DNA from: Lacticaseibacillus rhamnosus
Lineage (GTDB): Bacteria; Bacillota; Bacilli; Lactobacillales; Lactobacillaceae
Direction: 5' to 3'
NCBI RefSeq assembly: GCF_900636965.1
Contig: NZ_LR134331.1
Span: 1-64,000 of the forward strand
Length of the DNA stretch: 64,000 bases
Numbering within the stretch: position 1 is the stretch's first letter; every line of letters starts with the position of its first letter. A program made the translations under genes and the position numbers. The notes beneath the pieces were generated by a model, which searched no databases, was not told the origin of the DNA, and saw only the letters and a list, made by a program, of their open reading frames with translations. Positions 1-64,000 of the stretch are shown here, piece by piece.

Positions 1-1350
1 ATGCCCAATTTAGAGGAGCTTTGGGCTTACCTGAATGATAAATTCCGTGAAGAGTTGACCCCAGTCGGTTACAGCACATGGATTCAAACAGCCAAGCCGG
101 TCAAATTGACCCAAGATAAACTCGAAATCGAAGTACCTGCATCTTTGCACAAGGCTTACTGGGAGAAAAATCTGGTTACCAAAGTGGTGGAAGGCGTCTA
201 TGAGTTTGCCCAATTAGAAGTCGATCCTGTCATCATGACCAAAGACGAGTTGCAGCCCGCTTCCACGCATCAGCATCAAGTAACCGATGACGATGATGAC
301 CAACAACTGACCTTTAAGGCAAAAACGCATTTAAACCCGAAATATACTTTTGACCGCTTCGTGATTGGTAAGGGTAACCAAATGGCTCACGCGGCGGCTT
401 TAGCAGTAGCTGAGGCGCCTGGTACGACTTACAACCCGCTGTTTATTTACGGCGGCGTTGGCTTGGGAAAAACGCATTTGATGCAGGCGATCGGGAATCT
501 GGTCTTGGAAAATAATCCCGCTGCCAACATTAAATATGTCACCAGCGAGAATTTTGCCAATGACTTCATTAATTCCATCCAAACAAAACAGCAAGAACAA
601 TTTCGTCAAGAGTACCGAAATGTTGACTTGCTGTTGGTTGATGATATTCAATTCTTCGGTGACAAAGAAGCCACGCAAGAAGAGTTCTTCCATACATTTA
701 ATACGTTATACGAAAATATGAAGCAAATCGTCCTAACCAGTGATCGCCTGCCTAATGAGATTCCTAAGTTGCAGGAACGTCTGGTATCTCGCTTCAATAA
801 AGGATTATCCGTTGACGTCACCCCGCCGGATCTTGAAACCCGTATCGCCATCTTACGCAATAAAGCCAATGCAGAAGATCTCAGTATTCCGGATGACACG
901 CTTTCATACATTGCCGGGCAAATTGAAAGTAACGTCCGTGATCTTGAAGGGGCGCTGGTTCGGGTTCAGGCCTTTTCAACGATGAAGAACGAGGACATCA
1001 CAACCAGTTTAGCGGCAGATGCACTAAAAGCCCTTAAGCTCGACGATCGCAGCGGTCAACTCACCATTCCGCAGATTCTCGATGCGGTCGCCAAATATTT
1101 TCAAGTCACCGTTCAGGATCTAAAAGGCAAAAAGCGGGTTAAACAAATTGTTATTCCCCGGCAAATCGCCATGTACTTAGCACGAGAGATGACCGACAAT
1201 AGCTTACCGAAAATCGGCCAGGAAATTGGCGGAAAAGATCACACGACTGTCATTCACGCCCACGAAAAAATCATGGCTGCCATGACCACCAACGAAGATT
1301 TAAAAGCACATGTGGTCGAACTACGAAATATCCTGAAAAATCGTGGTTAA
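1..1350 (+). CDS. dnaA: Chromosomal replication initiator protein DnaA
   Basis: DnaA binds DnaA boxes at oriC, oligomerises with ATP, opens the duplex and loads the replicative helicase. The 449-residue protein shows the standard layout. An N-terminal domain I (about 1-85) is followed by a short acidic linker with a run of five Asp near residue 96-100. The AAA+ core has a Walker A GGVGLGKT at residues 151-158 and a Walker B LLLVDD. The C-terminal DNA-binding domain carries the DnaA signature around IGGKDHTTVIHA. Length is normal for lactobacilli. The window starts on its ATG, so upstream promoter and rpmH-side sequences are not visible. dnaN follows after a box-containing gap. Confidence 0.98.
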   Translation: MPNLEELWAYLNDKFREELTPVGYSTWIQTAKPVKLTQDKLEIEVPASLHKAYWEKNLVTKVVEGVYEFAQLEVDPVIMTKDELQPASTHQHQVTDDDDDQQLTFKAKTHLNPKYTFDRFVIGKGNQMAHAAALAVAEAPGTTYNPLFIYGGVGLGKTHLMQAIGNLVLENNPAANIKYVTSENFANDFINSIQTKQQEQFRQEYRNVDLLLVDDIQFFGDKEATQEEFFHTFNTLYENMKQIVLTSDRLPNEIPKLQERLVSRFNKGLSVDVTPPDLETRIAILRNKANAEDLSIPDDTLSYIAGQIESNVRDLEGALVRVQAFSTMKNEDITTSLAADALKALKLDDRSGQLTIPQILDAVAKYFQVTVQDLKGKKRVKQIVIPRQIAMYLAREMTDNSLPKIGQEIGGKDHTTVIHAHEKIMAAMTTNEDLKAHVVELRNILKNRG

Positions 1351-1503
1351 TCCACTTGTGGACAACTGCCAGAAACAGAACTTTTTGTCCCTATCACTTA
1401 TCCACAGGTGCATAACTTCATGATTTGCTGTTCCGCAAAGTTATCCACAGTTTGAACACGCCCTATTACTATTACTTTAAAAGCTTTATATTATATATAT
1501 AAA
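1347..1503. other. oriC: oriC-type DnaA-box region between dnaA and dnaN
   Basis: Two exact TTATCCACA DnaA boxes are present on the plus strand at 1398-1406 and 1441-1449. A third box, TTGTCCACA, is on the minus strand at 1357-1365. They are followed by an AT-only-looking stretch (about 1463-1503) that could serve as a duplex-unwinding element. In Gram-positive bacteria the dnaA-dnaN spacer is part of the bipartite origin. The other part, upstream of dnaA, lies outside the window, so the origin is only partly seen. Confidence 0.8.
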
Positions 1504-1523
1504 ACGACGTACAGGAGGCTCTT

Positions 1524-2663
1524 ATGAAATTTACGATTACCCGATCCACATTCTTGAAAACCTTGAATGACGTTTCCCGGGCTATTTCAACCAAAACCAC
1601 GATCCCGATTTTGACAGGGTTAAAAATCGTGCTCAATGATACAGGGCTAGTGCTGACCGGTAGTGATGCTGATATTTCGATTGAGTCAACCATTAACGCT
1701 GCTGATGAAAGTAACGATTTACAAATCGGCAGCACTGGTGAAATTGTATTACCAGCGCGCTTCTTCAGCGAAATCGTTAAACGGCTGCCAGAAAGCACCA
1801 TGACAGTAGAAGTAAAGGACAATTTTCAAACGGTCATTACTTCAGGGGCTTCCGAGTTTACGATTCGTGGAGAAGATGCGAACAACTATCCGCGTCTACC
1901 GGAAATTACCGCAGATGAAGCCTTATCTGTTCCGGCTGACGTCTTGCGCCAACTGATTAACCAAACCGTTATCGCCGTGTCCACTCAGGAAAGTCGGCCA
2001 ATTCTGACCGGGGTGCATTTAACGATTACCGGCGATCAACTCGTTGCCGTTGCGACCGATTCGCATCGGTTATCGCAACGTACCCTAACTTTGCCAGCAG
2101 CAAGCAATATCGATTACGACATCATCATTCCTGGTAAAAGTCTGACAGAACTAAGTCGCATGTTAGGTGACGATGTGACTAAAATCGAAATTCGCATTGC
2201 CGAGAACCAGGTATTATTTGTATTTGGCCAAACCGCCTTTTATTCGCGGTTACTTGAAGGCAATTATCCAGACACGAGTCGCCTTATTCCAACATCCAGC
2301 AATACGCAAGCCGAGTTCGATGCGCCGGCACTGCTAGCTTCCATTCAGCGGGCCAGCTTGCTGAGTCACGAAAGCAGCAATAACGTCGTGCGTTTAGTCC
2401 TCAACATTGGCGAGCAAAAAGCAACCATCTATGGTAATTCGCCAGATGTCGGGAATGTCGAAGAAGTCTTAAGCTTCAACAAGCTGACCGGTCAGGATCT
2501 GGAAATCTCCTTCAACCCTGATTACATGAAGGACGCGCTGCAAGGCTTTGGCCAAACAGCGATTGAAGTTGACTTTACGGCACCGCTGCGGCCATTCACC
2601 TTGGTTCCAACCGAAGATAAAGAGAAGTTTATTCAGTTGATTACGCCGGTGCGGACGTTCTAG
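1524..2663 (+). CDS. dnaN: DNA polymerase III subunit beta (sliding clamp)
   Basis: The sliding clamp tethers DNA polymerase III and other clamp-binding proteins to DNA. The 379-residue protein begins MKFTITRSTFLKTL and ends in the LITPVRTF tail, which matches the C-terminal M/TPVR motif of beta clamps near the hydrophobic cleft. Length is standard for Firmicutes. The ATG is preceded by AGGAGG at 1512-1517. It follows dnaA after the DnaA-box spacer and is followed by a strong terminator. The next replication gene, yaaA, therefore has its own promoter. Confidence 0.98.
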   Translation: MKFTITRSTFLKTLNDVSRAISTKTTIPILTGLKIVLNDTGLVLTGSDADISIESTINAADESNDLQIGSTGEIVLPARFFSEIVKRLPESTMTVEVKDNFQTVITSGASEFTIRGEDANNYPRLPEITADEALSVPADVLRQLINQTVIAVSTQESRPILTGVHLTITGDQLVAVATDSHRLSQRTLTLPAASNIDYDIIIPGKSLTELSRMLGDDVTKIEIRIAENQVLFVFGQTAFYSRLLEGNYPDTSRLIPTSSNTQAEFDAPALLASIQRASLLSHESSNNVVRLVLNIGEQKATIYGNSPDVGNVEEVLSFNKLTGQDLEISFNPDYMKDALQGFGQTAIEVDFTAPLRPFTLVPTEDKEKFIQLITPVRTF

Positions 2664-2694
2664 GCAATAGAAAAACGCAAATACAGGGCCAATT

Positions 2695-2735
2695 AAAAAA
2701 GATTCTAGAGTGTGCAAAGCTCTGGAATCTTTTTT
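2695..2735 (+). terminator. Rho-independent terminator after dnaN
   Basis: A 10-bp stem (2701-2710 pairing with 2720-2729, one G-U) is flanked by an A-run upstream and six T downstream. It ends the dnaA-dnaN transcript and, read backwards, may also serve the convergent small gene at 2772. Confidence 0.85.
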
Positions 2736-2771
2736 GATAGCTTTCAACGATATGCCGAGGATCGATGAAAT

Positions 2772-2954
2772 TTAATATTTCCGCTTGCCAAAACGGTAAT
2801 AGAGACTCGCAGCAAGGCAACCAATTAGCAAGCTGACAAGTATTAACGGTAAACTCAACCAATTACGGAAATCTGCCATGATGTTACCGTAGACATAGAT
2901 AGTTACAGAAAAGGCCACAAACATTCCAAAAACTGATTTCATAGTGGGCGCCAT
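2772..2954 (-). CDS. Small two-helix membrane protein (60 aa), unknown function
   Basis: The product is not recognised as a named family. It has two predicted hydrophobic helices (about residues 5-22 and 29-50) joined by a short polar loop, and ends in a basic RFGKRKY tail. The start MAPTMKSVF at 2954 is chosen because AAGGAGG lies just upstream on the minus strand; a longer frame to 2990 lacks this spacing. The protein resembles the 63-residue product at 9884-10075: both share a YxYGNI segment, a loop with NWL, VSLxIG and a basic C-terminus. The second copy sits beside bacteriocin-like genes, so an immunity-like role is conceivable but unproven. Confidence 0.6.
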   Translation of the reverse strand: MAPTMKSVFGMFVAFSVTIYVYGNIMADFRNWLSLPLILVSLLIGCLAASLYYRFGKRKY

Positions 2955-3528
2955 AATTTCCTCCTTGTATAGACGGTTTCCACGTGGCAAGCAAAAATAT
3001 AAAAGTTAATTGGCGACTTTATAATTATTGTATTTAATAAATAGTTTATTTACTGATTTTCCCTGCCAACCATGGAAATATCAAATAATTTAAAATAAAA
3101 ATCGTAAAGCTGAACGACATTTTTACGATGATATTGTATAAAAGCGCTTGCAAATAGTCAATTTAGGCACCGCTATTTTTTGGATGTCGATGGAATTAAC
3201 AAAACTTAGCTTGACGTCTAAAGACTGAGCTTAACTGTCTTTTGGCATAAAGCGAGACCTAATCCAGAGAATAGACAGTTATTCATAAGCAGAAACGGCT
3301 TTAGGCTAGGCTAAAAACGATAAAACTAAAAATTTGGCTGTTTTTGGCCTTTCTAAGTGTTTTTAGTCTAGGGGGGCGTCTTGGGCTTAAATTGCCTCAG
3401 AGCCGCTTAAATGCCCGTTTTGAATTGTTTTTTACTTGGTATAAGGGTATAATTAATTTGTGTTCGTTAGCGGCAAATCACGGTTTCTGGTGGTTTGCCG
3501 ATACATTTCGGATTGGAGGGCGACGACG
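2955..3528 (+). promoter_or_regulatory. Intergenic region with promoter for yaaA-recF-gyrBA
   Basis: No convincing gene lies here. A TATAAT at 3448-3453, with TTGTTT at 3425-3430 and 17-bp spacing, is the likely promoter of the yaaA-recF-gyrB-gyrA run. An imperfect cre-like match (about 12 of 14 positions, minus strand) lies at 3139-3152, too far from the promoter to assign a role. The rest is AT-rich with no visible structure. Confidence 0.5.
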
Positions 3529-3741
3529 ATGACAACCATCAAGATCACCACCGCATTTTTGACATTGGGCCAGTTTCTGAAAGAGGCAGGTTTGATTGAT
3601 AGCGGCGGTGCGGCTAAGTGGTATTTGGGTGAGCACCCGGTAACCGTGAACGGGGCAGCTGAAGACCGTCGTGGCCGGAAGCTGTATCCGGATGATCAGA
3701 TTAAAGTTGCCGATCAGACCTATGTGATCGTGAGCGCATGA
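3529..3741 (+). CDS. yaaA: S4-domain protein YaaA
   Basis: This is a small S4-like RNA-binding protein always found between dnaN and recF in Bacillales and Lactobacillales; its role is still loosely defined, probably linked to ribosome or RNA binding. The 70-residue product contains the S4 core pattern LGQFLKEAGLIDSGGAAK followed by a VxVNG turn and RRGRKL. The start at ATG 3529 is supported by GGAGGG at 3515-3520; an upstream in-frame extension has no ribosome-binding site. Its stop codon overlaps the recF start by 4 bp (ATGA), indicating translational coupling. Confidence 0.93.
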   Translation: MTTIKITTAFLTLGQFLKEAGLIDSGGAAKWYLGEHPVTVNGAAEDRRGRKLYPDDQIKVADQTYVIVSA

Positions 3742-4856
3742 AGCTGGATCATTTAACGTTAAAAAACTATCGCAATTACGCAACGGTTGATACGGCATTT
3801 TCACCTGAGATCAATGTTTTGATCGGTGAAAATGCGCAAGGCAAGACGAATCTGCTTGAAGCGATTTATGTATTGGCGTTAGCGCGCAGCCATCGGACCA
3901 ACAATGATAAAGAGTTGATTCGCTTTGGTAGTGATTTTGCGCGCGTCTCCGGTCAGATCAGTCGCCAAAGTGGGACGCATCAGCTGGAATTGATTATTAG
4001 TCATCAAGGTAAGCGGGCGCGGATTGATCGGATCGAACAGTCAAAACTGTCGCAATACTTAGGGCATTTTAATGTCATTTTGTTTGCACCGGAAGATTTG
4101 GCGATTGTCAAAGGCAGTCCGGCTGGGCGACGGCGGTTTATCGACATGGAATTTGGCCAGATGAGTCCCAAGTATCTTTATAATCTGAGCCAATACAAAA
4201 CGTTTCTAAAACAGCGAAACGCATACTTAAAACAGCTGAAATACCATCAAGCCAAGGATCTTGTGTATTTAGACGTTTTGACTGATTCGTTGGCGGCGTT
4301 TGGAGCCGAGCTGATCACGGCGCGGGCAAAATTGCTGCAGACCATGTCGGATTATGCTGCTGCCATTCAACAAGACATTACCAAGGGACGCGAAAAGTTG
4401 CAGTTTGCTTATCAGACTCAGGTTACTGCGGATCTTCGACAAGATAGTGAGCAGGTCTATGAAGCATTAGGTGCCTTGTTTGCAAAGCAGCAGTCGCGGG
4501 AAATCGAGCAAGGCACCAGTTTGGTCGGGCCGCATCGCGATGATGTTTTGTTTATTGTCAATGATAAGGATGTTGCTAATTTCGGCAGCCAAGGCCAGCA
4601 GCGCACCACGGCTTTGGCAGTTAAATTAGCCGAAATCGACTTAATGAAGGATCAGACAGGCGAATATCCGGTTTTGTTACTGGATGACGTTTTGTCTGAA
4701 CTTGACGCTATTCGCCAGACACATTTATTGAAGGCCATTCAAGCCAAGGTTCAGACGTTTCTGACGACGACCAGTCTGGATGGCATTCAAAAGGAAATCA
4801 TCACGGCGCCCGCTATTTTTCAGGTGCAGGATGGCGTTTTGACGAAGCAGGCGTGA
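3738..4856 (+). CDS. recF: DNA replication and repair protein RecF
   Basis: RecF is an SMC-like ATPase that acts with RecO and RecR to load RecA at gapped DNA. The 372-residue protein has the Walker A GENAQGKTN near residue 31, the ABC-type signature GSQGQQRT near residue 282, and the Walker B LLLDDVLSELD near residue 310. Length matches the family. The gene overlaps yaaA by 4 bp and is followed after 31 bp by gyrB, the conserved order in this group. Confidence 0.97.
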   Translation: MKLDHLTLKNYRNYATVDTAFSPEINVLIGENAQGKTNLLEAIYVLALARSHRTNNDKELIRFGSDFARVSGQISRQSGTHQLELIISHQGKRARIDRIEQSKLSQYLGHFNVILFAPEDLAIVKGSPAGRRRFIDMEFGQMSPKYLYNLSQYKTFLKQRNAYLKQLKYHQAKDLVYLDVLTDSLAAFGAELITARAKLLQTMSDYAAAIQQDITKGREKLQFAYQTQVTADLRQDSEQVYEALGALFAKQQSREIEQGTSLVGPHRDDVLFIVNDKDVANFGSQGQQRTTALAVKLAEIDLMKDQTGEYPVLLLDDVLSELDAIRQTHLLKAIQAKVQTFLTTTSLDGIQKEIITAPAIFQVQDGVLTKQA

Positions 4857-4887
4857 GCAACTGTAAACGATACGAGGAGGATAACCA

Positions 4888-6849
4888 GTGACGGACAAGA
4901 AAGAATCGGCCGAAGAAAAGAAAGAAGAACTGGCAGCAGAATATGATGCTAGTCAAATTCAGGTGCTGTCAGGACTCGAAGCGGTTCGCAAGCGCCCAGG
5001 AATGTACATCGGCTCAACTAGCAGTCAAGGATTGCATCATTTAGTTTGGGAAATCATTGATAACGGGATTGACGAAGCGTTGGCTGGGTTTGCAACGCGA
5101 ATTGAAGTTGAAGTCAACCCGGATAACAGTGTGACCGTTACCGATGACGGCCGTGGGATTCCAGTCGACATTCAGGCAAAAACCGGTCGTCCGGCGCTTG
5201 AGACGGTTTATACGGTTTTGCATGCCGGTGGTAAGTTTGGCGGTGGCGGCTATAAGGTCTCCGGCGGTTTGCATGGTGTCGGCGCTTCGGTTGTCAATGC
5301 GCTATCAACGAATCTGGACGTGACGGTTGTTCGCGGCGGCAAACGGTATTACATCGACTTTGTGCGTGGCAAGGTTAACACGCCGATGAAAGAACTTGGC
5401 CCGGCACCGGAGCATGAGCATGGCACCAAGGTTCATTTTCAGCCGGATCCGGATATTTTCACGGAAACCACAACGTTTGATGATAAAGTCCTGACAACGC
5501 GGATTCGTGAGTTGGCCTTTTTGAATAAGGGGCTTAAGCTGACGTTTACTGATAAGCGTGCGGCGACTCATGAAAAGCTGGTGTTTCATTATGAAGGCGG
5601 CTTGAAATCTTATGTTGATTTCCTGACGAAGAAGAAAGAAAACCTGCTGCAGGAACCGATTTATGTGGAAGGTCAGGATAAAGGCATTACGGTTGAAGTC
5701 GCGCTGCAGTATACGAATGACTATCACAGCACGCTGTTGACGTTTGCCAATAACATTCACACCTACGAAGGCGGTACCCACGAAACCGGGTTTAAAACGG
5801 CCCTGACGCGGGTGATTAATGATTATGCTCGGCGTTCCGGTGCGCTTAAAGACAGCGATGATCCGCTCAGTGGGGATGACGTTCGGGAAGGCTTAACCGC
5901 AGTTGTTTCGGTCAAGCATCCTGATCCGCAGTTTGAAGGCCAGACCAAGACCAAACTGGGGAACTCGGATGCCCGCACGGTGGTTGATCGTACCTTCTCC
6001 GATCACTTCAACAAATTTCTTATGGAACATCCGGCTGACGGCAAGCTCATTATTGACAAGGCCATGCTTGCCAGCAAAGCCCGCTTAGCTGCTAAACGGG
6101 CGCGTGAAGTAACGCGTAAGAAGAGCGGCTTGGAAATCTCCAATCTGCCAGGGAAGTTAGCTGACAACACCAGTAAAGATCCGGAAATTTCCGAATTGTT
6201 CATTGTCGAAGGGGATTCCGCTGGCGGCTCGGCTAAGTCGGGACGCAGCCGGTTGACCCAAGCGATTTTGCCAATTCGCGGTAAGATTCTGAATGTTGAA
6301 AAAGCCTCCATGGAACGTATTTTGGCCAATGAAGAAATCAGAACGTTATTCACGGCGATGGGCACCGGTTTTGGTCAGGACTTTGACATTAGCAAGGCCC
6401 GTTATCACAAGTTGATCATCATGACCGATGCCGATGTCGATGGCGCCCATATCCGGACGTTGTTGCTGACGCTGATTTATCGCTATATGCGGCCGGTGCT
6501 TGATGCTGGCTACGTGTATATCGCCCAGCCACCGTTGTATCGCCTGCGTCAAGGTAAAATGATGCGCTACATCGATTCCGATGAAGAGCTACAGGATATT
6601 CTGGGGCAACTGCCGCCTAGCCCAAAGCCGGATATTCAACGGTATAAAGGGCTTGGTGAAATGGACGCCAGCCAGCTTTGGGAAACCACCATGGATCCTG
6701 ACACGCGCCGACTTTTACGGGTATCGCCAAAAGATGCTGAACAAGCAGATGGCATTTTTGAAATGCTGATGGGCGATCATGTTGAGCCGCGGCGGAAGTT
6801 TATCGAAGAAAATGCGGTCTTTGTTGATCCGAACAACATTGACGTATGA
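4888..6849 (+). CDS. gyrB: DNA gyrase subunit B
   Basis: GyrB provides ATP hydrolysis and part of the DNA cleavage centre of gyrase (GyrA2GyrB2), which introduces negative supercoils. The 653-residue protein shows the GHKL ATP-binding motifs ([31 protein letters not shown]), a transducer domain, and TOPRIM motifs [13 protein letters not shown] and DADVDGAHI. It ends with the short C-terminal GyrB domain containing QRYKGLGEM. It starts with GTG at 4888, preceded by GAGGAGG at 4875-4881. It lies 62 bp upstream of gyrA. Confidence 0.98.
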
Positions 6850-6911
6850 TAGATCGCTTTTAGGATGCAGACAGGTAAAATGAGAACTTTTGAGAGGAGA
6901 CTTTTCGCTTA

Positions 6912-9524
6912 ATGGATGATCGCCAAGAAAGCCGGATTACGAATGTGAATCTCGGCGAAACAATGCGTAAATCATTCCTTGAATACGCGATGAGTGTCAT
7001 TGTGGCGCGGGCATTGCCTGACGTACGTGATGGCCTCAAACCGGTTCAGCGCCGGATTCTGTATGGCATGAATGAACTCGGGGTCACACCGGAGAAGCCA
7101 TACAAGAAGAGTGCGCGGATCGTCGGGGATGTCATGGGGAAGTACCATCCGCATGGTGACAGCTCGATTTATGAAGGGCTTGTGCGGATGGCGCAGGACT
7201 TTAGTTACCGGTATATGCTGGTTGACGGCCACGGGAACTTTGGCTCGGTTGACGGTGACGGTGCGGCGGCGATGCGTTACACCGAAGCCCGGATGAGTAA
7301 AATTGCCGTCGAAATGTTACGCGACATCAACAAAGACACGATTGATTTTCAGGATAATTACGATGGCACCGAAAAAGAACCGGTTGTTTTGCCAGCGCGC
7401 TTCCCGAATCTGCTGGTCAACGGTGCGACCGGGATTGCGGTTGGGATGACCACCAATATTCCGCCGCATAATCTGTCGGAAACGATTTCGGCCTTGCATG
7501 TGCTGATGGATCATCCTGATGCCACCACCGCCGACTTGATGCAGGCATTGCCGGGACCCGATTTTCCAACCGGTGGTGTTGTCATGGGCAAGTCCGGTAT
7601 TCGCCACGCATACGAAACCGGTCGCGGAACGATTGTGTTGCGTGGTAAAGTCGACGTTCAAACTGAAAAGTCCGGGCGCGAACGGATTGTTATTACCGAA
7701 ATTCCTTACATGGTCAACAAAGCCAAGATGGTGGAACGGATTGCTGATTTGGTCCATGAAAAGAAAATTGACGGCATTGTCACCTTGCGTGATGAATCCG
7801 ATCGTGATGGGATGCGGATTGTCATTGATGTCCGCCGCGATGCCAGTGCTTCAGTTATTTTGAATAATCTCTACAAACTGACACCGCTGCAAACCGGTTT
7901 TTCCTTCAACATGGTGGCGATTGTCAATGGTGCGCCAAAGGTATTGAGCCTGAAACAGATCCTGCAATATTATCTGGATCACCAGGAAAATGTCATTCGG
8001 CGGCGGACGCAATATGACCTGAAGAAGGCCAAGGCACGGGAACATATTCTCGAAGGCTTGCGAATTGCGCTTGATCATATTGATGAAATCATTACGATTA
8101 TTCGCAGTTCCGAAACCGGCGACAAAGCAAAAGTCATCTTAATGGACAAGTTCAATCTGTCCGATAAGCAAAGTCAGGCCATCCTGGACATGCGGCTGGT
8201 GCGGTTGACTGGTCTGGAACGCGACAAGGTTGAAAGCGAGTATAAAGATGTGGAGGCAGCCATTGCCGACTACACCGATATTCTGGCTAAACCGGAACGT
8301 GTTCACCAGATTATTTATGATGAACTGCTTGATATTCAAAAGAAATTCGGTGACAAGCGCCGGACTGAACTGCTGGTCGGTGAAGTGCTGAGTCTTGAAG
8401 ATGAAGATCTGATTGAGCAAGAAGATGTCGTGATTACCTTGAGTCATAACGGTTACGTTAAGCGCTTGGCAACCAGTGAATTCAAGACGCAAAATCGCGG
8501 TGGTCGTGGTATTCAAGGGATGAACGTGCATGACGATGATTTCGTCGAACACCTGATCTCCACTTCAACCCATGATGTTTTGCTCTTCTTCACCAACAAA
8601 GGCAAAGTTTACCGCAGCAAGGGTTATGAGATTCCAGAATACAGCCGGACGGCAAAAGGAATCCCGATCATTAACCTGCTAGGTGTTGGTGCGGGCGAGA
8701 AGATTCAGACAGTCATTAACGTTCACGAAGGCGACAATGATGACCGCTATTTATTCTTCGTCACCCAAAACGGTGTGGTTAAACGGACACCGGTCAAGGA
8801 ATTTGCCAATATCCGCAGCAACGGTCTGATTGCGCTCAACTTGAAGGATCAAGACGAACTGAACAATGTCATTTTGACGTCTGGACAGGATAACATCTTG
8901 ATCGGCACGCACTTGGGTTACAGTGTGGCCTTTAAGGAACAGGATGTTCGGTCAATGGGTCGGACAGCCACCGGGGTTCGCGGCATTCGCCTTCGTGATC
9001 ACGATTACGTGGTTGGCTCCGATATCCTTAAGCCGGATTCCGAAGTCTTTGTTATTTCCGAAAAAGGCTACGGTAAGCGCACCGCTGCCAAGGAATATCC
9101 AATTAAGGGTCGCGGCGGTAAAGGTATCAAGACCGCGAATATTACTGAGAAGAATGGTCCGCTGGCAGGGGTCACAACAGTTGACGGCACCGAAGATATT
9201 CTGGTAATGACGGACTCTGGGGTCATGATTCGCTTCAATATCCAAAATGTTTCGCAAACTGGTCGGGCAACACTAGGCGTTCGGTTGATTCGGGTCGACG
9301 ATGATGCCAAGGTTGCAACCATGGCTAAGGTCGAACCGGAAAGCGACGATCCAGACGACAGCAGCAAACCGGATCAGCCAACCGATCCGCAAGCCGGACC
9401 AACTGATGAACATGCGCAACCGGCTGACGGGCAGTATGCAGGCAATGCCGATGAACAGGTTAACAAACTGTTAGATCGTGCGGAGACTGATAAACCTGCA
9501 CCTGACGATGGCGATGAAGCCTAA
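6912..9524 (+). CDS. gyrA: DNA gyrase subunit A
   Basis: GyrA carries the breakage-reunion tyrosine and the DNA-wrapping beta-pinwheel. The 870-residue protein has catalytic Tyr123 in AAMRYTEAR. The quinolone-resistance region reads GDSSIYE, with Ser84 and Glu88, the residues normally seen in quinolone-susceptible Gram-positive GyrA. The GyrA box [10 protein letters not shown] is present near residue 530. The last about 55 residues form an acidic, Pro/Asp-rich tail typical of lactobacilli. A GAGAGGAGA ribosome-binding site precedes the ATG. Confidence 0.98.
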
Positions 9525-9554
9525 CTGAACCAAGATGCGTTGAAGCGTCAATGA

Positions 9555-9599
9555 AAATACCGTTCGAATGGGTAGTTTGCCAGTTCGAACGGTATTTTT
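9555..9599 (+). terminator. Rho-independent terminator after gyrA
   Basis: A long stem (ATACCGTTCGAA, about 9557-9568, pairing with TTCGAACGGTAT, 9584-9595) is followed by T-rich sequence. It closes the yaaA-gyrA transcription unit. Confidence 0.88.
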
Positions 9600-9685
9600 G
9601 TGCCTCGTTTTTCACGCGGCTCGTAGCTTGCTCCCCAAAATTTTTGATCGCTAATCCATTTACGTTAAACATCATAGTTTTGACA

Positions 9686-9838
9686 TAATGTATAGCAGAC
9701 AGTGAAAAATAGAGCGATGAGATTTGAGGGGAAGAGTTATCATGTTAAACAATGTGAGTTTAACCGGCCGTCTGACGAAGGAACCAGAAGTGTTTAAAAC
9801 TGCTGCTGATTTGGAACCAGTGCGCTTTACGTTGGTAG
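9686..9838 (+). repeat. Left copy of a ~153-bp direct repeat (5' end of ssb)
   Basis: This stretch and 14485-14637 are nearly identical (about 7 differences by eye). Each includes the same upstream sequence, ribosome-binding site and first about 32 codons of an ssb gene. The repeats bracket the accessory segment with the bacteriocin-like genes and two IS copies. Confidence 0.85.
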
Positions 9839-9843
9839 TGTGA
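9742..9843 (+). pseudogene. Truncated ssb remnant (33 codons)
   Basis: The ATG at 9742 opens a 33-codon frame, MLNNVSLTGRLTKEPEVFK and onward, nearly identical to the first 32 codons of the intact ssb at 14541. Homology breaks at about 9836 and the frame hits TGA at 9841. The OB-fold is cut after its first strands, so this cannot bind ssDNA as SSB does. The intact ribosome-binding-site region is still present, so a short peptide may be translated. It is best read as the scar of a partial duplication that now forms the left boundary of the accessory segment. Confidence 0.85.
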
Positions 9844-9883
9844 GCAATTTTAGTTGAAAAGCACAAAATAAATATAATGATTT

Positions 9884-10075
9884 TTAGTTATTTTTTCTTT
9901 TAACCATATGATAAAACACCGCTGCAGCGATTCCACCTATCATAAGGCTAACAACGAGCGCAACAGGGTTTAACCAGTTGTTTGGACTGACGAAGATGTT
10001 ACCATATAAATAGATCAGGATTGAAAATAAAATAAATATACCAATAACGGAATTTTTGTTTTTTGCATTTTTCAT
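9884..10075 (-). CDS. Small two-helix membrane protein (63 aa), paralogue of 2772-2954
   Basis: The product is not recognised as a named family. It has two hydrophobic segments (about residues 10-27 and 37-55), a polar loop containing NNWLNP and a basic VKRKNN tail. It parallels the 60-residue protein at 2772-2954 in length, the YxYGNI motif, the NWL loop and the VSLMIG helix. A modest GGGAG precedes the start on the minus strand. It lies within the segment that carries a bacteriocin-like peptide and its accessory gene. Small two-helix proteins in such loci are often immunity factors, but that is only context. Confidence 0.6.
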   Translation of the reverse strand: MKNAKNKNSVIGIFILFSILIYLYGNIFVSPNNWLNPVALVVSLMIGGIAAAVFYHMVKRKNN

Positions 10076-10175
10076 AGTGTTTAATCTCCCTTATTAGACT
10101 GTAATATGTATTATACAGATTTTTTTGGAAAGAAAAGCGTTTATAATATTTTATTAAGATATTAGATTAATACAT

Positions 10176-11752
10176 AGTGGATGGTGAAAAACTATAAAAG
10201 TACTTTCATGATAGGCTTTGACAATAGTTAAGTGTATAATAAGTGTAAGCCTTATTTGCCCGAAATGCCTATGCTTTGGGATTTACCCTTGCACTTATCG
10301 CTGACCTATCGGAGGAATTGATCATGGTTTATCGTCAAAAAGCAACGCAACTATCACTTGAATCCTTTGGAAGCGCTCTGGGAACACCGCTCAGCCCGGA
10401 CAACGAGTGGGTTCAATATGCAGAATTGATCCCATGGGCCAAACTTGAAGAGGCATACCAATTACAGTTCCCTTCAAAAACCGGCCGAGCAGCGAAGCCA
10501 TTTCGATTGCTTTATGGCGCAACGTTGATCCAGTTGAAGAAAGGCCTGACCGACCGCCAAGTTGTCGACGATATCCGTGATACACCAGCCTATCAGTACT
10601 TCATCGGATTACCCGAATATCGCGCTAAGAAGCCATTTGAACACACAACGTTGGTGCACTTTCGCCAACGGCTTTCAGCCATCTCAGATTTGATCCGCAA
10701 CATTACTAATGACTTCACGCGCGAGCGGTTGGAGGCCGATCTACCTGAGGGGACACATGTTTTGATTAGTGATGCGACTGCCGTTCCGGTCAAGATCAAG
10801 TATCCCCAAGATACAACGCTGCTTAACCAGAGTCGTTTGAATCTCGAACAAATGGTCACAGATCTGGCCCACGGGTTAGGTGTGGAAATTCCGCGGACGT
10901 ACAGACGTGAAGCAAAAGGTAAGTGGACCGCTTTTTCGAGGAAACCGCGGCGTCAAAACAAGGAACGCCGCAAACAGCTTCAGGCTCAGCTACAATACAT
11001 CCGAAGAGATCTGCGATATGTGGCGGAACTGCTTGCGCAAGGCGGTCAGCTCACTGATTGGCAAGCACAGCGTCTGGAAGTGATTAAACAAGTCTATGAG
11101 CAGCAGCTCTTCATGTTTGAGAACCACACTCACCATGTCGAGAATCGCATCGTTAGCCTTCAACAGCCGTATATCCGGCCAATCGTGCGAGGTAAGGCAA
11201 AGCAGTCCGTTGAGTTTGGCGCCAAGATTGACTGTTCCATGTTGGATGGCGTGATTGATGTAGAGCGTTTCGACTTCAATTCATTTAACGAAAGCACTGA
11301 TCTTGAAGTAACGCTTGACCATGCTTTTGACCTAGTGGGTGAATATCCGGATGAGGTGCTGGTCGATACTCTCTATCGCACGCGAGATAACATCAATCTG
11401 TGTAAGAAGCTAGGCATTAAACTTAATGGGCCAAAGCTGGGTCGAAAGCCCAAACATGTGGATCCGAAACAGCGCAAAGCCGATGTCAGTGCGGAAAACC
11501 GTCGCGGTGCCATTGAGCGCAAGTTTGCCTTCTTGAAAGGTTCACTTGGGCTTGACTTAGTGAACACCAGAACGGCTGAGTCCTTGGTGGTAACGGTGGA
11601 TAGCGCGATTGCATTGGCAAATATCGACCTCCTCCTTAAGCTTTTTTCTGTACCAATTTCTATTGTGGTCGAACAGGGTGGCCTGCATTATCAAATCAAC
11701 TATAAAGTGACTGAAATTCGGCCAGAAACCGCAGCCTAAATCACCAGGCACT
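10176..11752 (+). mobile_element. Insertion sequence, copy 1 (1577 bp, IS5/IS1182-like)
   Basis: Ends were set by comparing the three copies in the window. The left end AGTGGATGGTGA and the inverted right end AGTGCCTGGTGA match at 10 of 12 positions. A 4-bp duplication ACAT flanks the element (10172-10175 and 11753-11756). It contains one transposase gene. All three copies are exactly 1577 bp with identical protein sequences, so spread was recent. This copy lies between the small membrane protein and the bacteriocin-like gene. Confidence 0.9.
10324..11739 (+). CDS. DDE transposase of IS copy 1
   Basis: The 471-residue transposase begins MVYRQKATQLSLESFG. The start is chosen at ATG 10324 because GGAGG lies 10 bp upstream; a longer TTG-initiated frame to 10276 has no such site. 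An N-terminal region (about 1-110) resembles the InsH/DUF772-type domain with KPFEHTTLVHFRQRL. Candidate DDE residues are the Asp in ISDATAVPV, the Asp in EVLVDTLYRTRDN and the Glu in AENRRGAIERKFAF. The C-terminal RRGAIERKF...K pattern is characteristic of IS5/IS1182-group enzymes. Exact family placement would need an ISfinder comparison. Confidence 0.9.
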   Translation: MVYRQKATQLSLESFGSALGTPLSPDNEWVQYAELIPWAKLEEAYQLQFPSKTGRAAKPFRLLYGATLIQLKKGLTDRQVVDDIRDTPAYQYFIGLPEYRAKKPFEHTTLVHFRQRLSAISDLIRNITNDFTRERLEADLPEGTHVLISDATAVPVKIKYPQDTTLLNQSRLNLEQMVTDLAHGLGVEIPRTYRREAKGKWTAFSRKPRRQNKERRKQLQAQLQYIRRDLRYVAELLAQGGQLTDWQAQRLEVIKQVYEQQLFMFENHTHHVENRIVSLQQPYIRPIVRGKAKQSVEFGAKIDCSMLDGVIDVERFDFNSFNESTDLEVTLDHAFDLVGEYPDEVLVDTLYRTRDNINLCKKLGIKLNGPKLGRKPKHVDPKQRKADVSAENRRGAIERKFAFLKGSLGLDLVNTRTAESLVVTVDSAIALANIDLLLKLFSVPISIVVEQGGLHYQINYKVTEIRPETAA

Positions 11753-11797
11753 ACATAGGAAAACTAGTTTTCTAAAAAATAAAGAAATGGAGCGAAT

Positions 11798-12028
11798 ATG
11801 ATGACGACAACTCTTAGTTTGTACGATGCCTTAGGTGAGGATCAACTCCAAGGTATCAATGGTGGCCGTGGTAAATGCTCAGCGAACGAAGCTAATAAAG
11901 CAATGGGAAATGCTTTTGTTGGCGGGTTCGTTGGTGGACTTCCCGGTGGATTCCTCACCGCTCTGGGCGCAGGTGGAGCAGGTGGTTTAGCTACGGGAGC
12001 GGGTTACTGGGCGACATGCTGGTGGTAA
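11798..12028 (+). CDS. Bacteriocin-like peptide with double-glycine leader
   Basis: This is a 76-residue class II-type bacteriocin precursor. The N-terminal leader (about residues 1-23) ends in GINGG, the double-glycine site cut by peptidase-containing ABC exporters. The predicted mature part, from RGKCSANEANKAM, is about 53 residues and rich in Gly/Ala with repeated GxxxG-like spacing. It has two cysteines (one near the mature N-terminus, one in the final CWW) that could form a disulfide. A GGAG precedes MMTTT; the second Met (11801) is an equally possible start. A terminator follows, then a thioredoxin-like accessory gene. It resembles Blp/class IIb peptides; no second peptide partner is seen nearby. 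Confidence 0.75.
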   Translation: MMTTTLSLYDALGEDQLQGINGGRGKCSANEANKAMGNAFVGGFVGGLPGGFLTALGAGGAGGLATGAGYWATCWW

Positions 12029-12050
12029 GGTAGTAGACCTGCCGGATGCG

Positions 12051-12083
12051 AAAAAGCTGACACGTATTTGTGTCAGCTTTTTT
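12051..12083 (+). terminator. Rho-independent terminator after the bacteriocin-like gene
   Basis: A perfect 13-bp stem (AAAAAGCTGACAC with its complement) and a 6-nt loop end in a T-run. It separates the bacteriocin-like gene from the downstream accessory gene. Confidence 0.9.
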
Positions 12084-12181
12084 AGAAGAATGATTAAAAA
12101 ATTCAAAAGGAGTGAAACTCAAATGAAAAAAATCATTAAACTTGCAATAGCTGGATTTATCGGAATAATAACCTTTACTCT

Positions 12182-13758
12182 AGTGGATGGTGAAAAACTA
12201 TAAAAGTACTTTCATGATAGGCTTTGACAATAGTTAAGTGTATAATAAGTGTAAGCCTTATTTGCCCGAAATGCCTATGCTTTGGGATTTACCCTTGCAC
12301 TTATCGCTGACCTATCGGAGGAATTGATCATGGTTTATCGTCAAAAAGCAACGCAACTATCACTTGAATCCTTTGGAAGCGCTCTGGGAACACCGCTCAG
12401 CCCGGACAACGAGTGGGTTCAATATGCAGAATTGATCCCATGGGCCAAACTTGAAGAGGCATACCAATTACAGTTCCCTTCAAAAACCGGCCGAGCAGCG
12501 AAGCCATTTCGATTGCTTTATGGCGCAACGTTGATCCAGTTGAAGAAAGGCCTGACCGACCGCCAAGTTGTCGACGATATCCGTGATACACCAGCCTATC
12601 AGTACTTCATCGGATTACCCGAATATCGCGCTAAGAAGCCATTTGAACACACAACGTTGGTGCACTTTCGCCAACGGCTTTCAGCCATCTCAGATTTGAT
12701 CCGCAACATTACTAATGACTTCACGCGCGAGCGGTTGGAGGCCGATCTACCTGAGGGGACACATGTTTTGATTAGTGATGCGACTGCCGTTCCGGTCAAG
12801 ATCAAGTATCCCCAAGATACAACGCTGCTTAACCAGAGTCGTTTGAATCTCGAACAAATGGTCACAGATCTGGCCCACGGGTTAGGTGTGGAAATTCCGC
12901 GGACGTACAGACGTGAAGCAAAAGGTAAGTGGACCGCTTTTTCGAGGAAACCGCGGCGTCAAAACAAGGAACGCCGCAAACAGCTTCAGGCTCAGCTACA
13001 ATACATCCGAAGAGATCTGCGATATGTGGCGGAACTGCTTGCGCAAGGCGGTCAGCTCACTGATTGGCAAGCACAGCGTCTGGAAGTGATTAAACAAGTC
13101 TATGAGCAGCAGCTCTTCATGTTTGAGAACCACACTCACCATGTCGAGAATCGCATCGTTAGCCTTCAACAGCCGTATATCCGGCCAATCGTGCGAGGTA
13201 AGGCAAAGCAGTCCGTTGAGTTTGGCGCCAAGATTGACTGTTCCATGTTGGATGGCGTGATTGATGTAGAGCGTTTCGACTTCAATTCATTTAACGAAAG
13301 CACTGATCTTGAAGTAACGCTTGACCATGCTTTTGACCTAGTGGGTGAATATCCGGATGAGGTGCTGGTCGATACTCTCTATCGCACGCGAGATAACATC
13401 AATCTGTGTAAGAAGCTAGGCATTAAACTTAATGGGCCAAAGCTGGGTCGAAAGCCCAAACATGTGGATCCGAAACAGCGCAAAGCCGATGTCAGTGCGG
13501 AAAACCGTCGCGGTGCCATTGAGCGCAAGTTTGCCTTCTTGAAAGGTTCACTTGGGCTTGACTTAGTGAACACCAGAACGGCTGAGTCCTTGGTGGTAAC
13601 GGTGGATAGCGCGATTGCATTGGCAAATATCGACCTCCTCCTTAAGCTTTTTTCTGTACCAATTTCTATTGTGGTCGAACAGGGTGGCCTGCATTATCAA
13701 ATCAACTATAAAGTGACTGAAATTCGGCCAGAAACCGCAGCCTAAATCACCAGGCACT
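12182..13758 (+). mobile_element. Insertion sequence, copy 2 (1577 bp)
   Basis: Same element and orientation as the copy at 10176, flanked by a 5-bp duplication ACTCT (12177-12181 and 13759-13763). The duplication length differs by one base from the other copies (4 bp). It interrupts the signal-peptide codons of the thioredoxin-like accessory gene. Confidence 0.92.
12330..13745 (+). CDS. DDE transposase of IS copy 2
   Basis: The protein is identical to the 471-residue transposase at 10324-11739, with the same GGAGG-supported ATG and no internal stop. The element is probably still able to move. It is transcribed in the same direction as the interrupted host gene, so read-through from IS sequences could reach the 3' part at 13768. 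Confidence 0.9.
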   Translation: MVYRQKATQLSLESFGSALGTPLSPDNEWVQYAELIPWAKLEEAYQLQFPSKTGRAAKPFRLLYGATLIQLKKGLTDRQVVDDIRDTPAYQYFIGLPEYRAKKPFEHTTLVHFRQRLSAISDLIRNITNDFTRERLEADLPEGTHVLISDATAVPVKIKYPQDTTLLNQSRLNLEQMVTDLAHGLGVEIPRTYRREAKGKWTAFSRKPRRQNKERRKQLQAQLQYIRRDLRYVAELLAQGGQLTDWQAQRLEVIKQVYEQQLFMFENHTHHVENRIVSLQQPYIRPIVRGKAKQSVEFGAKIDCSMLDGVIDVERFDFNSFNESTDLEVTLDHAFDLVGEYPDEVLVDTLYRTRDNINLCKKLGIKLNGPKLGRKPKHVDPKQRKADVSAENRRGAIERKFAFLKGSLGLDLVNTRTAESLVVTVDSAIALANIDLLLKLFSVPISIVVEQGGLHYQINYKVTEIRPETAA

Positions 13759-14338
13759 ACTCTACTGTTGAATCCTATAAGGGTATCTGCACACGAAGAT
13801 GCCGACATACCCCAGGTAACAGAAAAAGAATATTTAAACAATATAAATGGTGTGAAGCAGATTGACTCTGATCAGTACTTGGAATTAGTCAATAGTGGGG
13901 ATGCTTCTTCTGATTTTGTCGTTTATTTTGGTTTTAAGGAGTGCCCATACTGTCGAGCAGTTTCTCGTACGCTGAAGCAGTTTATAAGTGAGGCTAAGCA
14001 CCCAATATACTATATGAATATGGACGAGAGTTTCACGGAGACGACAGCTGATGACTATAAACAAATTCTGGAATCACTCAGTCCGTTTAAGTTTCATGGA
14101 ACACCAACTTTCGCTTATTTCCATAATAACAAGATACGTAATATGTTAGTTGGATATCCAATTACACTTCAGCAATTCACGCAAACAGAAGTAAGCGTTC
14201 TGAATAAGCAACAATAATTATGCTGGGTGGTATGAAAGGCTCACTGGAAATATAGATTTTGACATTGACTTTTGTTTTCTTGATTATTTAGGTTCTCAGT
14301 TGGTCTCAAGATCTGTGCTAAGGTTATTGCTTAATTCT

Positions 14339-14431
14339 TTAGAACCGTTTCAAAACTACGTGGGTTGCATCAGCATGTAAATTAGTATGGTCAATCATGC
14401 GACTGAATTGATCTAACGTATAAGCGGGCAT
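14339..14431 (-). pseudogene. deoC fragment (N-terminal 30 codons)
   Basis: On the minus strand a GGAGG-preceded ATG at 14431 encodes MPAYTLDQFSRMIDHTNLHADATH, then VVLKRF and a stop at 14339. The IDHTxLxxDAT pattern is the N-terminal signature of deoxyribose-phosphate aldolase (DeoC, normally about 215-220 residues). The barrel is missing, so this is a remnant. No further deoC sequence is seen in the following 120 bp, which suggests that the segment boundary cut through a deoC gene. Confidence 0.65.
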
Positions 14432-14484
14432 CGTAATCCCTCCAAAAATTGAATTCGCTTACATCCAGCATAGCACTTTTTGCG

Positions 14485-14637
14485 TAATGTATAGCAGACA
14501 GTGAAAAATAGCACGATGAGATTTGAGGGGGAGAGTTATCATGTTAAACAATGTGAGTTTAACCGGCCGTCTGACGAAGGAACCAGAAGTGTTTAAAACT
14601 GCTGCTGATTTGGAACTAGTACGCTTTACGTTAGCGG
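14485..14637 (+). repeat. Right copy of the ~153-bp direct repeat
   Basis: Counterpart of 9686-9838. Here it continues into an intact ssb gene, so this is likely the parental copy and the left one the partial duplicate. Together they bound about 4.8 kb of accessory DNA. Confidence 0.85.
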
Positions 14638-14972
14638 TGGATCGGGTTTTTAAAAGTAAAACCGGACAACGGGAAACCGATTTTATTGAGTGCGTGATCT
14701 TTGGCAAACGCGCACTGACATTTGCCAGCTCGACAACAAAAGGCTCGTTGATCGGGATTGCCGGCCGAATCAGCAATAATCATTTCGAGAATAAACAAGG
14801 CGAACAGCAGTGGCGGACTTCGGTAGTCGTCGATAATTTTGCCTGGCTGGAGTCGCGTGCCATGACCGAGAGTCGGCGTAGTGGTTCCATGCAAGCGACC
14901 GGAACTGACGGTATGCCACCGGGGGCACCAGCTGAACCGGCAGAAATTGCTACGGATGATTTACCGTTTTAG
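14541..14972 (+). CDS. Single-stranded DNA-binding protein (second, shorter SSB)
   Basis: This SSB-family protein of 143 residues has an N-terminal OB-fold (about 1-105), a short Gly/Pro-rich linker and the acidic tip DDLPF, which binds partner proteins. The start at ATG 14541 follows GAGGGGGAG; an 18-bp longer frame has no better site. It differs clearly from the operonic SSB at 15425: the linker is short and the core is divergent. In Gram-positives a second SSB often serves natural transformation (SsbB) or comes from mobile DNA. Its position directly upstream of rpsF fits lactobacilli, but its role here is not shown. Confidence 0.88.
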   Translation: MLNNVSLTGRLTKEPEVFKTAADLELVRFTLAVDRVFKSKTGQRETDFIECVIFGKRALTFASSTTKGSLIGIAGRISNNHFENKQGEQQWRTSVVVDNFAWLESRAMTESRRSGSMQATGTDGMPPGAPAEPAEIATDDLPF

Positions 14973-14998
14973 CAGTAGTAATCCCCGGAGATTTATGC

Positions 14999-15098
14999 TA
15001 CAATTTTAATTCGTGAGTATCCGGCTATTTTTGTAGCCTTATTACTCCTTGCTCCGGCAAACGATCGGGGCCTAAAGTCCACAAGGAGGTGAATCGTC
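14999..15098 (+). promoter_or_regulatory. rpsF promoter and 5' leader
   Basis: An extended -10 box (TGCTACAAT; core 14999-15004) would start transcription near 15011, leaving a leader of about 88 nt before rpsF. The leader contains CCGGC/GCCGG-type complementary blocks and ends in a perfect AAGGAGGTGA ribosome-binding site. rpsF leaders commonly contain an S6:S18-binding structure giving autogenous control. I see possible pairing but cannot confirm the motif. Confidence 0.45.
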
Positions 15099-15395
15099 AT
15101 GGCTGAAACCAAATATGAAGTCACTTACATCATTCGTCCGGATCTGGATGAAGCTGCAAAGACCGAATTGGTTGAACGTTTTGACAATATTTTGAAGGAA
15201 AATGGTGCCAGCATCATTGATTCCAAGGATTGGCAAAAGCGTAAGCTCGCATATGAGATCAACAAGTACAACGAAGGTCTCTATCATATCGTGAACTTGT
15301 CTGCAGAAGATGACAAAGCGATCAATGAATTTGATCGTCTTGCCAAGATCAACAATGATATTCTGCGTCACATGATCGTGAAGCGGGAAGACTAA
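15099..15395 (+). CDS. rpsF: 30S ribosomal protein S6
   Basis: S6 forms a heterodimer with S18 on the platform of the 30S subunit. The 98-residue protein begins [21 protein letters not shown] and has the family core [17 protein letters not shown]. Length is normal. It is the first gene of the rpsF-ssb-rpsR operon, with the expected 29-bp gap to ssb and a near-perfect ribosome-binding site. Confidence 0.98.
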
Positions 15396-15424
15396 TTGTA
15401 ACTTTTTGAAAGGGGCGCTACGGC

Positions 15425-16015
15425 ATGCTTAACAGTGTTGCATTGACAGGTCGTTTAACCAGAGATGTTGACTTGCGCTATACGCAAAGTGGGACAGCTG
15501 TCGGTTCATTCACTTTGGCCGTTGATCGCCAGTTCCGCAGTGCAAACGGCGAACGAGAAACCGACTTCATCAATTGTGTGATCTGGCGTAAGTCAGCGGA
15601 GAATTTCGCTAACTTTACCAAGAAGGGATCATTGGTTGGTGTTGAAGGTCACATTCAAACACGTACTTACGATAATGCGCAAGGACAGAAAGTTTATGTG
15701 ACCGAAGTTGTCGTTGAAAACTTTGCGTTACTGGAATCACGGGCAACCACCCAACAGCGGCCATCTGAACCTGCTAATCCAGCAGGTCAGGGAAATCAGA
15801 ACTATGGCGGGGGACAGCAGTTTGGTAACAACCAGCCGCAAAATCCGCCTAGCTTTGGCTCTCAAGGCGCCCCAAGTAATGCACCATCATCGAATCCGGG
15901 ACAAAGCCCGGCAGCAGGTCAGAACCAAGGTAACAATGGTAATGCTGCTAATCCTGATCCATTTGCCAATAACGGCAAACCGATCGACATTTCCGATGAT
16001 GATCTGCCATTCTAA
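15425..16015 (+). CDS. ssb: Single-stranded DNA-binding protein (replicative SSB)
   Basis: The essential SSB coats single-stranded DNA at the fork and recruits repair and replication partners through its tail. The 196-residue protein has an OB-fold (about 1-110) starting [20 protein letters not shown] long Gln/Asn/Gly/Pro-rich linker follows (about 115-185), and the conserved acidic tip is DISDDDLPF. Its position between rpsF and rpsR is the standard one in Firmicutes. AAAGGGGC precedes the start. Confidence 0.97.
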
Positions 16016-16106
16016 CGTGTGACTTTTGGTCATACTATCTAGGGTAAGGGATGCATGTTAACCCCTTTACTCGCTTGGAATCTTTGATAGAGAAGGAGGA
16101 ATTCTC

Positions 16107-16343
16107 ATGGCACAACAACGCCGTGGTGGCCGTCGTCGTCGTAAAGTCGACTTCATCGCCGCAAACCACATCGAATACATCGATTATAAAGACACGAATT
16201 TGTTGGATCGGTTCATCTCAGAACGAGGCAAGATTTTGCCACGTCGGGTAACCGGCACCAGCGCTAAGAACCAACGTAAGCTGACGATCGCAATCAAGCG
16301 AGCGCGGATTATGGGTCTTCTGCCATTTGTTTCAGAAGACTAA
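16107..16343 (+). CDS. rpsR: 30S ribosomal protein S18
   Basis: S18 binds 16S rRNA next to S6. The 78-residue protein begins with the basic [17 protein letters not shown] and contains the family signature region around [17 protein letters not shown]. Length and the operon position after ssb are as expected. AGAAGGAGGAA precedes the ATG, and a terminator follows. Confidence 0.98.
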
Positions 16344-16353
16344 TCAAGTATTT

Positions 16354-16397
16354 AAAAAGGATGTTCCCGCTAAAAAGCAGGAGCATCCTTTTTTTGG
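16354..16397 (+). terminator. Rho-independent terminator after rpsR
   Basis: AAAAGGATG(T)TCC pairs with GGAGCATCCTTTTTTT across a short loop and ends in seven T. It closes the rpsF-ssb-rpsR operon. Confidence 0.88.
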
Positions 16398-16624
16398 TGA
16401 GCGCGAGCCGGCGCGGGTAGGGATCGGAGTGTAAGCGGCCTTGAGCGTGATGGCCGGGCTTTGGCCATTGCGCTCAAGGTCCTTACACGCAGATCCCTGC
16501 GCCGGGGAGCGCGTTATGGGCGTAAATCAGAACATAGGTGGCCTTGAGCGTGATGGCCGGGGTTTTTGACCATTGCGCCCAAGGTCCTTACACGCAGATC
16601 CCTGCGCTGGCGAACGCGTTATGG
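16397..16624. repeat. Duplicated palindromic GC-rich repeat element
   Basis: A unit beginning GGCCTTGAGCGTGATGGCC and ending in GCGTTATGG occurs twice in direct orientation, at 16437-16519 and 16540-16624. Within each unit CCTTGAGCG...GGCC pairs with (G)GCCATTGCGCTCAAGG to form a long hairpin. The sequence left of the first unit (16397-16440) is an imperfect reverse complement of the unit's right part (TCCTTACACGCAGATCCCTGCGCC), making an about 115-bp nested palindrome. The GC content is well above the surroundings. It could be a REP/MITE-like intergenic repeat. Confidence 0.7.
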
Positions 16625-16635
16625 AAAAATTTAAA

Positions 16636-17142
16636 TTATTTTAACTGGGCTAACATTGCCTGATTGAATTCCGGCAAGTCATCCGGTGTCCGGCTGGTGA
16701 CCAAATTGTGGTCCACAACAACCGGTTCATTTTTGACAATCGCACCTGCGTAGTACAAGTCTGGACGGACCGTGGTGTAGGCTGTCATCGTCCGCCCCTT
16801 GGTTAAACCAGTCTGAATGAAGAATTGTGGGCCGTGGCAGATGGCGAAAACCGGTTTGTCATCTAACAGGAATGCTTTGACAAAGTTAACGAACCGGTCG
16901 TCGGCACGGAGCTCATCTGGTGAGAACCCGCCTGGTAGCAGCAAACCATCAAAGTCTTCAGGTTTAACATCGGTAATCGTTGTGTCAATGGTTGCCGTTG
17001 CACCATGCTTACCGGTAATTTGTTTGCCTGCTTGTGTTTCAATCAAGGTCACATCATGCCCCTGATCTTTCAAAGCCTTAACTGGTGAAGTCAGTTCTGC
17101 ATCTTCAAAGTTATCGGTAACGAGTACAGCAATTTTTGCCAT
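16636..17142 (-). CDS. DJ-1/PfpI family protein
   Basis: This is a cytoplasmic DJ-1/PfpI superfamily protein; relatives such as YhbO/YfkM act as glyoxalase/deglycase or general stress proteins. The 168-residue protein has a flavodoxin-like fold pattern, the nucleophile elbow FAICHGPQ with Cys102-His103, and an upstream Glu in NFEDAEL (near residue 13). The start at 17142 (MAKIAVLV) has GAAAGGAGC upstream; the longer frame to 17160 begins inside that site. It is a lone gene divergent from cydAB. Substrate cannot be inferred. Confidence 0.9.
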   Translation of the reverse strand: MAKIAVLVTDNFEDAELTSPVKALKDQGHDVTLIETQAGKQITGKHGATATIDTTITDVKPEDFDGLLLPGGFSPDELRADDRFVNFVKAFLLDDKPVFAICHGPQFFIQTGLTKGRTMTAYTTVRPDLYYAGAIVKNEPVVVDHNLVTSRTPDDLPEFNQAMLAQLK

Positions 17143-17199
17143 CGAAATAGCTCCTTTCAAGATATATTACTAATTTAGTTTAACGGATTGAAGGAATTC

Positions 17200-17304
17200 A
17201 TGCAAAATATAGAAATATTAATGAACATCGAACGTCTGGCAGAACGAGATGCTTGTTATAGCGAACATGCGTTATTTTGGAAAGACGTTAAGAACAAACG
17301 ATAG
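17200..17304 (+). CDS. Possible small ORF (34 aa) upstream of cydA
   Basis: An ATG preceded by AAGGA opens a 34-codon frame, MQNIEILMNIERLAERDAC onward, ending in VKNKR. It is charged, has no membrane segment, and matches nothing I recognise. It lies in the 310-bp divergent spacer between the PfpI gene and cydA. It could be a leader peptide, a small independent gene or chance. Confidence 0.25.
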   Translation: MQNIEILMNIERLAERDACYSEHALFWKDVKNKR

Positions 17305-17452
17305 CTAATATATCAGTATTCGGTAGCGCTTCAATTGAATATAAAATCACAAGCTTATCGTTATATAAAAATTTGATTTGGTTCTACAATGACGGTGATC
17401 AGGAGGACAAAATGCCATGATATTAGGATTTTGATTATCAGAGGTGATCAAA

Positions 17453-18931
17453 ATGGGGCTCACATTAGCGACGGTTCCACTAGCAGTTACGAATTTATCG
17501 CGGATGCAGTTTGCGGTGACCGCCATCACGCATTTTCTGTTTGTCACAACGACTGTCGGCATGTTGCTGACAACCATGATTTTTGAATTTTTATATGCTT
17601 ATGGCCGTGGGGATACGGAAAAATTCGGTCGGTTGACGCTGTTCTTTAGCCGAATCTTCTTCTTTAGTTTCGGTACTGGCGTTGTGACCGGGTTGATTAT
17701 GGAATTTCAGTTTGGGATGAATTGGTCGGCATTCACACGGTTGATGGGCGATGTCGCTGGGGTACCGTTGGCGATTGAAAGTATGATTTCGTTCTTCATC
17801 GAATCAACCATCATTGGCTTATGGCGGTTTACTTGGGGTAAATTGCCAAAGCGCGCCCATGCTTGGTTAGGGGTTGGCATGTTAGGGGCATCGCTGTTTT
17901 CAGTGGTTTGGATTATTGCAATTAATGCCTTCATGCAGAATCCCTATGGCTTTCACTTGGAAAATGGCCGCGCGCGGTTGAATAGTTTGATTACGTTGCT
18001 ACAGAATCCGCAGTACCAGCCGGAATTTTTGCATGTTTTATTTGCCATTCTGATCACCGGCGGCTTTGTCACAGCAGGCGTTTCTGCTTGGCAGATTCTG
18101 CATAAACGGGATACAGCGGCGTTTAAAATTGCCGTGCAGATCGGGTTGCTCATCGCGTTGCCAGCTGCCTTTTTACAACCGGCTCAAGGCGATGATCAAG
18201 GAGCCGCCACGGCAGCGCTGCAACCCATGAAGTTTACGGCGATTGAAGGGCGCTACAACACGGAAGGCAGCGCCACAACCGGAGCGCCATGGGCAATGGC
18301 AGCTTTGATCAATGAAAAGGATCGGACGGTTAAGGCAGTTTCTATTCCGAATTTAGGCACTTATTTTGGGAAGAATACTTTTACCGGAGCTATGCCTGGG
18401 ATGAACGTGGTTGCTAAGATGTACCACGCGAAGTTCGATAAGACAGTTGCTAAATCCTACGACGGGCAGATGAATTATTATCCGCCAGTTACCTTGCTGT
18501 TTTGGACGATGCATCTCATGGTTTATGCGGGCTATTTCTTCACGATGTTTGCTCTTTTTGCCACGGTTATGTTGCATCGGCGCAAGTCTAGCATTGAAGC
18601 TCACCCTAAGACGTTGCGTGCTTTGGGGTGGACATTATGGCTTCCGTACCTGACGTTTACTTCTGGCTGGATTGTGGCTGAAGTTGGCCGTTATCCGTTC
18701 GTGGTTTATGGTTTGTTGACGCAATACGATGCGGTTTCACCAAGTCTCACGGTTACTGAAGCGGCAACGAGTCTAGCCATGTTTTTCGTTGCGGATGTGT
18801 TCCTGGTTAGCACCATGATTTATATTTCGCATCGTACGGTAACGCGCGGACTGCCGGAGATTGACGGTAATTATCTGGAAGAACACCAAATTCCGGATCC
18901 ATTTGCCAAGGAGGCGTTCAGTCATGCCTAG
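17453..18931 (+). CDS. cydA: Cytochrome bd ubiquinol/menaquinol oxidase subunit I
   Basis: CydA carries the quinol site and the haem groups of cytochrome bd, which reduces O2 to water without proton pumping. In lactic acid bacteria it works when haem and menaquinone are supplied. The 492-residue membrane protein has the N-terminal SRMQFAVTAITHFLF with the candidate haem His27. It also has the conserved segment GWIVAEVGRYPFVVYGLL and a short Q-loop, as in Gram-positive CydA. The start at ATG 17453 is chosen over GTG 17444 because GAGGTGATC lies directly upstream. The 3' end overlaps cydB by 8 bp. Confidence 0.95.
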   Translation: MGLTLATVPLAVTNLSRMQFAVTAITHFLFVTTTVGMLLTTMIFEFLYAYGRGDTEKFGRLTLFFSRIFFFSFGTGVVTGLIMEFQFGMNWSAFTRLMGDVAGVPLAIESMISFFIESTIIGLWRFTWGKLPKRAHAWLGVGMLGASLFSVVWIIAINAFMQNPYGFHLENGRARLNSLITLLQNPQYQPEFLHVLFAILITGGFVTAGVSAWQILHKRDTAAFKIAVQIGLLIALPAAFLQPAQGDDQGAATAALQPMKFTAIEGRYNTEGSATTGAPWAMAALINEKDRTVKAVSIPNLGTYFGKNTFTGAMPGMNVVAKMYHAKFDKTVAKSYDGQMNYYPPVTLLFWTMHLMVYAGYFFTMFALFATVMLHRRKSSIEAHPKTLRALGWTLWLPYLTFTSGWIVAEVGRYPFVVYGLLTQYDAVSPSLTVTEAATSLAMFFVADVFLVSTMIYISHRTVTRGLPEIDGNYLEEHQIPDPFAKEAFSHA

Positions 18932-19943
18932 TCTTTCGAATTTACAAGTCATTTTTCTTGGGATTATTGCCACTGAGCTGATGTTGTTCTTTGTACTTGA
19001 TGGCGCTGACTTCGGGGCCGGAATGGCGACCTTCTTTGTGGGCGATGATTTAGCAAAGCGTCAACAAATCATGAAGGTAACCGGTCCGGTCTGGGGTGGT
19101 AACGAAACTTGGGCAGTCACTGCCTTTGCCGTGATGTTTGCGGCGTATCCGGGCTGGTATTCGGCATTAACATCCGGCTATTACCCGCTCATCTTCCTCA
19201 TGTTGTTCTTTTTAATCTTTCGTGGGGTGGCGTTTGATTATCGCAATCAATGGCACAGTCGCCACTACAATCAGTTTTGGGACTGGGCACTGTTTGTTGG
19301 CAGTTTGATGCCGCCGTTTTTACTCGGGATCGTGTTTAGCTCGACAGTCAGCGGCGTACCGATTCGTAATGGCTTCGTCTATGCCGGGATGGGCGATATT
19401 CTGACCCCGTTCAGCCTATTGGGCGGTATTTTAGCCGTCTTGTTAAGCTTGAATGTCGGTTTGACCCGCGTGATTAAAAAAGTCAAAAAAGACGTTGCGG
19501 TTCAGTTGACGGTGGCCTTGAAACGCACGACCTGGGCACTTTATCTGGCGGTTGGTGGGTTTGTGGTCTTGTTGCCATTTAACACCCGTTTTTTCACCAA
19601 TCGGCCGGTTATCGTCTCACTCCTGTTGCTATTACTAGTTGCGTTTCTTGGTGTTGAAACCTGGGCCATCTTCCGCCAGCGACAACGGCTTGCGTTTTGG
19701 TTAAGCGTTGGAACGATGGCCAGCTTTATTTACACGATTTTCCTTGGTGTCTTTCCAACCTTAATCGTTGGCCGCACACCGGGGACTTCGGTAACAGCCT
19801 TAAGCGCCACCAGCGGCCCGGTTTCGTTGCTGTGGACGGCATGGTTATTCGGTTTCACCATCATCTTAATGGTCGGACTACAAGCGACGGCCTATCATTT
19901 GATCAACAAATATTATCATGAACCGGCATCGCCAATGGTTTAA
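18924..19943 (+). CDS. cydB: Cytochrome bd oxidase subunit II
   Basis: CydB is the second integral-membrane subunit of cytochrome bd. The 339-residue protein has about eight to nine hydrophobic helices and the conserved N-terminal segment FFVLDGADFGAGM. This is followed by GPVWGGNETWAVTAFAVMFAA, a family hallmark. The start at ATG 18924 is supported by AAGGAGG, 9 bp upstream, inside the cydA 3' end. It overlaps cydA by 8 bp, pointing to translational coupling. Confidence 0.96.
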   Translation: MPSLSNLQVIFLGIIATELMLFFVLDGADFGAGMATFFVGDDLAKRQQIMKVTGPVWGGNETWAVTAFAVMFAAYPGWYSALTSGYYPLIFLMLFFLIFRGVAFDYRNQWHSRHYNQFWDWALFVGSLMPPFLLGIVFSSTVSGVPIRNGFVYAGMGDILTPFSLLGGILAVLLSLNVGLTRVIKKVKKDVAVQLTVALKRTTWALYLAVGGFVVLLPFNTRFFTNRPVIVSLLLLLLVAFLGVETWAIFRQRQRLAFWLSVGTMASFIYTIFLGVFPTLIVGRTPGTSVTALSATSGPVSLLWTAWLFGFTIILMVGLQATAYHLINKYYHEPASPMV

Positions 19944-19982
19944 GCGAGATAATACCGCGTTCACGGCAAGGAGGCGCGAGGG

Positions 19983-20177
19983 ATGAAGAAAATTTGGATC
20001 AACGTATTTTGGGGTCTGTTGGTGGTCAGTTTTTGGCTGTATCAAGTCTTCTGGCCGTTATTCTGGAACCCGATTAGTAAGTTTTATGGCATGGTCGTTT
20101 TATACAGCATCGCAGTTGTTGCATTAGGATTGGCGATTCGCGCAACGCTGAAAGGCTATGGACGACAAAAAGTTTGA
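19983..20177 (+). CDS. Small two-helix membrane protein in the cydAB operon (64 aa)
   Basis: The product is not recognised by name. The 64-residue protein has two hydrophobic segments (about residues 5-27 and 34-53), a Trp-rich first helix with FWPLFW, and a basic C-terminus KGYGRQKV. A strong AAGGAGG precedes the ATG, and it lies 39 bp after cydB before the terminator, so it is co-transcribed. Small single-helix subunits (CydX, CydS) stabilise cytochrome bd in other bacteria. This protein is larger and not obviously homologous, so an accessory-subunit role is only an inference from position. cydCD, usually next to cydAB in lactobacilli, is absent here. Confidence 0.7.
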   Translation: MKKIWINVFWGLLVVSFWLYQVFWPLFWNPISKFYGMVVLYSIAVVALGLAIRATLKGYGRQKV

Positions 20178-20199
20178 ATGAGAATATTATCGACGTCAG

Positions 20200-20235
20200 C
20201 AAAAAAGGTCGCTAACTAAATAGCGGCCTTTTTGA
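20200..20235 (+). terminator. Rho-independent terminator after the cydAB operon
   Basis: AAAAAAGGTCGCTA pairs with TAGCGGCCTTTTT (G-U tolerated) across a short loop, followed by T. It ends the cydA-cydB-small ORF unit. Confidence 0.85.
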
Positions 20236-20255
20236 TAGCGTCACACAGCGATATG

Positions 20256-20681
20256 TTAGCCGAGTTGATAGTCCTTAACCTGACGATGCAAGTCTTTAAA
20301 TTGCTGGCGGTAATGCCAAGCGACAATAAGGATAAGCGAGGTGAACAGCAGCAATGTAATATTGCTTCGCTCAATGCCGAATGTGCCACCGGTTAGCCAC
20401 TGAGTAGAGGTGGTTGGTACTGACCTGAAGAAAAGGTTTGTTTCAGAAAAGCCTAATACCGATGTGCCAAAGAGGATGCCTGCAGAGATGTGCCAAGTTG
20501 CATGAATAGCACTGCAAAGCCAAACCTTTCCGGAAAGGAGCGGGATTTCAGACATCAAAATACTAAACAGGAAAAGATTCAAATCGGCGTGCCAATCAGG
20601 TTCAAAGTTTACGGAATCAAATAAGACAACAAAAGAACCTTTATCCTTTACGGAACGAATTGATAAAGGTTCTTCTTTCAA
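20256..20681 (-). pseudogene. CPBP-family intramembrane protease remnant (C-terminal half)
   Basis: The 141-residue frame (TTG start, no clear ribosome-binding site) resembles the C-terminal half of CPBP/CAAX proteases. It has the GSF-VLFDSVNF block, a hydrophobic helix, then SGKVWLCSAIHATWHISAG-, where the final His and Trp-His match the third conserved motif. The N-terminal EExxxR motif is absent and the second-motif His is replaced by Asn (DSVNF). It is therefore unlikely to be an active protease. The frame upstream is closed by a stop. It lies in a decayed region with another CPBP gene at 21528. Confidence 0.5.
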
Positions 20682-21527
20682 GAAAGATGAAAGGGTGTAG
20701 TACCTTGGAAAATTTGATGAGGATTTCCCATTATTTGTACTCGTTTACCCCTTGTAGCAACTTGCTCAGGGAAATAGTTCGTCCCGTACAATAAATCTAC
20801 CCCATTCTGCTTGTTTTTGGTGAAAGTTTATTTAAACGTCGCGAATTCGGCGATAATCGTTAAAATTTCGCCCGGAATGACGTTTAATGGCCGTTTCACG
20901 ACGTTTATCTGTTAGCTATTGACAAAAGCTGATAACCATTCGTATCATTTGGCAAGCGTATTTGATGCCAAGCGTGGGCGCTGATAGATGCTTGCAGTTG
21001 TTGCGGTGAAACATCTGCCGGTACCCTCCAAATACGAACCAAGCCCATCAACCGATTGGAATATTGACGTCCGCTAGATAGCCGAATCCATACATGATAA
21101 CTACCTGGAAGCAGAGCAGAACAAGCGCGGAAAGTACCAGACTGAGACGTTGCCAAACATGAGTGGTTGGGAAAAGCTGTCGAATGAGGATCAATATTAT
21201 GACGTCATTCTTGTTCCGAAGAGTACAAATATAATTATTATAATAATTTTGGATATTTTTCAGAAAATATTCATTTGTGACAGAGGTTGAATGTGTATAA
21301 GAAGATTCGGCAATTGTAATAGGATGTCAGTTGCAATGATAGCTCTTGTTTGCTATCAATTGCCAATGTAAAAAAACAGCGATAATCCCTGTAACGACAA
21401 GGATAGAAAAATCTTCAGAGGCCTTGTCTTGATATTAATTCTTTTTTTAACTATTTTGAATGGTAGATTTATTTAATGACTGAATAGTTTTTTGAAATTA
21501 ATGAAATAGACAAAGGAGCGCTAATTT
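20682..21527. other. Gene-poor, probably decayed stretch
   Basis: No intact gene is convincing. On the minus strand, 20905-21156 (83 codons, TTG start, no ribosome-binding site) is open. An adjacent frame just upstream encodes a hydrophobic segment (LSLVLSALVLLCFQVVIM) that stops near 21050. The two may be parts of one frameshifted membrane or surface protein, but I cannot name it. The right part (21220-21527) is AT-rich and holds the ribosome-binding site of the CPBP gene. Confidence 0.35.
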
Positions 21528-22205
21528 GTGAAACATCAAGAAAGTTCCCTTATCAGAAGAAGCTTTTATATGCTCGTATTATATTTGTTGAGTCCATCGC
21601 CCCTACTTTTTTTGCTGATCATGCCTTACACAAATAATGTAGTATCATCGCTTTCGCTGGCATTTGCGTGTGTTACGTCGAGTGTCGTAGTAATATATAT
21701 GGCCTATAAATTATTTCATAAATACACCAATCAAAAAATTATTCAGCGTGTTAAACTGAGAGATATTTTTTACGTGATTGGTGGCTATCTGACCATTTTA
21801 ATTAGCAATGAAATCCTGTCAACCTTGAATTATACGATTTATCAGCGTGTACAAACGTCAAATAATCAGGTCATTGAATCATCTCTGTTAAGTCACAACC
21901 AACTTATGGTTATTCTTCTTGCTATTAACGTGATTGTATTGGGACCAATCACGGAAGAATTGGTTTTCCGAGGAATCTTAATGCATTTATTCTTTAAGCA
22001 AAATCAGTTATTTTTTAAAGTGCTATTGAGTGCTCTCATATTTGCTTCTGCACATGGTGGAGATACGATTTTTGGATTCTTGATATATGTTGTTAATGGA
22101 GCAGTGTTTGCAGTTGTCTACTTAAAAACTGGGAAAATACAAGACACGATCGCCCTTCATTTTGTTAATAATATTGTTGCGGTATCGACTATATTATTTC
22201 TGTAA
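21528..22205 (+). CDS. CPBP family intramembrane glutamic endopeptidase
   Basis: The 225-residue membrane protein has the three CPBP/CAAX motifs: EELVFRG (Glu143-Glu144, Arg148), FASAHGG (His176) and HFVNN (His211). It has about six hydrophobic segments. In Lactobacillales such proteins often sit in bacteriocin loci, where some act in self-immunity. Others mature peptides. It starts with GTG, preceded by AAAGGAGCG. The neighbours are a degenerate CPBP copy and a broken ABC transporter on the other strand, suggesting a former bacteriocin or peptide-export locus. Lower GC than the surrounding core genes supports acquisition. Confidence 0.85.
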   Translation: MKHQESSLIRRSFYMLVLYLLSPSPLLFLLIMPYTNNVVSSLSLAFACVTSSVVVIYMAYKLFHKYTNQKIIQRVKLRDIFYVIGGYLTILISNEILSTLNYTIYQRVQTSNNQVIESSLLSHNQLMVILLAINVIVLGPITEELVFRGILMHLFFKQNQLFFKVLLSALIFASAHGGDTIFGFLIYVVNGAVFAVVYLKTGKIQDTIALHFVNNIVAVSTILFL

Positions 22206-23056
22206 TTGGTAACTGGCTATTTTTAAATATGGGGTTAGGATGGTCGCTTAAGTCAATACATACCAATATCTGCAAAGCGATTCATATGTCTCGAAATCTT
22301 AAAATTTTAGACTTTGAAAGATCGCTGAGATTCATATCTTTCATGGCGTAAAGGTCAAGTGAGTGAAATTCGAGTAAAAAAAGAACAAATTCATTCGTGC
22401 CAGAATACCAATTGCAAGACAAGCACGACAGCAGTAAGAGGCATTCGTCCTTATTGTCACTCCTAGTACGACCAATTATCCTAGTAAGAATTGTCAATAC
22501 CAGACTTCTTACTGGATCGATAAATTCTTTGAAAAGCGAGATGGCCTACATACACGTAAATAAGGGACTGAACACAGAGCAGTAAGAAAGTGTTTATTGA
22601 AACGCTGTGCTGGTTGATTAATTGCTTTGAGAGATCGATCCCAAGGGTAATCGGCAACATTCTTCCAGAAATCTGAACAAACTCAGGTAATTGCGTTAAT
22701 GGGAAAATTGAACCTGTTAAAAATAATAGGAGATACGAAATAACCGACTGAAAAGAGGCGGTTTTTGTATACTTCAGTGTTAAAGCGGCGAGCAGTAAGG
22801 AGAAGCCAAAAATTCCAATGCAAGTAATGAAAAAGATCGGTAGTAGTCCGATGTGAAATCCTATGTTCAAGTGAAATATCAAGGCAATAAATGCAAGAAC
22901 GATGAAAACTTTAATGAAATTAATGATGATCCAAACAGTTGTTTTTACAGTGAGAACTAATTCGAGTCCGGCTGGTCTTAGCAAGAGCTGGTCTAATGTG
23001 CCCATTTGTTTTCTAAAGAAATACTTTCAGAGGCTTCACCGATAATCGAACTAATT

Positions 23057-24633
23057 AGTGCCTGGTGATTTAGGCTGCGGTTTCTGGCCGAATTTCAGTC
23101 ACTTTATAGTTGATTTGATAATGCAGGCCACCCTGTTCGACCACAATAGAAATTGGTACAGAAAAAAGCTTAAGGAGGAGGTCGATATTTGCCAATGCAA
23201 TCGCGCTATCCACCGTTACCACCAAGGACTCAGCCGTTCTGGTGTTCACTAAGTCAAGCCCAAGTGAACCTTTCAAGAAGGCAAACTTGCGCTCAATGGC
23301 ACCGCGACGGTTTTCCGCACTGACATCGGCTTTGCGCTGTTTCGGATCCACATGTTTGGGCTTTCGACCCAGCTTTGGCCCATTAAGTTTAATGCCTAGC
23401 TTCTTACACAGATTGATGTTATCTCGCGTGCGATAGAGAGTATCGACCAGCACCTCATCCGGATATTCACCCACTAGGTCAAAAGCATGGTCAAGCGTTA
23501 CTTCAAGATCAGTGCTTTCGTTAAATGAATTGAAGTCGAAACGCTCTACATCAATCACGCCATCCAACATGGAACAGTCAATCTTGGCGCCAAACTCAAC
23601 GGACTGCTTTGCCTTACCTCGCACGATTGGCCGGATATACGGCTGTTGAAGGCTAACGATGCGATTCTCGACATGGTGAGTGTGGTTCTCAAACATGAAG
23701 AGCTGCTGCTCATAGACTTGTTTAATCACTTCCAGACGCTGTGCTTGCCAATCAGTGAGCTGACCGCCTTGCGCAAGCAGTTCCGCCACATATCGCAGAT
23801 CTCTTCGGATGTATTGTAGCTGAGCCTGAAGCTGTTTGCGGCGTTCCTTGTTTTGACGCCGCGGTTTCCTCGAAAAAGCGGTCCACTTACCTTTTGCTTC
23901 ACGTCTGTACGTCCGCGGAATTTCCACACCTAACCCGTGGGCCAGATCTGTGACCATTTGTTCGAGATTCAAACGACTCTGGTTAAGCAGCGTTGTATCT
24001 TGGGGATACTTGATCTTGACCGGAACGGCAGTCGCATCACTAATCAAAACATGTGTCCCCTCAGGTAGATCGGCCTCCAACCGCTCGCGCGTGAAGTCAT
24101 TAGTAATGTTGCGGATCAAATCTGAGATGGCTGAAAGCCGTTGGCGAAAGTGCACCAACGTTGTGTGTTCAAATGGCTTCTTAGCGCGATATTCGGGTAA
24201 TCCGATGAAGTACTGATAGGCTGGTGTATCACGGATATCGTCGACAACTTGGCGGTCGGTCAGGCCTTTCTTCAACTGGATCAACGTTGCGCCATAAAGC
24301 AATCGAAATGGCTTCGCTGCTCGGCCGGTTTTTGAAGGGAACTGTAATTGGTATGCCTCTTCAAGTTTGGCCCATGGGATCAATTCTGCATATTGAACCC
24401 ACTCGTTGTCCGGGCTGAGCGGTGTTCCCAGAGCGCTTCCAAAGGATTCAAGTGATAGTTGCGTTGCTTTTTGACGATAAACCATGATCAATTCCTCCGA
24501 TAGGTCAGCGATAAGTGCAAGGGTAAATCCCAAAGCATAGGCATTTCGGGCAAATAAGGCTTACACTTATTATACACTTAACTATTGTCAAAGCCTATCA
24601 TGAAAGTACTTTTATAGTTTTTCACCATCCACT
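23057..24633 (-). mobile_element. Insertion sequence, copy 3 (1577 bp, reverse orientation)
   Basis: Same element as those at 10176 and 12182, inverted, with a 4-bp duplication AATT (23053-23056 and 24634-24637). It is inserted in the ABC-2 permease gene in the same direction as that gene. Confidence 0.92.
23070..24485 (-). CDS. DDE transposase of IS copy 3
   Basis: The 471-residue protein is identical to the other two transposases in the window. The start at 24485 is chosen for its GGAGG site. Three identical proteins at unlinked target sites indicate recent transposition. Confidence 0.9.
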   Translation of the reverse strand: MVYRQKATQLSLESFGSALGTPLSPDNEWVQYAELIPWAKLEEAYQLQFPSKTGRAAKPFRLLYGATLIQLKKGLTDRQVVDDIRDTPAYQYFIGLPEYRAKKPFEHTTLVHFRQRLSAISDLIRNITNDFTRERLEADLPEGTHVLISDATAVPVKIKYPQDTTLLNQSRLNLEQMVTDLAHGLGVEIPRTYRREAKGKWTAFSRKPRRQNKERRKQLQAQLQYIRRDLRYVAELLAQGGQLTDWQAQRLEVIKQVYEQQLFMFENHTHHVENRIVSLQQPYIRPIVRGKAKQSVEFGAKIDCSMLDGVIDVERFDFNSFNESTDLEVTLDHAFDLVGEYPDEVLVDTLYRTRDNINLCKKLGIKLNGPKLGRKPKHVDPKQRKADVSAENRRGAIERKFAFLKGSLGLDLVNTRTAESLVVTVDSAIALANIDLLLKLFSVPISIVVEQGGLHYQINYKVTEIRPETAA

Positions 24634-24835
24634 AATTAGGTACCAATATGCATACCCGATATAAAAAGCCGAATTTCCAGCATCAATATTAAGAAAAGTA
24701 AAGACTACGAAGATGATTATGGTGACGACCATACTGGTAATTTGATCCGGGAAATAAGTTCTAACTTCTGCCAGATATCGAGAAAATTCGGCTTTAAATA
24801 AATGTATGATCAAGTCTTTCACCTCTCATTCTCGA

Positions 24836-25744
24836 TCAAAAGACTAAACGTAAAAGTTCATCAAGAGATGGATAACGATTTTGCACCGCATGAATGGTAA
24901 TCCCATGCTCAAGAAGCTTTTTAAGGAATTCTTGTTGATCTTTCAATGTTTTGAAAGTTGTCGTCACACGCTTGCCGTCGTCGCTTGAGTTGACGGTTAT
25001 TGCATTATTGGCTTTGAAAGAAAAATGGGATGAAACCACAACGAAACCAAAAGAAGAAAAGGTTTTTTGGAATTCTTCATAGGGGCCGAAGAATCGTACT
25101 TTCTGGTTATCGATAAGAAGAACATCATCGACAAGTTTCTCAAGAACATCAGCTTGGTGTGAGGTAAGGATAATTGTCTTGTGCAACTGTTGATTGATTT
25201 CCTTTATCTGCCTGATTAGCGTGCGGCTAGCAACAAAATCAAGTCCAAGGGTCGGTTCATCCAAGAACAGTAAGCTGGCATCGCTGACTAAACAGGAAAT
25301 GAGTGCTAGTTTTTGTTTCATTCCCCGCGAGTACTGACCAACGCGCTGGTCAATGGCAGATGAAAGATCAAACTTTTTGAAAAGTGAATTAATCTCGGAA
25401 GTTTTGCTGGCTGGAGAAATACCGCTGAGATTCAAAAAGTAGTTGATATTTTGGCGTCCAGTTAAATAGTCGTATAGATTATCAACAGATTCAAGAACCG
25501 CTGCCACGTTACGATAAAGCGCTCTGTTTCCGTATGCAATATGCTTATTTTGAAAAGTATAATCTACAGTACCGCTGGTTTTATCAATCAGGTTTAATAA
25601 TATTTTTAATAGTGTGGTTTTTCCAGCACCATTTTTACCGAGTATTCCTGTAATTCGCCCTTCTTGAATCGAAAAACTGACATCTAAGAGAACGGTTTTG
25701 TCTTGGAATTTTTTGTTTAAATGATTCACATTAATCATGTTCAT
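24836..25744 (-). CDS. ABC transporter ATP-binding protein
   Basis: The 302-residue ATPase of an ABC-2-type exporter has Walker A GKNGAGKTT near residue 37, a Q-loop, the signature YSRGMKQK, Walker B LLFLDEP and the H-loop LTSHQ. A C-terminal accessory part of about 80 residues is of the kind seen in NatA/bacitracin-type exporters. The start at 25744 has AAAGGA upstream; MINVNH two codons in is an alternative. The gene lies 13 bp upstream of its permease, which is broken. The protein is probably idle unless it can pair with another permease. Confidence 0.9.
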   Translation of the reverse strand: MNMINVNHLNKKFQDKTVLLDVSFSIQEGRITGILGKNGAGKTTLLKILLNLIDKTSGTVDYTFQNKHIAYGNRALYRNVAAVLESVDNLYDYLTGRQNINYFLNLSGISPASKTSEINSLFKKFDLSSAIDQRVGQYSRGMKQKLALISCLVSDASLLFLDEPTLGLDFVASRTLIRQIKEINQQLHKTIILTSHQADVLEKLVDDVLLIDNQKVRFFGPYEEFQKTFSSFGFVVVSSHFSFKANNAITVNSSDDGKRVTTTFKTLKDQQEFLKKLLEHGITIHAVQNRYPSLDELLRLVF

Positions 25745-26481
25745 TTGTTTAATCCTTTATCGTGGCGAGAATCAGTGGAACAGCATTTCTTTCAAATTCA
25801 TTTTTAGGACAATGAAGTGTTCCAGACTTTTTTATAGGGACAACTCCCCAAGCAAACTGCAAGGGAATTAGGTTAAACACTAATGGAAAAGGGATAGGAT
25901 GTTATTTGAGTTCGTTGAGAAGTTCAGATATTTGGGATCTTCTAAATAATTTTCCGCTCATCACTAAAAGTATTTTATCAAATATATAAAACGCTTTCAA
26001 TGATATTGGCGGCGGACTGTAAATTTTGCTCATTTACAATAATAATGAAAATCAGAATTTTGATAACAACAATAAAATCGATAATGAGAAATCAAGTACC
26101 GTATTTTTATAACTGCTGAGAAACCCAATAAGGGCGGGCTTCGTATCCAACAAGAAATACTGGTAAGCATACCTGCGTGCGACGTATCTTAACATCCTCC
26201 TAAAATATTAATTGACAATGATGTTCAACAAATGCTAAGGTGAAAATCGCTTCATAAAGCGTAATGATTACGATTTAAGAGGCGAGATTGCTTTTATATC
26301 AACCAAGCGGGTACTAACTGGCGCTGTATATCTATAGAAGCAATGAATCCTTGTTGGCCGATAAAGAAACACACCCGTTGATCAGTTCGCTAGCTTTGTT
26401 TGAAAACACTGGTTAGGAACCAAGGCTACTCAGACTGAGGCGGCTTATCCGGATTGGTTGACGCTAATGAGGGGGTTATTC
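25745..26481 (+). promoter_or_regulatory. Long regulatory gap with Zur box and promoter upstream of the Amt-like gene
   Basis: No gene is seen in 25745-26200, only AT-rich sequence with a cre-like site (about 12 of 14) at 25986-25999. A promoter is likely at TTGACA 26212-26217 with an extended TGCTAAGGT -10 (core about 26236-26241). A near-perfect Zur box follows at 26256-26276. Its core TAAT-G-ATTA sits inside CGTAATGATTACG and matches the Bacillus consensus TCGTAATNATTACGA except for its first base. The flanking AAA/TTT match as well. The leader from there to the start codon is about 200 nt. Confidence 0.75.
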
Positions 26482-27567
26482 ATGTTTGCACTTGTTTGTT
26501 TCTTGATCATGTTGCCGATGATCTTTAGTGTGCCACTGCTGTATGTCGGGATGATGCCACGGGTTCGCCAGCAATCAGCACTTTTAACCATGAGTATTGC
26601 GTTAATGATTGCGATTGCCTGTTGGTTGGTTTTTGGTAACCGCCTGGCATTTGGTTTTGACTTATTACACGCAACAACTTTTTCATCATTATCTGCTGGC
26701 TTGGTACAAATGGATTTTTACTTATATGCGGTTGCGATGTTGATGGGTACGATCGCTGGTAACAGGAACAGCCGCTACATGTTTGGCTTTGTTCCGGTGT
26801 GGACTGTGTTGGTGTACTGCCCGCTTGCACACTGGCTATGGGCTGATCATGGGTGGTTGCGACAATTAGGTGCTTTGGACTTTTCCGGCGGCATTGTCGT
26901 GCATTTGACGGCAGGGTTGACGAGTTTGGTGCTGGCAAAAGCGTTACTTCCAGGTGATCAGCCGAGTATGCCAAATGATTTTCGAACTGATTACGCGGCA
27001 ACGATCATGATTCTGGTTGGCTGGTTAGGGTTTAACTTAGCCCCGGCAGGCAGTTTGAATAAGCTTGCCGGACAGGTGCTGATTAATACATTCGTGGCCG
27101 TGTTGATGGCGATGATCGGTTGGTATTGGCTGACTTATCGGCAAAATGGTGTGGTGCAGTTAGGCGATTTGTTGAATGGCGTGCTGTGTGGTTTGGTAAC
27201 CAGTACCGCTTTAGTCGGATATGTCGGGGCATTGAGCATGGCCATTGTTGCTGCCGTTGCTGGCGTGATTTGTCGGCAGATGGTTTCAAAAATGCAGCAT
27301 TCAAAACATTTCTATGATGTGGTAGATTCTTTTGCGATGAATGCTGTCGGTGGGATCACAGGGGCTGTTGGCTTAATGATTGTCCAATTCTTTAATGGGA
27401 CTCATGCAATAGCGACCGCGGGGAAGTTCGCAGTGGTTGAACTTTTAGCTGTGGTGGTCGCGGCTGGGTTGACGGTTATTGGCACAATGGTTGCGCAGTT
27501 AGTTGCTAAGGCGTGTGAAGCTGGCGTAACACGGGTGATGAATCTTGACAGTGAACGGTTGAATTGA
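26482..27567 (+). CDS. Ammonium transporter (Amt/Mep/Rh) family membrane protein, atypical
   Basis: The 361-residue protein has about ten or eleven hydrophobic helices and Amt hallmarks. It has DFSGGIVVHLTAG with the first pore His (His141), GWLGFNLAP and DSFAMNAVGGITGA. In that last motif the second pore histidine of AmtB (His318 in E. coli) is replaced by Asn287. The start at ATG 26482 is chosen because AGGGGGT lies 7 bp upstream; TTG 26458 would lack a site. No glnK/PII gene is adjacent. The next gene overlaps or abuts and encodes a Cys-tailed flavoprotein; both lie behind a Zur box. The substrate may not be ammonium. Confidence 0.85.
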   Translation: MFALVCFLIMLPMIFSVPLLYVGMMPRVRQQSALLTMSIALMIAIACWLVFGNRLAFGFDLLHATTFSSLSAGLVQMDFYLYAVAMLMGTIAGNRNSRYMFGFVPVWTVLVYCPLAHWLWADHGWLRQLGALDFSGGIVVHLTAGLTSLVLAKALLPGDQPSMPNDFRTDYAATIMILVGWLGFNLAPAGSLNKLAGQVLINTFVAVLMAMIGWYWLTYRQNGVVQLGDLLNGVLCGLVTSTALVGYVGALSMAIVAAVAGVICRQMVSKMQHSKHFYDVVDSFAMNAVGGITGAVGLMIVQFFNGTHAIATAGKFAVVELLAVVVAAGLTVIGTMVAQLVAKACEAGVTRVMNLDSERLN

Positions 27568-27584
27568 CAAAAGGAGCGATTTGG

Positions 27585-28694
27585 ATGAATCAAATGACGA
27601 TTATTGGTGGTGGAGCAGCGGGCGTTGGTATCGGTATCATGTTAGAACAACTTGGCTGCAGTCAATTTCAGATTCTTGAGCAGGAAGAAATTGGCGCAAG
27701 TTTCCGACGTTGGCCAAAAGAAACGCGATTCATTACGCCATCCTTTACCAGTAACGGATTCGGCATGCCGGATTTGAATGCCGTCAGTATGGAGACCTCG
27801 CCTGCGTATACGCTTGGTGCAGAGCATCTGAGTGGTTCACAATTTGCCGATTATCTTAAATTGTTGGCGGATACTTACGCATTACCGATCGCTGAACATA
27901 CGCGCGTTGGTGCAATTTCACCGACTACTGAAGGTTATCAACTCGAAACGAATCACGGCGTCGTGACCACCAAGTACTTGATCATGGCAGTCGGTCAGTA
28001 TGCTTTCCCTAAATTAACCGATCATCCGGAAAACGTCATTCACTATCAGCAAGTGACCTCGTGGCAGGACTTGACGGGGAAAACCCAGATTGTGATTGGC
28101 GGAAACGAAAGTGGAGTTGATGCGGCTATCAATTTGGCAACGCTAGGCCATAAGGTACTTTTGTTGACCAAGGAAACGGGTCTGAATGCGGCATCGGCCG
28201 ACCCAAGTATTCGGTTGGCACCGTACACACGGCGGCGATTCTTGGATTTGCCAGCGGAAGTTGCTAACAGAATCACGTTACAAGAGAAGATTGCGTTGAA
28301 GACCGTCACGCGCACCCAGGATTCCCAGTATCAATTGTGGTTTACAGACGGACGTACGATTACGACGCCGTATAAGCCCGTTCTATGCACAGGTTTTGAT
28401 GCCGGCCCGTTAAAACTCTGGCCACAATTATTTGAAAATAATGATGGCGAAATTGCTTTGAATGACGTTGATGAATCAACTCAGGCGAAAAATGTATTTG
28501 TTGCCGGGCCTGATGTACGCCACGAGGATGCGATTTTCTGTTACATTTACAAATTCCGCCAGCGTTTCGGAGTGATCGTTAATGAGATCGCTAAACGGGA
28601 ACAATGGGACATCGGGGACTTTGTTAAAATCAGCCGCGCCAATAGTTTCTATCTTGATGATTGTGCAACTTGTGATGTTGCTTGTGACTGCTGA
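27585..28694 (+). CDS. FAD/NAD(P)-binding oxidoreductase (CzcO/YpdA-like) with Cys-rich tail
   Basis: The 369-residue flavoprotein has an N-terminal FAD Rossmann motif GGGAAGVG (from residue 8) and a second nucleotide-binding motif VIGGNESGVDAA near residue 175. The late FAD motif NVFVAGPD is near residue 305. It resembles flavin monooxygenase-like proteins annotated as CzcO. The extreme C-terminus reads CATCDVACDC, with Cys360, 363, 367 and 369, a plausible metal- or thiol-binding tail. The start at 27585 has AAAGGAGCG; an upstream in-frame start overlapping the Amt-like gene is less likely. It lies 17 bp after that gene and is surely co-transcribed, under the same Zur box. Confidence 0.82.
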   Translation: MNQMTIIGGGAAGVGIGIMLEQLGCSQFQILEQEEIGASFRRWPKETRFITPSFTSNGFGMPDLNAVSMETSPAYTLGAEHLSGSQFADYLKLLADTYALPIAEHTRVGAISPTTEGYQLETNHGVVTTKYLIMAVGQYAFPKLTDHPENVIHYQQVTSWQDLTGKTQIVIGGNESGVDAAINLATLGHKVLLLTKETGLNAASADPSIRLAPYTRRRFLDLPAEVANRITLQEKIALKTVTRTQDSQYQLWFTDGRTITTPYKPVLCTGFDAGPLKLWPQLFENNDGEIALNDVDESTQAKNVFVAGPDVRHEDAIFCYIYKFRQRFGVIVNEIAKREQWDIGDFVKISRANSFYLDDCATCDVACDC

Positions 28695-28790
28695 GGGAGC
28701 GGGCATTTAGAGGAGGAAGCTTTCATCTTAAGTCAGTAAAATGGCAACGCCCACTTCCATTAAGTTACTTTTGCGTCAATACACATAAAA

Positions 28791-28839
28791 AATAACCCTC
28801 TGAACATGTCTTCAAATGACAGTTGTTCAGAGGGTTATT
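28791..28839. terminator. Bidirectional rho-independent terminator
   Basis: A 16-bp perfect stem (AATAACCCTCTGAACA with its complement) has A-rich and T-rich flanks on both sides. It serves the Amt-like/CzcO operon on the plus strand and the convergent p40 gene on the minus strand. Confidence 0.9.
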
Positions 28840-28911
28840 TATTTCAACGGTATTTTTAGGTTGGGATTCATTGGTGAGGTCCCAAGACGTGATATTAAGG
28901 GTGGGTAAAAA

Positions 28912-30162
28912 TTACCGGTGGATGTAAACGTAGCTGCTGGCACCAGAGATGGTCTGGGTGTTAGGACCGGTTGGTGAGCTGAAGCCCATACCGCCTTGAG
29001 TGATCGTAACGCTGTCGCCAGAAACGGATTGAACATAAGCAACGTGACCATAAGAGCCATCAGCTGTCCATTGGCCGCCAACAGATTGACCAGCAGCGAA
29101 GACGATGATGGAACCTGCTGCCGGGGTGTGGTTAACCGTGAAGCCGGCTGCTGCAGCGGAAGCGCCCCATTCAGCACCGTTGCCCCAGCCATTGCCTGCC
29201 CATGAAGCAACAGACTTAACGTACCATGTGCACTGACCCCAAGGATAAGTGTTACCTGAACCGCTGTAATCAGCATGGCTGCCACTACCTGAAGCAGTGT
29301 TGCTGCTGATCACAGTAGATGAGGCACCGCTGTTGGAAGAAGTGTTGGTTGATGAGGTACCAGTCGAAAGAACACTGCTGTTGGCACTCTTATTTGAAGT
29401 TGAGCTGGTAGAACTTGAAGCAGTTGATGCAGCCGCTGTCTTCAAGGCAGCCTGGGTTGCTTTGGCTGCTTCTGATTGTTCTTGAGCAAATTGACTTTGG
29501 AGTGCAACCAATTCGTCTTTGTGATCGGCAATTTCTTTGTTCAAAGCATCTTGCTTATCGCTTGCGGTCTTTTGAAGGGTCTCTAGCTGTGACTTTTGCG
29601 TTTCGAGGGATGCTTTAGTCGAAACCAAGGTCTGACGTGCCGTTTCCTGTTCACTCTTCAAAGCGGCTAACTTATCTTTGGCGACGGTTACCGCATCCAA
29701 AGCGTCTTTGCTGGCTTGACTTAACTTGCCGACTGTCATGGTACGGGCAATCAAGTCAGATAGACTTTGTGAGTTCAACACGAAATCAATATAGACATTG
29801 CCGCTAACTGAACTGCCGGCTTTCTTTTGAAGGGAAATCAATTGATCCTTCAAGTTGTTCTTCCGGGCTGCGACGTTCTTTTGAGCAGCGGTGATTTCGC
29901 CACTCAACGATGCGATCTTGGCATCCGTTGCACTGATCTTGGCAGTGGCGTCACTGATTTCGCCATTCTTTGCATCAATCTGCTTGTTGAGGTTGATCAC
30001 TTCAGTGTTAGCTGCTTCGATTTGCTTTAATAAATCGTTGGTTTCGCTCTTGTTAGATGCGATGCTGGCACTTGTGTCAGCGAAAACCGGTGTTACGGCG
30101 CTAACAGAACCCGCTAAGGTAACTGCTGCAACCAATGTCATCATTGCTTTATTGAATTTCAT
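28912..30162 (-). CDS. Secreted CHAP-domain peptidoglycan hydrolase p40 (Msp2)
   Basis: The 416-residue preprotein has a signal peptide MKFNKAMMTLVAAVTLAGS.. cut after VFA (mature DTSASIASNKSE). An N-terminal coiled-coil region (about 30-250) and a Ser/Thr/Asn-rich linker follow. A C-terminal CHAP domain spans about 300-416, with Cys311 in WGQCTWY and His373 in YGHVAYV. The mature N-terminus and layout are those of p40/Msp2 of L. casei and L. rhamnosus, a cell-separating hydrolase also known for effects on host epithelium. The start at 30162 follows AAGGGTGAGG. The gene is monocistronic, ending at the shared terminator. Confidence 0.95.
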   Translation of the reverse strand: MKFNKAMMTLVAAVTLAGSVSAVTPVFADTSASIASNKSETNDLLKQIEAANTEVINLNKQIDAKNGEISDATAKISATDAKIASLSGEITAAQKNVAARKNNLKDQLISLQKKAGSSVSGNVYIDFVLNSQSLSDLIARTMTVGKLSQASKDALDAVTVAKDKLAALKSEQETARQTLVSTKASLETQKSQLETLQKTASDKQDALNKEIADHKDELVALQSQFAQEQSEAAKATQAALKTAAASTASSSTSSTSNKSANSSVLSTGTSSTNTSSNSGASSTVISSNTASGSGSHADYSGSGNTYPWGQCTWYVKSVASWAGNGWGNGAEWGASAAAAGFTVNHTPAAGSIIVFAAGQSVGGQWTADGSYGHVAYVQSVSGDSVTITQGGMGFSSPTGPNTQTISGASSYVYIHR

Positions 30163-30321
30163 GTTTGACCTCACCCTTAATTAATTAACTAAAGGCTACT
30201 TTACTGTGTCAATGTTACGTCACCATTACAGGATTGTTAGGAGTTGTTCTCAATCTTCATCTGGGCGTCAAATTTGCGTCATTTTGAGCATTTAGTGGCG
30301 ATTTTTCGTGAATTTTACATG

Positions 30322-30348
30322 AAAAAAGCAGCCGCGATCCGCGACTGC
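30322..30348 (-). terminator. Rho-independent terminator after the FtsX-type permease
   Basis: On the minus strand GCAGTCGCG-GAT-CGCGGCTGC is followed by six T. It closes the ATPase-permease operon just downstream of the permease stop. Confidence 0.87.
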
Positions 30349-30364
30349 ATGACAAAATTGTAAG

Positions 30365-32947
30365 TTACTCGTTTGATTTCAGTGCCTCGACCATATCCAC
30401 ACGTTGAAGTCGCCGGTGCGTGAGCCAGGTGACAATACCGGTAAAGGCCATCATCAAAAGCGTGGCCGTGAGATAACCGATCATACTAATCGTCAACGGG
30501 AAGACAACGGCCTCGGTTTCGGCTTGGAATAGAATATAGGCGGTTAAAAGATTACCCAGTCCATAGCCTAACAGGATGCCGACAATGGTAAGGACGATAC
30601 TTTCGCGGCTGATATACATCGTCACCTCACGATCAAAGAACCCAAGCACTTTGATGGTGGAGAGTTCGCGAATACGCTCGGAAACGTTGATGTTGTTTAG
30701 GTTATAGAGGACGACGAAGGATAAAACCGCACTAAGCAAAATGAAGATCAGGACAATCGGGTTTAACATGCCGCTCATGTTGTGCAAGGTCTTTTTCGCG
30801 GTGGTGGTGAAGCTGATGCCCACAATCGCATGATGATTCAGCAGACGTTTAGCTAAGCGATCGTCCTGCTGCTGACTTTGCGAGCGCAGACGAACGAGCA
30901 GCGAGTTTGGTGCAGACTGTTTGCCGACTAGTTGTTGATACGCTGTGGCAGAGAGATAGCCAAAGTGACCGACATAATTTTTGGCGATCCCTTTGACGGT
31001 AAAACGATGAGCCTGACCAGCAGTCGTCGTCACCTTTAACCGATCACCGGTGTTAAGCTTCAGTGCTTTTGCCAGTTTACTGGTAATGACAATGCCGGTA
31101 CTTGGCAGGGTTAAGGCTTGATTGGTAGTCGTTGAACGCAGACTGACGTAAGGTTCAAGCTGTTTGCCGGTTGTCGGAGCAAAAAGATTAACATCGCTAA
31201 TTTGGTGACCGTTGCTGCTTAATTTGGCAGTGGTACTGCTAACACTGACGGCACTACGATAAGCACGACTTTTTTGCAGAATCGTTTTGGCAGCGGCTGG
31301 TTGCTTACCATCTGCCAGTCGGACGATGGCTTGGTAATGAATCACGTCGCCATATTGTAAAGTGCCGGTCGCGGTAATGGAATCCTTTATGCCAAATCCG
31401 GTAAGAATCAAGGCGGTTCCGCCGGCGATCCCGAGAATGGTCATGACAAGGCGTGACTTATAGCGGAAAAGATTGCGGTAACTGACTTTTTGATTGAATG
31501 AAAGGCGTGACCATAAAGGGGTGATGCGTTCAAGCAGGATCCGTTTGGCGGACTTGGGCGCACGCGGACGCATCAAAGCGGCGGGTTTTTCCGTCAGTTC
31601 ATTGCGCACCACGATGATCGCAGCGCCAAGAGTTGCGATTAAGGCTAATAGCAGCGACAAAAAGATCAGTGGCCATTGCAGCGAAATCACTTGCTTAAGC
31701 GGGATGTAGTTCTTATACAGGCTTAAGACGATGCGCGGGATGCTGAAGTTGCCGGCAAAGACGCCGATGATACCACCGAGTAAACCGGCTAAGGCAGCAT
31801 AGGCCAGATAGTTACGGGCAATGGCCCATTTGCCATAGCCTAAAGCTTTAAAAGTTCCGATTTGAGCGCGGGCTTCTTCGACCATGCGACTTACGGTGGT
31901 AAAGGTGATTAATGCCGCAACGAGGAAGAAGAATACGGGAAACACATTGGCGATGGCGGCAATGCGATCGGCTGAACCGCCATAATCGCCGAAGCCCGGT
32001 AAATCATCGCGGGTTTGCCATGTGAGACTAGTGGTCAGTTGGTGGCGGGCCGTTGCGGTTGCCTGCTTTTTGAACCCTGCTTGGTAAGTTTTGACGGTTT
32101 GCGTCGCTGTTGCAGTCGCTGCGGTGGCAGGCATGCCAGCTGCAACTGCCTGATTGGTGGCTTTGGTCATCGCCGCCTGGGTCATTTTAGCTTGGATGGT
32201 CTTGGCTAAATCTGCTTGCGCCTGCGCTTTAACGCGTTGCTTGACCTGTTTCATTTTCGCAGTTACGGCGTCTTGATAGGCTGTGCTGAAAGTGTCGCGG
32301 GTTTGTAAGTTTGGAAAGCGGATGTTGAGCTGCGAGGCAACAGGCAGGTTCATTTGCTGATCAGGGATATACGCAAAATAACGGACCGTGCCATCCCCGA
32401 TATTTGCCGACCCGCGGCTAGTGTCTTCGATATAGGCTGGTGAGTCAGCAAAGCCGGTGATGGTATATGTTCGGTCCTTAAGCCCGCTGCTACGTGCAAA
32501 CGTGTAATGCTGGCCGAGTCGATAGCCGCTCTTTTTAGCAACGGTGTCTAGCACGATTTCATCACGGTGCGTGGGGAGGCGGCCACTGGTGAGGTGGAGG
32601 CGATTGATTGTGGCCGTTTTTTGATAGCCGTATAAAGCGACAACATCACTTGAGCGGCCACCGATTGCATATTTGAATTTAACCGCTTCGGCTTGGGTTC
32701 TCTTGACTGACTGTGCCGCTTTGACTTGGGCAGAGCTGACGCCAGTAGTTGCCAGCAATTGGGCATCGGCGAGGTGATCGGCTTTAACGGTCGTATTCAG
32801 TGAGTCTTTGAGAGCGGGACCCGTGGCTTTAACCCCGACAAATAAAAGCACGCCAAGCATAATAATGATGACAATCGCAATGAAGCGGCCGAGTGAATCG
32901 CGAATGTTACGCCAAAGATTTTTAGTTAATGGTTTCAAACTGATCAC
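30365..32947 (-). CDS. FtsX-like ABC transporter permease
   Basis: The 860-residue permease has the MacB/FtsX layout with two FtsX modules. It has an N-terminal helix (about 15-40) and a large extracellular region rich in Ala/Lys/Thr with coiled-coil character (about 45-310). Three helices follow, then a fourth before a second extracellular domain, and a final three-helix bundle (about 730-840). It starts with GTG directly after the ATPase stop codon (TAG-GTG), so translation is coupled. Such exporters move peptides, lipids or antimicrobial compounds or act in resistance; the substrate is unknown. A TetR regulator is divergent. Confidence 0.9.
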   Translation of the reverse strand: MISLKPLTKNLWRNIRDSLGRFIAIVIIIMLGVLLFVGVKATGPALKDSLNTTVKADHLADAQLLATTGVSSAQVKAAQSVKRTQAEAVKFKYAIGGRSSDVVALYGYQKTATINRLHLTSGRLPTHRDEIVLDTVAKKSGYRLGQHYTFARSSGLKDRTYTITGFADSPAYIEDTSRGSANIGDGTVRYFAYIPDQQMNLPVASQLNIRFPNLQTRDTFSTAYQDAVTAKMKQVKQRVKAQAQADLAKTIQAKMTQAAMTKATNQAVAAGMPATAATATATQTVKTYQAGFKKQATATARHQLTTSLTWQTRDDLPGFGDYGGSADRIAAIANVFPVFFFLVAALITFTTVSRMVEEARAQIGTFKALGYGKWAIARNYLAYAALAGLLGGIIGVFAGNFSIPRIVLSLYKNYIPLKQVISLQWPLIFLSLLLALIATLGAAIIVVRNELTEKPAALMRPRAPKSAKRILLERITPLWSRLSFNQKVSYRNLFRYKSRLVMTILGIAGGTALILTGFGIKDSITATGTLQYGDVIHYQAIVRLADGKQPAAAKTILQKSRAYRSAVSVSSTTAKLSSNGHQISDVNLFAPTTGKQLEPYVSLRSTTTNQALTLPSTGIVITSKLAKALKLNTGDRLKVTTTAGQAHRFTVKGIAKNYVGHFGYLSATAYQQLVGKQSAPNSLLVRLRSQSQQQDDRLAKRLLNHHAIVGISFTTTAKKTLHNMSGMLNPIVLIFILLSAVLSFVVLYNLNNINVSERIRELSTIKVLGFFDREVTMYISRESIVLTIVGILLGYGLGNLLTAYILFQAETEAVVFPLTISMIGYLTATLLMMAFTGIVTWLTHRRLQRVDMVEALKSNE

Positions 32948-33649
32948 CTACCACTCGATGTCCGCTACCGGTGTCGGTGCCGGCTCGTCGTGAATGCTGC
33001 GAACTCGAGCATCATTGATTTCAACAACCCGATCCGCCATTTTGGCAATCGCGGCATTATGGGTGATGATCAAGACGGTTTTATGGTCTTTGCGGCTGGC
33101 ATCTTGCAACAGCTGCAAGACCTGTTTACCGGTTTTGTAATCCAATGCGCCAGTCGGTTCATCACATAAAAGCAGTTTCGGATTCTTCGCCAAGGCTCGG
33201 GCAATGGCCACCCGTTGCTGCTCGCCACCGGAAAGCTGCGAAGGAAAATTATCCAGCCGGGCACCTAAGCCGACTTGTTTAAGAACCGTGGTGGGATCCA
33301 ATGCATCAGCGACAATTGAGCCAGCCAGTTCAACATTTTCCTTAGTCGTCAGGTTAGGAATCAGATTATAAAACTGGAAAACAAAACCGACATTGTGCCG
33401 TCGAAAAGCTGTCAATTGGCGATCCGAAAAAGTTGCGATATCCGTGCCGTCAATCCAGACCTCACCTTCTGTTGGCGAATCCATCCCGCCTAGAATATTC
33501 AGCAATGTCGATTTACCGGCACCGCTGGGACCAAGAATGACCGTGAGCTTACCTTGATCAGCCGAAAAATTAATATCGTGATTGGCGGTGATGACGGTTT
33601 CGCCCATTTGGTAACGTTTTGATTCATGTTTTACTTCGATATATGCCAT
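32948..33649 (-). CDS. ABC transporter ATP-binding protein (LolD/MacB type)
   Basis: The 233-residue ATPase has Walker [11 protein letters not shown]-loop [11 protein letters not shown], signature LSGGEQQRV, Walker [13 protein letters not shown] and H-loop ITHN. The [16 protein letters not shown] start and LTAFRR motif are typical of FtsX-type exporter partners. The start at 33649 (MAYIEV) is chosen because AGGAGG lies 6-7 bp upstream; a 78-bp longer frame runs into the operator region. It pairs with the 860-residue permease that follows immediately. Confidence 0.94.
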
Positions 33650-33703
33650 GGTAGCCTCCTGAAAGGTGTTGAGATAGTTCGCGCTTGAGTCAAACCTACG
33701 CTC

Positions 33704-33795
33704 AACACGTTGTTCATTTAATAACATTATGTTAGATTAAAACCAGTCGTTCAAGCACAGAATCCGGATATCTGTTGTTAAATGAACACGTTGTA
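33704..33795. promoter_or_regulatory. Paired inverted operator-like sites between the ABC operon and tetR
   Basis: Two similar sequences face each other. One is AACACGTTGTTCATTTAAT at 33704-33722. The other, at 33773-33795, is in reverse TACAACGTGTTCATTTAACA. The shared core is GTTCATTTAA with an ACGT-containing flank. One site lies near each divergent gene start. They are good candidates for binding the TetR-family regulator encoded at 33822. Confidence 0.6.
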
Positions 33796-33821
33796 CAGAT
33801 CATGTTGGTTTGGAGGTTATG

Positions 33822-34373
33822 ATGACAGGCATAAGCAATAATCGGCGGGTACAATATACCGTGAGCCAGTTTAAAGCGGCGTTGTTGCAAATTCTGGCAA
33901 CGAAATCACTGGATGAGGTGACGGTCACTGAGATTTGTCGGCAAGCGGATCTGAATCGAGGTACCTTTTATTTGCACTTTGCATCACCGCTGGCATTATT
34001 TGAACAAATTGAAACCGATTTATTAAATGAAATTCAACCGTATCTCAGTGTTAAAATAGATGACATGACCAAGATGCTAGTTCCGATTCTCAAGGTCATC
34101 ACACAGCATCCGCAAGCAGCCACGATTATTCTGACCAATCCGGATAGTACGGTGTTGGAGAAAATTGTCCGTCCGATTCAGACGCAGACGCAAGCACGCT
34201 ACCAGGCATGGTACCGTGAAGCCGATCCAAAACAGCTCGCTTATTACTACGCATTTTTCGTGCAAGGGGCGGAGGGCATGTTAACGATGTGGTTGAAACA
34301 AGGGATGAAAGAATCACCGGAACAAATTGCGAAGGTGATCGAAAATGTGGTGACAAAAGGGGCGCCGCATTGA
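33822..34373 (+). CDS. TetR/AcrR family transcriptional regulator
   Basis: The 183-residue protein has an N-terminal helix-turn-helix (about 20-60) with the TetR signature DEVTVTEICRQADLNRGTFY followed by LHF. A helical ligand-binding domain follows, with a TetR_C-like C-terminus. The start at ATG 33822 is preferred because GGAGG sits 6 bp upstream; ATG 33819 is too close to it. It is divergent from the FtsX-type ABC exporter with two inverted operator-like sites between them. This suggests that it represses the exporter and itself until a ligand binds. Confidence 0.92.
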   Translation: MTGISNNRRVQYTVSQFKAALLQILATKSLDEVTVTEICRQADLNRGTFYLHFASPLALFEQIETDLLNEIQPYLSVKIDDMTKMLVPILKVITQHPQAATIILTNPDSTVLEKIVRPIQTQTQARYQAWYREADPKQLAYYYAFFVQGAEGMLTMWLKQGMKESPEQIAKVIENVVTKGAPH

Positions 34374-34418
34374 GCGAGAGCCGCCAAGCGCTAGTTAATT
34401 CATTAATAGGAGAAAGAA

Positions 34419-35225
34419 ATGCAAAATGTAAAATTAATCGCCAGTGACATGGATCAGACATTGTTGACCAGTGAAGGGACGCTGCCGCCGCACTTTGATC
34501 GTTATCTTCAGCGGCTCAATCAAGCCGGGATCGAATTCGTGGCTGCCAGTGGTCGGCCGCTGTATACCTTGCAGGAAACCTTTCCGCATTTTACTAAGCA
34601 AATTTCATTGGTTTGCGATAATGGCGGGTTGGTCGCCTCACATGGTCAGATCATCGGCAAGAGTTTAATTCCAGCCGCAGCGTATCGCGAGATTGTGGCG
34701 TTTATCTGTGACAAGACCGATGGCGTTCCCGTCTTATGTGCCTTGGACGCTGCCTATATTAATGCGGCAGATGGCCAGTATGCCCCGGCACTATTGCCGT
34801 TTTATCATCAACTAAAAAAAGTGCCTGATCTGATGGCGGCTTCCTTGGAAGTGGACAAAGTGACGATTTACTTCCCTAATGCCGATAGTCGTGTCAATGC
34901 GGAACGGTATTTCCGGCCGGCTTTTGGCCAAAATTACACGGTTCAAGTGAGCGGCGAAACATGGTTGGACATTCAGAATCTGGGGGTGAATAAAGGTCGC
35001 GGGATGCGCATTTTAAGCCGCCATTTTGATATTCCAACCGCACAAATGATGGCGTTTGGCGATTATGATAATGACATTCCGATGTTAGAGACGGTCGGAT
35101 ACAGTTACATCATGGCGAATGCGACTCAAGGGATGGCGCAGCACGCGAAGTATCGGACGCGCAGTAACGATGAGTTCGGGGTCTTGCATGTGATGGATCA
35201 AGTGTTGCAGGCGCAGGAAGGCTAG
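34419..35225 (+). CDS. Cof-type HAD-IIB family phosphatase
   Basis: This is a cytoplasmic haloacid-dehalogenase phosphatase, probably acting on sugar phosphates or related metabolites. The 268-residue protein has motif I DMDQTLL (Asp10 and Asp12), motif II around VAASGRPL, a cap domain in the middle, a Lys in NKGRG, and motif IV AFGDYDNDIPML. The C-terminal pattern MANATQGM is typical of the Cof subfamily. AGGAGA precedes the ATG. The substrate cannot be told from sequence. Confidence 0.92.
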   Translation: MQNVKLIASDMDQTLLTSEGTLPPHFDRYLQRLNQAGIEFVAASGRPLYTLQETFPHFTKQISLVCDNGGLVASHGQIIGKSLIPAAAYREIVAFICDKTDGVPVLCALDAAYINAADGQYAPALLPFYHQLKKVPDLMAASLEVDKVTIYFPNADSRVNAERYFRPAFGQNYTVQVSGETWLDIQNLGVNKGRGMRILSRHFDIPTAQMMAFGDYDNDIPMLETVGYSYIMANATQGMAQHAKYRTRSNDEFGVLHVMDQVLQAQEG

Positions 35226-35233
35226 TAACAAAT

Positions 35234-35554
35234 ATGGCGGAGATTTTGATTCGTGTGGTGATCGGGTTTTATGGTTTTTTGATGCTGCTCACAATCTGGC
35301 AAGCGGGAAAAACGAACCAGAACGCCTCTTACTTAAACCAGCTATTCGCACTGGCCGCTGCGCTAGTCCTGACAGCGGCTGTTATTCCTGACAAATTCAG
35401 CGCTTTGGTCATACTTTTGATCGGGTTATTAGGTCTGTCAGCGGTTTCGTGGTTTAATGGCATCCGATTGTATGGCAGGCCGCATATAAAGCATCATTTG
35501 ATTAGGTTAGTCGTTCACTTAATCTTATTTGGATTAGCAATGTGGTTGCTGTGA
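35234..35554 (+). CDS. Small membrane protein (106 aa), unknown function
   Basis: The product is not recognised. It has four hydrophobic segments (about residues 3-22, 36-50, 54-72 and 85-106) and a short basic patch RPHIKHH before the last helix. It starts 8 bp after the HAD gene, with only a weak upstream GAAGG, so it is probably translated from the same message. A terminator follows at 35656. Confidence 0.6.
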   Translation: MAEILIRVVIGFYGFLMLLTIWQAGKTNQNASYLNQLFALAAALVLTAAVIPDKFSALVILLIGLLGLSAVSWFNGIRLYGRPHIKHHLIRLVVHLILFGLAMWLL

Positions 35555-35655
35555 GCGTGATGGCTTTTTGTGCAACCAAGGTCAATGCAGGTATAAAAAT
35601 ACAGGGAGTATGATGTGTTCTCACAATACTTCCCTGCAAAATCGTGATTACAAGC

Positions 35656-35697
35656 TAAACGCCGCCAGTACTCGCTAAAGTTCATGCGGCGTTTTTG
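35656..35697 (+). terminator. Rho-independent terminator
   Basis: AAACGCCGC pairs with GCGGCGTTTTT across a loop of about 20 nt. It lies between the convergent 106-residue protein gene and the TauE/SafE gene and mainly serves the plus strand. Confidence 0.7.
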
Positions 35698-35729
35698 CTT
35701 GCCCGGATGAACGATAAAACTAGGAAAAA

Positions 35730-36503
35730 TCAAAGATAAGCCTGCGCAAATAACTTTGCCGCCAGCAGGAAGGCCAGTGCTGCAATAATGACGCGTAATA
35801 ATTGAACCGGTAAGCGGCGGGCGATGATCGGGCCGATGTAGCCGTCGATGAAGAGTCCAATGCCAAGCGGAATAACCATTAACCACTCGATTTTAGTGGT
35901 GAAAGCATAAATGACGGTGGCAATGGCGTTAGCTGCAAAGCCGGTCAGATTCTTCATCGAGTTGGAGACAATAAACGGTTGGTCAACTGTCAGGGTCAAA
36001 GTTGCCAGCATGACCACGCCGGCAGCAGCGCCGAAATACCCCGCGTAAGCACCCGTTACGAAAATAACAATGGTCTGTGCAGCTTCTTGGCGAAAGGTTA
36101 AGGTCTTCACCGGCTCGCCTGGACGATGCTCCTGAGTCGGTAGTTTACCGCTGAATAAGAGTAAAAGTCCCGCCGCGATGATGAAAAATGGCACAATCTT
36201 TTCAAATGTCGAAGCCGGTGCAATCAATAGAAGAGCACTACCGAAAATACTACCGAGTGACACAATCAGAATCAGACGCCAAAGAAATTTACCCCGGCCG
36301 CGCAGTTCCGGCAGTGAGGAGACGGCTGAACCAACCCCAGTGAAGACGAGTGCCGCTGTATTGGTGACGTTAGCAATGACTGGTGGCACGCCGATTGCGA
36401 GCAGGGCTGGATACGAGACCAGTGAAGCTAACCCTGCTAACGTAGCAGTGAGTCCGGCACCGATCCCGGCAACCAGTAAAAAGGCAAAGATCGAAAAAGT
36501 CAT
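35730..36503 (-). CDS. TauE/SafE family membrane transporter
   Basis: This is a predicted anion (sulfite/sulfoacetate-type) exporter or uptake protein of the TSUP family. The 257-residue protein has about eight hydrophobic helices. It shows the repeated family pattern GIGAGLTATLAGLASLVSYP near the N-terminus and TGAYAGYFGAAAGVV in the second half. The start at 36503 (MTFSIFAFLL) has GAAGGAGCAG upstream; the longer frame to 36596 is hydrophilic and Cys-rich and unlikely. It is monocistronic. The substrate is unknown. Confidence 0.88.
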   Translation of the reverse strand: MTFSIFAFLLVAGIGAGLTATLAGLASLVSYPALLAIGVPPVIANVTNTAALVFTGVGSAVSSLPELRGRGKFLWRLILIVSLGSIFGSALLLIAPASTFEKIVPFFIIAAGLLLLFSGKLPTQEHRPGEPVKTLTFRQEAAQTIVIFVTGAYAGYFGAAAGVVMLATLTLTVDQPFIVSNSMKNLTGFAANAIATVIYAFTTKIEWLMVIPLGIGLFIDGYIGPIIARRLPVQLLRVIIAALAFLLAAKLFAQAYL

Positions 36504-36666
36504 AATTGCTGCTCCTTCAGGAATTTGTATGAATGTCAGCCAACATAGTGCGCAACACCATGTATCAGGATTGCATAGGTACTTATAAGCTGGCAAACAT
36601 TGCTAGTCTCATCATACGCTAAAGCACGACTATTTGGGGGTATGATAAAAGGTAAAGAAGGGACAG

Positions 36667-37272
36667 ATGCACATGTTTGAAAATAGCAAAAGCCGGCTTG
36701 ATGCCATTTCGGATGGCGTATTCGCGGTTGTGCTGACATTGATGGTATTAGATATTAAAGTGCCCAAAACGCTGACTAAAGTGGACCTTTACGCAACCGG
36801 GTTTTCTGTCGTCATTTACTTTATCAGTTTTGCGGTGGTCGGCCAGTACTGGATCTTTCACCAAGAACTTTTGCACACTGTTCAGCAGCCAAGCACCAAT
36901 TTTTTGGTATTGAATTTTTTCTATCTTGTGTTCATCTGTTTAGTGCCGTTTGCAACCAGTTTTATCAGTGACCATCCAGGTAGCCGTATTAGTGCGACAT
37001 TATTTGCAGTTATTATCTTTATGGTTGATCTGTTTCAATTTATTTTGTTCCGATTAGTCATTGGCGAGCGACCGAAAAAAGAAAATTTAAATGCTCATGA
37101 TTGGGAGGAATATCGCGCTGCGTCACTAATGGTACTTGTTGCCGTTATTTATATTCTTGTAGGTTTACTGTTGCCTAAGTGGATTCTTGTTGTGATTGCG
37201 CTCGGTTTAGGCGCCCGAACGTTGAATAATACCATTGGACATCGACTTCAACATCAAGGCAAGACTCAATAA
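36667..37272 (+). CDS. TMEM175-family potassium channel-like protein (DUF1211)
   Basis: The 201-residue protein has about six hydrophobic helices. The N-terminal RLDAISDGVFAVVLTLMVLD is the hallmark R...SD motif that lines the pore in bacterial TMEM175 channels (usually FSD, here ISD). Bacterial members form tetrameric potassium channels. GAAGGG lies upstream of ATG 36667; ATG 36673 (MFENS) is an alternative. It stands alone between the TauE gene and an acetyltransferase gene. Channel activity is inferred from family only. Confidence 0.85.
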   Translation: MHMFENSKSRLDAISDGVFAVVLTLMVLDIKVPKTLTKVDLYATGFSVVIYFISFAVVGQYWIFHQELLHTVQQPSTNFLVLNFFYLVFICLVPFATSFISDHPGSRISATLFAVIIFMVDLFQFILFRLVIGERPKKENLNAHDWEEYRAASLMVLVAVIYILVGLLLPKWILVVIALGLGARTLNNTIGHRLQHQGKTQ

Positions 37273-37524
37273 AACGACGCCTTTATAACCATATATTTTT
37301 ACCAAACTAAAGATCGCCCCAAACCATCTGATGAGTGTTTTGCTAGGATCATCAAATGGCCGATTTTTTACGTTGCGTAAGTCTGTGATACGATGAGGCA
37401 GAAACGAGGTAACTACGAATGCATGTAGCAAAGAGATGACGGTCGTTAAGATTAGGTCAAACAAAACTGGCTAATTCGAAAACAGTCCAACATTGACACC
37501 TATTAAAGGTAAAGGAGCGATTTC

Positions 37525-38127
37525 ATGACGATTCAAGATAAAATGCATCAAGGGGCGTTGTATCAACCGATGAATGCAGATCTGCAAAAAGAACAGCTGG
37601 CGGCAATTGATCAGCTGGCGATTTACAACCAGATTCCGGCGAGCCATCAAGCAGAACGATTTGCCCAACTCAAAAAAATGTTCGCTGAAATTGGCGCTAA
37701 AAGTTATATTGAGGCGCCGTTTCATTCAAACTTTGGTGGGGCGCATGTTCATTTTGGCAGTGGTATCTATGCTAATTTTAATCTGACGTTGGTGGATGAT
37801 ACCCATATTTACGTGGGCGATCGCACCATGTTCGGGCCAAACGTGACGTTGGTAACTGCGACTCATCCGATTGATCCAACTCTGCGCGAACAAGGCTATC
37901 AATATAATAAGCCGATTCATGTGGGTCGCAATTGTTGGTTTGGTGCCAATGTCACGGTGATGCCCGGGGTTACCATTGGTGATAATACTGTCATCGGCGC
38001 TGGCAGTTTGGTCACCAAGGATATTCCAGCCAATGTTGTTGCATTCGGTTCCCCTTGTCACGTGGTTCGAAACATTACGGAAGAAGACCGGAAAACTTAC
38101 GATCACGGTAAGCCAATTGACCTGTAG
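37525..38127 (+). CDS. Sugar O-acetyltransferase (maltose/galactoside acetyltransferase family)
   Basis: This left-handed beta-helix acetyltransferase transfers acetyl from acetyl-CoA to a sugar hydroxyl. The 200-residue protein has an N-terminal maltose-acetyltransferase-type region. Hexapeptide repeats (about 70-185) include the conserved catalytic His in TATHPID, CWFGANVTVMPGVTIGD and GAGSLVTKDIPANVVAFGSP. Length matches LacA/Maa. AAAGGAGCG precedes the ATG. The physiological substrate is unknown. Confidence 0.92.
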   Translation: MTIQDKMHQGALYQPMNADLQKEQLAAIDQLAIYNQIPASHQAERFAQLKKMFAEIGAKSYIEAPFHSNFGGAHVHFGSGIYANFNLTLVDDTHIYVGDRTMFGPNVTLVTATHPIDPTLREQGYQYNKPIHVGRNCWFGANVTVMPGVTIGDNTVIGAGSLVTKDIPANVVAFGSPCHVVRNITEEDRKTYDHGKPIDL

Positions 38128-38133
38128 CGAGGC

Positions 38134-38472
38134 TTAGTCAGCCCAGGTTACTTCCGCAAAGCTCAAAATAAAGGTTTTGACGGCATAACGATTTAGCCGA
38201 GCAGTCGTCTGCTTAAGTTCCGCCTGCGAAACAGGGGAGGGCTTGACGTAATAAACCGTTCCTTCATCGTCATGACTATACGCAGGGGCATAAGCATTTT
38301 CAGAAGAACGCTGAATGCGGGCGCAAAACGCACTCTGAAAATAACCGTTCATTAGCAGCTTTGTCCTGACAGCCATTATTGGGGTTAGATGGCCAATGAC
38401 GAAGAGCCCGATAATGGTATAAATAATGGTCGCAAGTTTCTGATTAAGTGTCATCTTTTTTAATTTGGTCAT
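38134..38472 (-). CDS. Membrane-anchored protein of unknown function (112 aa)
   Basis: The product is not recognised. A basic N-terminus is followed by one hydrophobic helix (about residues 12-35). A region of about 75 residues follows, with RTKLLMNGYFQSAF and a YYVKPSPVSQAEL segment. GAGGAC lies upstream of the start on the minus strand. The gene is convergent with the acetyltransferase gene, 6 bp apart, with no obvious terminator. It could be an anchored extracellular protein. Confidence 0.6.
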   Translation of the reverse strand: MTKLKKMTLNQKLATIIYTIIGLFVIGHLTPIMAVRTKLLMNGYFQSAFCARIQRSSENAYAPAYSHDDEGTVYYVKPSPVSQAELKQTTARLNRYAVKTFILSFAEVTWAD

Positions 38473-38749
38473 AGGTTGTCCTCGCTAGCATGATTTTAGC
38501 GGCTTGATCGAATAGGAGAACCAGTTGTGAAAGCAACAAACGATGATATGGGTATGTATTGGTCAGCTAATATGTGTCAAGAGAGGTACACGTATAAAAT
38601 AGCGCCAACTCGAACTAGCATCAAGGCGAAGTTTTTTGGTCAAAAACTTTTAACGCAAAATGGGCATGGATTACAAAAAATCACTAGTCCAGCCCCAGCA
38701 CTCGGCCCTACCAGTGCTATGATAAAAGCAACTGAAAGGAAGCGTGTCT

Positions 38750-40192
38750 ATGAATCAGTTTGTGAACCATTTGAGTTGTACAGCATTGCTTGTTGGTAAG
38801 AAGGCGTCGGTTGATGGCTCAACGATGATTGCCCGCAATGAGGATGCGGCAGGCGGGATTAATCCGAAGCGGTTTATCGTTGTGAAGCCGGATGAACAGC
38901 CGCAGCGGTATGTGTCAACGTTTAACGGCTTTCAATTGGACTTGCCGCAGAACCCGCTGCAGTATACCTGTACCCCAGTTGCCGACACGAGCGATGGTAC
39001 TTGGGGTGAGGCCGGGATTAACAGCGAAAATGTTGCCATGAGCGCTACGGAAACCGAGTTCACAAACACCACGATGCTGGGATTGGATCCACTTGAGCCA
39101 GATGGTATCGGTGAAGAGGCTATGCTGACGGTGGTATTACCGTATATTCATAATGCCCGAGAAGGGGTGCAGCGGCTTGGCGAATTACTGACGAAGTATG
39201 GCACCTGTGAAAGTAACGGCATTGCCTTTTCCGATGCTGATGAAGTCTGGTATTTTGAAACGGTTGGCGGTCATCACTGGGCGGCTGAGCGGATTCCTGA
39301 TGATCGTTATGTATTGGCGCCGAATCAAACGGGGATTCAGGAGATTGATTTTGATGCGCCGGATGATTTCCAGTACAGTGCCGACTTGAAGGCTTTTGCT
39401 GAAAAGTATCATCTGAATAAAGCGAAGAAAGGCTTTAATTTCCGCGATATTTTCGGTGAAGATACGCAGGCAGATCATTTTTATAATACCCCGCGTGTCT
39501 GGTATGCCCAGAAGATGCTGAATCCTGAAGTTGACCAGGATCCGGAAAGTCGGACCATGCCATTTAGTCGGGTTCCGAGTCATTTGCTATCGGTTGAAGA
39601 TGTGGCGATGGTTTTAAGCAGCCATTATCAAGCAACCGAGTTTGATCCGTATGGGCAGACAGGGACGGCCGAAACGCGGCATCGTTATCGGCCAATCGGG
39701 ATGAATCGTAATCAGGAAATGCATATTTTGCAGATTCGACCGAACATGCCTAAAGCCCATGCGGCGATTCACTGGCTGGCAGAAGGCGTCAATATCTTCA
39801 ATAGTCCGGTGCCATTTTTTGCCAACTGCACCACGACGCCCGAGAATTTCCAGTACACCCCGACTGATAAAAGTTCGACTGACAGCTTCTATTGGCTGAA
39901 TAAGTTGATTGCTATGGTGGCGGATCCGCTGTTTGCCGAACATAACTGGGATGCCGAAGTGGCGGTTTCAGAAAGTCGCAAGTTCGGATTTGCGGCCGGA
40001 CGCGCGGCGGTGGCTAAGGGAGACGCAGAGTTTGCAGACGTCAAGCCTGAAGATCTGCCAGCGTGGCATGACGAATTGAATGCCGAAACCGCAGCCACGA
40101 TCACCAACGACCTCCAATACTTGCTGCATCAACTGGTTTGCATCCGCGCAGAAAAGATGACGCCGACTTTTGAAAAAGGCGGCGAACTATAG
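38750..40192 (+). CDS. pepD: C69 family dipeptidase (PepD type)
   Basis: This N-terminal-nucleophile dipeptidase releases amino acids from a broad range of dipeptides in the cytoplasm. The 480-residue protein starts MNQFVNHLSCTALLVGKKA. Cys10 is the expected nucleophile exposed by autoprocessing, followed by DGSTMIARNED. Later blocks such as TWGEAGIN, SNGIAFSDADEVWYFET and VPFFANC are family features. The start at ATG 38750 follows GAAAGGA. Several PepD paralogues are usual in lactobacilli, so the exact paralogue is not claimed. A strong terminator follows. Confidence 0.92.
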   Translation: MNQFVNHLSCTALLVGKKASVDGSTMIARNEDAAGGINPKRFIVVKPDEQPQRYVSTFNGFQLDLPQNPLQYTCTPVADTSDGTWGEAGINSENVAMSATETEFTNTTMLGLDPLEPDGIGEEAMLTVVLPYIHNAREGVQRLGELLTKYGTCESNGIAFSDADEVWYFETVGGHHWAAERIPDDRYVLAPNQTGIQEIDFDAPDDFQYSADLKAFAEKYHLNKAKKGFNFRDIFGEDTQADHFYNTPRVWYAQKMLNPEVDQDPESRTMPFSRVPSHLLSVEDVAMVLSSHYQATEFDPYGQTGTAETRHRYRPIGMNRNQEMHILQIRPNMPKAHAAIHWLAEGVNIFNSPVPFFANCTTTPENFQYTPTDKSSTDSFYWLNKLIAMVADPLFAEHNWDAEVAVSESRKFGFAAGRAAVAKGDAEFADVKPEDLPAWHDELNAETAATITNDLQYLLHQLVCIRAEKMTPTFEKGGEL

Positions 40193-40220
40193 CGCTAATC
40201 TGACACACTTTTAAAAATTG

Positions 40221-40267
40221 AACGCCCGGCCACACTGACGGATTTTCATCAATGCGGCCGGGCGTTT
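40221..40267 (+). terminator. Rho-independent terminator after pepD
   Basis: AACGCCCGGCC pairs perfectly with GGCCGGGCGTT over a loop of about 25 nt, followed by T-rich sequence. Confidence 0.82.
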
Positions 40268-40313
40268 ATAATGATCAAGAAATCTATCAAGAGAATAGAA
40301 AGAAGGTCTTCTC

Positions 40314-40976
40314 ATTAAGAATACAAAAACAGAACGCTGGATCGGGTTGATTGTCGGCTTGATATTAAACGCAGCGGGTAATGGACTTTGTATCGTTGGG
40401 GCGATGGGAAGTGGTTTGTGGACCGCCGCGGCGATTAATCTCAATGACTGGCAGGGATGGAATATCGGTGCGGTTTTGTTTACATTTGGCGTGCTCAATG
40501 CCATCTCCAACTTAATTTTGATTCGACAGTGGGACTGGCCACGATTCATCGGTGAGGTTATTTATACGCTGTTCTTCAGTTACTTTGTCAATGTTTTCAC
40601 GTGGCTATTTACTTGGTTGGGTCTGGGAAATTGGCCTGTCATCGCCCGAATCTTTGTTTCCTGCTTTGGCGTTTTCTGCTTTTGTGTTGCGATTTCGCTG
40701 TATCAACGCGCGAATATCATCATGCATCCCAATGACGACACCACCAATATTTTGCGCTTCCTGTACTTTAAGGGTAATGCCACGGCGTCACAGTTAACCG
40801 ATTTCATCCCACCGATCATTGTCACGGTAATTGCTTGGGCGGCGACTGGCAAACTGTTAGGGATTAACATTGCCACATTATTCTCGTTTCTTGGCAATGG
40901 TGTCATGATTGCGTGGGCTGACGAGCATGTTTGGCCGCAACTGCAACATAACTTTAAGGTTAAAGCTACTCGATAG
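40314..40976 (+). CDS. YczE/YitT-like integral membrane protein, possible ATT start
   Basis: The protein has about five hydrophobic helices and the pattern GLILNAAGNGL near its N-terminus, then GLWTAAAINL. This resembles YczE-type membrane proteins of unknown function. The first usual start in frame is TTG 40347 (MIVGLIL; 209 residues). That start lacks a ribosome-binding site and truncates the first helix's charged lead. Eleven codons upstream, ATT 40314 follows GAAAGAAGG at good distance and gives KNTKTERWIGLIVGL. ATT initiation is rare, so the start is uncertain. With ATT the protein has 220 residues. Confidence 0.72.
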   Translation: MKNTKTERWIGLIVGLILNAAGNGLCIVGAMGSGLWTAAAINLNDWQGWNIGAVLFTFGVLNAISNLILIRQWDWPRFIGEVIYTLFFSYFVNVFTWLFTWLGLGNWPVIARIFVSCFGVFCFCVAISLYQRANIIMHPNDDTTNILRFLYFKGNATASQLTDFIPPIIVTVIAWAATGKLLGINIATLFSFLGNGVMIAWADEHVWPQLQHNFKVKATR

Positions 40977-41407
40977 AAATGACGAGATGAGGCCACGAGG
41001 GTTAACTTAATTCAAATAGCTTTTATGGATTAGTCAACTCTAAAGATTTGTTTCAAAAGATTTGATTTTAAGCAAAAATGGCTCTAAATTGGCATAGAAT
41101 TTGGAGTTCAGAGGGAGCTACACCGTTTTTGGCACTTATTGTTGCAGACTTACAATCACGTGATTAAGCACGGCTACAGCAGAACAGTTTCTCTGAGTTT
41201 GTTTTTGTTACAACTCTAATTTTACGTTCACACCAAGAAGTTTCGGGATTTGAAGTAAGATTATATAGTTCGCTTAATTTAATATAACTGATCTTGCTTT
41301 GTTTAAACACGGGAGATCTCCACAACGATTGGTATAATTGGAGGCTGGATGAGGTTTACTGCTTTATACGCTAGGTGACACAACTTGCAATAATTTAGGG
41401 AGAAAAT
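40977..41407. other. Intergenic region, no gene seen
   Basis: About 430 bp of AT-rich sequence without a supported reading frame. A GGGAGAAAAT ribosome-binding site for the next gene lies at its right end. No clear terminator or operator was found. Confidence 0.5.
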
Positions 41408-41941
41408 ATGGATTACATTTATATCGTGCCACACGTACTTGTGATGTTAGTTTTTTCTATCACGTTAAGAATTAAGAATGAAATGTTTAAAAAAGAGCGA
41501 ATAGAACGAATAGCGGCATTTAAACGGATTGACTCTGACGGGAGTGTCGGCATGGAGAAAGACGGTGATGAGAGTTTGAACACGCTCGTTGGTCGAAATT
41601 TGTATATTGAAAGAATGATGAATTCTCAAATGATTGGGAGCTATTTGGCCGTCATTTTCTTTTCTGCAGGGGTTATCTATGGGAACACATCTACAGGGCT
41701 TCTTCTTTTACCAAGTATCGGGGTCTTCCTCCTCTTTGCTAATGTGATTTTTCTGGGTGAAGAACAAGTTTTCCGCGTCATCAAGCAGAGAAAATTGGAA
41801 AGACTCTCGGAAAGGTACCCAAGCTTAATGTGTGTTCGAAAGGTTGGGTCAAAATGGTATTATCGCTACCTTTTACTGCTTGTCGTAGTTGGGGGACTCA
41901 ACTTCGCTATATTTTATGCTGCTGCCGTTGTCTTCTACTAA
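41408..41941 (+). CDS. Membrane protein of unknown function (177 aa)
   Basis: The product is not recognised. An N-terminal helix (about 5-20) is followed by a charged cytosolic stretch (about 22-75). Two helices follow (about 80-118), then a basic segment (KQRKLERLSERYP) and a C-terminal helix (about 153-175). The arrangement (helix, charged domain, helix pair, basic loop, helix) is the same as in the 157-residue protein at 42425. The two may be diverged paralogues, although sequence identity by eye is low. GGGAGAAA precedes the ATG. Confidence 0.65.
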   Translation: MDYIYIVPHVLVMLVFSITLRIKNEMFKKERIERIAAFKRIDSDGSVGMEKDGDESLNTLVGRNLYIERMMNSQMIGSYLAVIFFSAGVIYGNTSTGLLLLPSIGVFLLFANVIFLGEEQVFRVIKQRKLERLSERYPSLMCVRKVGSKWYYRYLLLLVVVGGLNFAIFYAAAVVFY

Positions 41942-42424
41942 AGCGTTGAATCAGTCGCTTCTCAGAATTTGATGCCTATTGGAACCCTAATGCTGTTGTG
42001 GAACAAGTAAGTAAAACAGTTCCGAGTCGTGCCAATCTCCGGCCGGATGGAGTGAGAATGCGGAACCAGAGCGGTGCTGACAAAAACCGGGTCGCTGCGT
42101 TGTTTCGTCGGATGAGCCTATTTGGTCGCTATATCAGTCTCAACGGACACTTATCTTGACCTGTATCGACTTACATAAGCAATGCTTGATACGGAATTGT
42201 ATACTTCATCTTGGAATATTCGTCAGAGAGAGTCTATAGTGATGAGATCGGGAGTGACTAAGGTATCACTGAATCTGAGACGGTTCTAGTCAGAACAACG
42301 TAATTTTGTCACAGTAAAAAAGGCTTTCAGATTTTCCTGCCAAGATACTTAAATGTGTTTTATCTGAGTGATTCTGAATTTTTTAGCCGAGGACAGAAAA
42401 TGTTTAAGGAAAGGAATATCAAAA
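41942..42424. other. Intergenic region, no gene seen
   Basis: About 480 bp with no supported gene. The left part (42000-42130) is more GC-rich than its surroundings and may be a fragment of something lost. The right end holds AAGGAAAGGAA, the ribosome-binding site of the next gene. Confidence 0.45.
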
Positions 42425-42898
42425 ATGAATGTCTATATACCCTTTATTGAGATGGTTTGTATCTGGGTGGGCGCTTCTACAATTATTTCAATTCTCAGAG
42501 GAAAACAGAAAAACAAGTTACTCCAAGAAGGCAAATATACAAATGAAAGTTACTCAGAAGCTAGAAAGAAGATGCAGGAGCTTACCACAAAGGCGTCAAA
42601 TCAGCTTTTTAATCGTGCTTATAACATCATTATTGTTTGGTATTTTTTCATCGTTGTGTTTTCGTTAGGAGCAATAACGGCGAATTTTTCAATTGCGCCT
42701 GTTATTTACTTAATTGATGCGATCTTCTTTTTTGCTTTTGCTGTTATTAATCTTGGCGCATCATATTATACTCAAAAAGTGAGGAGAAAAATAAATACTG
42801 AGCTACCAGAAATTAAGTGTGCGGTGAAGATACTACTTTTTATTTTTCGGGATTTTGGCACGGCGTTAGTATTTTTGGTTTCTTATTTGCAGGCTTAA
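42425..42898 (+). CDS. Membrane protein of unknown function (157 aa)
   Basis: The product is not recognised. It has an N-terminal helix (about 3-24), a charged segment with KKMQELTTKASNQ, two helices (about 65-110), a basic loop (YYTQKVRRKIN) and a last helix (about 135-155). ATG 42425 is chosen because AAGGAAAGG lies just upstream; an earlier in-frame start at 42368 has no site. Its layout parallels the protein at 41408. Both genes have lower GC than the core genes. Confidence 0.62.
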   Translation: MNVYIPFIEMVCIWVGASTIISILRGKQKNKLLQEGKYTNESYSEARKKMQELTTKASNQLFNRAYNIIIVWYFFIVVFSLGAITANFSIAPVIYLIDAIFFFAFAVINLGASYYTQKVRRKINTELPEIKCAVKILLFIFRDFGTALVFLVSYLQA

Positions 42899-43241
42899 GC
42901 TGACTATATAAGTGTTGCATAGCGTTCATTTGGAATATTTTTGTCAGCGTTTTTTACATGAATGATATTGGTTTGCTACATGAAGAGGACAGGTCGTAAT
43001 TCTATCTAAAATTTTGACGTTGTTTAAAACGCGAAAACTGGGGTGGAATAAACTATTAAAAATAGTTCCAAACCTCGCAAAACTGCACATGTAATTTCAA
43101 TGCGCTGTCACAGCGTTCCAGACCCAGCTGGCCAGAGATTGCGAAGGTTGGCACGGCCTAGAACGCTTTTGTCGAACGATTTTTCAATAATTCGGCGTTT
43201 CAGAGGGTACACTGCACGGTCAAAAATTGTGGTGCGGCCTC
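42899..43241. other. Intergenic region, no gene seen
   Basis: No supported gene. An open frame at 43100-43360 runs through a terminator hairpin and lacks a ribosome-binding site, so it is discounted. Confidence 0.45.
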
Positions 43242-43278
43242 AAAAAAAAGGCACGCCAGCTCTCGTCGGTGTGCCTTC
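43242..43278 (-). terminator. Rho-independent terminator for the leftward 46299-43386 unit
   Basis: On the minus strand AAGGCACACC pairs with GGCGTGCCTT (one mismatch) and is followed by eight T. It lies about 110 bp past the stop of the 177-residue membrane protein gene. Confidence 0.8.
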
Positions 43279-43385
43279 CTTTTTAAACCTTGACCTAGTT
43301 AGTCAACTGAAACATCTTAGGAATCGAAAGAGAACCTCACATAAAGAATGTTTCCGTTAACTGCATCTGTATATTTATTTACCTG

Positions 43386-43919
43386 TTAATCGCCTATTTG
43401 GTCTTTTTCCCCTTTAATGCCGCGCAGGAACGTTCCTACAGCCCCGCGGTCTACGCCTCTAGATATACTTGGTGAGTAATAGATAACCTCATCGTTAAGG
43501 CGTTGGAAGAACAAGCCTTTTCGTCCATACAAGTTATAAAAATAGACAGTTCTTGGAAATGTGCTTTTTGACCAGATCAAATGGTAGGTCTTGCCTTCTA
43601 AATGAACTATCGTATCATGCTCATTCCAAAACTGGATAACGTTAGTCTGTCCAAACGTAGAAAGTGATGTTTGATGGACACTCATATTAAACAAAAACAG
43701 GCTAACATAGATACAAATATAGGTTAAAATAACTTGTAGTCGAGGTCGCTTTACCTGTTTAGAATTTAGACGAATTTCCCACAGAGTCAGAGCTAAAAAG
43801 AGACTAAACATACTTAGACCTAAGATAGTCTGAAACATCGTCCAATTTGCAAAGGCAAGTGACAGGAAAAAAAGCACAAGAACTATCGACATTGCATATA
43901 AGTGTCTCCAGTAAACCAT
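43386..43919 (-). CDS. Membrane protein of unknown function (177 aa)
   Basis: The product is not recognised. Three hydrophobic helices in the first about 85 residues are followed by a soluble C-terminal part of about 90 residues (HDTIVHLEGKTYHLIWSKS onward). The start at 43919 (MVYWRHL) follows GAGGAAGCG; a 21-bp longer frame overlaps that site. It begins 52 bp after the 775-residue glycoside-hydrolase-like gene, and no terminator was seen between them. The two probably form one transcript and may work together. Confidence 0.68.
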   Translation of the reverse strand: MVYWRHLYAMSIVLVLFFLSLAFANWTMFQTILGLSMFSLFLALTLWEIRLNSKQVKRPRLQVILTYICIYVSLFLFNMSVHQTSLSTFGQTNVIQFWNEHDTIVHLEGKTYHLIWSKSTFPRTVYFYNLYGRKGLFFQRLNDEVIYYSPSISRGVDRGAVGTFLRGIKGEKDQIGD

Positions 43920-43971
43920 CAAAATCGCTTCCTCTAGCAAATTTCGTGTTCAGTCTCACAATTTATTTTCA

Positions 43972-46299
43972 TTAATGTTCCAAGTGACCCTGGATCATAT
44001 TTTTAAATACGCTTGCTGCCATCGTTGCTTGATCAGGCGAATACGAGACTTCGAATTTATCCTTGAAAGCATTCAATGCATTGCCAAACTCAGCCGTCTG
44101 AGCCAACTCTCCATCGGGATTTAAAACTCGAAGTGCATCTGACTCAATTTTATCATGATTGCCGGAGAACCGGTTTGATACATATTGATTAAAGCGTTCT
44201 GTATTCCCCTTGTTGTTGTAATATCTGTCAATAATCGAATACAGGGAGGCATTCCCATTTTTTAAGCTGGCATAGATATTGACTGCATCCGCATCAGCTA
44301 ACAAGTCGCCTACTCCAAATGAGCTTTTTCCCTTTGATGCATCTTTGCCAATATGATCTTCCATTGCAACAAGTAAGTTGGCATATTTATCAGCCGACTT
44401 AATTGAATCCGAAATCCCGGTCAACAAATCTCCTGCCCATCCAGCAAGATCTTGTGTCCCAGTTGCTGAAACGGCAGCATTAAAATTCAATAAGCTAGCT
44501 AATGCTGCAATCATATGAATAAAGTCAGTCTTAATTCCTGTCGCAGTATCGGTCAATTCTGGAAAATCATCGTCGCTTGTAATATTCCATTTTTTGTTTT
44601 CATTGTATATCCATGTGTCATTCAGTGCCCCGGTCATAATTGTCCATGGTAAGCTTGCATACCTAAACTGCCGATACAATTGGCAAATTAAACGTGCTGC
44701 CATCAGTGAATCTGGCACAGTGTTACCATTTTTATCCATATTCTTGACAAATGCATCGGCGTCATCTTGTACCTTTTTCAGGTAGTTAAAGAACTCTGTA
44801 TTTACCTCTTTCACAGATGAACTAACATGCGAAACTCCTTGATCTTTGCCCGAGCTTGCATCTTGGTCAATGCTAACGCCATATATTGGGTATTCTACGA
44901 ACTGATCGAATGCCCAATTACTTGGCATCTTAAATCCTAGGTTACCGCTCCAGCCATATGACATATTAGCCACGAAACTATATTGAATACCATGTTCTTC
45001 AGCATGTAAACAAACGTTTCGCGTGCCGTAAATCCCAGTTTTATAAATAGACCCCTCTAAGGCATTTTGTACTGCAGTAATATATGGGATAACAGTCCCC
45101 TCAATGTCCCCTTCCTGAAAGTCAACATCAACCGCAAAATAAACAACAGTTCCTGATGGCAATCCTAACTCCAATGCTGCCGCAACTGCAATCTGGGCAT
45201 CTTTCCGTCCTTGACTCGCAGTGAAGTATGTTTCAACGTATCCACCGTCTTCATAAATTGGAAAGAACTTCATACCGCCATCAAGAATCGTTTTGATTTC
45301 TGTTGGGGTTAGGTTCTTGGGTTTAAAGTCAGTACCGACTGTGCCTGTTAGATAACGACCGACGATGCTAAAACCATAGTCTCGAAAATGTTTAACATCT
45401 TCTGCGGTCAATTGCGTTGCTGTGTCTAATGCGATTGAATCACGACCGGTATCACCATTGCTGGTAACTAGGCCCTTAATAACAGTGTAGTCAGCGATGC
45501 CGGAAGTTTCGTTAGGGTATTTCATAAACTTCCGGAAGCGAATGATGCTGGTGGCGACGTCGCTTCCAAAGCTTTCACTGAAGTCACCGCTGTACATGCT
45601 ATTTAAATACAAGCCATATTTGACGATTTTGACTAACAGGCCGGTTGATCCGACTGATAGCTGGACGTTCTTTAATGCAGCATTGGTGGCATCACCGAAA
45701 TTACCGTTTGCAACATCAGCGGAGATACCCACGGCTCGCTGTAAGGCGTAAATTAGCCCAACATTTGTATCGCGCTGATAAATACCATCACAAGGCATAA
45801 TACCGAGATAAGTGCTGTACTCGGCATTTAGCCACTGTTGCAATTGACGAACATTTGCATCGCCGCCAGAAACTAAAACAAAGGCACTCATATCGAAAAG
45901 TGCAGCCATTAAGTTCACAGTCACAGTGCCATCAGCGGTCAGTCCGGCATCTTGTTGAAGTGATTTAAAAGCTTGTTCGGTTTCTGCAGAGAAATTCTGA
46001 TTCAATTCGGTTCCAGGATTGATACCTTTGCACCAAAATGCTCCTTGAATCAGTTGAGCAATGTTACCTTTATAGCCCGGTTTTAGCTGGTCAACAACAC
46101 CAGAAAGAGCGGTTCGAGTTGCGGTGCCAAATCCTTCACCGATGCTGCTAATACCTAATTCGTGTTGCAATGCTTCTCGCAAGGCATAGATTGTTGCCCA
46201 ACCAGTATGCCCATCTGTTGGCGCCGGTTCAAATCCCGGAATACCTGTATAAGTCTTGTTGAGCCAGTTTTGAACTGCTAATACTGCTTCATCTGCCAT
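43972..46299 (-). CDS. Glycoside-hydrolase-like (DUF1906) protein with tandem N-terminal repeats, no signal peptide
   Basis: The 775-residue protein has two similar N-terminal blocks (about 5-135 and 148-275). Each has a WLN start, a YALxxAxG segment and a FGxATxxAL segment, resembling peptidoglycan-binding repeats. A Rv2525c/DUF1906 glycoside-hydrolase-like domain spans about 288-490 (IALDTAT, GFSIVGRYLTG, FPIYEDGG, VVYFAVDVDF, GIYGTRNVC, SIDQDAS). A helical C-terminal region of about 280 residues is unfamiliar. The start MADEAVLAVQNWL at 46299 has a perfect AAGGAGG; no signal peptide or anchor is present. Cell-wall binding or lysis is likely, but the export route is unclear. Confidence 0.82.
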   Translation of the reverse strand: MADEAVLAVQNWLNKTYTGIPGFEPAPTDGHTGWATIYALREALQHELGISSIGEGFGTATRTALSGVVDQLKPGYKGNIAQLIQGAFWCKGINPGTELNQNFSAETEQAFKSLQQDAGLTADGTVTVNLMAALFDMSAFVLVSGGDANVRQLQQWLNAEYSTYLGIMPCDGIYQRDTNVGLIYALQRAVGISADVANGNFGDATNAALKNVQLSVGSTGLLVKIVKYGLYLNSMYSGDFSESFGSDVATSIIRFRKFMKYPNETSGIADYTVIKGLVTSNGDTGRDSIALDTATQLTAEDVKHFRDYGFSIVGRYLTGTVGTDFKPKNLTPTEIKTILDGGMKFFPIYEDGGYVETYFTASQGRKDAQIAVAAALELGLPSGTVVYFAVDVDFQEGDIEGTVIPYITAVQNALEGSIYKTGIYGTRNVCLHAEEHGIQYSFVANMSYGWSGNLGFKMPSNWAFDQFVEYPIYGVSIDQDASSGKDQGVSHVSSSVKEVNTEFFNYLKKVQDDADAFVKNMDKNGNTVPDSLMAARLICQLYRQFRYASLPWTIMTGALNDTWIYNENKKWNITSDDDFPELTDTATGIKTDFIHMIAALASLLNFNAAVSATGTQDLAGWAGDLLTGISDSIKSADKYANLLVAMEDHIGKDASKGKSSFGVGDLLADADAVNIYASLKNGNASLYSIIDRYYNNKGNTERFNQYVSNRFSGNHDKIESDALRVLNPDGELAQTAEFGNALNAFKDKFEVSYSPDQATMAASVFKNMIQGHLEH

Positions 46300-46642
46300 A
46301 ATGCAGACCTCCTTAAAGTTTGTCGTTGAACCAAACACATGTTCGTTTCAACAATCTGAGTATGTTCTGACTGGCTTTATAAATCAACTATTATTTTTTA
46401 AAATAACCATAATTGTTAACAGACATCGACTTGTTTATATACCGTGTAGTGTTTTTTTAAAAAATTAAAAAACGAACACACGTTCCGTATAGAGCCGCGG
46501 TATTTTTGACTGTCTAATTTTTTGGCTGACTAAAATTGAAATAATTGAAAGATCCGCCACAACTTTTTAGATTAGATTCCGGTTGCAACCCGCTTAGTAA
46601 ATAGTACACTAACATTAATATACTAAAAGCGGAGGGAACAGG
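46300..46642. other. Divergent intergenic region
   Basis: About 340 AT-rich bases hold the promoters of the leftward DUF1906 gene and rightward azlC. An imperfect repeat AACGAACACACGTTC near 46470-46484 contains an inverted GAACnnnnnnGTTC-like pair. It could be an operator; no regulator is adjacent. Confidence 0.35.
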
Positions 46643-47353
46643 ATGAATGATGAGCTGACGATTCGAAGCGGGATTCGCGATGTGATGCCGACAGTGTTTG
46701 GGTACATTACTGTCGGGATGGCTTATGGCATTGTGGCGAAAACCGGGCATTTGTCGCTGCTGATGATCGGGCTGATGTCGCTGATCGTGTATGCCGGATC
46801 AGCTCAATTTGTGTTGGTGAGTATGTTGGCCACTGGCAGTCCGATTGGAGCGATGGTGATTTCAACGGCTTTGATTAATGCGCGGATGAGTCTGATGTCG
46901 ATGACGGTCGCCCCTTATTTAAAAGATGAATCGATGACGCAAAATGTGCTGATCGGTACCTTGCTGACGGATGAGAGCTTTGCGTTGTCGATGAACAAGC
47001 TTAATTACACCGGCCATCATTTAAATGCTCCCTGGTTTCATACCGTCAATGTTGGCGCCTATTTAGTCTGGTTTATTGCCAGTCTTTTAGGAGCGGTGAT
47101 TGGTGGCTTGATTCCTAATCCCGATAATTTCGGGTTGGATTTCGCAGTTGTTGCGATGTTCATCGGTTTGCTGTACTTACAGATGATTACGGATCGATCG
47201 AAGCCTTTTTTGCGGCATTTAAGTGTGGCTGGTGTGGTTGCGGTCGCGATGGTGGTGCTGGTGCGTTACTTGCCGGGGACAACGGCGATTATTGTCGCAA
47301 CCGTGATTGGCTGTCTGTTTGGAATGGGGGTGGAACGGCATGCAGAATCCTGA
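46643..47353 (+). CDS. azlC: AzlC family branched-chain amino acid exporter, large subunit
   Basis: AzlC and AzlD form a two-component LIV-E family exporter for branched-chain amino acids and analogues. The 236-residue protein has about seven hydrophobic helices. It shows the family pattern FGYITVGMAYGIVAKTG, then YAGSAQFVLVSMLATG, INARMSLMSMTVAPYL and LTDESFALS. GGAGGGAAC precedes the ATG. It overlaps azlD by 14 bp. Confidence 0.93.
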   Translation: MNDELTIRSGIRDVMPTVFGYITVGMAYGIVAKTGHLSLLMIGLMSLIVYAGSAQFVLVSMLATGSPIGAMVISTALINARMSLMSMTVAPYLKDESMTQNVLIGTLLTDESFALSMNKLNYTGHHLNAPWFHTVNVGAYLVWFIASLLGAVIGGLIPNPDNFGLDFAVVAMFIGLLYLQMITDRSKPFLRHLSVAGVVAVAMVVLVRYLPGTTAIIVATVIGCLFGMGVERHAES

Positions 47354-47669
47354 AACATTTGTGGCGATTTTGAGTTGCGGGCTGGCGACATGGTTATTGC
47401 GGGTGGTGCCGATTGTCTTGGTAAAACGCATGACGATTCCTAAGTGGCTGCTGCATTTTCTTAGCTTTGTACCGGTGGCGATTTTATCCGCGATTTTTGT
47501 TGAAAGTCTCCTGGTGATTCACCCCGGACAATGGCCAGGCGTCAACTGGTCGAATTTACTAGCATCGCTGCCTGCGATAGTCGTGGCGATTATAACCAAA
47601 AGTCTCTTTGCCGTCGTGGTCGCGGGCGTTGCTGCAATGGCGATTTTACGGCTGCTAGGGTGGGCTTAG
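47340..47669 (+). CDS. azlD: AzlD family branched-chain amino acid exporter, small subunit
   Basis: The 109-residue membrane partner of AzlC has three or four helices and the pattern TWLLRVVPIVLVKR near the N-terminus. The start at ATG 47340 (MQNPETF) is chosen within the azlC 3' end, with GGGGGTGG about 9 bp upstream. The 14-bp overlap indicates coupled translation. A terminator follows. Confidence 0.92.
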   Translation: MQNPETFVAILSCGLATWLLRVVPIVLVKRMTIPKWLLHFLSFVPVAILSAIFVESLLVIHPGQWPGVNWSNLLASLPAIVVAIITKSLFAVVVAGVAAMAILRLLGWA

Positions 47670-47677
47670 CCAGCACG

Positions 47678-47706
47678 GTCATCTTTTAAAAAGATGGCTT
47701 TTTTAA
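47678..47706 (+). terminator. Rho-independent terminator after azlCD
   Basis: GTCATCTTTT pairs with AAAAGATGGC (G-U tolerated) over a tight loop and is followed by six T. Confidence 0.8.
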
Positions 47707-47829
47707 TTTTATTGATAGCAGCAAAACTCTGATTTAACGGCCTCAGGAAAGCTTTCTTTTAGTAAAAATAAGAGCTTCATATTGGGTTAACTCATATATC
47801 AGAATTTCTAGTGCCAAACAAAATAGCCA

Positions 47830-47878
47830 TTGACAAGTTTTACTAAAATAAGTACACTACAAGGTGTAAGCGATTTCA
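47830..47878 (+). promoter_or_regulatory. gusA promoter with cre site
   Basis: TTGACA at 47830-47835 and TACACT at 47853-47858 with 17-bp spacing form a good sigma-A promoter. TGTAAGCGATTTCA at 47865-47878 fits the cre consensus TGWAANCGNTNWCA in full and overlaps the expected start of transcription. CcpA-mediated repression of gusA by preferred sugars is therefore likely. Confidence 0.85.
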
Positions 47879-47918
47879 GAAAACGTACTCTTTAAAACTT
47901 GAAATGGAGGCTTTTTGC

Positions 47919-49730
47919 ATGGAGACATCGTTGTTATACCCAGTGACCAATGATCAGCGCACGGATCAGAAACTGGATGGACTTTGGCAATTTAAGTTTG
48001 ATGAAGCTGGAGAAGGTGAAAAGTCCGGCTGGGAGACCGGTTTTCACGATGGCGTTTCGATGCCGGTTCCGGCTAGTTTCAATGACTTCTTTACGGATAA
48101 AGCAAGTCGTGAATATACCGGTGATTTCTGGTACAGTCGTAACTTTTTTGTCCCTTCTGCGGCTAAGGGAAAGGCATTGTTTCTGCGGTTTGATGCGGTA
48201 ACTCACCGGGCCACGATTTTTGTTAATGGCAAAGAAATTCGAACGCATGAAGGCGGCTTTTTACCATTTGCTGCCGATATCAGCGAGGCCGTTAAGTATG
48301 GTGCTGAAAATACCGTGGTTGTCAAAGGTAATAACGAATTGTCGCGGGAAGCATTGCCGGCCGGGGATACGATTACGCTGCGGAATGGTAAGAAAATGGT
48401 ACGCCCGTTCTTTGACTTCTATAACTACTCTGGTTTAAATCGCTCGGTTCACTTGTTGTCCTTGCCTCAAGAGCGGGTGTTGGATTACACCACTACTTTT
48501 GCGTTAGCTGGTAACGATGCAACAGTGAACTATACGGTTGAAACCAATGGCGACGCGCCGGTAACGGTTAGTCTGGCAGACGCGGATGGCCAGGTGGTTG
48601 CGACTGCTCAAGGCAAACAAGGCGCCTTACAGGTTCAAAACGCTCACCTATGGCAGGTTCGCAATGCCTATCTTTATACGCTGACGATTCAGCTTGGCGA
48701 TGATACCCAGACACCGCTTGATACTTACACCGATCGGATCGGTATTCGCACGATCAAGATTTCCGGAACCGATATTTTGGTCAACGACAAGCCGATTTAT
48801 CTGAAAGGCTTTGGTCGGCATGAAGATTCACCATTTGCTGGCCGCGCGTTTGACTTAAATGTTGAAAAGAAAGACTTTGCCTTGATGAAATGGATTGGCG
48901 CAAACTCTTTCCGGACATCGCATTATCCATATGACGAGCAGGTTTACAAGATCGCGGATGAGGAAGGCTTCCTGCTGACTGATGAAGTGCCGGCAGTCGG
49001 CTTTAAAATGGCCGCTGCTGCTTTTCTTGGCGGGCTGAACCAGTCCTTCTTCAAAGGGCCATGGCTCAAGAAGCTGCATGAACGCCATATTGACCAGATT
49101 CGTGATTTGATCAAACGCGATAAGAACCATCCGTCTGTTCTGGCATGGAGTCTGTTTAATGAACCGGATACAATTGATGAAAATGCGGTCCCATACTTCA
49201 AGCAGATTTTTGACGAATCTAAAGATCTTGACCCTCAAGGCCGCCCGCGGACGTTTACTTTGAGCGAAGATGATACGATCGAGACGTCGAAAGTACTCGA
49301 CTTCCCAGACTTTTACATGCTTAACCGGTATCCAGGCTGGTATCATTTTGGCGGCTATCAGATTTCCGATGGCGAGGCTGGCTTGCGCGATGAAATGGAT
49401 AAGTGGCAAAAAGCAGGCGTTAAGAAGCCAGTTGTCTTTACCGAGTTCGGGGCCGACACCGAAGCTGGCTTGCATAAATTGCCAAGTGTCATGTGGACCG
49501 AAGAATATCAAGTCGAAGTGCTGAAAATGTTCAGCCGTGTCTTCGATGATTATGACTTCATCAAAGGCGAACAGGTCTGGAACCTGGCTGACTTCCAGAC
49601 GGTTGAAGGTAACATGCGGGTCAACGGTAACAAGAAAGGCATTTTCACCCGCGATCGCCAACCCAAAGCCGCGGCGTTCTTCTATCATGATCGCTGGAAT
49701 AAGCTGCCGCTGGATTATAAAGCGAAGTAA
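47919..49730 (+). CDS. gusA: Beta-glucuronidase (GH2)
   Basis: This enzyme hydrolyses beta-D-glucuronides to glucuronate and the aglycone in the cytoplasm. The 603-residue protein has the GH2 sugar-binding domain, an immunoglobulin-like domain and a TIM barrel. The acid/base is Glu415 in SLFNEPD and the nucleophile Glu509 in VFTEFGAD. Residues 353-385 form a long loop between barrel strands near the active site. Length and motifs match bacterial GusA/UidA. ATG 47919 follows AATGGAGG; a 15-bp longer frame begins in that site. It heads a region dedicated to hexuronate catabolism and carries its own cre-controlled promoter. Confidence 0.95.
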   Translation: METSLLYPVTNDQRTDQKLDGLWQFKFDEAGEGEKSGWETGFHDGVSMPVPASFNDFFTDKASREYTGDFWYSRNFFVPSAAKGKALFLRFDAVTHRATIFVNGKEIRTHEGGFLPFAADISEAVKYGAENTVVVKGNNELSREALPAGDTITLRNGKKMVRPFFDFYNYSGLNRSVHLLSLPQERVLDYTTTFALAGNDATVNYTVETNGDAPVTVSLADADGQVVATAQGKQGALQVQNAHLWQVRNAYLYTLTIQLGDDTQTPLDTYTDRIGIRTIKISGTDILVNDKPIYLKGFGRHEDSPFAGRAFDLNVEKKDFALMKWIGANSFRTSHYPYDEQVYKIADEEGFLLTDEVPAVGFKMAAAAFLGGLNQSFFKGPWLKKLHERHIDQIRDLIKRDKNHPSVLAWSLFNEPDTIDENAVPYFKQIFDESKDLDPQGRPRTFTLSEDDTIETSKVLDFPDFYMLNRYPGWYHFGGYQISDGEAGLRDEMDKWQKAGVKKPVVFTEFGADTEAGLHKLPSVMWTEEYQVEVLKMFSRVFDDYDFIKGEQVWNLADFQTVEGNMRVNGNKKGIFTRDRQPKAAAFFYHDRWNKLPLDYKAK

Positions 49731-50164
49731 GTTTTGGGTGAAAGTATCAGCAGTAACGAAATTCTAATAATAGCGTTGTTGGTGTAGACGCAGAATACCA
49801 ATCTTGGCTGTCCATAACGGGCGGTAAGATTGGTATTTTTGCGTGCGCGTGAATGCCTAAAGGATGTCCTGACTTAATCTCCCAAAAATATCAGCAACTA
49901 TTTTAATCGACAGAAAATTGACAAACCCTGCTTAAATAGGCCGTAATGGCAAACAATTGGCCTAAACCATTAAAAAACATGCGACAAATTTGGCAAAAAT
50001 TATTGTTGTTAATCCTTAAACATGTATACTAATATATGAGTTTAACAAGTAAGCGCATTCAGTAAGTGCTTTTATGCACGGTTACTAAAGGGGGTGCCGC
50101 GTTCAGGCAAAGAAAGCAACCGGTAAACGCAGACGGAACAAAGACATGGGAGGCAAATACTCAA
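49731..50164. promoter_or_regulatory. Terminator of gusA and regulatory region of the GH59-like gene
   Basis: A terminator lies at 49794-49840 (AATACCAATCTT with its complement, then five T). A TTGACA at 49918-49923 has no well-spaced -10. The operator-like TATACTAATATATGAGTTT at 50025-50043 matches 17 of 19 bases of a site upstream of uxuB (60867-60885). It contains a -10-like TATACT within it. The ribosome-binding site GGGAGG at 50148-50153 precedes the start chosen for the next gene. Confidence 0.7.
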
Positions 50165-53100
50165 ATGAAAGCAAAGCTGATTGGCTCAAGACCTAAAAGC
50201 AGTAGATACACATTGCTTTGGTCCGGTATTGTCATGGCAATGATGGCGGTATCACTGGTAATGTTGCTGACAATACCCGCTGCAACCCGCGCTGCATCGC
50301 AAAACCCGGAAGACACGGTTGCCGTTCATCTCGATGGGAACGACATTGCTTCCAACAACACCAACGGCCTGACTTTTAAGGGCTTCGGTGTCCTGAGTGG
50401 GAACGGTACTAGTGCGCTGTTGATGGATTATAAATCCGAGCAGCCCGATGTTTACGCCAAGATGATGAAGACCTTGTTTGGCGGCAGTCAACCCATTATG
50501 ACCAATCTCAAACTGGAAATGGGTAATGACCGCAACAACTCCACTGGTTCGGAACCGGCCACCCAACGTACGGAATCAGAAGCTGCCAATGTGACCCGCG
50601 ATCAAGGGTTCCAGTTAGTGGCAGATGCCAAGAAGATTAATCCCAATCTGAAGGTGACAATTTTACGCTGGAACGCTCCGGGATGGGCCAAAACAAACGA
50701 TCAGATTTACACTTGGTACAAGAACTCGATTTTGAACGCGTATCGTACATATGGCTATATGGTCGACTATGTTAATCCGGGGTTAAATGAGCATAAGCCG
50801 GATCTGGCGTGGGCTAAAGAATATGCAAAGCGCGTTAAAACCGATAACACCGGCTTCAAGAATGACACAGAACGTCAACTTTATAACAAGATCAAAGTGG
50901 TCATTTCCGATGAGGTCGGCGTTGGTAGTTTTGGTAAGGATATGGTCACCGATTCATCCTTACGAAACGCGGTTACGGCAGCCGGCTATCACTACTCAAC
51001 CGAAGATGACAGCGCTAAGAACTTCACGGCACTTGCTGATAAGTACGACAAGGAAGTGTGGAATAGTGAAGCTCAGGCCACTTTTGGCAACTCCGACTAC
51101 CGGCCTAATTCGGGCACCGGAATCGGTGGAGCAGGTAGCTCATTAGAAATGGCCAACACCATCGTGAAAGGCTTTACCGATTCACGGCGGACGAATTTTA
51201 TCTATCAACCGGCGATTGCGGCTTTCTATGAAGGCGGTCAATACTCATCTAAGAGTGTCCTGCAGGCAACCGATCCATGGTCAGGGTGGACGAATAGTGA
51301 TGTTGCGATTGATGTGCTTGCCCAATTCAGTAAATTTGCCAAACTTGGTTGGGAAAATAGCGACAATACGTCTGGTATCTGGCGCGCCGTATCTCAGGCA
51401 AGTGTTTCCACGGCAACGGGTTCCAATAATGTCAACGGCCGCAACGGTTTGGCTAACTATTTAACCCTTGCTTCACCGGATAAAAAGGATTTTTCCACGG
51501 TTATCGTCAATGATAGTAAGTACACGAAGCACTATCAGATCTCGGCTTCCAACATGGCTTATAAAGGAACTCCGACCCTTGAGGAATGGGAAACACGGGC
51601 AGCTGATACGACTGCAAAAGATGCGTATGACAGCAATTACCTCAAACATGTTGGCGATGTCCAAGCTGATAGCAAAGGTGTTTATACCGTTACGGTTAAA
51701 CCATTTTCAATCAAGACGGTCACCACGCTTGATAAGGCAAAGGATTCCGATTTAAACCAAGGCATATCGGCTTCATCGAACAAGCAGCGGACGGTACTTG
51801 ATACCGATGCCAATGGTAAAGGGACTGACACCTCAGACACGACCTTGTATGCAGATAACTTTGAATATGGCGGTAAGAAAGTTGCCACGCTGAATGCTGA
51901 TGGCACTAGCAACACCGCAAAGACTGAAGACTTCATAACATCGCGCGGTGGTGACGAAGGCTTCTATCCGTTGTATACATTTAATCGTAATGGGACACTT
52001 GAAGGCTACAAGACGACAAATGCCAAGTCAGGTCATTACGTTTTACGCCAGCAGTTGGACTCAACGGTGGTCGAACCGGGCGGGGCTTGGAACGATGGCG
52101 ATGCGTTGGCATGGATCGGCGACAATCGCTGGATGAATTACAAAGCCAGCACGGATGTCTCATTTGAAGATAAAGGCACCCATGGCAGCGCAAATTATGC
52201 TTCGATCGGTGCACGTCAGCAGGCTGATTCAGGCCCGGCAGCCTACCTGAAATTCTGGCAGGATGGTGGCTGGTCATTGCATATCGGCAGTCAGTCAGTT
52301 GCAAGCGGCAATGTCGCCACCGGTCAAGGCGGCACCAAGATTTCCGGCTTCGATACAACGAATACGGCTTGGCACAATATTGCCATTCAGGCAGCAGGCA
52401 ATACCATCACGGCTTCCATTGATGGCCAAAAGGTTGCTGATGGCAAGGTCACGTCTGAGCTTTCCGGACGAGTCACTTTAGGCAGCGGCTACTTCCACAC
52501 TGACTTTGATAACCTGAAAGTTGAAACTGTCAAAGGCTATACCCCGTACTATTCGCAGCAAATCGATGACTTAGAGATGTACGACACATCTGCCACACCA
52601 AAACAACAACTGGTTTATAACGATCACTGGACGCACGAAACCGGACAAGGTATGTACTTGCGGGACCGGACAGTTTCCAAGAATACAGGCGCCGGTGCTA
52701 CCCTTACGTATACGTTCACTGGGACCGGTCTGGATATTTGTGGCAACAATGATGGCTCAGCGAAGTTGGATGTGACGGTTGATGGCAAACAAGTCGCAAC
52801 AGATGCTGCAACCAACAAGGCTGACAATCTCGGGCAGACCTACACATTACGAAATTTGAAGTACGGCCAGCATACCGTGACGTTCACTGTCAAAAGCGGT
52901 ACGTTAGCAGTTGATTATGTCGGTGTCGTCCCAAGTGACACCATTGCCGATTTCAGCAAGCTGCAAACGGCGTACGATAAAGTCAAAGATGTCACGAACG
53001 CTGATAACAAGTACACGTCATCAAGTTGGACATCGTTTCAAAAAGTTTTATTAGCAGCAAAAAATGTCCTTGCAGACACGACGGCTTCGCAAAACGATAT

Positions 53101-54643
53101 TGATACGGCCCTCAAAAATCTCAACACAGCATATGCCGCCTTGGCGCTTAACCCAGACAAGACAAAACTGCAAACGGCTTATGATAAGGCAAAAGCTGTG
53201 ACTAACCCAAGCGATAAGTACACGGACGCCAGCTGGAAAGTATTCCAGACCGCATTAACGGATGCGCAGGACGTTCTCGCTAACGCCAACGCAACTCAAA
53301 ATGATGTCGACAGCGCCTTGAAGAATCTAAATCAGGCAGCCTCTGACTTAGTGCTGAACCCAGCCAAGCCAGATAAGACGAAACTTCAGGCTGCATACGA
53401 TAAGAATAAGGCGGTTACGAATCCAGACGACAAGTATACAAGTGAAAGTTGGCAGGCATTACAGACGGCGTTATCAGATGCGCAAAAGGTTCTTACCGAC
53501 ACCAACGCAACCCAAAATGATGTCGACAGCGCCTTGAAAAGTCTGAACCAGGCAGCCACTGACTTAACGTTGAACCCGGCCAAACCAGGTAAGACGAAGC
53601 TTCAGGCTGCATACGATAAGAATAAGACGGTTACGAATCCAGACGACAAGTACACAAGTGAAAGTTGGCAGGCATTCCAGAAGGCGTTATCAGATGCGCA
53701 AAAGGTTCTCGCTGACACCAACGCGACCCAAGACAGTCTTGATACAACCTTGCAAAAGCTGAATAACGCTTATGCTGGCTTAAAGCTTAACAGCCAAAAA
53801 CCAGATAAGTCGGCACTACAGACGGCTTATGACAAAGACAGTACAGTGACCAACCAAGCTAATAAGTACACGACCGCAAGTTGGACAACCTTCCAGTCAG
53901 CACTTGCTAATGCGAAAAAAGTGCTGGCAGACACTGACGCGGTTCAAGCAGATGTTGATACGGCTTTGCAGAAGTTAAATAATGCTTATGACGGCTTAAC
54001 CCTTAGCCCGGATAAATCGGCACTGCAAACGGTACTCACAGAGGCACAAACGCTCAGTCATTCAGCAGTAACTGGCGACCACGAAGGTAACTACCCAGCA
54101 GATGCGCTTAAAACCCTCCAAGTTGCGATCGACACCGCCAAGAAAGTCGCGGATAACCCTGATGCTTCAAAAGATGATATCGACACTGCAGCATCGACAT
54201 TAAAACAAGCGGTCACGGCCTTCAAACAGACCGTTGTGACCGTTAACCGCGACCAGCTAACACAGCTCGTCACCGAGTCGCAAACCTTGCGTGCCGATGA
54301 TTACACCCAGAACAGCTGGACGCCTTATCAGCAAGCAGTAGCAGCAGCACAAAAACTGTTAGCAGGTAAGCCGAGTCAGCAAGAATTAGATGCAGCCGCA
54401 ACCGCACTGAAGAAAGCCAAAACCAGTCTTGTCGCAGCGCCAACAGGTAAGCTGCCATCAACAGGTGATGCTTCATCCGAAAGTGCCAGTTCTAGCGAAG
54501 AAACAGCTTCCTCATCAACAGCCAAGTATCCAAGTACAGGTGAATCACAGCTGTCACTGGCCGTTACGATGGCAGCAGTCGTTTTCCTCATTGGCATCAG
54601 CGGCTTTGCATGGTTCTTACACCAGAAGGGGAAAGCTAAATAA
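50165..54643 (+). CDS. Cell-wall-anchored GH59-like glycosidase with FIVAR repeats
   Basis: This surface protein has 1492 residues. A signal peptide with a long helix ends near ATRA-ASQ. A GH59/galactocerebrosidase-like catalytic region follows (about 45-535), with GFGVLSGNGTSALLMDY, candidate acid/base Glu209 in NPGLNEHK and candidate nucleophile Glu302 in VWNSEAQ. A LamG-like region and a small carbohydrate-binding-like module come next (up to about 930). Then come five to six FIVAR-type helical repeats (about 932-1290) and two less regular ones. The C-terminus has LPSTGD and, closer to the membrane helix, YPSTGES, then a basic tail. ATG 50165 is chosen over GTG 50066, which has no ribosome-binding site. 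Confidence 0.85.
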   Translation: MKAKLIGSRPKSSRYTLLWSGIVMAMMAVSLVMLLTIPAATRAASQNPEDTVAVHLDGNDIASNNTNGLTFKGFGVLSGNGTSALLMDYKSEQPDVYAKMMKTLFGGSQPIMTNLKLEMGNDRNNSTGSEPATQRTESEAANVTRDQGFQLVADAKKINPNLKVTILRWNAPGWAKTNDQIYTWYKNSILNAYRTYGYMVDYVNPGLNEHKPDLAWAKEYAKRVKTDNTGFKNDTERQLYNKIKVVISDEVGVGSFGKDMVTDSSLRNAVTAAGYHYSTEDDSAKNFTALADKYDKEVWNSEAQATFGNSDYRPNSGTGIGGAGSSLEMANTIVKGFTDSRRTNFIYQPAIAAFYEGGQYSSKSVLQATDPWSGWTNSDVAIDVLAQFSKFAKLGWENSDNTSGIWRAVSQASVSTATGSNNVNGRNGLANYLTLASPDKKDFSTVIVNDSKYTKHYQISASNMAYKGTPTLEEWETRAADTTAKDAYDSNYLKHVGDVQADSKGVYTVTVKPFSIKTVTTLDKAKDSDLNQGISASSNKQRTVLDTDANGKGTDTSDTTLYADNFEYGGKKVATLNADGTSNTAKTEDFITSRGGDEGFYPLYTFNRNGTLEGYKTTNAKSGHYVLRQQLDSTVVEPGGAWNDGDALAWIGDNRWMNYKASTDVSFEDKGTHGSANYASIGARQQADSGPAAYLKFWQDGGWSLHIGSQSVASGNVATGQGGTKISGFDTTNTAWHNIAIQAAGNTITASIDGQKVADGKVTSELSGRVTLGSGYFHTDFDNLKVETVKGYTPYYSQQIDDLEMYDTSATPKQQLVYNDHWTHETGQGMYLRDRTVSKNTGAGATLTYTFTGTGLDICGNNDGSAKLDVTVDGKQVATDAATNKADNLGQTYTLRNLKYGQHTVTFTVKSGTLAVDYVGVVPSDTIADFSKLQTAYDKVKDVTNADNKYTSSSWTSFQKVLLAAKNVLADTTASQNDIDTALKNLNTAYAALALNPDKTKLQTAYDKAKAVTNPSDKYTDASWKVFQTALTDAQDVLANANATQNDVDSALKNLNQAASDLVLNPAKPDKTKLQAAYDKNKAVTNPDDKYTSESWQALQTALSDAQKVLTDTNATQNDVDSALKSLNQAATDLTLNPAKPGKTKLQAAYDKNKTVTNPDDKYTSESWQAFQKALSDAQKVLADTNATQDSLDTTLQKLNNAYAGLKLNSQKPDKSALQTAYDKDSTVTNQANKYTTASWTTFQSALANAKKVLADTDAVQADVDTALQKLNNAYDGLTLSPDKSALQTVLTEAQTLSHSAVTGDHEGNYPADALKTLQVAIDTAKKVADNPDASKDDIDTAASTLKQAVTAFKQTVVTVNRDQLTQLVTESQTLRADDYTQNSWTPYQQAVAAAQKLLAGKPSQQELDAAATALKKAKTSLVAAPTGKLPSTGDASSESASSSEETASSSTAKYPSTGESQLSLAVTMAAVVFLIGISGFAWFLHQKGKAK
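52957..54010 (+). repeat. FIVAR-type tandem repeats within the surface glycosidase
   Basis: Units of about 70 residues repeat five times. Each starts K(T/S)xLQxAYDKxKxVTNxxDKYT and ends in an LNxAxxxLxLN segment. Units beginning near 53376 and 53592 are almost identical in DNA over their first 100 bases (216-bp period), showing recent duplication. Such stalk repeats probably lift the catalytic domain off the wall or bind sugars. Confidence 0.85.
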
Positions 54644-54710
54644 TCAAGCACGTAAAGTGAACGACTAGATAAGCTTAAGACCCCTGACTATGGAAGATCA
54701 AAACTAAATA

Positions 54711-54755
54711 AAGAGGCTCTAGGGACGATTGAAGTGTCCCTAGAGTCTCTTTTTG
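54711..54755 (+). terminator. Rho-independent terminator after the surface glycosidase
   Basis: AAGAGGCTCTAGGGAC pairs with GTCCCTAGAGTCTCTT (one mismatch) over a short loop and ends in five T. Confidence 0.9.
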
Positions 54756-54884
54756 GCTGATGGTCAAATATAGAGATGAAAAATACTGGAAAAAGTGTCG
54801 CAGCCATCTCCAAGGTAATGACTACCCAAAATTGTCAGCAAACAACGCTTAACATACCAAGAATAGTATTTGGAGATATAACTA

Positions 54885-54925
54885 AAAAACACTTGCCGGG
54901 AGTGTCCTTCATGGCAAGTGTTTTT
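54885..54925 (-). terminator. Terminator for the leftward uxu/kdg operon
   Basis: AAAAACACTTGCC pairs with GGCAAGTGTTTTT over a 14-nt loop. The A-rich left flank reads as T on the minus strand, so it can end transcription coming from kdgA. It lies about 50 bp past the kdgA stop. Confidence 0.85.
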
Positions 54926-54972
54926 GGTAGTTAACAAAAGTAGATCAGTCTTTTATAGTGATAGATTTTTCT

Positions 54973-55623
54973 TTACTTACCAGCCCGAATGGCATCAAGC
55001 TTGGCCCGATACTTCTTAGCTGTAGCAGTGACGCCAGCATAGTCGCCGGTTTTGGCTGCGGCGGTGAGGTTGCTGCCGGCACCGACTAAGGTAACGCCGG
55101 CATCGAACCAGGTTTCGAGGTTATCAAGCGACACACCACCGGTTGGCATAATGGCCAGCTGCGGGAATGGGCCGTGAAGTGCTTTGACCATAGCCGGACC
55201 AGCAACACTGCCAGGGAAGACCTTCACGAGATCGACGCCAGCTTCAAGCGCGGTTTGGATTTCGGTTGGGGTGAAGCAGCCTGGGGTGTAAGGAATTGAG
55301 TAAAGGTTGCAGATCTTGGCAACGTCAGCATTGAAGCTTGGGCTGACGATAAACTTGGCGCCGGCAATGATAGCCAGACGCGCGGTTGCAGGATCAAGAA
55401 CCGTTCCGGCACCGATCAGGACGTCTTCACGGTCACCATACTTTTCACTGAGTTCATCCAATGCCTTGTCAGCATGCGGGACGGTGAAAGTAAGCTCAAT
55501 ACCCGTAACGCCGCCAGCAATCACGGCATCAACGGTTTTGACCGCTTCATCAGCATCGTCACCGCGGACAACGGCGACACAGCCGGTGTTAATTAAGCGA
55601 TTAAGATAGTCATATTTTTGCAT
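54973..55623 (-). CDS. kdgA: 2-dehydro-3-deoxyphosphogluconate (KDPG) aldolase
   Basis: This aldolase cleaves KDPG to pyruvate and glyceraldehyde-3-phosphate, the last step of hexuronate breakdown. The 216-residue class I aldolase has the family segments GVTGIELTF, LIGAGTVLDP, the Schiff-base Lys in GAKFIVSPSFN, PGCFTPTEI and MPTGGVSLDNL. Length is normal. It is the last gene of the uxuB-uxuA-uxaC-kdgK-kdgA operon, 73 bp after kdgK, with GGAG before its ATG. Confidence 0.95.
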   Translation of the reverse strand: MQKYDYLNRLINTGCVAVVRGDDADEAVKTVDAVIAGGVTGIELTFTVPHADKALDELSEKYGDREDVLIGAGTVLDPATARLAIIAGAKFIVSPSFNADVAKICNLYSIPYTPGCFTPTEIQTALEAGVDLVKVFPGSVAGPAMVKALHGPFPQLAIMPTGGVSLDNLETWFDAGVTLVGAGSNLTAAAKTGDYAGVTATAKKYRAKLDAIRAGK

Positions 55624-55696
55624 GGTTGTTTTTTTCTCCTTAGACGTGTTCTGTAGTGAAGAAAATCAAATGGGATGCTTAAAAGAATTGAGTGTC

Positions 55697-56668
55697 TCAC
55701 GCGCGCTCAGTTTTATTAAGACTGGTTTGCATGAACTTGTCAAGCTGTTGTCGCGTTGGGTAACCGGTGTTGTCGCCGGGTGATTGAATCGCTAAGGCAC
55801 CGATAGCATTACCGCGGCTGGCTGCTTCGGCCGGTGAGCGACCTTCCAGTAAGGCGCTGATGACGCCTAATGCAAAGCCATCGCCTGCGCCCACCGTATC
55901 GACAATGTGTTCGGCCGGAAAACTTGGCAGTAACTGTCCAGGCACATCACGGCCTAACAGATACGCACCTTGTTTACCGACTTTGACAATGACCAGTTGC
56001 GTTTGCTCACTTTGATTGAGATAGAAGTGAGCGATGGTTTCCGGATCATCACTGCCGACGAGAATTTTTCCTTCTGCGGCACCCGGCAGCACGATCGATG
56101 CACTTTTGGCCAACGAATTAATCGTTGTCACCATGGTGTTCTGATCAGGCCATAGTGCTGGGCGCAAATTGGGGTCGAACGTGATCAGAATGCGATTGCT
56201 GATCAAACGTTTCATCAGCCGCTTAGTTGCAGCCAGCGTTGATGCCGAGGCGGCTGGAAAGATACCGGTAATGTGGGCAAGTTTGACGCCGGCCAAGTCA
56301 ATCCGATCAATCGCCGCGGGATCAAAATGCGCTGCCGCTGATCCTGCCCGCAGATAGTAGGTGTTAGGATCGCCATGCGTCACACGCGCCTTGAACTCGA
56401 TGCCGGTTGGATAACGTGAAGTCGTGGTTACATTGTCGGAACCGATGCCGGCTGCTGTGAGTTGTTGGCGAATGAAAATGCCATTCGGGTCTTCACCGAG
56501 ATGCGTAATGTACTCGACGGAATGGCCGAGTCGACTCAATCCAACGGCAACATTTAACTCAGCGCCAGCCAGATACTTGGTAAAATGTTTGGCGGCCGCT
56601 AATGGCACATCTGCTTCTTCAGCGGCAAAGACGACTAGCGGTTCACCGATTGTCAGGCATTCATTCAC
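55697..56668 (-). CDS. kdgK: 2-dehydro-3-deoxygluconokinase (KDG kinase, PfkB family)
   Basis: This kinase phosphorylates KDG to KDPG with ATP. The 323-residue PfkB-type protein has the N-terminal GEPLV and AGAELNVAVGLSRLG, as in PfkB kinases. It also has the C-terminal signature DTVGAGDGFALGV with the catalytic Asp. It starts with GTG at 56668; an ATG overlapping in another frame is closed at once. AAAGGAG lies 11 bp upstream. It begins 24 bp after uxaC. Confidence 0.93.
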   Translation of the reverse strand: MNECLTIGEPLVVFAAEEADVPLAAAKHFTKYLAGAELNVAVGLSRLGHSVEYITHLGEDPNGIFIRQQLTAAGIGSDNVTTTSRYPTGIEFKARVTHGDPNTYYLRAGSAAAHFDPAAIDRIDLAGVKLAHITGIFPAASASTLAATKRLMKRLISNRILITFDPNLRPALWPDQNTMVTTINSLAKSASIVLPGAAEGKILVGSDDPETIAHFYLNQSEQTQLVIVKVGKQGAYLLGRDVPGQLLPSFPAEHIVDTVGAGDGFALGVISALLEGRSPAEAASRGNAIGALAIQSPGDNTGYPTRQQLDKFMQTSLNKTERA

Positions 56669-56692
56669 GTGTGATCGTACTCCTTTAAGCGT

Positions 56693-58126
56693 TTAATCGT
56701 TGTTATTGTCGTAGAAACCAAAGTAGTCATGCGCGTTCCCATAGCTGATATTCTTGACAATCCGGCCAAGGGCATCAAGGTCATATGGCACTCGACCCTG
56801 TTCGACCAGTTCACCATAGAAGTTGCACAGTACCCGACGGAAGTATTCATGCCGCGGATAAGACAGGAAACTACGCGAATCTGTTAACATGCCGACAAAG
56901 TTTGGTAACAGGCTTTGTTGCGCAAAAGTCTGAAGCTGCCGATGCATCCCTTCAGCCGTATCATTAAACCACCAGGCAGCACCTAATTGCAGGTGTTGTT
57001 TATCGCCTTGGCCAACGAAGCTTTGTAACATGGTGATGAGTGGTAGCCAATCATTTGGATTCAGGGAATAGAAGATCACTTTTGGCAGTGGGCCACGCGC
57101 GTCCATCGCTTGGAAAAGATCCCGGAACTCGCCGACCAAATCAGGTTGACTGCCCATCGCATCGAAGCCGGTGTCGGGACCGATCTTTTTCAAGTTCGGT
57201 AAGCTGAGACTGCGATCAACATTGGCATGGAACTGCATCGTCCAGTTGAACTCCCGGTTGAGATCCATCAGCATTTCAACGAGTCCGGTGAGATACTGAT
57301 CATTTTCAACATCGCTGACTGGCCGGTTTTCAATGCCTTTCTTGATAATGGTATCAAGTGCTTCTTGATCGACTGGGCGGTAGTGGAAGCTGTTGAGGCC
57401 GTGGTCAGAAAGGTGGCCACCATGCTCGGCAAAGAAGGTGAAGCGTTGTTTCATGGCTTTCTTCAAAGAAGCAAAGTCGGTGATTTCAACGCCTGCTGCT
57501 TTGCCAAGGGTTTGTAAGTAGTCGCCGTAAGTATTAGCACAGATCGCCATTAACTTATCAGGGCGCATCGCTGGCAAAACCTTGAAGCCATTGGTGTCTT
57601 CATCGTTAGCAATGAGTTCGTGGTAGTGCAAGTCGCTGGCTGGATCATCGGTGGTGCAGACAACTTCGACATGACTGCGCCGAATCAACGCGCGCGGCGT
57701 AAACTCAGGGGTAGCCAGTTTGGCGTTGGTGAGATCCCAGACTTTTTTGGCGGTGTCACGACTCAATACCAGATCACTGCCGAAGAAACGGCGCAGTTCG
57801 AGATGAGTCCATTCAAACACAGGGTTGCCCCAAGCATTTTCCATGGTTTTGCACCAGGCGACAAACTTCTCGTAGTCATCGCCATCGCCAGTGATGAGTT
57901 CTTCAGGGACACCATTAGCCCGTTCCAGGCGCCACTTGTAGTGATCGCCGTATGTGCCTTCGTTTAACCAAATGCGGGTGATGTTCTTGAAGTTACGATT
58001 TTCATAGATTTCCTGCGGGTTAAGATGACAGTGAAAATCAATAATCGGCAGGTCAGCAGCATATTGATGAAATAGTTGCTTAGCCGGCTCATTGGTTAAG
58101 AGAAAATCATCGTCCAAAAAAGCCAT
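56693..58126 (-). CDS. uxaC: Glucuronate isomerase
   Basis: UxaC converts D-glucuronate to D-fructuronate (and galacturonate to tagaturonate). The 477-residue amidohydrolase-fold protein has IDFHCHLNPQEIYEN near residue 30, SFHYRPVD, MQFHANVDR, and MLTDSRSFLSYPRHEYFRR near the C-terminus. Length fits the family. Its start overlaps the uxuA stop by one base (TAATG), so translation is coupled. Confidence 0.96.
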   Translation of the reverse strand: MAFLDDDFLLTNEPAKQLFHQYAADLPIIDFHCHLNPQEIYENRNFKNITRIWLNEGTYGDHYKWRLERANGVPEELITGDGDDYEKFVAWCKTMENAWGNPVFEWTHLELRRFFGSDLVLSRDTAKKVWDLTNAKLATPEFTPRALIRRSHVEVVCTTDDPASDLHYHELIANDEDTNGFKVLPAMRPDKLMAICANTYGDYLQTLGKAAGVEITDFASLKKAMKQRFTFFAEHGGHLSDHGLNSFHYRPVDQEALDTIIKKGIENRPVSDVENDQYLTGLVEMLMDLNREFNWTMQFHANVDRSLSLPNLKKIGPDTGFDAMGSQPDLVGEFRDLFQAMDARGPLPKVIFYSLNPNDWLPLITMLQSFVGQGDKQHLQLGAAWWFNDTAEGMHRQLQTFAQQSLLPNFVGMLTDSRSFLSYPRHEYFRRVLCNFYGELVEQGRVPYDLDALGRIVKNISYGNAHDYFGFYDNNND

Positions 58127-59211
58127 TACTTTGCGCTCCCTTTTTCTAATGCTTCCCAGAGGCCGTTTAGATAGGTGATGCCTAAAGCACGATCGTATAA
58201 ACCATAGCCAGGGCGGCCATTTTCGCCCCAGATGTTACGGCCGTGGTCAGGACGGATGTAGCCATCGTAATCAAGGTCGTGCAAGGCCTTCATGATTTCG
58301 TACATATCCAGCGAACCATCCTTGGAAAGGTGATCGGATTCGTGGAAGTCGCCTTCTTTGTTGATGAACTCGATGTTACGGGCGTGGATAAAAGGTGCCC
58401 GATCTTTTTTGACAAATTCACGGATGATGGCTGGTACATCGTTGTTTGGATTTTCGCCTAAGGAACCGGTGCAGATGGTAAACCCATTGTACCGAGATTC
58501 ATGCATGCTTTCAATAATCCGCATGTCTTCGGCGTTCTTGTAAACTCGCGGCAAGCCAAAGAGCTCGCGCGGCGGATCATCCGGGTGCATGGCCATGCGA
58601 ACATCATACTTTTCACAGGTTGGAATGATGGCATCGAGGAAGTACTTCATGTTTTCGCGTAATTTAGCGGCATCAACGTCAGCATAAGCTTTGAATAAGC
58701 GTTCGATTTCAGCCAGACGTTCCGGTTCCCAGCCAGGAAGAACATAGCCTTCTGAGTTGTTACGAACCGAATCGATAATATCGTGCGGATCGTCTTTTAG
58801 ATATTGATGTTGAAAAGCCATGACATTGCTACCGTCTTCTAGCTGATAGTGGAGATTGGTCCGCAGCCAGTCAAAGATCGGCATGAAGTTGTAGCAAATG
58901 ACCTTGATCCCATATTCAGAAAGGTTCTTGATGGTTTCCTTGTAGTTTTCGATATACTTGTCACGTGATGGCAGGCCAATCTTAATGTCATCGTGAATGT
59001 TGACGGATTCGATGACTTCCAGTTTTAAGCCGGCATCTTCAACTTGTTTCTTCAGTGCGGCAATTTTTTCCTTGGGCCAAACTTCACCTACCGGAACATC
59101 GAAAAGCGCACCGACAACTTGTTGCGTACCGGGAATCTGACGAATTTGCTGTAAGGTGATGGGGTCATCTTTTTCGCCGAACCAGCGAAAACCCATTTTT
59201 AAATCTGACAT
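58126..59211 (-). CDS. uxuA: Mannonate dehydratase
   Basis: UxuA dehydrates D-mannonate to KDG using a divalent metal ion. The 361-residue protein begins MSDLKMGFRWFGEKDDPI. It contains CYNFMPIFDWLRT, MAMHPDDPP, FCTG-type segment TICTGSLGENP, HARNI and RPDHGRN, all family signatures. It lies 3 bp after uxuB and overlaps uxaC by one base. Confidence 0.96.
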   Translation of the reverse strand: MSDLKMGFRWFGEKDDPITLQQIRQIPGTQQVVGALFDVPVGEVWPKEKIAALKKQVEDAGLKLEVIESVNIHDDIKIGLPSRDKYIENYKETIKNLSEYGIKVICYNFMPIFDWLRTNLHYQLEDGSNVMAFQHQYLKDDPHDIIDSVRNNSEGYVLPGWEPERLAEIERLFKAYADVDAAKLRENMKYFLDAIIPTCEKYDVRMAMHPDDPPRELFGLPRVYKNAEDMRIIESMHESRYNGFTICTGSLGENPNNDVPAIIREFVKKDRAPFIHARNIEFINKEGDFHESDHLSKDGSLDMYEIMKALHDLDYDGYIRPDHGRNIWGENGRPGYGLYDRALGITYLNGLWEALEKGSAK

Positions 59212-59214
59212 AAA

Positions 59215-60849
59215 TTAAAGCTCCTTTTCATGATCTTGACGAAATTGTTCAAGGGTCTTAGTCACTGCACCTGGGCCGGCAATGAGTTTCTTGAAGTCGG
59301 CTTCTACTTGGTCAGCCAAACCGATTTGATAAAGGTCGTGGCCAAAGATCTGGGCATTGCTCAAGATTGGCTTGAGTGCGGTGTGGACATCGGCATCGCT
59401 ACCTAACTTGATGTCGGCAACATATGGCTGCAACTGATCCAATAATGGGTCGCGGCTTGGGGTGAAGTCGTTACCTTTATCATCCACTGCCATCAGGTAA
59501 CGGCACCATCCGGCAAGAATGAGCGGAATTGCCTTAAGCTGCTTAACGCTTTCAGGATCCTTGTCTAAGTAGTGCTGGATCGTCACGCCATAACGAATTG
59601 GCAATTTCTGTGAAGTGTCGCTGGCAATCCGTTGCGGGGTATCGGGAATATTCTTGTTTGGCAAGCGCTTGGTGACCAGCTGATCCAGAAACTTCTTAGG
59701 ATCGATAATCTTAGGATCCTTCACAACTGGCAGATCTTCTTTATAGCCAAGGTACTTGATCAAAGTGAGCAAATTAGGATTTTCAACTTCAGCAGCAATT
59801 GACGTGTAGCCAAGGAGGTTACCATAAATAGCCAAAGCCGTGTGCAATGGATTCAAGCAAGCGGTGACCTTCATCTGATCGGCATCGTTAACGGTGTCGC
59901 GATCGGTGAGGATGACACCGGCATTTTCCAGCGCCGGACGACCATTTGGGAAGCTGTCTTCAATGACGAGGTAGTGGGTTTCTTCCGTATTACCAAATGG
60001 CGCAATATTGGTGTGCTTAGGTGTGTGCACGATGGTGGTGTCTTCAAAACCTTCTGCCTTAAGTTTGTCGGCAACGTTTTGCGCCGGGTTCGGTGTGATC
60101 CGATCAATCATGGACCATGGGAAGCTGACTTGCTTAGGATCGGTCAGATAATCGATGAAGCCTTGGGTGACGGTCCCGTGTTTAGCCCAGCCCTTGGCAA
60201 TTGTCAAAATGCCGTTTTCATAACGTTTGCCGTTTTCAGAGAAGTTGTCGGTGCTGACCATGGCAATTGGCTTGGCACCGGCTTCGTAACGTGCCAAAAG
60301 TAGGCGCGCAATGGCACCCATGTTGGTCGTCGCATCATCTGGCTTACCTGCGATATCAGCTTCGGCAGCTGGTGTCAGTTTGCCGTTGATGTCAGTCAGT
60401 TGATAGCCTTTTTCGGTAATGGACATCGTAACGAGTTGCAGTGAAGGCTTCGTGAAGATTTCTTTTAAATGTTCCCAGCCTTCAGGATTGGTCTTGTTGT
60501 AGTAAATCGCTTCGGCAACACTGGCGATCAGTGTCTTATCAAGTGTGCCGTCTGGTTGCATAACCACTTGCAACACGCGATCGTTATATGGCTTGTAGAT
60601 ATCGGCAGGCACATCGCCATCATAAGTTTCGGCAACAACCACACCAGACTTTAAGCTGCCATTATTGAGCAAGTCCTGCGCAATCTTTGCATGAAAGCAG
60701 CGGAAAAGATTGCCGCCGCCGAAGTGAACCCATACAGGATTGGCCTCAGTTGTCTGTTTCATTTGTTCTTGGTCGAATTGCGGAACAGCGATACCAGCCG
60801 CTTTGAAGTCAGCAGCCTTTGCTTGATAATCGTCGGTTAGCTTAACCAA
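59215..60849 (-). CDS. uxuB: D-fructuronate reductase (mannonate oxidoreductase)
   Basis: UxuB reduces D-fructuronate to D-mannonate with NADH. The 544-residue protein belongs to the mannitol dehydrogenase family. It has the N-terminal VHFGGGNLFRCFHAKIA nucleotide-binding region, MVSTDNFSENG and a long C-terminal catalytic domain with the KVTACLNPLHTALAIYGNLLGY motif. Length fits lactobacillal UxuB. The start is TTG at 60849, supported by AAGGAGG nine bases upstream on the minus strand. It is the first gene of the five-gene hexuronate operon. Confidence 0.94.
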   Translation of the reverse strand: MVKLTDDYQAKAADFKAAGIAVPQFDQEQMKQTTEANPVWVHFGGGNLFRCFHAKIAQDLLNNGSLKSGVVVAETYDGDVPADIYKPYNDRVLQVVMQPDGTLDKTLIASVAEAIYYNKTNPEGWEHLKEIFTKPSLQLVTMSITEKGYQLTDINGKLTPAAEADIAGKPDDATTNMGAIARLLLARYEAGAKPIAMVSTDNFSENGKRYENGILTIAKGWAKHGTVTQGFIDYLTDPKQVSFPWSMIDRITPNPAQNVADKLKAEGFEDTTIVHTPKHTNIAPFGNTEETHYLVIEDSFPNGRPALENAGVILTDRDTVNDADQMKVTACLNPLHTALAIYGNLLGYTSIAAEVENPNLLTLIKYLGYKEDLPVVKDPKIIDPKKFLDQLVTKRLPNKNIPDTPQRIASDTSQKLPIRYGVTIQHYLDKDPESVKQLKAIPLILAGWCRYLMAVDDKGNDFTPSRDPLLDQLQPYVADIKLGSDADVHTALKPILSNAQIFGHDLYQIGLADQVEADFKKLIAGPGAVTKTLEQFRQDHEKEL

Positions 60850-60857
60850 AATGATGA

Positions 60858-60932
60858 ACCTCCTTATATATTAATATATCAGTTTCACACACTTAATATA
60901 GCACGTGCGGGTTAAAATGGAAAGCGCTATCA
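60858..60932 (-). promoter_or_regulatory. uxu operon promoter, operator-like palindrome and cre site
   Basis: On the minus strand a TTTCCA/TATATT pair with 17-bp spacing (-10 at 60895-60900) is the likely promoter. A cre site GGAAAGCGCTATCA at 60919-60932 matches 13 of 14 consensus positions and overlaps the -35. A perfect 12-bp palindrome TATATTAATATA at 60867-60878 lies between the start point and the AAGGAGG. It recurs in similar form upstream of the GH59-like gene. Confidence 0.75.
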
Positions 60933-60993
60933 GAATACTTTTAACATTTTAATTCAAAAAATATTTCTGTATAGGCTCTGAACCATTAAAAAA

Positions 60994-61044
60994 GAAAAAG
61001 TCGAATCAACAACAGTTATCCGCGTTGTTTGATTCCGACTTTTC
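60994..61044 (-). terminator. Rho-independent terminator after the GH30 gene
   Basis: A long stem, AAAAAGTCG-AATCAAC with its near-complement, surrounds a short loop. It ends in T on the minus strand, directly past the GH30 stop codon. It separates the MFS-GH30 unit from the uxu operon. Confidence 0.85.
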
Positions 61045-61049
61045 CGACG

Positions 61050-62627
61050 TTATTTCTTGTTAGCATTCACACCTTTGCCCGGTGCCCAGTCGTCCATCAG
61101 ATTTGCCGGATAAGGATTCAGCTTGAAGTCTTCATCCTGACGCGGCGCACTTTCATTGACGGGACCAAATGCCTTATGAAGCGTTACGGTTCCCCATGCC
61201 GGAACGGTAACATGCTGCCAAGTAACCGGGCCGTCATTGTTGATGGTAACGGCGGCGTCCAACGGCTTGCCGGATGGGTTGTAGAGGTGAGCAGCAATGG
61301 CGCCATCGGGAGCAAGAAAGGCAACGGAGCCTAAGCCACCGGTGTAGCCATCTTGCGTGTAGTTGGTGGAGCCAATCACAATAGATCCCGGAACAACATC
61401 TTGGTTGAAGTTACGCAGCATGTAGTATTCCAGGTTACGTTGAACTTTACCGGTTGTGTGATCAATGGTGACAACCCCGCGACGGCCAGTTGACCCTACC
61501 TGGTTTGGCAAGCCCCGTTCGTCCAAGGCAATGTTCCAAAGATCAATCATGTTCAAGCCTTGACGCACGAGCCAATTACCGATCAAGCCAAACATAATAT
61601 GAGAAGCATCTTCTGGTGTTTCTTCGATCATGCAGCGGCGTTCGGTCATGGCGAGTTTCCAGTTTGGATTCAGGCGACTGCCTTTAAACAAGTTGGTGTA
61701 AGGACCATCGTAGGTATGGAAGGCAAAACCATCAAATGCAGCCGCTTCATCAGGGGTCACCAACTCGCTTAGTGGCTTGTCGATGACATCAAGGACGTTT
61801 AAACTGCCATCCCAGAAGTAAATCTTGGTATCAGGGAAGGTCTTGTCCAAAGCCGGGCGAAGGAACTTGTAGCCAAAGTGTGCCAGTTCCGGAATCTTCC
61901 AGATCATGGCTGGCCATGCAGCTGCATTGGAAGGTTCGTTTTGGATCGTGATGGCGTAAATCGGAATGCCATACTTGCGATATTCTTCAAGGTAACGAAC
62001 AAAGTATTGCGCGTAAACGCCTTCGAACGTGTCCTTAATTGCATAGCCATTGTTGGTATATTCGCCAAAACGTAAGTGGCCGCCCATTTTTAGTTCGCCG
62101 GTACTCTTCATCCAAGCGGGAGCAGACCATGGTGAAGCCATAATCTTAACGGCTGGGTTAATCGCCAGAATTTCCTGAACAACCGGAATCAGATATTTAA
62201 GATCTTTGGTTGCATCAGGCGCTCCGGGTTCACCTTCACCAACAGAAAACTTAGATAAGGATGCATCATGCTCGCCAAATGGCACATCATCATAAGTGTA
62301 ATAAGGTTGACTGGCTGGTTCGCAGGATCCTAATGGAATACGGATGGTCGAGAAATGACCTTCTTCTGGGTCAAACATTTCATGTAGCAAGGCACTGCGT
62401 TGTTCCTTGCTCTGCTTCCAGATAAGTGATGCTGCTGCATCGGTGATGGCGGCACCTGCGCCGATCCATTCCTGATGCCGGTCAGCAGGATCAATCACGA
62501 TCTTGGCTGCATCGCCGGGTGTCGTTTCTGGTTTTGGAGTTGCCAGATGGTCACGCTTTTGTGCCAGATCGCCAGCCGTTACCGTCCAAAATTCCGTCGG
62601 GTATAAGCCTTTTTCAGTTGTGGTCAT
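61050..62627 (-). CDS. Glycoside hydrolase family 30 enzyme, cytoplasmic
   Basis: The 525-residue protein has a GH30 barrel plus beta-sandwich. The acid/base is Glu231 in ITIQNEPSNA and the nucleophile Glu329 in LAMTERRC. Other segments are GAGAAITDAAAS and RIPLGSCEP. The family includes glucosylceramidases, beta-glucosidases and beta-xylosidases; GH30 subfamily and substrate are not decidable here. No signal peptide is present, so it acts inside the cell, presumably on a glycoside brought in by the MFS protein encoded 47 bp upstream. AAAGGACGC precedes its start. Confidence 0.9.
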   Translation of the reverse strand: MTTTEKGLYPTEFWTVTAGDLAQKRDHLATPKPETTPGDAAKIVIDPADRHQEWIGAGAAITDAAASLIWKQSKEQRSALLHEMFDPEEGHFSTIRIPLGSCEPASQPYYTYDDVPFGEHDASLSKFSVGEGEPGAPDATKDLKYLIPVVQEILAINPAVKIMASPWSAPAWMKSTGELKMGGHLRFGEYTNNGYAIKDTFEGVYAQYFVRYLEEYRKYGIPIYAITIQNEPSNAAAWPAMIWKIPELAHFGYKFLRPALDKTFPDTKIYFWDGSLNVLDVIDKPLSELVTPDEAAAFDGFAFHTYDGPYTNLFKGSRLNPNWKLAMTERRCMIEETPEDASHIMFGLIGNWLVRQGLNMIDLWNIALDERGLPNQVGSTGRRGVVTIDHTTGKVQRNLEYYMLRNFNQDVVPGSIVIGSTNYTQDGYTGGLGSVAFLAPDGAIAAHLYNPSGKPLDAAVTINNDGPVTWQHVTVPAWGTVTLHKAFGPVNESAPRQDEDFKLNPYPANLMDDWAPGKGVNANKK

Positions 62628-62674
62628 GTTAAGCGTCCTTTCTTACGTCAAGTGACAAATATAATTTCAACAAA

Positions 62675-63970
62675 TTAACGAACACGTTTGATGGCGGCAA
62701 TCAAGAAGCCACCGATGATTTCCATTGCAACCGCGAAGATGAAGACTGCCTGATAACCGAAGCCTTCAACAATAGCAGAAGCAACCATCGCACCAAGCAT
62801 CTGGCCCAACGTGTTTGCTAAGTTGATCAGTCCTAAGTCTTTACCAGCAGTATCAGAAGATGGCAGCACATCCATGTTCAACGCGCCATCGACTGAGTTG
62901 TACAAGCCATTACCAAAAGCAGCGATAACAGCGTAGGCAAACATTGCCCAAGCTTCTTTGACAAACAATGGGAACAAAGCAGCTACGGCTAAGGCGAATG
63001 TTGCGATAACAACCGGACCCTTAACCCGCTTCATTTTATCGGCAAGTGGACCGCCAACTAAAGCGAAGAAGACACCAATGACTAACATGATGGTTGAAAA
63101 TACAGAGATGGAACCGCCAGCTTGTTTGGTGCTTTGGCCAATATAGTCGGTGAAGATGAACAAAAGGAATGTGGTAACAATCGTAGAACCGACAACCATC
63201 AGGAACTTACCTGACAAGGCGAGATAAAAGTCGCGCGCATCATGGGTTGGGAAGAAGAAGTACTTCTTGAGTGATTCTTTGTCGAGCTTGATCTTTGGTT
63301 CGTCCAGGTTGCTCTTTTCGTTGATCAACAGAACGTGGATAATGGCCAACACAACGGTCATGCTTGCCATGACATAAATACCGAATTTAACATTGCCAAG
63401 GAATTGAGCGGCTAACAGAGCAAAACCTTGTTGCGCGATCGTGAAACCAACGCCGTAAAAGGTTGAAACAGTGCCACGCCATTTAGGTGCAACCCGATCC
63501 GATATTTGCGGATAAATCGCTGCGGCAATCGCGTTTTCGGCCGCCGCCGCGATGATCCAGATAAAGATGATAGCAGTAATTGAAGTCGTATTAGCAATGG
63601 CGACCAGTGAAAGCGCGATTGCTATGGTACCAAGGACAATATAAGGTTTCCGCTTACCAAAACGGGTTCGCGTCACATCAGAAAAAGCACCAAACAATAA
63701 GTTGGCAATCGCACCGGTGATAGACGCAACGGTTGCCAGAATGCCGACAGCCCAAACCTTGTGTGCCGAATCAATTTGACTAAATAGTTGTGGAATTAAA
63801 ACGCTTCGGGTTGAACCGATTGGCCCGTACCAGCAAAGTGGCGCGAGGAACATTGCGGTTGCAACACCAAGTGGCATCTTTGGCTGCTGTGAATCTTGAA
63901 TCTTTGCGTTGGTAACAACCCCAACCGTCGTTTTGACCGCTTTAGGATCGTTCTTAACATCATTTGCCAT
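62675..63970 (-). CDS. MFS transporter, probable glycoside/hexuronide carrier
   Basis: The 431-residue major facilitator protein has about twelve hydrophobic helices. A hydrophilic N-terminus of about 30 residues precedes them, and the loop GAFSDVTRTRFGKRKPYIV matches the MFS loop 2-3 motif. The KRKPYIV pattern recalls GPH-type sugar carriers. The start at 63970 (MANDVKND) is chosen because GGGAGTG lies 6-7 bp upstream; MGVKK at 63985 would overlap it. Its position ahead of the GH30 gene and near the uxu operon suggests uptake of a glucoside or glucuronide. The substrate is inferred from context only. Confidence 0.85.
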   Translation of the reverse strand: MANDVKNDPKAVKTTVGVVTNAKIQDSQQPKMPLGVATAMFLAPLCWYGPIGSTRSVLIPQLFSQIDSAHKVWAVGILATVASITGAIANLLFGAFSDVTRTRFGKRKPYIVLGTIAIALSLVAIANTTSITAIIFIWIIAAAAENAIAAAIYPQISDRVAPKWRGTVSTFYGVGFTIAQQGFALLAAQFLGNVKFGIYVMASMTVVLAIIHVLLINEKSNLDEPKIKLDKESLKKYFFFPTHDARDFYLALSGKFLMVVGSTIVTTFLLFIFTDYIGQSTKQAGGSISVFSTIMLVIGVFFALVGGPLADKMKRVKGPVVIATFALAVAALFPLFVKEAWAMFAYAVIAAFGNGLYNSVDGALNMDVLPSSDTAGKDLGLINLANTLGQMLGAMVASAIVEGFGYQAVFIFAVAMEIIGGFLIAAIKRVR

Positions 63971-64000
63971 TTTTTTCACTCCCATGAAATTAAGTAAGTG

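Follow-up and report, generated by a model that had tools for sequence, protein, structure and literature searches.

An Amt-like gene with asparagine at the second pore-histidine site, paired with a Cys-tailed flavoprotein gene behind a zinc-regulator box in Lacticaseibacillus rhamnosus

The locus

The window analysed here, a stretch of 64,000 nucleotides from Lacticaseibacillus rhamnosus, carries two neighbouring genes on its forward strand, one for a protein of the Amt fold and one for a flavoprotein, with a palindromic Zur box upstream:

26256..26276, palindrome, no strand assigned: Zur box, AAAGCGTAATGATTACGATTT, 205 bases 5' of the amt-like start codon
26482..27567, + strand: amt-like gene of the Asn clade, 361 aa, Amt fold (ATG at 26482, stop at 27567)
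27585..28694, + strand: FAD/NAD(P)H-type flavoprotein gene, 369 aa (ATG at 27585, 17 bp past the amt-like stop)
28539..28541, + strand: Cys319 codon, within a C-Y/F-I/V-YKFR-x-RF motif, invariant in 20 aligned rows
28662..28691, + strand: Cys tail CATCDVACDC, a conserved C-x2-C-x3-C-x-C pattern at the extreme C-terminus

An earlier note on this DNA had described an Amt-like channel with Asn287 in place of the second of the twin histidines, no PII gene nearby, a partner flavoprotein ending CATCDVACDC and a Zur box, and had proposed that the pair may be an undescribed two-gene system for metal stress or for thiol and metal handling. These four descriptive statements are borne out by the results given below; the proposal itself has been altered. 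The ORF at 27585-28694 does end in the stated residues, and the box matches 19 of the 20 specified positions of the Zur consensus AAATCGTAATNATTACGATTT, leaving one mismatch; the number of matches with at most three mismatches expected by chance in the window is 0.01. The nearest homologues with a species name belong to L. paracasei, L. casei, L. chiayiensis and L. zeae. No upstream RNA element was recognized by Rfam at the gathering threshold, and scans for σ70 promoters and for terminators gave nothing above shuffled sequence. A transposase-like ORF of 487 aa (23070-24533, minus strand; identified by eye) lies further upstream, with ABC transporter genes on both sides.

The pore of the Amt-like protein

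The PF00909 match and the Amt fold of the 361-aa protein place it in the Amt/Mep/Rh superfamily, while its score of 144.5 bits against the NCBIfam amt model (TIGR00836) lies below the cut-off of 343.3 bits. When positions are numbered by E. coli AmtB (EcAmtB), using pairwise alignments and constant offsets, His141 aligns with H168, the first pore histidine, and Asn287 with H318, the second. A comparison of 37 clade rows with 93 rows of ordinary Amts yields exactly seven diagnostic columns and no others; the 37 rows, like the 31 loci considered below, are partly non-independent, with several species per genus and some species in both of the row sets. These columns and the retained histidine are encoded as follows:

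26725..26727, + strand: Tyr82 codon; EcAmtB I110; Tyr in 37/37 clade rows, Ile or Val in 93/93 ordinary Amts
26737..26739, + strand: Met86 codon; EcAmtB L114; Met in 37/37 clade rows, Leu in 93/93 ordinary Amts
26884..26886, + strand: Ser135 codon; EcAmtB A162; Ser in 37/37 clade rows, Ala in 93/93 ordinary Amts
26902..26904, + strand: His141 codon, first pore histidine, kept; EcAmtB H168; His in 22/22 clade rows and 92/92 other rows
27043..27045, + strand: Pro188 codon; EcAmtB S219 (S1 ammonium site); Pro in 37/37 clade rows, Ser in 93/93 ordinary Amts
27202..27204, + strand: Ser241 codon; EcAmtB position 272, by offset; Ser in 37/37 clade rows, Ile or Val in 93/93 ordinary Amts
27328..27330, + strand: Ser283 codon; EcAmtB V314, pore lining; Ser in 36/37 clade rows (Thr in 1), Ala or Val in 93/93 ordinary Amts
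27340..27342, + strand: Asn287 codon; EcAmtB H318, second pore histidine; Asn in 37/37 clade rows, His in 93/93 ordinary Amts

The survey of Amt homologues that the earlier note had called for thus finds the Asn substitution fixed, and the twin-His motif by which a functional ammonium transporter is recognized is incomplete throughout the clade. A conserved histidine elsewhere in the pore had been named as grounds for abandoning the idea; His141 is the only invariant histidine in the clade alignments, and so no other conserved pore histidine takes over. The Asn clade and ordinary Amts do not differ in the Phe gate, Trp120 or Asp133. I110, L114, A162 and V272 of EcAmtB are presumably pore-lining positions, and taken together the changes (I110Y, L114M, A162S, S219P, V272S, V314S and H318N in E. 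coli numbering) suggest that the pore has been rebuilt from a hydrophobic ammonia route to a polar one. Three of the seven columns correspond to pore or binding residues named in the accessible parts of the literature, namely H318, S219 of the S1 site (PMC10433425) and V314 (PMC7447429); the retained H168 is named there as well. A 2020 paper, in the portions available, gives first-His-to-Glu as the only natural change in the twin-His pair; the Asn clade is an exception to that statement. Within the accessible engineered-AmtB literature, neither H318N, or any other asparagine at the second histidine, nor a trial of divalent ions was found.

What such a pore would conduct is suggested in part by engineered proteins. 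EcAmtB H318A is reported to give K+ currents and non-saturable movement of NH4+, which its authors read as a switch to a hydrated-ion channel (PMC7447429, as far as accessible), and AmtB and Mep2 with polar twin-His variants are reported to lose selectivity against K+ (PMC9040831, likewise). Accordingly, the Asn Amt could be a monovalent channel for NH4+ or K+, with the pair tuning ammonium, potassium or pH in zinc-starved cells; zinc control would then be real and the cargo non-metal. The polar changes in the clade's pore point the same way, as does the annotation of the S. agalactiae flavoprotein as 'involved in potassium transport', a name whose basis is not given in the accessible text of PMC11580457. 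However, this explanation leaves the FeoB relative that serves as partner elsewhere, and the Cys tail, unaccounted for, and the window's genome already encodes an ordinary Amt besides (L137), in which the two pore histidines are present. It is a serious alternative, although a rather unlikely one. Transport of ammonium or methylammonium is a candidate function of the window's protein; coupling of ammonium uptake to PII was rejected, because the whole genome, and not just the neighbourhood of the pair, lacks a PII gene by a search that was positive in 13 of 14 control genomes.

At some loci (L027, L028, L031, L035, L105 and L149) the Asn amt ORF is split or contains a stop, the hosts being Lentilactobacillus parakefiri, Streptococcus penaeicida, S. 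bovimastitidis, S. uberis, an Enterococcus-like genome and another Streptococcus. These broken ORFs may reflect real decay or sequencing error, and they suggest that the channel is perhaps dispensable at those loci. In a further Streptococcus genome, G1098, two Amt fragments score 143-158 bits, and one of them contains a stop; they fall outside the classification into clade and ordinary Amts. The broken ORFs would fit a decaying ammonium channel that merely hitch-hikes with its neighbour, Asn287 being the product of drift. However, seven substitutions are fixed across the 37 rows in a protein whose gate and fold are otherwise conserved, and the zinc box is conserved in distant genera; both observations argue against drift, which we regard as very improbable.

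The Cys-tailed flavoprotein

Absence of the Cys tail from most orthologues would have counted against the earlier note's proposal. Among the best 120 of 1819 flavoprotein homologues, that is, among near relatives, the C-x3-C-x-C end is present in 117 and altered or missing in 3, the motif around Cys319 is found in 113, and Cys makes up 24.6% of the last 16 residues as against 0.8% of the body. Residues 364-369 of the structural model have pLDDT below 50. The tail is missing in two Periweissella flavoproteins (L018, L019), and its last Cys in two from Lentilactobacillus (L013, L016). The conserved Cys pattern makes the tail a putative metal-binding element.

The window flavoprotein is homologous over its full length to 3d1c, the S. 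aureus 'flavin-containing putative monooxygenase', and together with the C-terminal C-x3-C-x-C this assigns it to the 3d1c family. Compared with better known flavoenzymes, of the YpdA/Bdr and FMO/N-hydroxylase kinds, it has no member-level score and carries the Cys tail as an addition. The ArsO flavin monooxygenase model (NF040505) gives 49.8 bits against a cut-off of 425, and the nearest NCBIfam model is that of bacillithiol disulfide reductase YpdA (TIGR04018; 1.2e-18, 67.1 bits against a cut-off of 339.9).

This nearest model, and Bdr/YpdA as the second-best fold match, lend something to the idea of a disulfide reductase resembling YpdA, in which the tail would pass electrons on to the oxidised zinc-site cysteines of apo-proteins, with the membrane partner only loosely coupled. 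COG0523 proteins, which are frequent neighbours in the Gate-type loci described below, would also suit such thiol repair. However, the regular pairing with a membrane protein is not explained in this way, and the active-site Cys of YpdA, which lies in a GGGPC-type sequence, is missing from the flavoprotein, which reads GGGAAG. Thiol repair therefore seems improbable.

Zinc control and pairing in Lactobacillales

Zur and AdcR are repressors that act in zinc-replete cells, and for this reason the 'metal stress' of the earlier note is better replaced by 'zinc deficiency'. A two-gene system under zinc control is itself well supported by the conserved pairing, the Zur and AdcR boxes and the zinc-starvation neighbours. 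In the window's genome, which has two Fur-family genes, further Zur boxes (17-19 of 20 positions) are found both in the interval that separates an S14 gene from a ZnuA-family gene and ahead of a znuC-like ABC gene; the boxes common to these genes indicate that the motif marks a coherent zinc regulon. Scanning the genome with a 15-base Zur pattern, at most one mismatch being allowed, gave 8 matches as against 3 for the reversed control, and two of the places found (L006 and L008, with full scores of 15 and 14 of 20) are away from zinc genes. Near the Zur-boxed S14 gene, at about 2.48 Mb of the genome (G000), there are two ZnuA-like lipoprotein genes (L138, 2669-3586 and 5400-6386), the first tested with Pfam and the second assigned by eye.

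Co-occurrence of the Asn Amt with the flavoprotein, another point on which the earlier note had asked for a survey, is regular. Clear matches to the clade are present in 14 of 395 Lactobacillales genomes, and the flavoprotein is adjacent in 14/14; a flavoprotein search (E <= 1e-40) of 295 genomes of the order gave 11 matches, all among these 14. In one named genome (L014) the flavoprotein gene is not near amt and is found elsewhere, behind its own 19/20 Zur box; at L022 the flavoprotein ORF is split. In Liquorilactobacillus sucicola (L012) a dCTP deaminase gene (6355-6876), which may possibly provide a zinc-free bypass of dCMP deaminase, stands between the two. A third conserved gene was not found among the 359 ORFs of 33 Amt-type loci (some species counted twice): the Amt cluster has members at 33 loci, the flavoprotein cluster at 32, the next at 7 and the rest at 4 or fewer.

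A zinc-regulator box, defined as a match of 16/20 or better for Zur and of 12/12 for AdcR, is present in 28 of 31 Amt-type loci, within 350 bp in 26 and further upstream in 2. The near boxes comprise 20 Zur boxes (16-19/20) and 6 perfect AdcR boxes; when each region was shuffled 100 times, none of the 26 near boxes upstream of amt was equalled more than once. L106 and L131, the latter an E. faecalis plasmid locus reached through its Amt match, have a 19/20 Zur box before a gene run headed by a ribosomal L32 gene, and L020, L022 and L105 have no recognisable Zur or AdcR box. By the presence of an operator-like site in the promoter region, the window's pair thus belongs with a Zur/AdcR regulon, and its zinc-dependent expression is predicted.

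Several of these loci have features of their own. The Zur-boxed L32 paralogue of 57 aa that heads the run containing the Asn Amt and flavoprotein genes lies at 3404-3577 in L106 and 4764-4937 in L131, both Enterococcus-type loci (Pfam assignment for L106). Pairs of YibE/F-family genes diverge from Zur boxes at L106 (1250-3065), L131 (2609-4424) and L012 (721-2660), the first assigned by Pfam and the others by eye, which suggests that the zinc regulon of these hosts includes YibE/F proteins. At L012 a sulfatase-family protein also starts immediately past the Zur box. In Periweissella fabalis (L018) the Asn Amt is preceded by boxes of both kinds, a Zur box matching 18/20 and a perfect AdcR box (4757 and 4823); the flavoprotein of this species is one of those without a Cys tail.

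Of the 12 loci from streptococci with an Asn Amt, 11 have a perfect AdcR box, the other (L146) matching 11 of 12 positions, and the flavoprotein gene is divergent and adjacent in 11 of 12. At L143 it lies 1.3 kb from the Asn Amt, and this locus also contains a transposase-like ORF (by eye). By comparison, none of 18 ordinary streptococcal Amt loci has a perfect AdcR box or the flavoprotein, and the second site is His in the 10 of these 18 that could be read. The regulator thus varies by lineage (Zur in most families, AdcR in Streptococcus), while zinc is the metal sensed throughout.

The word 'undescribed' in the earlier note holds in part. A study of zinc restriction in S. agalactiae lists sak_RS07375 (ammonium transporter) and sak_RS07380 (flavoprotein) among new AdcR targets, together with the rhodanese gene sak_RS07385 (PMC11580457), so that AdcR control of such a pair is already in print, with no role assigned in the accessible text. 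The likeness to the window's pair is by annotation: the same kinds of gene, neighbouring locus tags and a zinc repressor. The pore, the tail, conservation and function are not discussed in the accessible portions of that report.

A FeoB-like partner outside Lactobacillales

Elsewhere the flavoprotein has a different partner. A survey of 398 genomes of the class found it in 24, including the window's own; in the 19 of the other 23 that were read at full width, the flavoprotein gene is followed by a gene for a FeoB-like Gate protein (19/19 Bacilli loci). A Zur box lies within 350 bp in 14 of these 19, and in the other 5 it precedes the leading gene of the apparent operon; for L116, 3 of 100 shuffles equalled the near box. 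In a survey of 348 genomes of the phylum at E <= 1e-60, only the window's own flavoprotein was found. A plasmid collection gave 536 records with the flavoprotein, 497 of them Klebsiella. Among five plasmid loci read (L132-L136), four have the Gate partner and Acaryochloris (L135) does not; the Firmicute Zur consensus was not found in L133, L135 and L136. The window's type of pair also differs from the one staphylococcal locus read by name, on an S. epidermidis plasmid, where the flavoprotein is beside a Gate protein and not beside an Amt. Among the zinc-limitation genes that calprotectin and sulfide are reported to induce in S. aureus are one COG0523 gene and two for uncharacterised pyridine nucleotide-disulfide oxidoreductases (PMC5480029, accessible portions).

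The partner shares with the ferrous iron transporter FeoB a FeoB_N GTPase and two Gate stretches (3 of 4 proteins tested), and differs from it in its compact size (549-574 aa; 460 aa and no recognisable GTPase in S. epidermidis), in scores of 63.6-122.5 bits against the feoB cut-off of 315.65, and in its place in zinc-starvation islands. The Klebsiella plasmid locus (L133) is itself an island of zinc-starvation paralogues, with folE2, dksA, zigA, hisI and transcriptional repressors, and over the Klebsiella, Paenibacillus, Haloferax and S. epidermidis plasmid loci the neighbours include folE2, dksA, hisI, zigA/COG0523, S14 or znuA-like genes. A quick tree of 51 flavoprotein rows requires two changes between Amt and Gate partners, because staphylococcal Gate rows stand beside Amt rows on a weak branch, and the group with an Amt partner may have a single origin. 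This tree leaves out L022, L031, L131 and the duplicates L102, L103 and L111; the long rows L108 and L133 are unsure, many of the rows L112-L130 start one codon late, and L129 ends before the end of the tail, the partner labels being unaffected.

Paralogues of S14, L32, FolE2 and DksA are thought to replace zinc-requiring counterparts. The pair could, by analogy, be a zinc-free replacement of a zinc-requiring enzyme or transport step, in which an FMO-, N-hydroxylase- or YpdA-like oxidoreductase acts on a small molecule and the channel moves its substrate or product. However, a four-Cys tail is odd in a zinc-sparing protein, and two unrelated membrane partners would have to move the same small molecule. 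This, too, is a serious alternative, and an unlikely one.

A possible zinc-deficiency module

The explanation that we prefer, tentatively and as somewhat short of probable, is a module for zinc deficiency: a membrane cation path and the flavoprotein would together serve metal entry and hand-off, the tail acting as acceptor and the flavin keeping thiols reduced. Its constant part is the flavoprotein, whose partner in the membrane is related to FeoB or, among Lactobacillales, is an Amt with a rebuilt pore. The sites for zinc regulators, the gene pairing, the change of partner from lineage to lineage, the fixed substitutions in the pore and the conserved tail are observations; the cargo, the binding of metal by the tail and the part played by the flavin are inferences. 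Low zinc would cause Zur (AdcR in streptococci) to release the DNA, resulting in synthesis of the membrane cation path and of the cytosolic NAD(P)H flavoprotein. The membrane partner would then admit the cation in short supply, Zn(II) being the simplest choice, for the flexible Cys tail to receive and hold ready for client proteins, while the flavin would use NAD(P)H so that the tail thiols stay reduced. The tail may hold metal or shuttle thiols. Mercuric reductase MerA, likewise a FAD/NADPH protein with a C-terminal Cys pair, takes metal from a membrane importer and passes it on; it belongs to a different subfamily from the window flavoprotein.

Metal entry and hand-off is favoured because metal ions are what the FeoB family transports and zinc is what the regulators respond to, and the FeoB homology of the partner points to metal transport. 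Several observations weigh against it. Zinc has no redox chemistry, which leaves the flavin to be explained in another way, and the compact FeoB relatives are so far under the feoB cut-off that a metal cargo is only putative for them. The gate of the Amt shows no change, some of the flavoproteins lack the tail, 3 of 31 loci have no box and some amt genes are split or stopped. In addition, H318A, the closest engineered EcAmtB variant, passes NH4+ and K+ (PMC7447429, accessible portions). A more specific claim, and a somewhat unlikely one, is that the Amt fold acquired a new pore, became a cation channel for zinc starvation that possibly conducts Zn(II) itself, and so replaced a FeoB-type importer as the flavoprotein's partner.

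Implications

Compared with E. coli AmtB and the Amt-Mep-Rh family (PF00909), the window protein has Asn for the second pore histidine, Pro for S219 and five further changes; it falls below the NCBIfam amt cut-off, stands behind a zinc-regulator box and belongs to a genome without a PII gene. The Amt fold, the kind of zinc regulon and AdcR control of such a pair were known already; the fixed Asn clade, the pore rewrite, the conservation of Zur/AdcR boxes and the difference in partner are new, in that no description of any of them, or of the flavoprotein-FeoB-like pair, was found in searches of an open-access library. The Asn clade is a natural counter-example in which the second histidine is fixed as Asn, and it offers a ready test of what the twin-His motif is for. 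The finding also connects zinc deficiency, in Bacteria and in an archaeon, with a flavoprotein type of solved structure but no assigned function, 3d1c, and with a likewise unassigned FeoB-like protein, and it supplies a testable role for S. agalactiae AdcR targets already in print. If the preferred explanation is true, there would be a natural Amt clade without the twin-His mechanism, and a zinc-handling route of channel and flavoprotein common to Bacteria and Archaea.
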